Below, piece after piece: positions 1-34,703 of a stretch of 34,703 nt of DNA; the stretch's first letter is position 1; each line of letters opens with the position of its first letter. The translations under genes were made by a program, and so were the position numbers. The notes beneath the pieces are model-generated. The model was given only the letters and a program-made list of their open reading frames with translations, made no database searches and was not told the origin of the DNA. Origin of the DNA: a virus; the IMG/VR virus record IMGVR_UViG_3300030451_002755, positions 1-34,703 of that record; one strand, 5' to 3'.

Positions 1-89
1 AGCATCAAAGCTTACGCTGACTCCAAGGTAGATGGCACAGGGGCTGGATCGTTTACTACGCTGGCAGCTTCTGGCGATGTTACGTTTGA
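1..89. repeat. Left copy of 89-bp terminal identity (circular-contig overlap)
   Basis: These 89 bases are identical to the last 89 bases of the window. They lie inside a tail-fibre reading frame that stays open across the join. The simplest reading is that a circular or circularly permuted genome was cut at an arbitrary point, leaving an assembler overlap. A genuine direct terminal repeat inside a fibre gene is possible but less likely. Confidence 0.93.
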
Positions 90-1110
90 TACTACTACCC
101 TTAAGGTTGATTCATCTAACAACCGAGTGGGTATTTTAAACGCATCTCCCACGGTTCCATTAGATGTAAACGGTAATGCTAGAGTAGTTGGAACTTTTTT
201 CGTTGGAACAGACGACACGGACCCTAATGGGCTAGTTGATGTGTACGGTGGTGGTACAGGTCAAGACGAAGGTGGAGAAATAAAACTCCGCACTGCTGCT
301 GACTTTGATTCTACATACAACCATTACTTTATAGATGCTCATCAAGATGATTTTAGAATAGGTAGAGAAGGAAATACTGACATTGTTTTAAGTTCTGCTG
401 GTAACGTGGGCATTGGAACTGCTAGCCCAATTTATTTGCTAGATGTAAGTCCTACTAGCAATGGTGGTGAAATTGCTCGCTTTAAATCGGATACAACTAA
501 CGCAGCAGCAGATGTTTTAATTGTAGACCAAGACAATTCTAACACAAGAGCAGCACTTCAAGTTCAGGGAAACGCTGGGTCTACGGAGTGTTTGTTTGTT
601 GGTTCCAATGGTAACGTCGGCATTAATACGGTAGATCCAGACTTTCTTTTAGATATAAACGACGATGCAGCAACGGGTGCAGGAATACGAGTCACTGGTG
701 GCGGTGGTGGAGGTCCACTAGCTCAGTTTGTCAGGGATGTTAGCTCGTCGGGAAGTATAACAATAAATATAGCTGGAGGCGATCCTCAGTTTCAATTAAC
801 ATCGTCAGGTAGTGATGTATTTGCAATTGGAGTAGATGAAAATGAAAACACTTTTCAAATATGCGCTGGTAGTGCTGTCGGGTCAAACCAAGTCTTGGTT
901 GCTGGCACAAATGGGAAGGTCGGCATTGGGGAAACTGTTCCATCGGCTCCATTAACCGTAACATCCACAGCAGGTGGTGTCCTTCTGCCTCGCATGACCA
1001 CCACGCAGATGAATGCAATATCATCTCCTGCTAATGGAGAAATAATTTACAACACAACGGCGAGCAAGTTTTACGGATATGCTGGTGGAGCTTGGGTAGC
1101 TTTACACTAG
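1..1110 (+). CDS. Tail fibre protein, C-terminal part (N-terminal part at the right end of the window)
   Basis: This is the C-terminal part of a fibre that starts at 34213; the joined gene is 1512 nt (503 aa). The frame is open from base 1, and the GTG at 127 is internal, not a start. The chain carries repeated fibre motifs of the form VGIGTASPIYLLDV, GINTVDPDFLLDI and GIGETVPSAPLTV, separated by beta-rich Gly/Ser/Asn stretches. It ends in a compact tip containing LLPRMTTTQMNAI and NTTASKFYGYAGGAWVALH. Such 'GIGT.SP...LDV' units and 'YYNT...FY.Y.GGAWV' ends are typical of trimeric phage fibres and surface adhesins. Its role is probably receptor binding at the tail. It follows the tail-nozzle-like gene and precedes a collagen-like virion gene. 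The receptor cannot be inferred. Confidence 0.85.
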   Translation, partial: SIKAYADSKVDGTGAGSFTTLAASGDVTFDTTTLKVDSSNNRVGILNASPTVPLDVNGNARVVGTFFVGTDDTDPNGLVDVYGGGTGQDEGGEIKLRTAADFDSTYNHYFIDAHQDDFRIGREGNTDIVLSSAGNVGIGTASPIYLLDVSPTSNGGEIARFKSDTTNAAADVLIVDQDNSNTRAALQVQGNAGSTECLFVGSNGNVGINTVDPDFLLDINDDAATGAGIRVTGGGGGGPLAQFVRDVSSSGSITINIAGGDPQFQLTSSGSDVFAIGVDENENTFQICAGSAVGSNQVLVAGTNGKVGIGETVPSAPLTVTSTAGGVLLPRMTTTQMNAISSPANGEIIYNTTASKFYGYAGGAWVALH

Positions 1111-1122
1111 AAGGATAATATA

Positions 1123-2838
1123 ATGGCATATTTTGGCGAAGAAATGGACGTATATCCATACGGACTTTATGATTTTGATGATCCTTATTTAGAAGGAAAT
1201 GTTTCTATAGGGTTTGGTGGTGATTTTGACAATCCACTATTAGGGGCTGATAGAATAGCAAATCTTCAAGGTATTATAGGTCAAATTGCTAGTAGGGCTT
1301 CTGAAATGAGTGGCAATTCTGGTATGTCTATGATTGGAAGACAAGGACGTGATATTGGTGATTTTGCAGGAGGAATATTAGATCCTGACATAAGTGATTC
1401 ATCTTCAGGTTCAAGAGGGGCTTATGATCCTAGTCTTACAAGCGATACAGCTACAAGTCCAGAAGGCATGAGTCCACAACCTCAAACTCCTGCAAGTAGC
1501 TCTTCTCAAGATGGTTCACAAAATAATAATATAAACGAAGGTGCTGATATTTTTGGCGATGATTTAGAGGCTATTGATATGGAAGGAATTTATGGTGGAG
1601 GAACAGGAGACAGTCCCTATGACAGAATGGGTCAAGGCGGTGGTCTTTTAAATCAAATTGTACGGGGTGGACTTACCCTTGGACAAATTTTAGATTCTTT
1701 AAGCAACCAAGAAGGTCCACAAGGAGAGCAGGGTTTACAAGGAATTCAAGGTATTCAAGGAGAACGTGGAGAGCGTGGTGAACGTGGCCTTCAAGGCTTA
1801 CAGGGAATTCAAGGCTTACAGGGAATTCAAGGAGAAAGAGGGCTTCAGGGGCTGCAAGGCATTCAAGGTGAGCGTGGTGAAAGAGGACTCAGGGGAGAAA
1901 TGGGTTTCCGAGGCGAGCAAGGAATCCAAGGAGAACGAGGTTTGCAAGGAATCCAAGGAATCCAAGGAGTACAAGGAGTACAAGGAATTGCTGGTGAACG
2001 TGGTGAAGCAGGCGCTACTGGAGCTACTGGTGCTACTGGCGAACGTGGAGAAAGAGGAGAAAGAGGAGAGCGTGGTGAAAGAGGTGAAAGAGGAGCTACT
2101 GGAACATTTGATGTTTCAAACTTAGAAGCTCTTATGCCTTACCTTACTCCTGGTGAAATTGAGACTTTCCAAGCAGCACAAGTTCCAAAGATATTACCTT
2201 CTGCAATAGGATCTGCTGATGAGGTTCAAGAATTTGCTGAAGAGATGGCTCGTATAGACAAGGAGATTGTCCCAACGCAAGCGGAGGCAGCTCTTGATCT
2301 TTACAGCACAATTACTAGTGGAGTACGTGAAGCACAAAGCCCATTGATGAAATCACTTGCTCGCAGGGCTGAGATGCAAGGAGTGGAAGCTGAAAGGCTA
2401 ATGGGTCCGTTATCTTTCCTTGAGGCTCGCGATGCTACTCAAGCTGGTTATGGTCAGGCTGCTGCACTTGGTAGAGCAATAGATCCTGGACTTCGTGAAC
2501 AGCAAGCAGGACGTTTGCGTGAAGAGCAAAAGAACGTAAACTTGCAGCTTGCAAGCAATCTTCTTGGTCAGCAAAGAGCTACTGCTGGATTGATGTCAGA
2601 TATTGAAACTGGCATTTATGGCAGAATGGCTCCTGAGATTGGAGTAGATCCTGGTCAAGTTATTGGAATTGCTGGAACTGATATTCAGAATCTCCTTGGC
2701 GCTCAGATTGCAGCTCAAGCAGCTCAAGCAGAACGAGAAAGTGGAAGAAGAGCGCAGCAGTCTAAAATGCTTGAGATAGGAACTAGTTTAATTCCTAAGT
2801 TTACTATTCCTGGAACTGGCATTACTATTGGAGGATAA
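1123..2838 (+). CDS. Collagen-like virion protein with helical C-terminal domain
   Basis: The protein has 571 aa in three parts. Residues 1-197 are acidic and low-complexity (Gly/Ser/Asp-rich). About residues 198-326 form roughly 43 uninterrupted Gly-X-Y triplets, mostly GIQ, GLQ and GER with a GATGATGATG patch near the end, so a collagen-type triple-helical stalk. Residues 327-571 are Ala/Gln-rich and helical, including QNLLGAQIAAQAAQAERESG, a style seen in internal virion proteins of podoviruses. The strong ribosome site AAGGAT sits 8 nt before ATG. It lies between the fibre and two large candidate ejection proteins, which supports a structural role: either a fibre-like rod or an internal protein with a trimeric collagen segment. 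Prolines are almost absent from the triplets, as usual in bacterial and phage collagens. Confidence 0.75.
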   Translation: MAYFGEEMDVYPYGLYDFDDPYLEGNVSIGFGGDFDNPLLGADRIANLQGIIGQIASRASEMSGNSGMSMIGRQGRDIGDFAGGILDPDISDSSSGSRGAYDPSLTSDTATSPEGMSPQPQTPASSSSQDGSQNNNINEGADIFGDDLEAIDMEGIYGGGTGDSPYDRMGQGGGLLNQIVRGGLTLGQILDSLSNQEGPQGEQGLQGIQGIQGERGERGERGLQGLQGIQGLQGIQGERGLQGLQGIQGERGERGLRGEMGFRGEQGIQGERGLQGIQGIQGVQGVQGIAGERGEAGATGATGATGERGERGERGERGERGERGATGTFDVSNLEALMPYLTPGEIETFQAAQVPKILPSAIGSADEVQEFAEEMARIDKEIVPTQAEAALDLYSTITSGVREAQSPLMKSLARRAEMQGVEAERLMGPLSFLEARDATQAGYGQAAALGRAIDPGLREQQAGRLREEQKNVNLQLASNLLGQQRATAGLMSDIETGIYGRMAPEIGVDPGQVIGIAGTDIQNLLGAQIAAQAAQAERESGRRAQQSKMLEIGTSLIPKFTIPGTGITIGG

Positions 2839-2843
2839 TTACT

Positions 2844-4043
2844 ATGGCACTTAAATCATCATCACCCATAAATCTTGCTGCACTTCGCCAAGATTACTCT
2901 ATGCTTCCTCGTATAGCTGCTGTTAAGGCACAGGCTGACCAGCAAATAATTGGTGCTATACAATCAGGTCTTGAAAAGCGTAAGGAAAGAATTGAAAAAA
3001 AGGAAAAGAACGATCTTAACATTAAGCTTTTAGATCAAATAATTAAAAAGGACAAAAGAAATAAAATTGTTCCTCCTGATGTTACAGCCGAAGAATTAGC
3101 TAAATATGTTCCTCTTGAAGAAACTATAAAGTACAGCCAAGCTATAGGTACTATTAATCAGGGGTTAAGACAACAAAGGCGATTAAGAAAAGCTGCTGAA
3201 GGATTAATATCAAATATTCCAGGAATAGACGAAGCTACTAAAAGAAGATTAGCAAGGGCTAATCCAGAGGCAGCTATTAAACTTGGCATTGAAGCACAAC
3301 AGGGTAAAGATCTAAATTATGAATTAAAACAAATTGGCGATAAGCTATACAGGGTTAATATTGATACTAACGAAGCAACTCCTGTAACTGAAAGAGTAAC
3401 TACTCCTGGATCTTCTCAAGGTGTTGATTTGGGAGGTAGACCAGTTTCTCAAATAGATCCTGCAACTGGAAAACCAGTAACTTCTGCACCTACCACTAAA
3501 GATGCACCATTAATTGTCCCTCCAAGCCCAGCAGATATTAAAGCAAAAAGAGAATTGCAGACTAAAGATATTCTTAATCTTTATAGATCTCAAGCTCGTA
3601 CTGGCCCAGTAGATATTGCAGGTATAGCTAAACAATTAAAGATTAGTGAACCTGTTGTTAGGGGAATTATAGAAGAAAATCTTACTAAGATTAGAAGTGA
3701 AGCTTTTTCAAAATTGCAGGAAATGGAAAAATCTTTTCCTGGAATTACTGAATATGTTGGCAAGTTAGCAAGCATAGACCCATCTAAAGGACAACCTCAA
3801 GGCTCTGGATTTTTAGGGCTAACAGGCAAAGAGTACGAAGCTAGTGATTTTGGTGATGTTGAAGCTATTGAAAAATTTAATGTTTTTCTTCGAGCTAATC
3901 CAGAAATACTTAGAATTTATGGAGTTCCCGAAAGCACTATTGCTGATATTATGAGGTTAGAATCTCAGTTAACTAATGAGCTTTCAACAAAGACTAGATA
4001 CAGTGTTCAGGAAATTCCTGATATTATAAGGCTAGGATATTGA
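2844..4043 (+). CDS. Probable internal virion (DNA-ejection) protein, 399 aa
   Basis: A 399-aa mostly helical, charged protein, not assigned to a named family. Residues 1-70 hold a long amphipathic, Lys/Glu-rich helix (GLEKRKERIEKKEKND), a coiled-coil candidate. A Pro/Ser/Thr-rich linker follows at about 180-230 and a second helical region after that. An excellent ribosome site (GGAGGATAATTACT before ATG) overlaps the end of the collagen-like gene. The neighbours are the collagen-like virion gene and the 1192-aa internal protein, the position of gp14/gp15-type core proteins in T7-like maps. The role is inferred from position and composition only. Confidence 0.55.
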   Translation: MALKSSSPINLAALRQDYSMLPRIAAVKAQADQQIIGAIQSGLEKRKERIEKKEKNDLNIKLLDQIIKKDKRNKIVPPDVTAEELAKYVPLEETIKYSQAIGTINQGLRQQRRLRKAAEGLISNIPGIDEATKRRLARANPEAAIKLGIEAQQGKDLNYELKQIGDKLYRVNIDTNEATPVTERVTTPGSSQGVDLGGRPVSQIDPATGKPVTSAPTTKDAPLIVPPSPADIKAKRELQTKDILNLYRSQARTGPVDIAGIAKQLKISEPVVRGIIEENLTKIRSEAFSKLQEMEKSFPGITEYVGKLASIDPSKGQPQGSGFLGLTGKEYEASDFGDVEAIEKFNVFLRANPEILRIYGVPESTIADIMRLESQLTNELSTKTRYSVQEIPDIIRLGY

Positions 4044-4070
4044 CATAAGGAACTAGTTTTAAATCTTAGT

Positions 4071-7000
4071 ATGTTTGTATATACCCTTAGATCCAGAGAT
4101 GGTCAGGTAAGAAGAGTAACAACTGAAAAGAAACTTACCACCGAGGAACTGGAAGAGTTGGATTATAGGCTCTTTGAAGATATTTCCATGACTCCTGGAG
4201 ATATTGTTCGTGGTGCTAAAGCTAATGTTAGTGATCTTTTCTTTTCTGCTGGTGAACTGCTTACAGATTTTTCAGCAGGTGCTGCTGAGAAAGAACAAGC
4301 ATTAACTTACGTTACTCCTGGAGCTAGGCAAGTAATTGCTGAACTTGAACCTGAATATAAAACTGCATCTAGTTTAGCTGAATTTGAAAGACAATCTGAG
4401 TTAAGGGAAATTTCTAATTCAATTAGAGAAGCTAGGATAGAAGCTAGGGAAGAAATAACTGCACCTACTCCGTTAAGAGTTCAAGAAAGTTTTGGTTATC
4501 AAGCTGCTGATGCTATTACTCAATTAGGATCTCAATTAGCTTTAGCGGGTGCTGGAACTTTAGTTGCTGGACCAGCAGGTGCTGCTGCTTCTTTAGCTGG
4601 TGGAATTATTCCATTAGGATATACTATTGGTAAAGATGATTACTACAGGTCTATTGGGAAAACTCCTTCAACAGCTACTGTTGAAGAGCAACAGACTGCT
4701 GAATCTGTAGGGACTATTAATGCTATAAATACTTACGCTCTTAACACTGTTGGTATTAGAGGAATCCAAAGGGCATTTCTTAAGAACAAAAAAATAAACA
4801 AAAAGTTTTTTAAGTTAGCCGAGGAGGGTAAGCTTACTAAAGATTCTATTAAAGATATTACTAAAGATATAGGGAAAGCTGCACTTGGTGAAGGTTTTAC
4901 TGAAGCTGCTGATGAAGCTAGTTTAAATATTCTTGCTAATAGTTTATTTGGCTACGATCCTGAAAGAGAAACCTTAGAGGGGACTGGTAAAGCACTTGCC
5001 CTTGGTGCTATTGGTGGTGGTGCTTTTGGTACTGTAGCTTCCACTGGAAGAATAGGAAGGCAACTTCCTGCTATTCCTCTTAAGTCTATTAGCAATGCAA
5101 CTAAAGCAGTATCTGGTGTTAGTAAATCTTTAGCTGAAGGAACTTTAAAGGCTAGGGACATGGTAAGGAACGCTCCTTTGACTGCTAATATTCTTGATGG
5201 CCTCATGAAACGGGGCATAGATGTTAGCAAAGTTACTGAGACTATATCTAAGAAAGTTGTTCCCGTTACTAAAGATTCTATTGAATCATTAAAGAACCAC
5301 GAAATATTTAAAAAGGTTAAGTCAGTTTTTGATGACGTAGCTAGACCAATAGAGTCAAAGATTTCTTCTATAAATGAAAACATAGGAAGAATACTCAAGA
5401 CTTACAGCTACGATGAAATCAAAAGAAAAAATGATTTTGCTAAAAGGGTAAATCCTTTCCTTGAAAAGCTAAGAGTAATTCAAAAAGAAAACCCAGAGGA
5501 TTACAAACTAATTAAAGAGGGTTGGCATAAGTCTAATAACTCAGAAGCTCTTGCTCCTTTAATGGAGAAGTACAATCTTACTCAAGAGTTTCAAGCATTT
5601 AGACAAGCCTTAAATTCTATACTTATAGAAGCTAGGGCTGAAGGAGTTCGAGTTGGTGAGATAGAAGATTACTTGCCTAGATTTGTAACTAACTACGAAG
5701 GATTGATTAAGTCATTAGGCATTAAGACTGATGAGAACTTAATGGAAATATTCCTGGAACGCAGGAAGAACCCAGAAGAGGAAGTTTCTTTAGATGAAGC
5801 TGCTGAGTTTTTAGAGAAGTACATCCTAGAGCAGCTTAAAAATTCAGGCAAAGATAGGTACAAGGGGATTGGAACTAATCCTCAGAAGAACAGGATTATA
5901 GATAATGTTTCTACTGACAATGTACAGTACTACGCTGATCCGATTGAAGCAACTATTGCTTACGTAAACAGGCTTGCTACTTCAGTAACCGACAAGCAGT
6001 TTTTGCGTGGGTCTAAGGAACTAGATCGTAATGAATTCAGGAACATAGAAGATAGCGATATTCTTGAGCAAGAGTTCGCAAACGCTTCATCAATAATTGT
6101 TCGTAGTGTTTACGACGAAAATCTTGATCGTAGACTGTCTCCTACTGTTACTCCAGATAGGGATGTTGACACTAGGATGCGAGGCAAGGTTTCTCAGAAT
6201 GGTCTTCCTTTAGTTATGGAAGTTCCGTTTAATATTAATGGTGTCCCTATTAGATTTGAATCTAATGTAGATAAAGCCTTGTACGTTTTAAATAAGATTA
6301 AAACGGCTCAAGAAGATCCTAGCTTAAGATTGTACCTTAGAAGACAGCTTGATTTAAAAGAAACTAGAACAGATAACAAAAAGTTAGTAGCTAAGGGGAA
6401 AGAGATTGCTGCTGCTGTTAATAAAGCAAACAAAGAATTTAAGAAAAGGGCTAAAGAAGATCCTTCAATATCACCTAAAACTTTAGCTCGTGGTAAACTT
6501 ATTCAAGGTTTAGTAGATGAGGTTGCAGAGAAAAGACTAGATGCTGAAGGAACTAAAGAGATACTTAGAATTCTTAGAGGTGCTTTAGTAAAGACTGGCA
6601 AGTACAGCGAAGATGCTGGCGTAGCTTTTGGTAAGAAAGACTTTGCTGACTATTCTAGGGGATTAAAAAGTTTCACAACTCTAGCATTCCTTAGCTCTCC
6701 ACTTAGTACAGTTACCCAGCTTGGTGACTTTGCTTACAACTTGTTTGAGAATAAACAAGGTGCGTTCCAAGGTGACAAGGATGTACAGTTTGACCTAAGC
6801 GACATTAACATGGCGACTAAGGCTACTGGCTTTGAATTTAATTCAGATGGAACTATTCCTGGTAAGCTACAGAAGTCTATAGACTTTATGTTTAATGCTA
6901 TTGGCTTTCGCCAGCTTGATGAAAGCTTAAAGGCTAAGTTCCTTAACAGCACGTACAATCGCCTTAAGAAGCAGCTAGGTAGTGACACATCTAAAAGTTC

Positions 7001-7649
7001 TGCTAAGGTCTTTGACGAGATCTCAAGGCTAATGGGGCCAGAAAGAGCACAGCAGGTAGTAGATGATATACGTGCTGGTAAGAAGTCAGACATTGTAGCC
7101 GAGTTTTTGTTTTATAAGCTGTCTAACATTGCTCCCATTACTAAGTTCGATATGCCGTACTGGTATCTTAAGAATCCTAATGTAAGATTCCTGTACGCAC
7201 TGAAGAGCTACACGATCAAGCAACTCGATTACGCTAGGCGTAACGTGTTCAAGAAGATATTCTCTGGCAACGAAGACGAGATGCAGGAAGGGTTACAAAA
7301 TCTTTTCCAGATGCTTACGGCTTTGATGATTGCTAATGCTCCTGTTGAATTTATACACGCCTTCTTGCGTAAGGGAAGTCTCCCAGAAATGTCCGATCTT
7401 ACTACTGAGAACCTGTGGAGATTGCTAGGTCTGAACTCTTACACTGGCATGATAGCCAAGAGAGATGGCGTAGGTTCAGCAGCTATGGGTATGGTTACTC
7501 CTCCACTAGTTAGCTTTGGAGATGCCGTATCTAAGGATGTTTTTAACTTTGCTCCTCCTGTGCTTTCTCCTGAGTCAAAGTCAGTAAGGTACATTCCTAT
7601 CGTTGGCAGGACTATCTACGACTGGCAGGACGCATTCAAGGAAGAATAA
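4071..7649 (+). CDS. Large internal virion / DNA-ejection protein, 1192 aa
   Basis: The longest gene of the genome. The protein has two Gly/Ala-rich hydrophobic segments, about residues 145-185 (core GAGTLVAGPAGAAASLAGG) and 306-323 (ALALGAIGGGAFGTVAS). Long helical, charged regions follow and the C-terminal third is rich in aromatic residues. This architecture, its size and its place as the last gene of the late arm match the large internal core or ejection proteins of short-tailed phages (gp16-like), which enter the cell envelope with the DNA. I see no lysozyme or transglycosylase motif in it, unlike T7 gp16. The start lacks a well-spaced Shine-Dalgarno; AAGGA lies about 19 nt upstream. The gene ends at the terminator shared with the convergent early arm. 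Confidence 0.6.
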   Translation: MFVYTLRSRDGQVRRVTTEKKLTTEELEELDYRLFEDISMTPGDIVRGAKANVSDLFFSAGELLTDFSAGAAEKEQALTYVTPGARQVIAELEPEYKTASSLAEFERQSELREISNSIREARIEAREEITAPTPLRVQESFGYQAADAITQLGSQLALAGAGTLVAGPAGAAASLAGGIIPLGYTIGKDDYYRSIGKTPSTATVEEQQTAESVGTINAINTYALNTVGIRGIQRAFLKNKKINKKFFKLAEEGKLTKDSIKDITKDIGKAALGEGFTEAADEASLNILANSLFGYDPERETLEGTGKALALGAIGGGAFGTVASTGRIGRQLPAIPLKSISNATKAVSGVSKSLAEGTLKARDMVRNAPLTANILDGLMKRGIDVSKVTETISKKVVPVTKDSIESLKNHEIFKKVKSVFDDVARPIESKISSINENIGRILKTYSYDEIKRKNDFAKRVNPFLEKLRVIQKENPEDYKLIKEGWHKSNNSEALAPLMEKYNLTQEFQAFRQALNSILIEARAEGVRVGEIEDYLPRFVTNYEGLIKSLGIKTDENLMEIFLERRKNPEEEVSLDEAAEFLEKYILEQLKNSGKDRYKGIGTNPQKNRIIDNVSTDNVQYYADPIEATIAYVNRLATSVTDKQFLRGSKELDRNEFRNIEDSDILEQEFANASSIIVRSVYDENLDRRLSPTVTPDRDVDTRMRGKVSQNGLPLVMEVPFNINGVPIRFESNVDKALYVLNKIKTAQEDPSLRLYLRRQLDLKETRTDNKKLVAKGKEIAAAVNKANKEFKKRAKEDPSISPKTLARGKLIQGLVDEVAEKRLDAEGTKEILRILRGALVKTGKYSEDAGVAFGKKDFADYSRGLKSFTTLAFLSSPLSTVTQLGDFAYNLFENKQGAFQGDKDVQFDLSDINMATKATGFEFNSDGTIPGKLQKSIDFMFNAIGFRQLDESLKAKFLNSTYNRLKKQLGSDTSKSSAKVFDEISRLMGPERAQQVVDDIRAGKKSDIVAEFLFYKLSNIAPITKFDMPYWYLKNPNVRFLYALKSYTIKQLDYARRNVFKKIFSGNEDEMQEGLQNLFQMLTALMIANAPVEFIHAFLRKGSLPEMSDLTTENLWRLLGLNSYTGMIAKRDGVGSAAMGMVTPPLVSFGDAVSKDVFNFAPPVLSPESKSVRYIPIVGRTIYDWQDAFKEE

Positions 7650-7684
7650 AAAAAGGGCAGCAGGTTTTTACGCCCACTGCCCTT
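7648..7684 (-). terminator. Rho-independent terminator of the leftward arm
   Basis: An 8-bp inverted repeat, AAGGGCAG/CTGCCCTT, with a 16-nt loop, is flanked by seven A residues on the plus strand. Read leftwards this gives a GC-rich stem followed by a T7 tract, a classical intrinsic terminator for the early operon. Read rightwards there is no U-tract after the stem, so it should not stop the late arm efficiently. A second 7-bp hairpin (TCAGATC/GATCTGA, 7710-7729) lies just beyond, at the end of the early arm. Confidence 0.8.
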
Positions 7685-7714
7685 GATGGTTACCGTATGT
7701 ATCAGAGGTTCAGA

Positions 7715-7909
7715 TCACTCTGGATCTGAGGGTTCGGGAGGGATAATTTCTTCTTCTTTCTTAGACGATAAGAACGCTTCGATTCTATCTCTAAGAGATC
7801 CAACTGTGGAAAGTTCTTTGCCCTGGAATGCTCCACGCCCAGCAGCTAGGTCTATGACGTTAAGTGCTAGCGACAAGTCTTGGTAAGAAATGGTTGGTTC
7901 TTCTGACAT
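7715..7909 (-). CDS. Small hypothetical protein, 64 aa, last gene of early arm
   Basis: A 64-aa protein with no family I recognise. The middle is helical (DLSLALNVIDLAAGRGAF) and the C-terminus is acidic and Pro-rich (EEEIIPPEPSDPE). It is the final leftward gene before the terminator and is separated by a short gap from the endonuclease VII-like gene. The ATG lies in the context ACTAATAATG without a clear Shine-Dalgarno. The continuous frame and operon position support it being real. Confidence 0.55.
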   Translation of the reverse strand: MSEEPTISYQDLSLALNVIDLAAGRGAFQGKELSTVGSLRDRIEAFLSSKKEEEIIPPEPSDPE

Positions 7910-7923
7910 TATTAGTAATGTAG

Positions 7924-8340
7924 CTATTTAGATTCGTTTGTCAACTCCCTGATGAGTACCCTGTACTTCTCCTTTGTCTGTGGCCTTTTGGCTCTCTTGA
8001 TCCTACGCCTGTACTCTCTGATTATCTTGTCTTTCTCTGTCTTGTGTTTAGGGTGAATAGGATTGCTGGAATAGTCCTTATTCTTGTACTCTATTAGGGA
8101 AATTAGGACATCCTCGTAAGAGGCTCCCAGAGGCCGTATAAATCGTTTGTAAGAATTCCAAACCCTCCCCTCGAAGGAATTTACTTCACGCTGTAGAACG
8201 CATCTGATGGCTCCTGAGGTATGGTCATGGTCCAAAACTGGATCTGTAATCTGCAATCCCGTAATTGGATCTTGTCCTCCTTGCTGCTCTAGGAGTTCTT
8301 CCCTTAATTTTTTGATTTCAGATTGTTTCAGTTTCTTCAT
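7924..8340 (-). CDS. Endonuclease VII-like HNH nuclease
   Basis: A 138-aa protein from the chosen ATG. It resembles the phage recombination endonuclease VII (His-Me finger) family, which in T4 cleaves branched DNA before packaging. Visible signature: DHDH at residues 37-40, the Gly-X-Ile-Arg turn (TSGAIR) and a catalytic-type Asn54 in VNSFEGRV, followed by a long basic C-terminal region (RRRIKRAKRP). The Cys pairs that normally bind structural zinc are missing: QDPITG stands where CxxC is expected. I chose ATG 8340 because the longer frame from 8367 begins further inside the upstream gene. It is most likely a debranching or junction-resolving nuclease. Confidence 0.7.
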   Translation of the reverse strand: MKKLKQSEIKKLREELLEQQGGQDPITGLQITDPVLDHDHTSGAIRCVLQREVNSFEGRVWNSYKRFIRPLGASYEDVLISLIEYKNKDYSSNPIHPKHKTEKDKIIREYRRRIKRAKRPQTKEKYRVLIRELTNESK

Positions 8341-8539
8341 CGTACTCAATAAAATCCCTATCATCAAACCACATGGTCTTCTTGTTGGGCATAATCTTAG
8401 ATACGTTTATCTTCACTAAGCCTTCCATGTAAGCCAGTGGCTCGTGCAGAGTTTCCTTCATTGTCTCAACATCTTTTTTAGATAGCCAGCAGTTAGACCC
8501 ATCCCCGATAAAACGATAATACTTTCTCCTAGCTACCAT
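8318..8539 (-). CDS. Small hypothetical protein, 73 aa
   Basis: A 73-aa protein, basic at the start (MVARRKYYRF) and acidic at the end (EYDEETETI), with no family recognised. Its 3' end overlaps the start of the endonuclease VII-like gene. Its ATG shares a base with the stop of the gene upstream (TAATG), so translation is probably coupled. It sits in a run of short overlapping early genes. Confidence 0.6.
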   Translation of the reverse strand: MVARRKYYRFIGDGSNCWLSKKDVETMKETLHEPLAYMEGLVKINVSKIMPNKKTMWFDDRDFIEYDEETETI

Positions 8540-8781
8540 TATCCCATAACCTTGTGTTCTTGCCTGTACTCTTCCCAGTCCTTTATTTCTTCAACGATCC
8601 AGTCAAGGGACTCCTTGTTAAGTACAGCTTGGTCTACTATCTCGTGTATGATGTCATCCTTAACGCCACCTAAAAGCCTAGTAAGCTTCACTGTTATTAA
8701 GTCTACCTGATCTTGGTAGTTCTGGGCCATCATAAGAAGCTCCATTGCCTCTGATACTTCACCTACTTGCAGTGTCTTCAT
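8539..8781 (-). CDS. Small hypothetical protein, 80 aa
   Basis: An 80-aa acidic, mostly helical protein (for example SEAMELLMMAQNYQDQVDL and WIVEEIKDWEEYRQE). No catalytic motif or family is recognised. The start overlaps the upstream stop by 4 nt (ATGA) and the stop overlaps the downstream start by 1 nt, indicating translational coupling in the early operon. Confidence 0.6.
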   Translation of the reverse strand: MKTLQVGEVSEAMELLMMAQNYQDQVDLITVKLTRLLGGVKDDIIHEIVDQAVLNKESLDWIVEEIKDWEEYRQEHKVMG

Positions 8782-9122
8782 AACTCGTTTACCCTTTCTT
8801 CAATAAATCTTTGCATCCAGACCTCAAGAATCCTGATCGTCTCTTCAGGGAGCAGTGAAGCCTCGGAGTACACTAGCATATCGTTCTCATCATCTATGTC
8901 TATCACCTTCTGGTAGAACATCGTGACTTGATCCATTAGTGTCTTACCTAGTTCTGTCTTGCATATCTGCCTAACTGGAAACATATGGTAACCTACTGGC
9001 ATAAGATCGCCAGTACACCCTCCTCCGATCATAGGAGCTACGCTTTCTTGCACGTACCCTGAATCAGAAGAGAGCATCTCTTTTACTTGTAATGCTAGTT
9101 CCTTGAATTCCTCTTGTATCAT
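8778..9122 (-). CDS. Hypothetical protein, 114 aa
   Basis: A 114-aa acidic protein without a recognised domain. A Gly-rich stretch (APMIGGGCTGDLMPVG) sits between two helical regions, and the C-terminus (WMQRFIEERVNEL) is probably a helix. It overlaps both neighbours by 4 nt (ATGA-type). The function is unknown; the operon suggests an early role in host takeover or DNA metabolism. Confidence 0.6.
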   Translation of the reverse strand: MIQEEFKELALQVKEMLSSDSGYVQESVAPMIGGGCTGDLMPVGYHMFPVRQICKTELGKTLMDQVTMFYQKVIDIDDENDMLVYSEASLLPEETIRILEVWMQRFIEERVNEL

Positions 9123-9319
9123 CCTTGTCTGTAAAAAACGTCAATGTGTCCTGGCTGCACTTGGTATCCTACTCCTTCTATAGCAGGAGCAACAAGTTCA
9201 TCAAGCACTTCATGGAGCATCATGTCAACTTCATCTGATGCTACAGTGCAGGTTTTGTGCGGGGTCTTAAAGGTAAGCACGTACCTTTGGTGACAATTAG
9301 GGCAGGTTTCTTCTTTCAT
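9119..9319 (-). CDS. Small zinc-ribbon-like protein, 66 aa
   Basis: A 66-aa protein starting with a possible single zinc-binding knuckle: CPNC at residues 6-9 followed by HKTC about 15 residues later. The rest is acidic, with a helix (EVDMMLHEVLDELVAPAIEG) and a short beta-like end. No family is named. It overlaps both neighbours by 4 nt. Single zinc knuckles are common in small phage proteins that bind nucleic acid or host polymerase, but that role is only a possibility here. Confidence 0.6.
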   Translation of the reverse strand: MKEETCPNCHQRYVLTFKTPHKTCTVASDEVDMMLHEVLDELVAPAIEGVGYQVQPGHIDVFYRQG

Positions 9320-9645
9320 GGGTAATCGATTTTGTTTTCCTTTCTTTCTTCAATCATTGCTAAAGCTATTGTACAGTACCCGATAATATCCTCGAAGGCA
9401 TCTTGTACGTGTTCGCCTTCTACAGCAAGCGAGTTCGTCTTGCAGAATGTCTGAACTCTCTTAACCTTGTCTCCCATCCTTACGCACAGGCCAACAAGAG
9501 GATCTACTCCGTAGTCCCTAGCTTGCTCGAAGTTAGCGAAAGCATTAGAACTTCTAGCCGTGTAATCGTTGTTCTTGTCTTTTAATACCTTCGATATTTT
9601 AGAGAACAAACTCTTAGTGAACTCTTCAAACTTTTCTTTTATCAT
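9316..9645 (-). CDS. DUF1599 / MazG-like all-alpha nucleotide-associated protein
   Basis: A 109-aa all-helical protein. The pattern NNDYTARSSNAFANF, then GLCVRMGDKVKRVQTF, then VEGEHVQDAFEDIIGYCTIA, resembles the DUF1599 / nucleotide-modification-associated family related to all-alpha NTP pyrophosphatases (MazG, dUTPase). In those enzymes acidic helices bind magnesium and nucleotide; the E-x-x-x-D-x-x-x-D pattern is present here. It is probably a nucleotide-pool or modified-base housekeeping enzyme. It is translationally coupled to the phosphoesterase gene upstream, which fits a nucleotide-metabolism pair. The family call rests on the motif pattern alone. Confidence 0.6.
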   Translation of the reverse strand: MIKEKFEEFTKSLFSKISKVLKDKNNDYTARSSNAFANFEQARDYGVDPLVGLCVRMGDKVKRVQTFCKTNSLAVEGEHVQDAFEDIIGYCTIALAMIEERKENKIDYP

Positions 9646-10289
9646 AATTCCATTAAGTAATTCGTAGCTACCTTACCTTGCTGTACTACACCACAACCGA
9701 TAGCTGGATGAGGGCCGTACTTACCGTAAGCCATAGCGTAACTGTCCTTGTCTATGCCAGATCCTAGTTGCATTCCGAACACCTTGCACTTAGCCCCTGT
9801 ATGCCACTGTACGTAGCACTCAGAGTGGTAGTGTCCCTGAACAACTGACTGCATATCCTGCTTGGCTCTCTGGATAGCTTTCTTTCCATCGCCATGACAG
9901 TACACTACATTATCTATCGTAACGCTCTCAACGAACTGCCAGCCAGGAGCCTCAAGAACTTCACTGTACTCTCTGACCCACCGCTTTGATATTCCAGCAG
10001 TGTAAGCCTTGCGATGGACTAGCCTATCGTGATTGCCTATACAGACGTAAGCTTCAGGGAAAGCCCTGTACCATTTACCTATTCTCTGTATAGCCCTGTC
10101 TAGTTCTTCGCCAGCAGAGTAGCCATCGGGGTCTGTCTCGTGGTAACTGCTGTAATGGTTGTCGATGACATCACCGATAAGCACAACTTTATTGCATCCA
10201 GTCTTACGATCCACGTTCTTACAGAACCTGAGGTATTTGTCTAAGCAAAAAGGCTCATGCAAATCCCCGATGGCTAAAACTACTGACAT
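9642..10289 (-). CDS. Calcineurin-type metallophosphoesterase
   Basis: A 215-aa protein with the full metallophosphoesterase motif series: GDLH (8-11), GDVIDNH (39-45), GNHD (85-88), a His at 132 in CHGDG and GHYH (152-155). These residues hold a two-metal centre that hydrolyses phosphomonoesters or phosphodiesters. The length is that of the compact, single-domain phage forms, without an added capping domain. The substrate is unknown: DNA ends, cyclic nucleotides or protein phosphate are all possible. It lies between the DUF1599-like gene (4-nt overlap) and the gene downstream of the SSB, which favours a DNA or nucleotide role. Confidence 0.85.
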   Translation of the reverse strand: MSVVLAIGDLHEPFCLDKYLRFCKNVDRKTGCNKVVLIGDVIDNHYSSYHETDPDGYSAGEELDRAIQRIGKWYRAFPEAYVCIGNHDRLVHRKAYTAGISKRWVREYSEVLEAPGWQFVESVTIDNVVYCHGDGKKAIQRAKQDMQSVVQGHYHSECYVQWHTGAKCKVFGMQLGSGIDKDSYAMAYGKYGPHPAIGCGVVQQGKVATNYLMEL

Positions 10290-10297
10290 AACACCAA

Positions 10298-10714
10298 CTA
10301 AAACAATCTACTAATAGCTAATTCTTGCATCAGTACCCTGATTTCTTCCACTTCCTTGTCAAGAGCGTTCACTAGTAGTAGCTCTACTCCTGCAAGGGTC
10401 AGCTCCTCGGTAGTGATCTCGCGTACCTTTGGTGCTGTTTGAACTTCACCACTTTTATCAACGTAAGTGGTAGTATCTTCTTTGTACTTGAACTTAGGAG
10501 GATCTTCAGTCTTGTACACTTTAACGTCTCCATCTATGTAAAGACTGGCGTCAGTAGCGTATACTTCAGTCCCCTTCTCGTATTTACTGAGAGGGGAACC
10601 TTTGTATATTAGACCGAATGTTGATCCATCCTTGCGAGCAAGCTGGAAGTTGTTAGCGGCGCCTTTGTACACCTGCTTAACAAGCTTCCCTTGAATCCAT
10701 TTAGTCTCGCTCAT
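10298..10714 (-). CDS. Hypothetical protein of the replication operon, 138 aa
   Basis: No family is recognised. The N-terminal two-thirds look beta-rich (WIQGKLVKQVYKGAANNFQL, SKYEKGTEVYATDASLYI), perhaps an OB-like or SH3-like barrel. The C-terminus is helical and Leu/Glu-rich. The ATG at 10714 lies 2 nt after the SSB stop codon; a GTG at 10723 would add three residues and is less likely. Close linkage to the SSB-like gene suggests a partner in DNA replication or recombination, but the sequence itself gives no function. Confidence 0.55.
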   Translation of the reverse strand: MSETKWIQGKLVKQVYKGAANNFQLARKDGSTFGLIYKGSPLSKYEKGTEVYATDASLYIDGDVKVYKTEDPPKFKYKEDTTTYVDKSGEVQTAPKVREITTEELTLAGVELLLVNALDKEVEEIRVLMQELAISRLF

Positions 10715-10716
10715 GC

Positions 10717-11454
10717 CTACCACGGTAGATCGTCGTCGTCATCGTCAGCAGCGGCAGCCATGACAGGAATGTTCTTAGGCTCTTGCTTCTCCTGTTCAGC
10801 AGGAGTCATAGACCTGTTAGCTTTACGCTCCTCGAAGGTAGCATGGTTATCCTGGATGAAACGATTAACCGTGTCTAAGAAGAAGTTATTCTGCTTAGTG
10901 TAATCGTAGTACGTCTTGTCTCCGATCTTAGCGGATTCCGCTTCAGGTATGCCAACGTACTTGCCGTTCTCCCAAGGGAAAGCGGATGCGATATTAGCAC
11001 CACCTTGCTGCATCGTAATGTAGATCGGGATGCTGGTATGCTCGTTGCCTTGGGGATCTTTGTACTTGTAGGCTCCCTTAACATTAGTCCAAGTGGATAT
11101 GCTGATAGGAGAATGCACAGAGATGTTAGGAACCTTCTTGGCAATACCCTTGAAGTCAGTGCTTAACTTGCCTTCCTTCTTCCATACAGGCACAGACAAA
11201 ACGTCTACCCCTTGCTCATGGTTCAGTCCAATGTTTAGAACGTCACCGTACATTCCGTTGTCGATCCATAAGGATTCGATATTACCGAACAAGTTGTCAG
11301 TAGTGTACTGCCAGCGTTGCCCAGGTGATGGCCGAGTGTACTTGTGCAGCACTCTCCCGTCATTAGCTTCAGAAGCGTTAATGTTCTGGTCACGGCATTT
11401 GCTCCAGTAACCTCCATTAGTGTTATCTTTTTTCCAGTATCGTGTATCTCTCAT
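10717..11454 (-). CDS. Single-stranded DNA-binding protein (SSB-like, acidic tail)
   Basis: A 245-aa protein ending in DDDDDDLPW, the acidic tail with terminal bulky residues that SSBs of phages and bacteria use to recruit partner enzymes. The body has many aromatic and basic residues (RYWKKDNTNGGYW, SPGQRWQYTTDNLF, TYYDYTKQNNFF), suited to stacking with ssDNA bases. A flexible linker rich in Glu, Lys, Pro and Ala precedes the tail. I see no close match to the bacterial SSB core, so it is probably a divergent phage OB-fold protein. It is transcribed directly after the helicase with a 3-bp gap, forming a replication pair. Confidence 0.7.
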   Translation of the reverse strand: MRDTRYWKKDNTNGGYWSKCRDQNINASEANDGRVLHKYTRPSPGQRWQYTTDNLFGNIESLWIDNGMYGDVLNIGLNHEQGVDVLSVPVWKKEGKLSTDFKGIAKKVPNISVHSPISISTWTNVKGAYKYKDPQGNEHTSIPIYITMQQGGANIASAFPWENGKYVGIPEAESAKIGDKTYYDYTKQNNFFLDTVNRFIQDNHATFEERKANRSMTPAEQEKQEPKNIPVMAAAADDDDDDLPW

Positions 11455-11457
11455 GTT

Positions 11458-12834
11458 TTATTGGTTTCTTGTTTTGTACTCGTAATTAAACTCGTACTGT
11501 TGATGGTGAAATGAAGCGGAAACATCACTCCATATATCGTAATCTTGCAGATCTCTACTCAATGTCAAGTCCCCGAATGACTTAATCCTTGATAGGGCTG
11601 TGTACGTCAAGCCAGGAGCCATAGGCACTTGCCTTGGTAGCTGTAGGTGTACCTTGTTCAGTGTACTACCTTGGCTGGAGTGGATCGTCATACTGTACCC
11701 AAGCTGGATAGGGAACTGTACGTACTCTCCCTTGCTCTCGTCAGTAATCTTTTCTTCTCCATCCTTGATCGTAACTTTAGGCGTACTGTCTTGGTACTTC
11801 TTTGGCTTCAGGTAAATGATAGTGTTGTCGGAGTCTCTGTGGATTATCATTCTTCCACGTTTATCAAGTCCGTAGAACGTGCCAGTATCTCCGTTCACGA
11901 TCCTTTGCATTACTCCCATAACTTTGTACGTCATGTTTGCTTTCACTACTACACGACAGAACTCCTTCAGATAAATGTTCTCTTCGATTGGAAGGTCCTT
12001 GTCTCGCTTCTTCTTGAATGATCCAGAGCGAGTGGCAGAAAAACACAATAGCCTTCCTGGGAGTTCACTAAGCTTCTCCTTATTAATGTTGTCACGTATT
12101 TTCCTTAGTGGAGTCAGTATAACTGCCTTACTATCAGGAGGTTGCACTCGTGTATTCAGATAATCAATATCTATCTTAGTCTGCTGACCTACCCTAATTC
12201 TGTTCAAGATGTTAGCTTCGATAGGATTTTCTTGGCGTATAACTTTCGTAAGTGTAACTCTGTGGAAGTCATCGTTCAGTACATTGCTTTGAAATAATCC
12301 GAACGGATTCTTGTAACCGTAGCGTTTCAAGGTCTGAGCATCTCTACCTTGTGCAACTGGTGGAAGCTGACCGACATCTCCAACGCACAGAATCTTAGCA
12401 CCTCCGAACGGCTCGAAAGATCCACGAGCTTTACGCAAAGCAGCTTCGATGAAGTCAAGGTGATCGCACCTTACCATGCCTATCTCGTCTAGGATAATCC
12501 ATGAGCAATGTTTCAGGACTTCCCTGCGTTGACCTCCGAAGTACCTGCAAGAAGGATCAGTAAATCTCTGTGCGTGTACTGGCTTCTCCTTAAAGTCTGG
12601 ATTGATTGGATGCGTTGACGGTATCCCGAACAGCTTATGTATCGTACTACCTCCAATGATTGTAGCTGCTCTACCTGTAGGTGCAGCCAGGATTGTGTTA
12701 CCGAATGTCTTTACTATCTCTTTAATTAAGTAAGATTTACCTGTACCTGCTGACCCAAAACATATCAGTCTACCTCCTTGCTTACCTGTCAGCATACAGT
12801 CCATCACGTACTGTTGTTCTATTGTTAATCCCAT
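11458..12834 (-). CDS. SF1 DNA helicase, Dda/RecD/Pif1-like
   Basis: A 458-aa helicase with motifs in order: Walker A GSAGTGKS (27-34), motif Ia LAAPTGRAA (49-57), TIHKLFG (64-70), Walker B LDEI (115-118), motif III GDVGQLPP (152-159), and near the C-terminus YSMTIHSSQGSTL (motif V) and YTALSRIKS (motif VI). This is the SF1B 5'-to-3' arrangement of Dda, RecD2 and Pif1. The length is that of compact phage Dda proteins. It probably unwinds DNA at replication forks or restarts replication using the neighbouring SSB. A good ribosome site (AAAGGATTGAA before ATG) lies immediately downstream of a structured RNA region, so its expression may be controlled post-transcriptionally. Confidence 0.92.
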   Translation of the reverse strand: MGLTIEQQYVMDCMLTGKQGGRLICFGSAGTGKSYLIKEIVKTFGNTILAAPTGRAATIIGGSTIHKLFGIPSTHPINPDFKEKPVHAQRFTDPSCRYFGGQRREVLKHCSWIILDEIGMVRCDHLDFIEAALRKARGSFEPFGGAKILCVGDVGQLPPVAQGRDAQTLKRYGYKNPFGLFQSNVLNDDFHRVTLTKVIRQENPIEANILNRIRVGQQTKIDIDYLNTRVQPPDSKAVILTPLRKIRDNINKEKLSELPGRLLCFSATRSGSFKKKRDKDLPIEENIYLKEFCRVVVKANMTYKVMGVMQRIVNGDTGTFYGLDKRGRMIIHRDSDNTIIYLKPKKYQDSTPKVTIKDGEEKITDESKGEYVQFPIQLGYSMTIHSSQGSTLNKVHLQLPRQVPMAPGLTYTALSRIKSFGDLTLSRDLQDYDIWSDVSASFHHQQYEFNYEYKTRNQ

Positions 12835-12853
12835 TTCAATCCTTTATTTTTGA

Positions 12854-13187
12854 ACTTCTTACCAAGCCGCCCATAAGAGGGGGTCCTTATCGGCGGTGGC
12901 ACTAATAAGTGCGTTTAGTAAGAAGTAAGTATTTTCTGTCCTCTAATCCCTGAATAGATTTATGTATCTGGACACAGTTAGCCCCTCCTGAGAGGAGCTA
13001 ACAGTCTATCCTTCATCCCTAGAATGAGTCAATGTAGAGCTGTTGCTTGGAGAGACTCGGTAAGTCAATATGATCTCCTTGATCCAAGCGTTAGCCATCG
13101 CTGTGCGATACGTTTTACCACCAGTCGGGCAATTCCTGGCAACCGATGTCCCTTGTACCACTGGTACGCCTGTTCTCAAGGCAAGGG
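12854..13187 (-). ncRNA. Candidate structured RNA (two three-way junctions plus hairpins)
   Basis: A gene-free interval with dense base-pairing on the minus strand. (a) 13150-13154 pairs with 13183-13187, closing two abutting hairpins, 13155-13167 (GUACC stem) and 13168-13182 (GCCU/AGGC), with no unpaired junction bases. (b) Hairpin 13097-13109. (c) A 7-bp helix 13045-13051/13083-13089 encloses hairpin 13054-13066. (d) Hairpin 13013-13027. (e) An 11-bp hairpin at 12977-13002 with a 4-nt loop. (f) A 12-bp helix 12854-12865/12915-12926 encloses hairpins 12867-12896 and 12899-12912. Helices d, e and f each have a G-U on the minus strand that would be C-A on the plus strand, so the minus strand is the RNA. 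It ends beside the helicase ribosome site. It is either a leader or a separate RNA; no known class is recognised. Confidence 0.6.
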
Positions 13188-13213
13188 CGCGCTAAACTGA
13201 GAGGCATCATACA

Positions 13214-13462
13214 CTACCTGTCAAGCCTACCTTCTTTTTCGTACAGGTGCTCGAAGATATTCTTAAGCTCATCTCTGGCCTCCTCGATGTCCTCGATCAC
13301 TAAACGGGTGAGGTTATGAGGCAATCTGTTTTCAACCAGGTACGATACCATCCTGTCTAGGTGATACTCTAGTTTCTCCATCTCCCAATGGGAGTACAGT
13401 GAAGTCTTCAGGTCATTTGGATCTATCCCCAGTTTCTTCAAGGCTACTGTCTTGTACTTCAT
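13214..13462 (-). CDS. Small hypothetical protein, 82 aa
   Basis: An 82-aa, highly charged, probably all-helical protein (EKLEYHLDRMVSYLVENRL, VIEDIEEARDELKNIFEHL), no family recognised. It overlaps the upstream gene by 4 nt (ATGA). It is the last gene before the structured-RNA interval and helicase, so its transcript probably runs into that RNA unless processed. Confidence 0.6.
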   Translation of the reverse strand: MKYKTVALKKLGIDPNDLKTSLYSHWEMEKLEYHLDRMVSYLVENRLPHNLTRLVIEDIEEARDELKNIFEHLYEKEGRLDR

Positions 13463-13698
13463 GACTCGCCCCCTTCTTCTTCGATAATTTCATGAACAGA
13501 ATTTACTATTTGTTTAATTATAAATATCTTATGTTCGTCGATGAGGTCCAAAGCATCATTTCTTATGTTAGAGAATAATTCTTTTAGCACTTCGGGAGGG
13601 TCCATTTTGTCGAGGACGGTTTCTAAAGCGGATATGCCCCTTAGCATGCCCATGTGTATGTATCTGTCTACTAGATCTTTATGTACGTAATCACTCAT
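13459..13698 (-). CDS. Small hypothetical protein, 79 aa
   Basis: A 79-aa acidic helical protein (LKELFSNIRNDALDLIDEHK, ending EIIEEEGGES), no family recognised. A ribosome site (AGGAG within ATAGGAGATAAATAATATG) precedes the ATG. It is translationally coupled to the next gene by a 4-nt overlap. Confidence 0.6.
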   Translation of the reverse strand: MSDYVHKDLVDRYIHMGMLRGISALETVLDKMDPPEVLKELFSNIRNDALDLIDEHKIFIIKQIVNSVHEIIEEEGGES

Positions 13699-13718
13699 AT
13701 TATTTATCTCCTATTCAG

Positions 13719-13922
13719 TTAATATATTCGTTTCAATACTTCTTCGTACACAAAGCTCGAATCATCGTTAAGAACATCCAGCTCTGCGTCTGTCATTGGC
13801 CGTCCATCGTAATCCGCTTTCAGGATGTACGAATCTACGAAGTCGGGGTAATCGCTAGTATCAATGTGCATATCAATACTAGCCATGTCTATTTTGTCAT
13901 AATGTATCTCTATCTGTTTCAT
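13719..13922 (-). CDS. Small hypothetical protein, 67 aa
   Basis: A 67-aa acidic protein (MKQIEIHYDKIDMASIDMH...), no family recognised. I chose the ATG that overlaps the upstream stop as ATGA, with GGAG just before it, over a TTG 12 nt earlier. It is rich in Asp and Tyr. It belongs to a chain of short, coupled early genes. Confidence 0.55.
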   Translation of the reverse strand: MKQIEIHYDKIDMASIDMHIDTSDYPDFVDSYILKADYDGRPMTDAELDVLNDDSSFVYEEVLKRIY

Positions 13923-14311
13923 ACTCCAGACCAAGTAAGCTCCTTTGACTTTCTCATTATGGATCGTGTAACGAGATCTTCCAAGTCTCGTTTCATTATG
14001 TTATCAATGGCGATCCTTCTTACCTCACGAACCTCATCCTCAGTAATAGGGTTCACCATATCAGTGATCCTTTTTACCTCAGCAGCAAACGCAGCTTCGC
14101 ACATATTCGTAGGCACTTCTACTCTCAAGTCCTCGATGGAGATAGACTTCAGCTTAGAAAGATCGTAACCTTTTTTCTTTAAGGCGTGTCTTTGTCTGTG
14201 TCCAATTATCGAGTTCTTGCTCCAAGAGATAATCTTATCTCCGTAAACAATGACGAATCTCTTACCATCATTGTACTTTTTGTCGAGTAGATGTTGATCT
14301 ACCTGTATCAT
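13919..14311 (-). CDS. Hypothetical protein, 130 aa
   Basis: A 130-aa basic protein, not assigned. The N-terminal half looks like a small alpha/beta unit with a basic stretch (GHRQRHALKKKGYDLSKLKS). The C-terminal half is helical with many Arg residues (EDEVREVRRIAIDNIMKR). Basic charge suggests nucleic-acid binding, but no motif settles it. The start overlaps a 40-aa basic ORF upstream (ATGA) and has a good AGGAGG ribosome site inside that ORF. The stop overlaps the next gene. Confidence 0.6.
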   Translation of the reverse strand: MIQVDQHLLDKKYNDGKRFVIVYGDKIISWSKNSIIGHRQRHALKKKGYDLSKLKSISIEDLRVEVPTNMCEAAFAAEVKRITDMVNPITEDEVREVRRIAIDNIMKRDLEDLVTRSIMRKSKELTWSGV

Positions 14312-14430
14312 TTCTTCCTCCTTTTCTTGGGTGTATGGCGTGGTCCTTTATTGGCTTTAGGCTTCTTTGGCTTAAAGTTGTGGCGTTTTTCAAGACCCTT
14401 AATTGGCGCTCTTAGTATTCCTAGTGACAT
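14308..14430 (-). CDS. Very small basic protein, 40 aa
   Basis: A 40-codon frame that fills the gap between two early genes. It begins MSLGILRAPIKGLEKRHNFK and continues as a tail of Lys, Arg and Pro ending KKRRKK. A purine-rich ribosome site (GAAGGGAAGAAG) precedes the ATG. The first 11 codons overlap the end of the upstream gene in another frame, and the stop overlaps the next gene as ATGA. About half the residues are Lys, Arg, His or Pro, suggesting an unstructured nucleic-acid- or ribosome-binding peptide. Function unknown. Coupling at the 3' end supports it being translated. Confidence 0.55.
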   Translation of the reverse strand: MSLGILRAPIKGLEKRHNFKPKKPKANKGPRHTPKKRRKK

Positions 14431-14698
14431 TCTTCTTCCCTTCTAGCATATCTTTCATCCAGTTGTTATTACTCTCTGCGTACCCGAACCTATCGAGATC
14501 CCTGTACGCTACTACAATGTCATGCGGCACTCTCTGTGCCACAGAGTAGTACTTGTACCTACCAAGAACCTTGCGATCCTTGATAGGGCAGTACCCACGT
14601 TCTTCGATCCTTGGATTTTCTATTATCTGCCAATGATCGTACCTATATTGCTGTGCGTCTCCGCAACTTATGCCGTACTTGTTCTTGTCTAGCTCCAC
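14399..14698 (-). CDS. Hypothetical protein, 99 aa
   Basis: A 99-aa protein rich in Tyr, Arg and Asp (QQYRYDHWQIIENPRIEERG, GRYKYYSVAQRVPHDIVVAY), no family recognised. Its start overlaps the upstream gene by 10 nt and its 3' end overlaps the 40-aa basic ORF. It probably forms a small folded domain, given the balanced hydrophobic and aromatic content. Confidence 0.58.
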   Translation of the reverse strand: MELDKNKYGISCGDAQQYRYDHWQIIENPRIEERGYCPIKDRKVLGRYKYYSVAQRVPHDIVVAYRDLDRFGYAESNNNWMKDMLEGKKNVTRNTKSAN

Positions 14699-14925
14699 GC
14701 TTCACCTCTTTCTACTATTTCTTCTGCTGCATTTTGTGCGCAGATTTCTATAGCTTCTTCCTCGATTCTTTCAAGGACTTTATCATCCAAGAGATCAGAG
14801 ATTTCCTGTATTGAGCCAGGTAGCCATACGCCATCTACGTACGGTTCTGAAGGGTCGAAGGTATCGAGTGTAACGTCGAACTTTGTGTCGTGTACTTTAA
14901 CTTCTATTGTGAATTTGGGTTTCAT
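14689..14925 (-). CDS. Small acidic hypothetical protein, 78 aa
   Basis: A 78-aa strongly acidic protein. The N-terminal 30 residues look like beta strands (KFTIEVKVHDTKFDVTLDTF). The C-terminus is a Glu/Ile-rich helix (EEEAIEICAQNAAEEIVE). Acidic small proteins in early phage operons are sometimes DNA mimics or host-enzyme inhibitors, but nothing here proves that. Its ATG directly follows the upstream stop. Confidence 0.57.
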   Translation of the reverse strand: MKPKFTIEVKVHDTKFDVTLDTFDPSEPYVDGVWLPGSIQEISDLLDDKVLERIEEEAIEICAQNAAEEIVERGEAWS

Positions 14926-15204
14926 TTATGGCTTCAGGTTACATTCTCCAGCTTCGAGCTGGCTTTGTGCGTTACTGAATACATTGTCTAGGCGTCTATC
15001 AAGATCGTCTATACCCTGCATTCTTCCTCTGTAGAAGATCTCTTGTGCGTCGAGATCTAACTCCTCACGTATGCACTGCCCTAGCATCTTATTGATGTAG
15101 TCCAGTTGCATATCAGCAGCTTCTAAGAATCCATTCTTGATGTCCTGCCGAACGTCATTAATGAATCCGCGAGCTGTGGTTATTGTGCGTGTTGTGTATT
15201 TCAT
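14926..15204 (-). CDS. Hypothetical helical protein, 92 aa
   Basis: A 92-aa protein dominated by helices (AADMQLDYINKMLGQCIREE, MQGIDDLDRRLDNVFSNAQS), no family recognised. The start follows closely on a 34-aa membrane peptide gene. It is adjacent, without a gap, to the acidic 78-aa gene. Confidence 0.58.
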   Translation of the reverse strand: MKYTTRTITTARGFINDVRQDIKNGFLEAADMQLDYINKMLGQCIREELDLDAQEIFYRGRMQGIDDLDRRLDNVFSNAQSQLEAGECNLKP

Positions 15205-15207
15205 GTC

Positions 15208-15312
15208 TTATTTTACGATTAGGTTAATAAATAGCGAGTACGCTATTGCGAGTATTGATACAGCTATGGAAGCAGCAGTCAAGATTTCTAGGATTTTTTC
15301 TAGTTTATTCAT
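15208..15312 (-). CDS. Single-span membrane peptide, 34 aa
   Basis: A 34-codon frame in an otherwise unexplained gap: a short charged N-terminus (MNKLEKILEI) followed by one hydrophobic segment (LTAASIAVSILAIAYSLFIN) and a C-terminal Lys. AAAGGA lies 8 nt before the ATG. An in-frame ATG 18 nt upstream is a weaker alternative because it precedes that ribosome site. It should insert in the inner membrane. Candidate roles are superinfection exclusion, lysis timing or regulation of a host membrane protein; none is shown. The next gene starts within a few bases of its stop. Confidence 0.55.
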   Translation of the reverse strand: MNKLEKILEILTAASIAVSILAIAYSLFINLIVK

Positions 15313-15332
15313 TAATCCAGTTCCTTTCATCG

Positions 15333-15536
15333 TTATTTAATGCATTCAAATCTGCAAATCTCCTCCATAGTTCGAACGGATAGCTTGCCGTAATCCTCCG
15401 CGCTTAGCGTACCGTTCTGATAATGGCGTTCGATTTTCTTGTCTATCGCTTCCAACTCTGCCAGGCCAGCAAGGTCTATCTTCCTGGCGTAGTGTTTGGC
15501 AACGTCTTTCTGTGTCTCTTTCAGTAGTGATTTCAT
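15333..15536 (-). CDS. Small hypothetical protein, 67 aa
   Basis: A 67-aa, charged, helical protein (AKHYARKIDLAGLAELEAID, RTMEEICRFECIK), no family recognised. A good GAAAGGAAATCACC leader precedes the ATG. It sits between two genes encoding tiny membrane peptides. Confidence 0.57.
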   Translation of the reverse strand: MKSLLKETQKDVAKHYARKIDLAGLAELEAIDKKIERHYQNGTLSAEDYGKLSVRTMEEICRFECIK

Positions 15537-15555
15537 GATGGTGATTTCCTTTCGT

Positions 15556-15801
15556 TTAGCTAAATAATTGAGGGCATAAATACACTACCAAAGTGTCAAA
15601 GCTGCGAACCTCTTTGCATCGGATCAGCCCCTCGGCCTCCATCCTCAAAAACTCCTCAGCGACCTCGACCTCTCGACCCACGTATACGCCATCCTTGTAT
15701 ACCTCTGACGCTATCTCATCAATCACTCGACAGTCATAGCGGTAGAGTCGTTTTCCTTTCTCGGTGATGGCGCGAATGATTCTGTTTCTAATTTCGTTCA
15801 T
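15556..15801 (-). CDS. Small winged-helix-like hypothetical protein, 81 aa
   Basis: An 81-aa protein. Helical N-terminus with basic residues (IRNRIIRAITEKGKRLYRYD), a central helix pair and a beta-like end (LIRCKEVRSFDTLVVYL). The layout helix, turn, helix, then a hairpin of the type 'AEGLIRCK...LVVYL' resembles a winged helix, so a small DNA-binding regulator is possible. No family is recognised. The start overlaps the stop of a 30-aa membrane peptide (ATGA), and GAGAGGAAATC gives a ribosome site. Confidence 0.55.
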   Translation of the reverse strand: MNEIRNRIIRAITEKGKRLYRYDCRVIDEIASEVYKDGVYVGREVEVAEEFLRMEAEGLIRCKEVRSFDTLVVYLCPQLFS

Positions 15802-15890
15802 GATTTTGATTTCCTCTCGTTTATTTTGATCATTAGCATCGATGCAAGAACAATTATGCCCGCAATAAATCGTATTGTTTCAACCTCCAT
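15798..15890 (-). CDS. Single-span membrane peptide, 30 aa
   Basis: A 30-codon frame between two early genes. It begins MEVETIRF, has one hydrophobic span (IAGIIVLASMLMI) and ends with a basic tail (KINERKSKS), so the tail is expected on the cytoplasmic side. Its ATG is 2 nt after the upstream stop and its TGA overlaps the next ATG. It is the second mini membrane protein in this arm. Function unknown; a membrane-targeted host-takeover or exclusion role is possible. Confidence 0.5.
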   Translation of the reverse strand: MEVETIRFIAGIIVLASMLMIKINERKSKS

Positions 15891-15892
15891 AA

Positions 15893-16501
15893 CTACCGAC
15901 CCCAGCTTTCCTTGATCGTTACCCATAGGATCGCTTGAAACTCGAACCCTTTATAGCCATGATCACGTGCAATTTCTGCCGTGATTCGCTCAATCCGTCG
16001 ATACTGTTTAGCCGTTACGGATTCCACGGTGTCGATGATTCCTTGCTCTGGAGAGCATAGGCACGCGCGAATGTGCCACTTGTCGATGGTTATATGCTCA
16101 CTTGATAGGTGAGCAATGTTCATTGCAAAGGAATGCGTTTTTGGTGAACTTTCTGCAATCAATTCGCCATCGAGAATCCGAAACGCTTTGCGTTTGTTTG
16201 CTCCGTACGTACAAACCTTCACGCTATCCGCATCGAGTCCCGCTTGCCATGCGTTAATCACTGCAATGGCGTCAATTTTGTTTCTTTCCCATTTATTATT
16301 CGGAGAGAGAGCGGATACAACTGCCGCAACTTTGTATCGATCAACCCCGAATTTTTCTGCCGTTTCAATGGTGAACTTGCGTGCATCTGCGTACCAATTC
16401 GCGCCATCATGGCGATTTTCTAAACTTGAAACTCTAAACCATTTTGAGAGATTCAAGCGAATGTTTTTGTCGTCTGTTTTTGTAACGGTTTTCTTATCCA
16501 T
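15893..16501 (-). CDS. Phage protein resembling HhH-glycosylase-like DUF7178 family
   Basis: About 202 aa, the first gene of the early arm. The pattern VSALSPNNKWERNKIDA, then ANKRKAFRILDGE, then KTHSFAMNIA, then ITIDKWHIRACL and a C-terminal helix pair (RRIERITAEIARDHGYKGFE), recalls a group of phage proteins with a helix-hairpin-helix glycosylase-like fold and a conserved Asp in 'TIDxxH'. A DNA-binding or base-processing role is plausible but unproven. The start is uncertain: ATG 16501 has GGAG only 1 nt away, and a TTG at 16537 would add 12 residues without a clear ribosome site. Codon choice (more GCG, CGA, TCG) differs from the genes below it, hinting at a separate origin. Confidence 0.55.
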   Translation of the reverse strand: MDKKTVTKTDDKNIRLNLSKWFRVSSLENRHDGANWYADARKFTIETAEKFGVDRYKVAAVVSALSPNNKWERNKIDAIAVINAWQAGLDADSVKVCTYGANKRKAFRILDGELIAESSPKTHSFAMNIAHLSSEHITIDKWHIRACLCSPEQGIIDTVESVTAKQYRRIERITAEIARDHGYKGFEFQAILWVTIKESWGR

Positions 16502-16548
16502 GCTCCAAAAATTGGGGAAAAGAGCGGAAAAGATCAAGAATTATCTTT

Positions 16549-16561
16549 GCAAGTAACTTGC
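16549..16561. promoter_or_regulatory. Inverted-repeat operator candidate, left site
   Basis: Perfect 13-bp inverted repeat GCAAGT-A-ACTTGC, about 50 bp upstream of the first early gene. It has the same half-site and spacing as the site next to the first late gene (17037-17049). Together they fit one dimeric repressor or activator acting on both arms. Confidence 0.55.
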
Positions 16562-16609
16562 GATTAGCTGGAAAATGCCTGGAAATCAGTAACTTATAAA
16601 GGAAAACTT

Positions 16610-16645
16610 TTTTCAACTATTTTGTGAAAGTAGCTTTTCAACTAT
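16610..16645. repeat. 11-bp direct repeat pair in control region
   Basis: TTTTCAACTAT occurs twice, 25 bp apart. A related CAACTTACTTGAT and two ACGAGT copies follow within 40 bp. The spacing is about 2.4 helical turns. This could be a protein-binding array for the leftward promoter; the function is inferred from position. Confidence 0.5.
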
Positions 16646-16819
16646 CAACTTACTTGATAAAATAACGAGTGAAACGAGTTGATAAAGCAAAGAAGATTCA
16701 AGCAAATGGGATTGAAAAAGGCACCCTAAAACCCTTTGGAATTGTTAGTGATGCCTTCGGAGATTTATCACCAAAGAGAAAGAAAAATTGCGCCTTGATT
16801 TTTGCCCTTAACACTATAC

Positions 16820-16831
16820 GCGCGTACGCGC
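16820..16831. repeat. 12-bp perfect palindrome
   Basis: GCGCGTACGCGC is a perfect, uninterrupted palindrome of very high GC in an AT-rich region, 11 bases before a run of six G residues. It is a plausible protein-binding site or cruciform element of the control region. Confidence 0.5.
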
Positions 16832-16926
16832 TTTAATACAAGGGGGGAGGGGATCGAAGATCGAGTCGCGTCGCACGTGTATTATCATAAACTACCCCTT
16901 TAAAAATTATGCAACTCAAGGGTTTT

Positions 16927-16962
16927 GCAAGTGTACTAAGTGTGCCAAGTGTGCCAAGTGTA
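16927..16962 (+). repeat. Four tandem 9-bp iteron-like repeats
   Basis: Four units in direct, gapless register: GCAAGTGTA, CTAAGTGTG, CCAAGTGTG, CCAAGTGTA. The consensus is (S)YAAGTGTR. Unit one begins with GCAAGT, the half-site of the two inverted repeats. The array lies directly upstream of the candidate rightward promoter, so it could be an activator or repressor array or an origin iteron set. Confidence 0.6.
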
Positions 16963-16977
16963 AACTGTTTTTTGTAC

Positions 16978-17006
16978 TTTACTTAGCGACAGTACATATA
17001 GATAAT
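16978..17006 (+). promoter_or_regulatory. Candidate sigma70-type promoter of the rightward arm
   Basis: TTTACT (4/6 to the -35 consensus), 17 bp, then GATAAT (5/6 to the -10 consensus), about 55 bp before the first late gene and just after the 9-bp repeats. A second pair with overlapping TTGACT boxes at 17022-17032 and a weaker AATAAG at 17050 is an alternative; that one would overlap the operator at 17037. Confidence 0.45.
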
Positions 17007-17036
17007 TAGTAAAGGAAGATTTTGACTTGACTTTAC

Positions 17037-17049
17037 GCAAATTATTTGC
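17037..17049. promoter_or_regulatory. Inverted-repeat operator candidate, right site
   Basis: Perfect 13-bp inverted repeat GCAAAT-T-ATTTGC, 11 bp before the GTG of the first late gene. It matches the left site (16549-16561) with the shared consensus GCAARTNAYTTGC. A protein bound here would block a promoter or ribosome access for the late arm. Confidence 0.55.
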
Positions 17050-17060
17050 AATAAGAAGTT

Positions 17061-17633
17061 GTGCAAGAAGATCATCCAGATCAGACACAAAGACTAATTA
17101 AAGAAGAGTTGCTTTGTGATATAGACCTCAAGATTAAGGAATTCGTAAAGAGTTCTGAGCTTGATGGTGTAAAGGCTTTAGAGAAGTACAATCCTGAGAA
17201 GGCTGCTAAGATACTGTTTCTGAGTGCTAGTGGCAAGACCCAGACTCAGTTAGTGCGTAAGTACGGGTTCAAGAGGGATACTATTGTTAGGGTGCTGGCT
17301 ACCTACGCAGATCATTTAGGTAAGTGGAGAGAGCTTGGTGGTCAGTTAGCTTCGTACTCTTACTTGAATATTAGTTCACTAGAGGAGGATATGGTACAGG
17401 AGGTACGCTCTAGCATGGAGTCAGGGGAGCTTAAGCCTACGTTTAAGGACATCAAGGATATTAGTATAGCTAAGGCTAACTCCGCTAGGGAGGCTTTATT
17501 GGCTAGGGGTGAAGCTACGAGTATCAACAGGGAAGAGAAGGTTTACACTGACGAGGATTACAGGGAGCTGATGGAAAAGGCTAAAAACAAGATGAAGGAG
17601 GCTCAGGTAATAGATTTAGACGATGAACGGTAA
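17061..17633 (+). CDS. terS: Probable terminase small subunit (HTH DNA-binding)
   Basis: A 190-aa protein with a helix-turn-helix-like central segment (KTQTQLVRKYGFKRDTIVRV), followed by a helical oligomerisation-type region (SLEEDMVQEVRSSM) and an acidic C-terminus (QVIDLDDER). HTH plus coiled oligomerisation helices, with the large terminase three genes downstream, is the classical small-subunit layout; the subunit recognises the genome during packaging. Translation starts at GTG with a weak AAGAAG site. A transcriptional regulator is the alternative, since it is the first gene after the operator-bearing control region. Confidence 0.6.
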   Translation: MQEDHPDQTQRLIKEELLCDIDLKIKEFVKSSELDGVKALEKYNPEKAAKILFLSASGKTQTQLVRKYGFKRDTIVRVLATYADHLGKWRELGGQLASYSYLNISSLEEDMVQEVRSSMESGELKPTFKDIKDISIAKANSAREALLARGEATSINREEKVYTDEDYRELMEKAKNKMKEAQVIDLDDER

Positions 17634-17817
17634 AGGCGACAGAAACAGGACTACTGACTGGGAAAAGTTTTACGATGGGTACAATAAGGTATTCCGTCCT
17701 AAGGAACCTTTTTACAAGGACGTGCAGGAGTACGAAAGTAGATTTAGAGGTAAAGATATAGAAAAAACGCCTTTTAAGGCAGACCCAATCAAGCACGATA
17801 TAAGAAGAGTCCTTTAA
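17623..17817 (+). CDS. Small conserved phage protein (MNGKGDRNR type), 64 aa
   Basis: A 64-aa basic protein starting MNGKGDRNRTTDWEKFYDGY. Short proteins beginning MNGKGxxxR and containing a Tyr/Phe-rich helix are common between packaging and replication genes of phages, with unknown function. The start overlaps the upstream gene by 11 nt with an in-frame purine leader, and its stop overlaps the next start as TAATG. Confidence 0.6.
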   Translation: MNGKGDRNRTTDWEKFYDGYNKVFRPKEPFYKDVQEYESRFRGKDIEKTPFKADPIKHDIRRVL

Positions 17818-18035
17818 TGAATAAAAACTTAGATTTAGTTCACAAGTCCTTAGATACTATTACTCCAGATTGGCAGACTGTTTTAGTGGCTACTCTTACA
17901 GAAGGTGGGTTCGAGTACGACATCTTTAACAAAATAGAAGAAGAACACTTTCAAGAAAACCTAGCTGTCTTATTGGCCTTAGTTGCCAAGAAGTCCATGC
18001 AGGAGCTAGAAAGAATAGACTGGTCAGACAATTAA
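17817..18035 (+). CDS. Small hypothetical protein upstream of large terminase, 72 aa
   Basis: A 72-aa acidic helical protein (VLVATLTEGGFEYDIF, LAVLLALVAKKSMQELERID). No family recognised. It is coupled to the previous gene (TAATG). Its stop lies exactly where the large-terminase frame opens, one base out of phase, so the two products are either coupled by an unusual start or joined by a +1 frameshift. Confidence 0.58.
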   Translation: MNKNLDLVHKSLDTITPDWQTVLVATLTEGGFEYDIFNKIEEEHFQENLAVLLALVAKKSMQELERIDWSDN

Positions 18036-19677
18036 ATTTACTGAACATCCTTTACTTGTTCCTCCTACAGCAGAGGAAATTGTCTGGCTGTACGAGAACG
18101 ACCTTAACCTGCTTAAGGAGCTACACAAGGCTCATGAAAGCAGGATTAAGGCATCTGAGGACGATCCTATTCGTCATGGTTTCAACTTGCCTGGATGGGA
18201 GCGTATAAAGGAAGGTCTGCAAAAATACAACGAGTGCTTAGTCCTTGGTGGCAACAGATCAGGCAAGACTACAGGCTTTGCTAAGATTGTTATGGAGGCA
18301 GTAACTGAGAGCAATGATGGTCACTTAGTATGCTTTAGCCAGAACGAGGATACTTCCATTAAGGTGCAGCAAGCAGCTATATGGGAGATGATGCCTAAGG
18401 AGTTCAAGAAGAAGACTAAAAGCATCGAAGGGTACATAAACTACAGTATGCAGAACGGGTTCACTGCCAAAAGCTTCATCTTCCCTGATACCCGTACTCG
18501 TGTAGACTTTAAGACGTACACCCAGTTTAGCAACAACCAGACTATTCTTGAGGGCTTTGAGTTCGGATTCCCTGATGCTAAGGGGTTAAACATAGGTGCT
18601 TGGCTAGATGAGTACCTTGGGGATGCTTCATTGGTAAACACTCTTAGGTTCCGACTAGCTACTAGGGATGCTAAGATGGGTATAGGCTTTACTCCGATTG
18701 ATGGCTATACTCCTTTTGTGGCAGAGTACCTAAAAGACGTAGAAACGCTACAGACTCGTCATGGTGTGCTAATAGATAGGGAAGTCCCTATTAAGCAGTA
18801 CAGCCCATCTAGGGACGCATCAGTGGTATATCTGCACTCAGATGAGAATCCCTTTGGTGGCTACGAGCGTATTGCTAAGGACCTTAGAGGCAGACCAGAA
18901 GAAGAGATACTAGTTCGTGCTTACGGGATACCTGTAAAGAGCATGACTTCTTTGTTGCCCCTGTTCAACACTGAGGTAAATGTACTGAACGAAGAGCCGA
19001 ACAAGTACGGTATGTCCTTCCCTGACATTTCTGATCAGCACAGGTACACTTGTTACCAGGTAGTTGATCCAGCAGGTGCCAGGAATTATGTAGCGATATG
19101 GGCAGGAGTAAACGAAAAGGGGGATGTGTACATTCGTAAGGAGTGGCCTGATAGGAATTATTACGGGGAATGGGCGGTGTTTGGAGATCCTAAGTGGCGT
19201 TATGGGCCAGCATCGAAAAAGATAGGGTACAACGTACAAGGATATGTTGATCTGTTTGAAGAGATAGAGGAAGATATTGGAATAGAGGTATTCGAGCGTA
19301 TAGGTGATAGTCGTTACTTCGCTAAGGAGAACTCTGACAATGATGACTTGTTTACCGAGTTCGATGACTGCGGCATGACCTTTATTCCGTCTGATGGCAG
19401 GATGGAGGAGATAGGCATTAGTGCGATAGACGAGTGGTTTAGCTACAACCCGAATGTACCGATAGATTCCGCTAATCGCCCTAGGTGCTACATCCACGAG
19501 GACTGCGGGAACCTAATAGACTCTTTAATAAACTATAACGCTTCTGGCAAGTCCGACGAACCGCTAAAGGACTTCTTTGACATTATACGCTATTTGCGAA
19601 TGGCGAATGGAGGAGATGGTCCTGACCATGTTCTTGCTAGAAGTATGATGACAACTAAAGTAGGATCAGGATATTAA
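18031..19677 (+). CDS. terL: Terminase large subunit (packaging ATPase/nuclease)
   Basis: The ATPase part has Walker A GGNRSGKT and Walker B NIGAWLDEY, with 113 residues between Lys27 and Asp141 counted from TTG 18187. The C-terminal part has the RNase H-like nuclease signature VVDPAG, then GDSRYFAKEN and DFFDIIRYL. It cuts and translocates DNA into the prohead. The start is unclear: TTG 18187 removes a convincing 52-codon N-terminal extension (HPLLVPPTAEEIVWLYENDL, RHGFNLPGW). No ATG, GTG or TTG exists upstream before the stop; the frame could begin at ATT 18031, which overlaps the previous stop, or at CTG 18088. I give the full extension, 548 aa, the usual size for the family. Confidence 0.9.
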   Translation: MKFTEHPLLVPPTAEEIVWLYENDLNLLKELHKAHESRIKASEDDPIRHGFNLPGWERIKEGLQKYNECLVLGGNRSGKTTGFAKIVMEAVTESNDGHLVCFSQNEDTSIKVQQAAIWEMMPKEFKKKTKSIEGYINYSMQNGFTAKSFIFPDTRTRVDFKTYTQFSNNQTILEGFEFGFPDAKGLNIGAWLDEYLGDASLVNTLRFRLATRDAKMGIGFTPIDGYTPFVAEYLKDVETLQTRHGVLIDREVPIKQYSPSRDASVVYLHSDENPFGGYERIAKDLRGRPEEEILVRAYGIPVKSMTSLLPLFNTEVNVLNEEPNKYGMSFPDISDQHRYTCYQVVDPAGARNYVAIWAGVNEKGDVYIRKEWPDRNYYGEWAVFGDPKWRYGPASKKIGYNVQGYVDLFEEIEEDIGIEVFERIGDSRYFAKENSDNDDLFTEFDDCGMTFIPSDGRMEEIGISAIDEWFSYNPNVPIDSANRPRCYIHEDCGNLIDSLINYNASGKSDEPLKDFFDIIRYLRMANGGDGPDHVLARSMMTTKVGSGY

Positions 19678-19679
19678 TT

Positions 19680-20051
19680 ATGGCTAAAGTAAAACTAACT
19701 AAACTGGCAGCTCAGTTCGCCCAAGACTTCGATTCGTTCTTTGAACTAGCCAAGAGCAAGTTATCTGCTGATATGCTTACTGGCAAAGGGAAGAATACTT
19801 GGGTAGACGAGGAAGGCCAAAAGATCCTAATTGACTGCATGTACGTCGAGGAGATTGTTCCTAAGCATTACAAAGGCAAGGTCCTAGCAGATGCTCCTAA
19901 TCCAAGCTATGTGTTCGCGTACATAGATGAAATCAAAATGAAGGTTCCAGTTGTTATTGCTAGGAAGTACAAGGGAAAAATGAAGGGGAAGACAATAACA
20001 ATCGAGATGATAGAAGATGTCCGAGGACGGAGTTATAGATACGTTGCGTGA
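19680..20051 (+). CDS. Hypothetical phage protein, 123 aa
   Basis: A 123-aa protein between large terminase and portal. Helical N-terminus (KLTKLAAQFAQDFDSFFELA) and a beta-rich, Lys-rich C-terminus (PVVIARKYKGKMKGKTITIE). No family recognised. ATG follows the terminase stop by 2 nt, with AGGAT upstream. The position suggests a packaging or head-assembly accessory. Confidence 0.6.
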   Translation: MAKVKLTKLAAQFAQDFDSFFELAKSKLSADMLTGKGKNTWVDEEGQKILIDCMYVEEIVPKHYKGKVLADAPNPSYVFAYIDEIKMKVPVVIARKYKGKMKGKTITIEMIEDVRGRSYRYVA

Positions 20052-20250
20052 GCTAGTTCTTGACCCAGATTTTATAGATGAGCAAGTAGATAGGTTGCTT
20101 GCTTGGGAAATCTTTGTAAGGCACATTAAAGGTGAAGATCAACAATTTATGAACCCATCAGAATTGTGTGATAGAATAGGTGTACACAAGTGGTACATTA
20201 ACCACCTTCTAGAAGACATTAAAAAATCAAAAAGATTTTATGCAAAGTGA
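20017..20250 (+). CDS. Small HTH-like hypothetical protein, 77 aa
   Basis: A 77-aa protein. The C-terminal half (NPSELCDRIGVHKWYINHLL) reads like a helix-turn-helix. It overlaps the upstream gene by 35 nt and the portal gene by 11 nt, a strong overlap but with protein-like content. It could be a second DNA-binding factor of the packaging module. No family recognised. Confidence 0.55.
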   Translation: MSEDGVIDTLRELVLDPDFIDEQVDRLLAWEIFVRHIKGEDQQFMNPSELCDRIGVHKWYINHLLEDIKKSKRFYAK

Positions 20251-22330
20251 TTCAGTTTCAGAGTCACTAACCTACGTTAGTGCTGAACCAGATATAGAGT
20301 CCCTTCGTTATGCTTACGACCAGTCAGTAGTTGAGCTTGAAGCGTACTTTGATCTGTGCAGAGAAAGTTATGATGAACGCCGTAATTGGTGGCCTGGAAA
20401 GAGCAGGGATCTTCGCAAGCACGGTGCTGATGCTTTCCCCTGGGAAGGTGCATCTGATATGGAAAGCCATGTTATTGACGAGCGAATTACTAGGCTTGTA
20501 TCCCTCTTTATGGCTTCTTTGTCTAGGGCTAATATTAGGGCTTTCCCAGTAGAGGTTCAGGACGTAGCTAGAGCTAAGGTAGTTTCTAACTTTCTTAAGT
20601 GGATGATTTCATCTGGGTACATTTCTCGTTTTAGCCGTGAGATGGAGCTAGGTGCTAATTATTTGCTAGAGCGTGGATTGCTTATCAGCTACGTAGGCTG
20701 GCACTCCGAGGACAGGAAGTTTCTTCAGCGGTTAGATCTTAACCAGATAGCCCAAGTAAGCCCTCAGTTGGCAGAGATGATACTTTCTGGGCAGAACGAA
20801 GACCAGATGGTAGCTATGCTCCAACGCACCTTTGATGGTGTTACAGTCAAGCGAGCAAAGAAGGCACTAGCTGAACTAGCGGATATTGGCTCTGCTGAGT
20901 TGCCAGTTGTTCGTCGTCAGGTAAATGCCCCAGAGGTAAAGACACTAGCACCTGATGGGGACTTTATCTTTCCTCCGTATGTTACAGATCCACAACGTGC
21001 GCCTTACTGTTTCTGGAAGACGTACTACACTGCACAGGAGCTAGAAAATAAAATAGCTACTGACGGATGGGACGAAGATTTTGTCGATTTGGTCATAGAT
21101 AGATACCGTGGTGTAAATATAGACTCTATAGAAAGGGAGCAGGAGGGACGGCGCTCTTTGAGCCTTACTGACAACGCTTACGAGGCTGAAGAGCTAATAG
21201 AGATAGTTTACGGGTTTCAACGTCTAGTTGACAAGGAGGACGGCTCTGAGGGGATATACTGCACAGTATTCCACAAGGAGTTCAGTGGCGATGGTAATGT
21301 ACCTGGGTACGCAAAGTTCGAGTTGCTTAATGGCTACGAGGACTACCCAGTAGTAGTTACTAAGCTATCTGAAGACAGCAAGCGACTGTACGATACGATG
21401 ACTGTCCCAAGTCTACTCAAGGGAATACAGCAACAAGTAAAAATAGAACGCGACAGCCGCATTGACAGGAATAGCCTTGCTACCGTCCCTCCAATTTTGC
21501 ACCCAGTAGGACAAGCTCCTACAGACTGGGGTCCAGGAAGGTACGTCCCGTATCGTCGTAAAGGCGATATTGATTTTGGACCTACTCCTCCTTATAATCA
21601 AGGATCTCTTGAAATGGAGAAGACAATGGAGCAGCAAGCAGATAGGCTTGTTGGTTTAGATGAAGTGTCTCCAATCTCGCAGATCAGGAAGCAGTTCCTA
21701 GTGGACAAGTTCCTTAGCCATTGTGCTGAGGTTGTTTCTCAGTGCTACCGTTGCTTCCAGAGGTTCGGACCTGACCAGATATTCTTTAGGGTTACAGGTG
21801 TACCTGATCCTCAGATGTTCAATAAAGGGAACGCTGATGAGAACTTCGATGTTACAATTAGCTACGATGTTCTTAACACGGACCCAGAAAAACAAGAAAA
21901 TAAACTAAACCAGATGGTTTCCCTCCTGCAACTAGATCGCAACGGGAGGATAAATGTAGATAACTTGCTAACATTGATAGCAGGTTCTGTTGATCCAGTG
22001 CTGGCTGATGGGGTTCTTGAGCCTGTTGAGGTTGCACAGGAAAAACTACTTAAAGATATTACAGATGACTTATCGAAAATTTATTCGGGGATCGAAGTCC
22101 CAGCGCGTCCAAGCGGCGCTCAAGCGGCTTTACAAGTTATTCAGCAGTACAGTCAGCAACCTGACGTCCAAAAACGTTTACAAGAAGATGAGGCTTTTGC
22201 TGCTCGTCTTCAGAAATACGCTGGACAGTATCAGTTTGCTATACAGCAAGCTCAGAACGCGCAAATAGGCAGGATTGGGACACAACCAGCCCAAATGGGG
22301 CAGATGCAAACCCAAGGCATGCAGCAGTAA
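20240..22330 (+). CDS. Portal protein
   Basis: A 696-aa protein in the position of the portal, which forms the 12-subunit ring through which DNA enters and leaves. The N-terminal region carries RNWWPGKSRDL and FPWEGASDMESHVIDERITR, a pattern shared by podovirus and marine siphovirus portals of this size. The C-terminal 70 residues are a Gln/Ala-rich coiled segment (AALQVIQQYSQQPDVQKRLQ, ending in Gln/Gly/Met), as in the crown or barrel of P22- and T7-type portals. It is translationally coupled (TAATG) to the lysozyme gene. The exact portal subfamily was not determined. Confidence 0.85.
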   Translation: MQSDSVSESLTYVSAEPDIESLRYAYDQSVVELEAYFDLCRESYDERRNWWPGKSRDLRKHGADAFPWEGASDMESHVIDERITRLVSLFMASLSRANIRAFPVEVQDVARAKVVSNFLKWMISSGYISRFSREMELGANYLLERGLLISYVGWHSEDRKFLQRLDLNQIAQVSPQLAEMILSGQNEDQMVAMLQRTFDGVTVKRAKKALAELADIGSAELPVVRRQVNAPEVKTLAPDGDFIFPPYVTDPQRAPYCFWKTYYTAQELENKIATDGWDEDFVDLVIDRYRGVNIDSIEREQEGRRSLSLTDNAYEAEELIEIVYGFQRLVDKEDGSEGIYCTVFHKEFSGDGNVPGYAKFELLNGYEDYPVVVTKLSEDSKRLYDTMTVPSLLKGIQQQVKIERDSRIDRNSLATVPPILHPVGQAPTDWGPGRYVPYRRKGDIDFGPTPPYNQGSLEMEKTMEQQADRLVGLDEVSPISQIRKQFLVDKFLSHCAEVVSQCYRCFQRFGPDQIFFRVTGVPDPQMFNKGNADENFDVTISYDVLNTDPEKQENKLNQMVSLLQLDRNGRINVDNLLTLIAGSVDPVLADGVLEPVEVAQEKLLKDITDDLSKIYSGIEVPARPSGAQAALQVIQQYSQQPDVQKRLQEDEAFAARLQKYAGQYQFAIQQAQNAQIGRIGTQPAQMGQMQTQGMQQ

Positions 22331-22857
22331 TGGCTGATAACAAATCAGTATCTGATTACGCTCGAAAGAGAGCGAGGAATAAGTTTAATCAAGAACTGTA
22401 CGAGCAAATAGCTTTGCATGAGGGTGTAGAACCTAGTGTGTACAAGGACACTAAAGGGAAACGCACTATAGGCATAGGCTTTAACTTGGATGAGCCTTCT
22501 AATCGGAAGAAAGCAGAAGCAGTAGGACTTAATGTTCAGGATATGCTTTCTGGTAGAACTCTTTCCGATAAAGAAATAAAAATGCTGTACAATGAGTCCA
22601 TTAAGCAAGCTGCTAATGATGCTAATGCTTTTTTACCTAGAGCTGGTAGGCAACCACCAGTGGTTCAAAAAGTATTAATAGATATGGCATTTAATTTAGG
22701 TTTAACTAAACTAAATAAATTTGAAAAAATGCGAGAGGCACTTTTGGAAGGTGATTATAACAAAGCTGCTGACGAGATGATAGACAGCAAATGGTACAAT
22801 CAGGTAGGGAACCGATCTAAAACACTAGTAAAAATGATGCGATCCGCAGCACGATGA
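22330..22857 (+). CDS. T4-type lysozyme (GH24 muramidase)
   Basis: A 175-aa protein with the catalytic triad of T4 lysozyme in exact spacing: Glu31 (LHEGV), Asp40 (YKDTKG) and Thr46 (TIGIGF), 9 and 6 residues apart, as Glu11, Asp20 and Thr26 in T4. It cleaves the MurNAc-GlcNAc bond of peptidoglycan. A 20-residue basic N-terminal extension (ARKRARNKFNQ) precedes the domain and there is no signal peptide or SAR helix. It sits between portal and scaffold, away from the holin-like genes, so it may be virion-associated, helping DNA entry, as well as or instead of lysing the cell. Confidence 0.9.
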   Translation: MADNKSVSDYARKRARNKFNQELYEQIALHEGVEPSVYKDTKGKRTIGIGFNLDEPSNRKKAEAVGLNVQDMLSGRTLSDKEIKMLYNESIKQAANDANAFLPRAGRQPPVVQKVLIDMAFNLGLTKLNKFEKMREALLEGDYNKAADEMIDSKWYNQVGNRSKTLVKMMRSAAR

Positions 22858-23072
22858 ACATAGAAGACGACCTTAAAACCCTATCTCACCACGAACATTT
22901 TGCAAGATTTATTCAGCTTATTAACGCTCTTCGAGAAGAGTGCATAGCTGATATGCACGAAGCTGACACAGATAAGCTTCAACAACTTTCAGGACGGATA
23001 ATTACTTACGATCAGATTCTCCAAATGGCCGATTGGCAGGGTCTACAAAAGAAATTTTCATCCATCCTATAG
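22854..23072 (+). CDS. Small hypothetical protein, 72 aa
   Basis: A 72-aa charged helical protein (HHEHFARFIQLINALREECI, DADKLQQL-like helices), with the layout of a small coiled-coil hairpin. It overlaps the lysozyme stop as ATGA. In many marine phages a short gene of this sort lies between portal and scaffold; function unknown. The next genes are preceded by a hairpin/promoter element. Confidence 0.57.
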   Translation: MNIEDDLKTLSHHEHFARFIQLINALREECIADMHEADTDKLQQLSGRIITYDQILQMADWQGLQKKFSSIL

Positions 23073-23094
23073 CACAAAAAAAGTGTGCTATAAT
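23068..23094 (+). promoter_or_regulatory. Extended -10 promoter overlapping a hairpin, ahead of scaffold and capsid
   Basis: A 9-bp inverted repeat (TATAGCACA/TGTGCTATA, 7-nt A-rich loop) ends in a consensus -10 box, TATAAT, preceded by TGC, i.e. an extended -10 (TGNTATAAT). There is no good -35, as expected for extended -10 promoters. There is no U-tract, so it is unlikely to be a terminator alone. It probably boosts transcription of scaffold and capsid. The dyad could also be a protein-binding site. Confidence 0.5.
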
Positions 23095-23135
23095 TAGGCT
23101 TCGCCATCGCTCGGCGTTAAGGAGTGGAAACAATT

Positions 23136-24206
23136 ATGTCTAACGAAGTTATCTCGGTTGACGCTGAATCCGAACAAAACTCAGTGGAAAATATATCAGC
23201 GGAGGATTTTGTCATCCAACGCTTAGAGCGCCTTCAAGGAGAGCAGCCTGAGGATACTCAGGAAGTTCAAGAGGAAGAAGTTCTAGAAGAAGCGGTTGAA
23301 TCCGAAGAGGAAGTTATTCAGGAAACTGAGAGCGAACCTTCTGAAGAAGAGACTGAAGATGTTCTTTCACAGTACAACTTAGATGATTTATCTGAGGATG
23401 AGCTTAAAGATCTTGCTGAAAAGCTTGGTAGTAGAGCTGTAGCTCGCTTTGGCGAACTTACGGCTAAACGCAAAGCAGCAGAGGAAGAGCTTGAGAGAGT
23501 AAAACAATCATTACAACAAGATCCTTTGAAACAGGAAGCGGAAGATGTCCAAGACAATCCGTTTGACGATGTTCAGGATATTAAGTCACTACAAGAAAAG
23601 GCTAAAGAGATAAACGATATTATCGAATGGGCCGAAGATGTTTTATTTGAATCAGACGATTACTCCGCTCATGACGAAGTTACTGAGCTAGATGGCAAGA
23701 AAATGACTAAAGCAGAGGTAAGATCTGCTTTAAAAAATGCTCGTAAATCTAGGGATCTTTATCTTCCCGATCAACTCAAGAAAGTTCAGAGGAACGAAAC
23801 TGCTGAGTCTCTCAAAAAGGAGCTTGGTACTAAAGCCCTACAAGAATTTGAATGGTTGAAGGAAGAGGATAATGAAACCAGGAAGGCATTTCTTGGCATT
23901 GCTGCAAACAAAGACTTGCAGAAGGTATATAAACAATACCCAGTGCTAGGAGCAGAGCTTCCTTATATGCTTGCTCACGCAGTAGACAGTATGTACGCTC
24001 GCAAGGCTGTACCCAGCACTCCTGCTAAAGCAACTGGTAAACCCAAGATTAGTCCTCCGAAAACATCCGTTCCTTCTTCTGCCATGCCAGAACAAGGTCA
24101 ACGAAAGTCATCTAAAGTACTACAAGATTTATCTTCACGCTTCAAAAAAAGTGGCAATAAAGATGACTTCATTTCATTACGAACCAAACAATTAGCTAGA
24201 AAATAA
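23136..24206 (+). CDS. Scaffolding protein
   Basis: A 356-aa strongly acidic, Glu/Gln-rich helical protein directly upstream of the capsid gene. The N-terminal third is dense in Glu (EDTQEVQEEEVLEEAVESEE). A coiled coil follows (TAKRKAAEEELERVKQSLQQ), and a basic C-terminus ends LRTKQLARK, which in other phages binds the capsid protein. No protease motif is seen. I chose the ATG 12 nt after AAGGAG; the GTG at 23124 overlaps that ribosome site and is unlikely. Confidence 0.8.
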   Translation: MSNEVISVDAESEQNSVENISAEDFVIQRLERLQGEQPEDTQEVQEEEVLEEAVESEEEVIQETESEPSEEETEDVLSQYNLDDLSEDELKDLAEKLGSRAVARFGELTAKRKAAEEELERVKQSLQQDPLKQEAEDVQDNPFDDVQDIKSLQEKAKEINDIIEWAEDVLFESDDYSAHDEVTELDGKKMTKAEVRSALKNARKSRDLYLPDQLKKVQRNETAESLKKELGTKALQEFEWLKEEDNETRKAFLGIAANKDLQKVYKQYPVLGAELPYMLAHAVDSMYARKAVPSTPAKATGKPKISPPKTSVPSSAMPEQGQRKSSKVLQDLSSRFKKSGNKDDFISLRTKQLARK

Positions 24207-24210
24207 TAAA

Positions 24211-25215
24211 ATGGCATTCTCAAATACATATGATTCGACCCCTCCAGGTCCTGGTTCTGGTGTTTCCAATAGAGAAGACTTGACTGATGTCTTGACTATT
24301 CTTGCTCCTGAAGAAACTCCAGTCCTTTCTTCTGCTTCTAAGCAGAAAGCATCCGCAACGTTCGTTGAGTGGACGGTAGACGCTTTGTCTGCTCCTTCAA
24401 CGACTGGCATCCGCGAAGGTGCTGACGTTAGCACATTCACTGACCAGTTCAGTGGACGCGCTCGCCTTGGCAACTACGTACAGAAGTTCCGTCGCGACTA
24501 TCAGGTTTCTGATCTTCAGGAAGCTGTTGACAGCGTTGGACCTGCTAAGATTGCTCAAGCTGAAGCTAAAGCTATCCGTGAACTAAAGCGTGACATCGAA
24601 GCTACCCTCGTTGGTACTCAAGATCGTGCTGCTGAAAACGGAACTGACACGGCTTATGCTTCTCGTGGTCTTGGTGATTGGATCGACTCTGCTGGTCCTT
24701 CTGACGTTCCTTCTGGATTTCGTACTCCTGCTGACAGCATTCACGCTGCCGATGAAGGTGCTTTCACGGAAACAGTTCTTAACAACATCATCACCTCTAT
24801 CTTCCGTGTTACTGGTACGACTAACAACCTAACGATGGTTGCTGACACGGCTGTTCGTCGCATTATCTCTGACTTCGCTCGCACTGCTGGCGTAAGTGGA
24901 ACTGATGCAGACAGCGTTCGTACCGTTAACTACAACGGTGAGTCCGCTCAGATCAAGTTGAGTGTTGAGTTCTATCAGTCCGATCATGGAATGATTACGA
25001 TTGTCAATGGCAATCCTGATTGTATGCCCGATACGACTAACAAGGACTACGCTTACTTGGTTAATCCTGAGTACTACGGCATTCATGAGCTGATTCCAAT
25101 GGGATCGACTCGCCTCCCGAATCAGGGTGGTGGTGAGCGTGGCTACGTTGATTGCGCTTTGACCCTCGGTGTTTACCACCCAGGCGCTCACGGCAAGATC
25201 GAAGAAGTTGCGTAA
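24211..25215 (+). CDS. Major capsid protein (SU10/DUF5309-like, HK97 fold)
   Basis: A 334-aa protein following the scaffold gene. The start NREDLTDVLTILAPEETPVL is the typical N-terminus of the DUF5309/SU10-like capsid family, with the beta-rich P-domain features in the centre and YYGIHELIPMGSTRL near the end. Codon choice is visibly richer in CGT, GGC, GAC and ATC than in flanking genes, as expected for the most abundant protein. There is no clear Shine-Dalgarno (upstream AATAATAAA). A strong terminator follows. It forms the icosahedral shell. Confidence 0.88.
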   Translation: MAFSNTYDSTPPGPGSGVSNREDLTDVLTILAPEETPVLSSASKQKASATFVEWTVDALSAPSTTGIREGADVSTFTDQFSGRARLGNYVQKFRRDYQVSDLQEAVDSVGPAKIAQAEAKAIRELKRDIEATLVGTQDRAAENGTDTAYASRGLGDWIDSAGPSDVPSGFRTPADSIHAADEGAFTETVLNNIITSIFRVTGTTNNLTMVADTAVRRIISDFARTAGVSGTDADSVRTVNYNGESAQIKLSVEFYQSDHGMITIVNGNPDCMPDTTNKDYAYLVNPEYYGIHELIPMGSTRLPNQGGGERGYVDCALTLGVYHPGAHGKIEEVA

Positions 25216-25240
25216 ACTTTTTGATCATATCCTTGGTTTT

Positions 25241-25277
25241 AGGGGAGGTTGGGCCAATCCTGGCCTCCCCTTTTTTT
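25241..25277 (+). terminator. Rho-independent terminator after the capsid gene
   Basis: The perfect 8-bp stem AGGGGAGG/CCTCCCCT encloses a 15-nt loop that can pair further (TGGGCC/GG..). It is followed by seven T residues. It lies 26 bases after the capsid stop and directly before the next ATG. It probably sets a high capsid level relative to downstream tail genes by partial termination. Confidence 0.85.
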
Positions 25278-25281
25278 AAAT

Positions 25282-25587
25282 ATGGAAATAATTACTAAGC
25301 TACCAAGATATTCGGACGGGGAAATAAATAAGGCTTTCATGAAAGAAATCCATACGGGTTTCAAAATGGAAAAAGCTAAGGAGCAAGATAGAATAAATCA
25401 AGCTGCTAAAGAAGCCAAGACTAATGTCGGCAAGACTCATCCAATTCTAGGTAAGTGCGTAGCCAATATGCCTGCTCGTGATTATTTTAGATTAGTGAAC
25501 AAGTACGGACACGATACTGTAAACAGTAGAGAGTTTTTACGATATTTTAACAAGAAGTTTCCTGAGCTAAGTCCAAATAAAGCTTAA
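25282..25587 (+). CDS. Hypothetical virion-region protein, 101 aa
   Basis: A 101-aa basic helical protein (MEIITKLPRYSDGEINKAFM, ...MEKAKEQDRINQAAKEAKTN), no family recognised. The chosen ATG lies just 4 nt after the terminator U-tract, so no Shine-Dalgarno is possible there; an upstream TTG inside the terminator is not credible. The stop overlaps the adaptor gene start (TAATG). It may be a head-completion or head-tail joining factor by position. Confidence 0.55.
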   Translation: MEIITKLPRYSDGEINKAFMKEIHTGFKMEKAKEQDRINQAAKEAKTNVGKTHPILGKCVANMPARDYFRLVNKYGHDTVNSREFLRYFNKKFPELSPNKA

Positions 25588-26216
25588 TGCAAGTAAAGTA
25601 CAACAGAGACTTATACGATTTAATATCGGCTTTAGCTGGTGTATCTTCATTTACTACCAACGAAAAGACTCAGCTTCTTAACTTTGCTAAACGCAGAATG
25701 TACGAAGCGTATCAGGCTACTCCAATGTGGCCTAGATATTTAGTTGTTGGTGAAGAAAGAACGGTAAGTAGCTCAGTAATTGCGTTCACTCAAACGAGTA
25801 AAGAAGACATTGGTGAGTTTATACGTATACACAGAACTCAACCATTTCTTAGAAACTCTGCTTTAGAGTTTGAGTTTTTTGTACAATCAGATGGCGCTCA
25901 TATTCTTAACTTAACAACTGCTGATGCTGATTCTGCGTTTGTCACGTACAAGAAAGAGCTAACTGATATTCCTAGTACCTGGGATCTTGATGGAGATAAA
26001 AGCACTCAAGAGATTCCTTTAGAATTTTTCTACTACGTTGCTCATACTGTTTATGCTGATTTTCTCAGAATGGATGGACAGCATGACAAGGCTTTAGCCG
26101 AAGAGCAAGTAGCCAACAAGTACCTAGCTAATGAGCTAGAAAAGACTGACCAGATAATGAACAATAACACGGTCAAGAAAAGATTTAACACTTACGTCTC
26201 TCAACAATCACGATAA
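25587..26216 (+). CDS. Head-tail adaptor protein (gp11/tail tubular A-like)
   Basis: A 209-aa protein, the size of T7 gp11 (tail tubular protein A) and related adaptors. It has a helical N-terminus (YDLISALAGVSSFTTNEKTQ, LLNFAKRRMYEAYQATPMWP), a central beta segment and a helical C-terminus (FYYVAHTVYADFLRMDGQHD, KALAEEQVANKYLANELEK). The pattern of 'FAxRRxxEAYxxxxWPRYLVVGEERTV' is seen in connector proteins of short-tailed phages. Order capsid, small gene, adaptor supports it; the adaptor binds the portal ring and carries the tail nozzle. Confidence 0.62.
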   Translation: MQVKYNRDLYDLISALAGVSSFTTNEKTQLLNFAKRRMYEAYQATPMWPRYLVVGEERTVSSSVIAFTQTSKEDIGEFIRIHRTQPFLRNSALEFEFFVQSDGAHILNLTTADADSAFVTYKKELTDIPSTWDLDGDKSTQEIPLEFFYYVAHTVYADFLRMDGQHDKALAEEQVANKYLANELEKTDQIMNNNTVKKRFNTYVSQQSR

Positions 26217-26567
26217 ATGAACTCACGCACCTCTAATCTATATGTAGGGAACATTAACCCTAAAGCATCTCCTCAATTCCAAAGACTTCAAGCAACTACT
26301 AGCACTGCGGTATCTTTTTCTATGAATACTCCTAGTGCTGCCAATGGCCCTGGGAATCTTCACATTGATACTGATTACGTAATCATTGATGTCCAAGACA
26401 ATAACGTAATTGTTAGTTTTGATGGAACAGCCGCAAGTGCTACTCATGGTCATCTTCTTGTAAAGGAACAAGGACTTATTGTACTGAGCAAGAATGCAGC
26501 AGCTAACGCTTCTTTTATAGGTGTCGGCGGAACAGCCGTTATCTTTGCAGAGCAGTTTGTAGACTAG
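26217..26567 (+). CDS. Small virion protein, probable capsid decoration or stabilising protein, 116 aa
   Basis: A 116-aa beta-rich, Ser/Ala/Asn-rich protein without charged clusters (TDYVIIDVQDNNVIVSFDGT). Such compact beta proteins next to head-tail genes are often head decoration or tail-hub factors, but no family is recognised. The ATG begins 4 nt after the adaptor stop. Confidence 0.5.
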   Translation: MNSRTSNLYVGNINPKASPQFQRLQATTSTAVSFSMNTPSAANGPGNLHIDTDYVIIDVQDNNVIVSFDGTAASATHGHLLVKEQGLIVLSKNAAANASFIGVGGTAVIFAEQFVD

Positions 26568-26572
26568 TCCCG

Positions 26573-26746
26573 ATGAGAAACGTAGGACTTAAAAACATTT
26601 TTGAGTTCTTACGTCTAGGTCGCGTAGGAGCTAGAATTGGTGGAGTAGTAGAAGTTGTCTACGAAAATTTTCGTGTAGATGATGGTGCTAGTGGCACTGA
26701 GCTATTTAGAGACTTCGACGGAGAAACATTTAGAGTAAAACAATAA
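26573..26746 (+). CDS. Small hypothetical protein between virion genes, 57 aa
   Basis: A 57-codon frame filling the gap before the fibre. It begins MRNVGLKNIFEFLRLGRVGA, has a central hydrophobic stretch (GGVVEVVYENF) and ends with an acidic/basic tail (FRDFDGETFRVKQ). Its stop overlaps the fibre start as TAATG, a typical coupling in this genome. Function unknown; a small virion or chaperone protein is possible. Confidence 0.55.
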   Translation: MRNVGLKNIFEFLRLGRVGARIGGVVEVVYENFRVDDGASGTELFRDFDGETFRVKQ

Positions 26747-28188
26747 TGGCATACGACAGCATACATACAGGGCAAACAATAGATAATGCGGTAACTAAAG
26801 CCACTGATATGCCAGGCTTTAAGACTGAGGTAGCAAATTATGCAAGCCTTCCTGCTAGCCCGTCTGCTGGCGATGTCTATTTAGTTATTGCCGCAACCAC
26901 TGGTTATCCTGCTGGTTTTTATCGTTACAGTGGATCTGCTTGGGTATTCATGGGCAGAGAGGCTGCTCCCGTTGATAGCGTAAACACGCAGACTGGAGCA
27001 GTGGTACTAGATGCGGATGACATAGACGACACTTCGACGACGCACAGGTTTACTAACGCTTCAGACATATCTAGATTGTCTGCTGTAGAAGCTGGTGCGC
27101 AGGTAAACACAGTTGATAGTGTAAACACCCAAACTGGCGCTGTGGTTCTTGATGCCGACGATATTAGCGACGCAACCACTACTAATAAATTTACGAATGC
27201 TGCTGACATTAGCAGACTATCAGCGGTTGAAGCTGGGGCTGACGTAACCGATACCGACAACGTAACCAATGCTGGAGCTTTAATGGACTCCGAGGTTACC
27301 AATTTGGCTCAGGTAAAGGCTTTTGATTCATCTGATTACGCAACGGCTGCTCAAGGGTCTACGGCTGATTCGGCATTGCAGAGTGTTGCAGGTGACAGCA
27401 ATCCCACGTTGGGAGCAAATCTTGATTTAGCCACATACGACATAGTAACTGAGTCAAGCGACAGACCCATAGAGTTAGCACCACATGGAACTGGCGGAGT
27501 TGTTTTAAAAGGAAACGAAGAAGCAGGGGCAGATAATACAGGAAAGATAACACTTAATTGTGAGCAAAACAGTCACGGGGTTACAATTAAGGCACCTACT
27601 CATAGTGATCTTTCAGGAGGATCTTATACCCTGACTTTGCCAGTGGATGATGGCAGTGCGTCACAAGCGCTTACCACTGATGGCAGCGGAAATCTAAGCT
27701 GGTCAACGCCTGCGGGATCTTACGGCAACAGCGACGTAGATACGCATCTAAACACCTCATCGGCATCGACTGACCAAGTTTTGAGTTGGAACGGCTCTGA
27801 TTATGCGTGGACAGACCAAATTGGAAGAGACGGTCAGCTTGGTATCACCATCGACGGTGCTGGCTCTGCAATTACTACGGGTTCAAAGGGATTTTTGCGT
27901 GCGCCTTTCGATTGTACAATAACAGCGGCACAGCTACTTGCTGACCAAAGCGGATCAATCGTTATAGACGTTACAAAGGACACCTACGCAAATTTTCCTC
28001 CGACAACTTTAACCGACTCAATTTGCGCATCGGCTCTTCCCACATTGTCAAGTTCTCAAAAAAGCGAGGACACTACGCTGACAGGATGGACTACTTCTGT
28101 TTCAAAGGGTGACGTTCTGGGATTTGTCGTTAACTCGGCCACAACCGTAACTCGTGTTTCACTGAACCTAGTAGTAACAAAGACTTAA
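26746..28188 (+). CDS. Tail fibre protein with duplicated 47-residue unit
   Basis: A 480-aa fibre, beta-rich and Ser/Thr/Ala/Asp-rich. The N-terminal domain carries ASLPASPSAGDVYLVIA and RYSGSAWVFMG, a cap seen in many fibres and adhesins. Two tandem copies of a 47-aa unit start at residues 77 and 124 (DSVNTQTGAVVLDADDI, FTNA, DISRLSAVEAGA). The shaft follows, and a C-terminal beta domain begins at about 360 with GITIDGAGSAITTGSKGFLR and contains DCTITAAQLLADQSGSIV, typical of fibre-tip proteins. It probably binds a host receptor; the target is unknown. Confidence 0.8.
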   Translation: MAYDSIHTGQTIDNAVTKATDMPGFKTEVANYASLPASPSAGDVYLVIAATTGYPAGFYRYSGSAWVFMGREAAPVDSVNTQTGAVVLDADDIDDTSTTHRFTNASDISRLSAVEAGAQVNTVDSVNTQTGAVVLDADDISDATTTNKFTNAADISRLSAVEAGADVTDTDNVTNAGALMDSEVTNLAQVKAFDSSDYATAAQGSTADSALQSVAGDSNPTLGANLDLATYDIVTESSDRPIELAPHGTGGVVLKGNEEAGADNTGKITLNCEQNSHGVTIKAPTHSDLSGGSYTLTLPVDDGSASQALTTDGSGNLSWSTPAGSYGNSDVDTHLNTSSASTDQVLSWNGSDYAWTDQIGRDGQLGITIDGAGSAITTGSKGFLRAPFDCTITAAQLLADQSGSIVIDVTKDTYANFPPTTLTDSICASALPTLSSSQKSEDTTLTGWTTSVSKGDVLGFVVNSATTVTRVSLNLVVTKT

Positions 28189-28189
28189 T

Positions 28190-29275
28190 ATGGCGACTTA
28201 CTATGTAGATCCTTCTAGTGGCGACAATTCAAATGCTGGAACCTCAACGGGAGCGGCATGGGCGTCGTTTGAATATGCGGTCGGCGGATCGAGCGGCGTA
28301 GCGGCTGGCGATTTCATCTATCTGATGAACACCGCAACCGAAACGCCAAGCGGGTCGATAACATTGTCCGTCGCTGGCACCGCCACAAATAACATTTTTG
28401 TCATAGGAGCTGATTCAAATGGAGATAAACTATCGCGAGGATCGTACTACACAATCTCTGGTTCGTCTTTACCAGCCACAACCAATTTGATTCAAGGTAG
28501 TGCAACTTATCCAAATTATAGTTTTTACAACATTCGATTTACCGCTGGTACAAATCGAAACTTAGATAATATGGATGAATGCAAATTCATCAGTTGTCGA
28601 ATCGATAATGCAACCGACGATGGAACTGCGGTTGATGATCAAACTGATAATAGATATATCGATTGTGAAATCGATAACAATGGTGGGAAAGGCTTCAGCG
28701 TAGATCTTTCTAATAAAGCTGACAGGCACGAGTTTTTATACTGCAAAATTCACGACAATGGGGAAACTGGGATAAATCTCAATTCGCCTGATAATGTTAC
28801 AGTAGCGCATTGTCAAATTTATGACAACGGCTGGATGGGTATCTCTATGGATAGCTATGGAACAAATAACTCGATATTGAACTGTACAATCGACGGAAAT
28901 GCTGAAGATGGATTGTATTTGAAACGAGCTGCAAGCCTAGATCATGTGGATATTTGTAACAATTCCATTACCAACAATAGTCAATGGGGCATCGAATTTA
29001 TTAGCACCGATCCAGACGATAAGTTCACTTTAGAATTTAATCACTTCTACAATAATACTTCAGGCAACGTAGACGGTGGAGTTTCCTACAATCCGAACAT
29101 TACAACGGGCGATCCGCTATACACGTCAACCACTGATGGATCAGAGGACTACACGCCACAGTCCAGCTCTCCTTTGATAGATGCAGGTGCTGGAGACGTT
29201 ACGATTGGAGCGTTGAACGCTTCTGTTTCGGGAGGCGGTAGCGGCGGTGAAACCTCACACGTCTTTGCAGTTTAA
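28190..29275 (+). CDS. Tailspike / depolymerase-like right-handed beta-helix protein
   Basis: A 361-aa protein starting YYVDPSSGDNSNAGTSTGAAW, the usual lead-in of pectate-lyase-fold proteins, followed by stacked short coils: CKFISCRIDN, RYIDCEIDNNG, EFLYCKIHDNGETGI, VTVAHCQIYDNGWMGI, SILNCTIDGNAEDGL and DICNNSITNNSQWGI. This is a right-handed parallel beta-helix with Asn/Asp ladders and buried Cys. Such proteins cleave or bind polysaccharide capsules. A C-terminal Gly/Ser-rich tail follows. No catalytic residue can be assigned. Codon use is GC-richer than in flanking phage genes. Confidence 0.75.
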   Translation: MATYYVDPSSGDNSNAGTSTGAAWASFEYAVGGSSGVAAGDFIYLMNTATETPSGSITLSVAGTATNNIFVIGADSNGDKLSRGSYYTISGSSLPATTNLIQGSATYPNYSFYNIRFTAGTNRNLDNMDECKFISCRIDNATDDGTAVDDQTDNRYIDCEIDNNGGKGFSVDLSNKADRHEFLYCKIHDNGETGINLNSPDNVTVAHCQIYDNGWMGISMDSYGTNNSILNCTIDGNAEDGLYLKRAASLDHVDICNNSITNNSQWGIEFISTDPDDKFTLEFNHFYNNTSGNVDGGVSYNPNITTGDPLYTSTTDGSEDYTPQSSSPLIDAGAGDVTIGALNASVSGGGSGGETSHVFAV

Positions 29276-29277
29276 CC

Positions 29278-29718
29278 ATGAAAATCTTACTTCTAGCTTC
29301 CATTTTTCTAGGTAGTTTTTTAAACGCTGCTGACCTACGGCTAGAGTGGCAAGACAACTCAGACAATGAGGACGGGTTTGAGATTTGGCGGCGCGTAAAC
29401 GAGGGCGAGTGGTTGCTAATCGGAGCTACCAACACGGATGTTGCCACGTTTATTGATGGTGTTATACCAATTGGATCAGTGCTGTCGTATCGTGTCAGGG
29501 CGTGGAACCAATTTGGCGAGAGCGGCTATACAAATATAGTTTCTGTCGGTACGTATCCTCCAGCAGCACCGTCAAATGCCAGTGGTGTCGTAATACCATC
29601 AAATAGCGTATCTCTTGAATATCACGAGACGGAGGTCGGGCCAGAAGCACCACGTCGCAGCGTGTCCGTCAAAACCTATAGAGACAAGAACGGTCGTCTA
29701 GTTTTATCGAAATCATGA
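29278..29718 (+). CDS. Secreted fibronectin type III domain protein, 146 aa
   Basis: It begins with a plausible Sec signal peptide (MKILLLASIFLGSFLNA, cleavage likely before ADLRLEW). An FN3-like fold follows: DLRLEWQDNSDNEDGFEIWR, then YRVRAWNQFGESGYTNIVSV, the W...R-x-W-N-x-x-G-x-S-x-Y-T-N pattern typical of FN3 modules. The last 50 residues are Pro/Val-rich then basic. A phage protein sent across the inner membrane is unusual for a virion structural gene. It may act outside the cytoplasm on the host surface or in the periplasm. The style is common in Verrucomicrobiota and relatives, so horizontal gain from a host is possible. Confidence 0.7.
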   Translation: MKILLLASIFLGSFLNAADLRLEWQDNSDNEDGFEIWRRVNEGEWLLIGATNTDVATFIDGVIPIGSVLSYRVRAWNQFGESGYTNIVSVGTYPPAAPSNASGVVIPSNSVSLEYHETEVGPEAPRRSVSVKTYRDKNGRLVLSKS

Positions 29719-29960
29719 GAGGCGTAGCTAGAATAGGTGGCTCGAACGGGGATCGGTTTCTTAGTCTGAACGACTACAAGAGGGTGATAGGTGCTATATG
29801 CGAGAAGAACGACTGGGAATTTGAGCCATTCAGGGATTATGTATTTTTTGATGAACAATGTTTTAACATCAAAGATAAGCACGAGCTTAAGAGGCAGTTA
29901 GAATGCAGGAAGCTTTCGATTAGCAAGATAAACGAGTACGCCTTAGAATACGAACAGTGA
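29715..29960 (+). CDS. Hypothetical protein, 81 aa
   Basis: An 81-aa protein (MRGVARIGGSNGDRFLSLND...), with a Phe/Tyr/Glu-rich middle (WEFEPFRDYVFFDEQCFN) and a helical, basic C-terminus. No family recognised. ATGA overlap with the FN3 gene and GTGA overlap with the following membrane gene show it is translated within one operon. Confidence 0.58.
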   Translation: MRGVARIGGSNGDRFLSLNDYKRVIGAICEKNDWEFEPFRDYVFFDEQCFNIKDKHELKRQLECRKLSISKINEYALEYEQ

Positions 29961-30121
29961 GGGAAGTGATAGAAAGATCAGCTATAGGCATTCTGGGGTC
30001 AGGCACTGGCTTGGCCTTAGCAGAAACAAATCAAGTATTATCGGTGATAGCATCTGTGTTCACTATAATGTTTATGGGTTTTTCTATTGTAAAAATTATA
30101 AAGGATATAAAGAAAAAATGA
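29957..30121 (+). CDS. One-span membrane protein, holin/antiholin-like, 54 aa
   Basis: A 54-codon gene in the gap before the 3TM protein. GTG start (MREVIERSAIGILGSG...), a hydrophobic segment (QVLSVIASVFTIMFMGFSIV) and a C-terminal cluster of Lys (KIIKDIKKK). Both ends overlap neighbours (GTGA and ATGA). One membrane span with a basic tail next to a 3TM holin-like protein suggests a lysis regulator such as an antiholin or a second small holin. That role is inferred from position only. Confidence 0.55.
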   Translation: MREVIERSAIGILGSGTGLALAETNQVLSVIASVFTIMFMGFSIVKIIKDIKKK

Positions 30122-30528
30122 GTGGCGAGTTAGTGGCAATGCTTGGAGGGGGTGTCACGGGATTTGTAATGAAACTAATCTCGGCCCAGATGAACATCCA
30201 AGCAAATGCCATTCAGTCCATGATTAAGAAGCAGGGAGTAGCAGATGATTCAGCAGATAGAGCAGCACAAAGATCTGGAGAAAGTGGAGCGTGGGTACGC
30301 AAGCTCATTGCTATGTGCATATTGTTTTCAGTGGTATTTGCTCCGTTCATCATGGCCTTCTTCGACATACCAGTAACCATTGAAGCACAGAAGCTAGGTA
30401 TATTTAAATTTTTAGGAATAGGAGCAGATAAATGGAAAAACTTAGAAGGGTTTGTATTATTGCCAGAAGTGCGGCAAGGGATGCTAGCACTACTAGGTTT
30501 TTACTTCGGAAGTTCACAAGTTAAATAA
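30118..30528 (+). CDS. 3TM holin-like protein
   Basis: A 136-aa protein with three candidate membrane segments: residues 5-20 (LVAMLGGGVTGFVMKL), a strong one at about 61-80 (KLIAMCILFSVVFAPFIMAF) and a short C-terminal one (MLALLGFYFGSSQVK). This pattern resembles the 3TM holin family (GTA-type), small proteins that permeabilise the inner membrane to time lysis. It lies between a one-span protein and a TM/coiled-coil protein. The cognate lytic enzyme is most likely the lysozyme encoded further upstream. Confidence 0.6.
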   Translation: MSGELVAMLGGGVTGFVMKLISAQMNIQANAIQSMIKKQGVADDSADRAAQRSGESGAWVRKLIAMCILFSVVFAPFIMAFFDIPVTIEAQKLGIFKFLGIGADKWKNLEGFVLLPEVRQGMLALLGFYFGSSQVK

Positions 30529-30878
30529 TGGAAGTAAGCGACAAAACGGCAGTAACTATTCCTCTCCGCAATTTGGTTGCGTTGATTGGTTTTACGGTGG
30601 TTAGCGTAACTGGGTATGTAAACATGACAAGCCGCATAGCCAGTTTAGAGAACGCTCAAAATATCAGGGACGTTGAGATAGGGATGAACACTGAGTTCCG
30701 TATCAAATGGCCTAGAGGGGAACTAGGAGCGTTGCCTGATGATGCTGAACAAAATCTCAGACTGCAATATTTAGAAAAAAACATGGAGGAAATTGGCTCT
30801 ACTGTAGAAAAATTGAAAAGCTATGGTAGTGTTAATTTTGAACTAAGAGACAAGAACTACCTAGACGTGAAGGAGTAA
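30528..30878 (+). CDS. Membrane-anchored coiled-coil protein, spanin-like position, 116 aa
   Basis: A 116-aa protein with one N-terminal membrane segment (NLVALIGFTVVSVTGYV, about residues 16-32), then coiled-coil-prone helices (MTSRIASLENAQNIRDVEIG, LQYLEKNMEEIGSTVEKLKS). It follows the 3TM holin-like gene with TAATG coupling. TM plus coiled coil is what i-spanins look like, but no partner lipoprotein (o-spanin) is visible here, so the function remains open. Confidence 0.55.
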   Translation: MEVSDKTAVTIPLRNLVALIGFTVVSVTGYVNMTSRIASLENAQNIRDVEIGMNTEFRIKWPRGELGALPDDAEQNLRLQYLEKNMEEIGSTVEKLKSYGSVNFELRDKNYLDVKE

Positions 30879-30879
30879 T

Positions 30880-30942
30880 ATGCACTACGGAAAACGCAAG
30901 AAATGTCCAATGGGCAAAACTAAGGGAAAGGGAAAACGATAA
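30880..30942 (+). CDS. 20-aa basic mini-protein
   Basis: A 20-codon frame (MHYGKRKKCPMGKTKGKGKR) with a strong AAGGAG ribosome site 5 nt before ATG, and its stop overlaps the next start (TAATG). Ten of 20 residues are Lys, Arg or His. First of the run of seven basic mini-genes. No fold is expected; nucleic-acid binding or charge neutralisation of packaged DNA is a guess. Confidence 0.5.
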   Translation: MHYGKRKKCPMGKTKGKGKR

Positions 30943-31010
30943 TGCCAGGATACGGAAAGACATACGGGAAACCAATGAAAAAAGCTAAAACCCGTAGAAA
31001 AAAGAAATAA
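30942..31010 (+). CDS. 22-aa basic mini-protein
   Basis: A 22-codon frame beginning MPGYGKTYGKPMKKAKTR and ending in five basic residues. It overlaps the previous stop as TAATG. About half the residues are Lys or Arg, with Gly-Tyr-Gly repeats at the start. Second of the basic series; function unknown. Confidence 0.48.
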   Translation: MPGYGKTYGKPMKKAKTRRKKK

Positions 31011-31030
31011 ATAAAGAAGGAGTTGTTACT

Positions 31031-31213
31031 ATGCCGATGGGAGTAAAACATTATTTTAAGGATGGGAAGGAGCATAAAGGTGGTCTTCACAAGATGCCTA
31101 ATGGCCAGTTGCATTCTGGAAAAACTCACGGTGCTTCTTCTAGGAGATTGTTCCATTACGGAGAGTTGTCTAAGTCTGCTCAAAATAAAGCTAGAAAGTC
31201 TTGGAAAGTATAA
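31031..31213 (+). CDS. Small basic protein, 60 aa
   Basis: A 60-aa basic protein with His/Gly/Lys-rich composition (HYFKDGKEHKGGLHKMPNGQ), ending in SWKV. AAGAAGGAG precedes the ATG. Similar short proteins with a 'G..H....HSG.THGA' pattern occur among small structural or packaging genes of aquatic phages; no function is known. Coupled to the next gene (TAATG). Confidence 0.6.
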   Translation: MPMGVKHYFKDGKEHKGGLHKMPNGQLHSGKTHGASSRRLFHYGELSKSAQNKARKSWKV

Positions 31214-31341
31214 TGCCTTTTACTAAATATAGTCCAGCTCAAAAACGAATTGCTGCTGTTGCTCCACCTCGTAAGAAAATAACTGCTGCTGATTTTAAAG
31301 CACTTAAGAAACGCAAAAAAAATGGCAAGAAAAAAAGCTAA
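31213..31341 (+). CDS. 42-aa basic mini-protein
   Basis: A 42-codon frame beginning MPFTKYSPAQKRIAAVAPPR and ending in a Lys/Arg tail. The stop of the upstream gene overlaps its ATG (TAATG), and the next gene starts inside its last codons. A third of the residues are Lys or Arg. It is the fourth of the basic series. Confidence 0.55.
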   Translation: MPFTKYSPAQKRIAAVAPPRKKITAADFKALKKRKKNGKKKS

Positions 31342-31495
31342 ATCTGGGGGCAAGATTTGTCCAGAAGGAAAGGCATGGGCAAGAAGGACGTTTGATACGT
31401 ATCCTTCTGCGTACGCTAATCTAGCTGCAAGCAAGTATTGCAAGGACCCAAATTACGCTAAGAAAGCCAAAGGCGGCAAACGAAAAGGAAGGTAA
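31322..31495 (+). CDS. 57-aa basic protein with conserved Cys/Tyr motif
   Basis: A 57-codon frame with the motif ICPEGKAWARRTFDTYPSAY, then ANLAASKYCKDPNYAK, a pattern (Y-P-S-A-Y-A-N, then K-Y-C-K-D) common in short phage proteins. The ends are strongly basic (MARKKAKSGG, KGGKRKGR). It overlaps the upstream gene by 20 nt in a different frame and is coupled to the next by TAATG. Two Cys suggest a small metal site or disulphide. Function unknown. Confidence 0.6.
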   Translation: MARKKAKSGGKICPEGKAWARRTFDTYPSAYANLAASKYCKDPNYAKKAKGGKRKGR

Positions 31496-31746
31496 TGTCT
31501 CAACTTAGACAGTGGCTAAAAGAAGATTGGGTAAGAATAGGCGTTGATGGTTCTATTAAAGGAAAGTGTGGAACCTCTCCTAATACAAAAAGACCAGACA
31601 GGTGCTTGCCTAGGAGAAAAGCAATGAGTCTTACTAAGGCTGAACGAGCTGCTACGGCAAGGAAGAAAAAGAGTGCAGGAGCTAAGGGTAAAAAGGTAGT
31701 TGCAAATACACCAAGAGCAAAGGTAAGAAGTGGCAAAAAGTCCTAA
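31495..31746 (+). CDS. Small basic protein with CGTS / RCLPR motif, 83 aa
   Basis: An 83-aa protein. The N-terminus MSQLRQWLKEDWVRIGVDGS is followed by IKGKCGTSPNTKRPDRCLPR, the Cys-rich pattern of a small-protein family frequent in aquatic phages. Its tail is disordered and Lys/Ala-rich (RAATARKKKSAGAKGKKVVA). TAATG coupling upstream; its end overlaps the next gene. Function unknown; the tail could bind DNA. Confidence 0.65.
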   Translation: MSQLRQWLKEDWVRIGVDGSIKGKCGTSPNTKRPDRCLPRRKAMSLTKAERAATARKKKSAGAKGKKVVANTPRAKVRSGKKS

Positions 31747-32023
31747 ACAGTCTATGAGTTGCGGTCAGGTGCGTAAAAGCACAAGACCTGGTAAGAAGAT
31801 CATGAAGCTGTACTGCATTGACGGCAAGCGTAAGCTTGTTCATGCAGGTGCAACGGGATACGGGCATAACTACTCACCTGCTGCTAGGAAGTCTTTTAGG
31901 GCTAGGCATAAGTGCAGCACAGCAAAGCCTGGAACAGCTAGGCACTTAGCTTGTACAGAGCTGTGGAAGGGCAAGGGGGGACGCACTAAGAGTTCACCTA
32001 AGAGTAGAAAAGGCAAATACTAA
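31730..32023 (+). CDS. DUF5754-like small basic protein, 97 aa
   Basis: A 97-aa protein with KKIMKLYCIDGKRKLVHAG, then ARKSFRARHKCSTAKPGTAR and HLACTELWKGKGG. The 'RKSF-RARH-CSTAK...A-HLAC...W' pattern is the hallmark of a small Cys-containing family (DUF5754-like) shared by aquatic phages and some giant viruses. The start is GTG with an AGG purine site; it overlaps the upstream gene by 17 nt. A virion or DNA-condensing role has been guessed for such proteins but not shown here. Confidence 0.7.
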   Translation: MAKSPKQSMSCGQVRKSTRPGKKIMKLYCIDGKRKLVHAGATGYGHNYSPAARKSFRARHKCSTAKPGTARHLACTELWKGKGGRTKSSPKSRKGKY

Positions 32024-34213
32024 ATGGCAAGATATAGTTCATACGGAAATTTAGATAACCGAATTGCGGAAGACCTAGATCAAGGGTTTACAGGCTTTAA
32101 CAATAAGTTAAGGCCAGATCAGTTGCGTCCAGGCATTTTGACTGAATCTAATAATGGTCGTATGGACTTAAATGGAGAGTGGCAGCCGAGGAAAGGGATT
32201 GAATTATTTTCATCTCCATTTTCTGCTGGAGCTTTTACTTTGCCGTTTTATTTGTACGAATCTATTCCTGCTGTTAGTACTTTTAGCCGAGCAGGAAATG
32301 TTATTACTGTAGATTTTGAATCTGCTCATGGAATAAATGACGGAACTGGTGTAAATATTAGTGGATTGTCGTACTCTGGATTAATAAATCCTAATGGTAA
32401 TTTTATTGCTACAGTAGTTGATACCGATACTATTACTTACACTGTAACTGGACTAGATAGTACTCCTACTGGAACTATGACTGTTACTGGCATGAAGCTT
32501 GATGCTACTGCTGGTAACTTTATTGAAGCTTCTTGCGAGTTCTCAGATCCTAATAATGATTCTGAATCTTACGTGGCTTGTGTTGCTACTAACAGCACAG
32601 TTCTTGTTAAGATTTCTGATGCAGGAGCCACTACCGTAACACTTACTTATCCTGCTGGTGAAACTGTTCCACAGGGATCTAATGTTATACAGGCTTTTAA
32701 CAAACTTTACATATTTCGCAAGGGCCAAATAGCTATGGAGTGGAGCGGAGATATTTCTTCTCCTACATTTTCTCTTGTTGCTAATGGGGACTACAGTCAA
32801 CCTAAACAACTTACTCCGACTAGAGTAGATATTACTGACAGCAAGGCTACTGCTACATTTAGCAATTTAGCTGCAATGAATGGCCTAAATGTTGGGGACA
32901 CTTTTACCATAGAAAGCACAGGATCTCCTTCAACTTTTACGGTAGGAGAAAGCTACATTGTAGCTGAAAAAGACGAGATTGCTTTTACTGTAGATTTTTA
33001 CATTGAGCTTGCTGATGCTAGTAATGTTACTGGAGTTATCCTTCAGCAGCCAGTTTCTATTGGTCTAGGATTTACGCACTCTCCTGCTCCTGAATTTGGA
33101 ACGTACCACCAGCGTAGATTAATTGTTCCGTACCAGTACGATGTGACAGGAACGTCTGGATCAGCGACAATTACTAACAGAAATATTGTTGATGAAGCGT
33201 TGTTTTCGGATATACTAGACGCAGATACTTACGATAGGGTTTACGGGCAGTTTAGGTTTAATGCTGGTGCGGCTGATTTTATTGTAGGTTTTCATTCTTT
33301 TTCTGATGACAAACTAGTAGTCTTTAACCGCAACAGTATACATATTGTTGCTAATAGTTTAGACTTAGGGAGTTCAGTATCTCAGTTAATTACTAATGAG
33401 GTTGGCTGCTCAGCTAGGGACAGTATACAGCAGATAGGCAACAACATGATATTTTTGTCTGATAATGGAGTTTATGGATTGGACTTTGTTGATCTGTACA
33501 ATCTTAGAGGCCAAGATGTTCCATTATCAGCTTCGATTGAAGGCACTATTAAAAGAATTAACAAAGCGTACGCAAGTAAAGCTAAGTCTGTTTATTTTGA
33601 TAATAGGTATTACTTGGCTGTTCCACTTGATAACAGCACTGTTAATAACGCTTTGCTTATTTACAATTTTATTAATAAGCAGTGGGAGTCTATAGACAGT
33701 ATTGATGACCCTGACTGGGAGTACAGTGAATTAACTGTTTCTGGTCAAGGAGATAAGAGAGGTGTATACGCAATAAACCGTAAAGGTGGTGTTCATCAGT
33801 ACGAAAGCAGGTCCGATGACAGAGATAGGTACATAGTGCAAGTAGGTGGTAGCGTTACAGATAATCAACTGCAATCTTCTGTTGTTACCAGGATGTTTAA
33901 TCTTAATTCTTTAGATCGAAAAAAGTGGAACAATTTTGACTTGCATATTCAGTCCAGTGAGAGTAATACTTCAAATGCGGATTTGCAGGCAATCACAGAA
34001 AATATTGATGATATAATAAACCTAGGCAGCGTTAGCGATCTTAACGGATCTGATCTTGCTATTGATGAAGATGTCTCTTTGAGAGGCAGATTTGGAAACA
34101 GACGAGCTTACGGATTACAATTTAAATTAACAACAACTAAGGGCAGACCTAGATTAAGAGCATTAAAGGTAGCTGGAGCTACAACATTTAGAAGTTTAGA
34201 CAAGGCAGAATAA
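32024..34213 (+). CDS. Tail nozzle-like protein (gp12 / tail tubular B-like)
   Basis: A 729-aa beta-rich protein whose size and order (adaptor, then this, then fibre) match T7 gp12, the nozzle. The N-terminus NLDNRIAEDLDQGFTGFNNK, then LTESNNGRMDLNGEWQPRKG, and a fibronectin/E1-like repeat (GNVITVDFESAHGINDGTGV) are typical of short-tail phages. The middle has RRLIVPYQYDV and a propeller-like repeat FSDILDADTYDRVYGQF, then SFSDDKLVVFNRNSIHIV. Its stop overlaps the fibre start (TAATG). It forms the tube below the adaptor that carries the fibres. Confidence 0.6.
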   Translation: MARYSSYGNLDNRIAEDLDQGFTGFNNKLRPDQLRPGILTESNNGRMDLNGEWQPRKGIELFSSPFSAGAFTLPFYLYESIPAVSTFSRAGNVITVDFESAHGINDGTGVNISGLSYSGLINPNGNFIATVVDTDTITYTVTGLDSTPTGTMTVTGMKLDATAGNFIEASCEFSDPNNDSESYVACVATNSTVLVKISDAGATTVTLTYPAGETVPQGSNVIQAFNKLYIFRKGQIAMEWSGDISSPTFSLVANGDYSQPKQLTPTRVDITDSKATATFSNLAAMNGLNVGDTFTIESTGSPSTFTVGESYIVAEKDEIAFTVDFYIELADASNVTGVILQQPVSIGLGFTHSPAPEFGTYHQRRLIVPYQYDVTGTSGSATITNRNIVDEALFSDILDADTYDRVYGQFRFNAGAADFIVGFHSFSDDKLVVFNRNSIHIVANSLDLGSSVSQLITNEVGCSARDSIQQIGNNMIFLSDNGVYGLDFVDLYNLRGQDVPLSASIEGTIKRINKAYASKAKSVYFDNRYYLAVPLDNSTVNNALLIYNFINKQWESIDSIDDPDWEYSELTVSGQGDKRGVYAINRKGGVHQYESRSDDRDRYIVQVGGSVTDNQLQSSVVTRMFNLNSLDRKKWNNFDLHIQSSESNTSNADLQAITENIDDIINLGSVSDLNGSDLAIDEDVSLRGRFGNRRAYGLQFKLTTTKGRPRLRALKVAGATTFRSLDKAE

Positions 34214-34703
34214 TGGCAATACTTACAACAGGAAACACGTTTGCTAACGGAGATCAAGTAACGGCAGCTACCTTAAACAGTGCAGTTAATGATGCTGAGT
34301 TTGCTGCTGGAGCAGTAGACGGTACATCTACTCAACTTTCTGGCACAAGTCCTCAACAAATTATTGTTAAGGATGCAGGTATTAGCACTGGCAAAATTGC
34401 TACTGGTGCTGTAACTACTGATAAGATTAATGCAGGTGCTGTTACGACTGCTAAGATTGCAGACAGCAATGTTACTAAGGCTAAGATCGAAGATTTTACT
34501 AATCTTACTGTCTTGGGTAATGTTTCTGGAAGTGCTGCTACTCCTGCTGAAGTAACTATTTTAGATGAGGACAACATGGCCTCAGACTCTGCTACATCCC
34601 TTGCTACACAGCAGAGCATCAAAGCTTACGCTGACTCCAAGGTAGATGGCACAGGGGCTGGATCGTTTACTACGCTGGCAGCTTCTGGCGATGTTACGTT
34701 TGA
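34213..34703 (+). CDS. Tail fibre protein, N-terminal part (continues at base 1)
   Basis: It starts MAILTTGNTFANGDQVTAAT, with Thr/Ala/Ile repeats (ISTGKIATGAVTTDKINAGA, VTTAKIADSNVTKAKIED), the 'TTAKIADGAV' shaft style found in many podovirus fibres. It is then cut by the window end. Its frame continues without break at base 1 of the window, giving a 503-aa protein. The ATG is coupled to the nozzle-like gene (TAATG). It attaches the fibre to the tail and ends in the receptor-binding tip. Confidence 0.85.
   Translation, partial: MAILTTGNTFANGDQVTAATLNSAVNDAEFAAGAVDGTSTQLSGTSPQQIIVKDAGISTGKIATGAVTTDKINAGAVTTAKIADSNVTKAKIEDFTNLTVLGNVSGSAATPAEVTILDEDNMASDSATSLATQQSIKAYADSKVDGTGAGSFTTLAASGDVTF
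34615..34703. repeat. Right copy of 89-bp terminal identity (circular-contig overlap)
   Basis: Base-for-base identical to positions 1-89. Removing one copy gives a 34,614-bp circle with the fibre gene intact. Confidence 0.93.

What the first reader, a model, noticed from the sequence alone, without database searches (positions are those of the whole stretch)
12854..13187. Unrecognised structured RNA in the early operon, strand fixed by G-U pairs
In a genome packed with overlapping genes, about 375 bp is gene-free and forms at least ten helices. They include two three-way junctions (13150-13187, with no unpaired junction bases; 12854-12926, closed by 12 bp) and an 11-bp hairpin (12977-13002). 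Three helices (12977-13002, 13013-13027, 12854-12926) each contain one G-U on the minus strand that would be a C-A mismatch on the plus strand. That favours a functional RNA read with the operon. I do not recognise a riboswitch, intron, tRNA or RNase P pattern. It may be a new phage ncRNA or a large cis-leader of the helicase-SSB unit.
Basis: partly seen in the sequence, partly recalled or inferred. Interest (0 to 1): 0.78.

Follow-up and report, generated by a model that had tools for sequence, protein, structure and literature searches.

The report
New structured RNA in marine phages
A group of ocean viruses that infect bacteria carry a folded RNA of about 245 letters next to a DNA-unwinding enzyme gene; comparison across about 20 related viruses shows the folding is real, it matches no known RNA family, and its job is still unknown.

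Summary
The 379-bp gene-free gap (12835-13213, minus strand) before a Dda/PIF1-like helicase gene has two parts. (1) A ~245-nt core (12944-13187) occurs, intact or cut by a contig end, in every related phage found that has this helicase and enough upstream sequence (13 distinct complete sequences). Eight helices are kept in 99.7% of cells. Seven base pairs change on both sides, which none of 500 shuffles reach. Pairs number 539 Watson-Crick, 26 G-U and 1 A-C on the minus strand, so the RNA strand is fixed. There is no conserved reading frame. The core is 79% identical where helicase third codon positions are 56%. (2) The 12854-12926 junction is a variable spacer: absent in most relatives, a short hairpin in some, rearranged in others. 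The 13013-13027 helix is specific to this window.

Rfam gives no match; searches find the core only in this phage clade. Leader and spacer reassort around the unchanged core. Helicase ribosome-binding sites are predicted mostly unpaired and lie 15-117 nt from the core. No terminator follows. I therefore favour an autonomous RNA of the replication module over a translational or attenuation leader, but cannot decide. New RNA family, function unproven.

The parts
12944..13187 (-). conserved RNA core, ~245 nt, eight comparative helices
13150..13187 (-). P1-P3: three-way junction CCCUU/AAGGG closing GCCU/AGGC and GUACC/GGUAC; stems invariant, loops and junction length vary
13121..13139 (-). P5 hairpin CCAG/CUGG (CUAG/CUAG in L040: C-G to U-A)
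13097..13109 (-). P6 hairpin AUCGC/GCGAU (AUUGC/GCAAU in five distinct relatives)
13045..13089 (-). P7/P8 stacked hairpin with 6-nt bulge and conserved 18-nt loop; five pairs with changes on both sides
12977..13002 (-). P10, 11-bp hairpin in this phage (9 modelled pairs); G-U/G-C and U-G/C-G exchanges
13142..13146 (-). possible pseudoknot arm UCGGU, complementary to ACCGA at 13057-13061; both invariant, so untested
   Evidence: inference
12854..12926 (-). variable spacer element: 12-bp closed three-way junction, present only in some relatives; its base stem has one compensatory change (L152)
12868..12895 (-). inner hairpin CGCCGAUAAG..CUCUUAUGGGCG, also in L040/L152 but placed between core and spacer stem
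12840..12845 (-). helicase Shine-Dalgarno-like AAAGGA, in an A-rich linker predicted mostly unpaired
11458..12834 (-). Dda/PIF1-like helicase gene directly downstream
13214..13462 (-). 82-aa gene of unknown function directly upstream, conserved in relatives

Best explanation
The core (12944-13187, minus strand) is a genuine structured RNA family, restricted as far as I can see to one marine phage clade and tied to its Dda-helicase replication module. SHOWN: compensatory base pairs, G-U strand asymmetry, no conserved frame, slow evolution, association with the helicase module, independent exchange of the sequences on both sides. INFERRED: it is transcribed within the early polycistronic mRNA, folds on its own, and works as an autonomous RNA (probably held by a phage or host protein, possibly cut out of the transcript) that serves phage replication or takeover, rather than by gating the helicase ribosome-binding site or a terminator. 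That it is a real RNA I hold at about 0.95; the autonomous mechanism at about 0.45.
For: Covariation: 7 of 42 pairs change on both sides, 99.7% of cells paired, 0/500 shuffles, slid controls 30-50% paired. An unbiased scan of all possible helices ranks P8, P7 and P6 first; column-order shuffles never give a helix with three double changes (0/200) and reach two helices with two or more in 6/200. Strand: 26 G-U against 1 A-C. Held-out relatives match the three-sequence model R1 at E 1e-66 to 1e-82 and score 57-67 bits above a sequence-only model. Core 79.3% identical between window and L040, where helicase third positions are 56.2%. All four combinations of leader type (A/B) and spacer (with/without) occur around the core. 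Helicase SD mostly unpaired in nearly all. No minus-strand terminator-like site except at 7653-7684, the end of the cluster. Core found in all relatives with the helicase and upstream sequence, and in none of eleven terminase-related phages without it.
Against: No expression data, so transcription, ends and abundance are unknown. The stems of the three-way junction never vary and P10 never changes on both sides. Relatives are few (13 distinct complete cores, roughly 79% identical or more to the window). The core always lies just upstream of the same gene, as a cis element would, though gene order is conserved anyway. No target, partner or phenotype. SD accessibility is a prediction only and is partial in L004 and L012.
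Confidence: 0.45

Rival explanations
1. Cis-regulatory leader: the core is an aptamer or protein operator controlling translation or stability of the helicase-SSB-like mRNA, with the variable spacer as expression platform.
For: Always directly upstream of the helicase gene. A conserved core with variable downstream part is the usual layout of riboswitches and leaders. In phages without spacer the last conserved bases abut the Shine-Dalgarno. Strand P10-5' (GUUAG..) can pair either with GGGGCUAAY or with a second GGCUAAY copy between P6 and P7, a possible switch.
Against: SD predicted mostly unpaired in nearly all relatives; distance and structure between core and ATG change from 15 to 117 nt; no terminator; the alternative pairing is no rarer than expected for a 250-nt RNA (own estimate).
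Confidence: 0.33
2. Cis-acting RNA antiterminator of the HK022 put or EAR kind, modifying RNA polymerase so that the replication half of the early operon is transcribed.
For: Sits at the border between small early genes and the replication genes, on the transcript strand; such RNAs act without coupling to a ribosome-binding site (own knowledge).
Against: Several times larger than put (own knowledge); no intervening terminator seen that would need to be read through; no sequence test possible.
Confidence: 0.1
3. Replication-origin RNA: a structured transcript that primes or guides initiation (ColE1 RNA II or T4 R-loop style) in a phage without recognisable polymerase, primase or initiator.
For: Tied to a Dda-type helicase; no polymerase, primase or initiator recognised among the proteins scanned, and the DnaB and replication-initiation genes of Phage C75C1 have no match here.
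Against: No GC-skew change at 13 kb; skew follows gene direction. Most proteins of the phage are unidentified, so an initiator may be missed.
Confidence: 0.07
4. Not a functional RNA: DNA-level inverted repeats or a hidden protein.
For: Antisense fold z-scores are similar for the core alone; inverted repeats also covary in DNA.
Against: 26 G-U against 1 A-C in the supported helices fixes the RNA strand; single-base indels and stops in all frames.
Confidence: 0.03

Closest known systems
Orphan large phage RNAs GOLLD and ROOL
   Same: Phage-encoded, structured, multi-helix, covariation-supported, function unknown (PMC12286853).
   Different: Those are larger, often lie near tRNA islands and have Rfam models; here ~245 nt, next to a replication helicase, no tRNA and no Rfam match.
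manA and wcaG motifs of marine metagenomes and cyanophages
   Same: Structured RNAs known almost only from marine metagenomes and phages, associated with a downstream gene (PMC2864571).
   Different: Cis motifs tied to metabolism genes; their Rfam models do not match here.
Phage-derived trans-acting sRNAs such as lambda PreS
   Same: Phage RNA in an early region that favours phage DNA replication (PMC12197685).
   Different: PreS is ~88 nt and Hfq-dependent; here a 245-nt multi-helix fold without a terminator-like U tail.
phi29 pRNA
   Same: Structured phage RNA with a mechanical role in an RNP (general knowledge).
   Different: Packaging RNA not tied to a helicase; no Rfam match here.

Membership tests
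any of 4227 Rfam 15 families | bit score at or above the family's gathering cut-off | tested here: not met
   No hit at gathering over the window; best permissive hits 12-18 bits against cut-offs of 38-100
tRNA / tmRNA | ARAGORN-recognised fold | tested here: not met
   0 genes
GOLLD / ROOL | match to the Rfam model and location near tRNA genes | tested here: not met
group I / group II intron | Rfam intron core and an interrupted gene | tested here: not met
   No Rfam intron match; flanking frames look complete
translational riboswitch / leader | conserved pairing that can hide the downstream ribosome-binding site | tested here: inconclusive
   SD predicted mostly unpaired and at variable distance; ligand or protein dependence not testable
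transcription attenuator | intrinsic terminator after the structured core | tested here: not met
   No terminator-like site on the minus strand near 12835-13213
Hfq-type trans sRNA | 3' terminator with U tail and Hfq binding | tested here: not met
   No terminator-like 3' end; Hfq binding not testable
HK022 put-type antiterminator | RNA-dependent read-through of terminators | not testable with these tools
   needs transcription assays
structured RNA in general | compensatory changes beyond chance and strand-specific G-U pairs | tested here: met

The most novel reading that the evidence does not exclude
The RNA is an essential, stand-alone component of the replication machinery of this phage clade (for instance a primer or guide RNA, or an RNA-protein complex with the Dda-type helicase or its SSB-like partner) that replaces a protein initiator.
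Probability: 0.08. Interest if true: 0.88.

Novelty: new variant of a known kind. Interest (0 to 1): 0.55.

Why it matters
If it acts on its own, it would be one of few large structured RNAs in a small phage with a testable place in replication or takeover. The alignment and covariance model make the question directly testable by SHAPE, RNA-seq and deletion once a host is in hand.

Tried and rejected
Rfam at gathering and at E<=10: nothing. blastn of the 2-kb region and of the core against 50,697 phage records: nothing. Three DNA patterns in IMG/VR: only the same clade, plus chance hits (L023, L031 and L041, apparently protein-coding; L122, L123, no model match). One pattern in GTDB genomes: two hits (L156, L157) rejected by the covariance model. 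Covariance search of 398 genomes of one phylum and of eleven terminase-related phages, C75C1 among them: nothing. Helicase searches by a clade alignment and by the L040 helicase: same clade plus L152. Terminase search of GTDB genomes for a host: none. Hairpin scan of IMG/VR failed because I mistyped the pattern; repeated on 22 records with the right pattern. W-only ORF 13006-13179 rejected as coding. Sigma-70 promoter sites no more frequent than chance. Origin by GC skew: no signal.

Full report
OBSERVATION. The window is a 34,703-bp phage record (a virus record) with an identical 89-bp repeat at both ends, so probably a complete genome. That it is marine is inferred from my knowledge of the sample ids of its relatives, not from a tool. 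Its nearest isolate record is Phage C75C1 (terminase 76%, capsid 63% identical). The minus-strand cluster 8.3-16.5 kb is tightly packed, except for 379 bp between an 82-aa gene and a Dda/PIF1-like helicase. On the minus strand these 379 nt fold better than shuffles (z -3.96, 0/100), on the plus strand less so (z -2.06).

RELATIVES. The helicase has seventeen close relatives (90-93% identity) in IMG/VR that retain its 5' end, and DNA patterns added L032 and the more distant L040 contig (helicase 81%). L152 is a further partial relative of L040, and L057 carries the first part of the core at its contig end. Every such contig with enough upstream sequence carries a ~245-nt conserved core immediately before the helicase gene, cut off by the contig end in L005, L057 and L152. 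The core has 1-nt insertions and deletions and stops in all frames. It is 79.3% identical between window and L040, where helicase codon positions are 83.6, 91.1 and 56.2% identical.

STRUCTURE. A covariance model from three sequences finds all other complete cores at E 1e-66 to 1e-82 and scores held-out ones 57-67 bits above a sequence-only model (part of that gain reflects model building). On the resulting alignment eight helices are 99.7% paired and seven pairs have changes on both sides; 0/500 shuffles reach this and slid partners fall to 30-50% paired. Double changes lie in P5, P6, P7 and P8. The three-way junction P1-P3 is invariant in its stems while its loops and junction length vary, and P10 has only one-sided changes. 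An unbiased scan of all possible helices ranks P8, P7 and P6 first. With column order shuffled, which keeps relatedness, a helix with three double changes never appeared in 200 runs, and two helices with two or more appeared in 6. In the RNA sense there are 539 Watson-Crick, 26 G-U and 1 A-C cells, so the minus-strand transcript is the folded molecule. Fold energy alone is modest for the core (z about -2 to -5 among relatives, and similar antisense); the comparative evidence carries the case.

WHAT IS NOT CONSERVED. The 12854-12926 junction is the most stable piece (z -6.0) but belongs to a spacer between core and start codon that most relatives lack. L001, L007 and L015 have a short hairpin there; in L040 and L152 the inner CCGCC..GGCGG hairpin lies between core and spacer stem instead. 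The spacer stem has one compensatory change (U-A to G-C in L152), so it is probably RNA too, but weakly supported (82/500 shuffles reach it). The leader upstream of the core exists in two unrelated types. All four leader-spacer combinations occur (A with spacer: window, L001, L015, L040; A without: L004, L016; B without: L002 and others; B with: L007). The core is therefore a self-contained module.

FUNCTION. I tested the usual ways a leader works. The helicase Shine-Dalgarno region is predicted mostly unpaired in nearly all phages, partly paired in L004 and L012. The start codon lies about 15-16 nt after the core in spacer-less phages, 66 nt in three, and more than 100 nt in the window and L040. 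No intrinsic terminator follows. These are predictions, but they lower the chance of translational or attenuation control. The RNA goes with the Dda-helicase module: eleven phages with related terminases, C75C1 among them, have no match to this helicase and no core, and the DnaB and replication-initiation genes of C75C1 have no match in the window. Some of those records are fragments. I therefore favour an autonomous RNA serving replication or takeover (about 45%), ahead of a cis leader (33%), an RNA antiterminator (10%), a replication-origin RNA (7%) and no functional RNA (3%). Transcription, ends, partner and phenotype are all untested.

KNOWN OR NEW. No Rfam family matches, and the papers found describe no such RNA next to a phage helicase (a partial library). 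It resembles orphan phage RNAs (GOLLD, ROOL) and marine motifs (manA, wcaG) in kind, but belongs to none of them by test. It is a new family of a known kind, limited so far to one clade.

Noticed in passing
L021 5995-6100: A different phage contig carries about 27 codons of the helicase start, nearly identical to the window, then diverges and stops; no RNA core precedes it. Looks like a small recombination scar.
   Followed up: partly
window 12868-12895; L040 931-960: The same CCGCC..GGCGG hairpin lies at two different places relative to the spacer stem in two phages; not found in 20 other records.
   Followed up: partly
window 13090-13096 and 12977-12987 (-): Two copies of GGCUAAY in the core can both pair with the 5' strand of P10 (GUUAG..), a possible alternative pairing.
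   Followed up: partly
window 10717-11454 (-): 245-aa protein without family match ends in DDDDDDLPW, like the acidic tip of SSB proteins; in L040 it ends in EDDFEW.
   Followed up: no
window 8318-16537: The early/replication region shares almost nothing with that of Phage C75C1, although terminase and other late proteins are about 40-76% identical: a module swap.
   Followed up: partly
window 1-89 and 34615-34703: Identical 89-bp repeat at both ends: circular or terminally redundant complete genome.
   Followed up: no
window 1123-2838: 571-aa protein with many collagen-like triplet repeats, tail-fibre region.
   Followed up: no
window 15893-16537 (-): First gene of the early cluster is DUF7178 (PF23802), shared with several terminase-related phages.
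   Followed up: no
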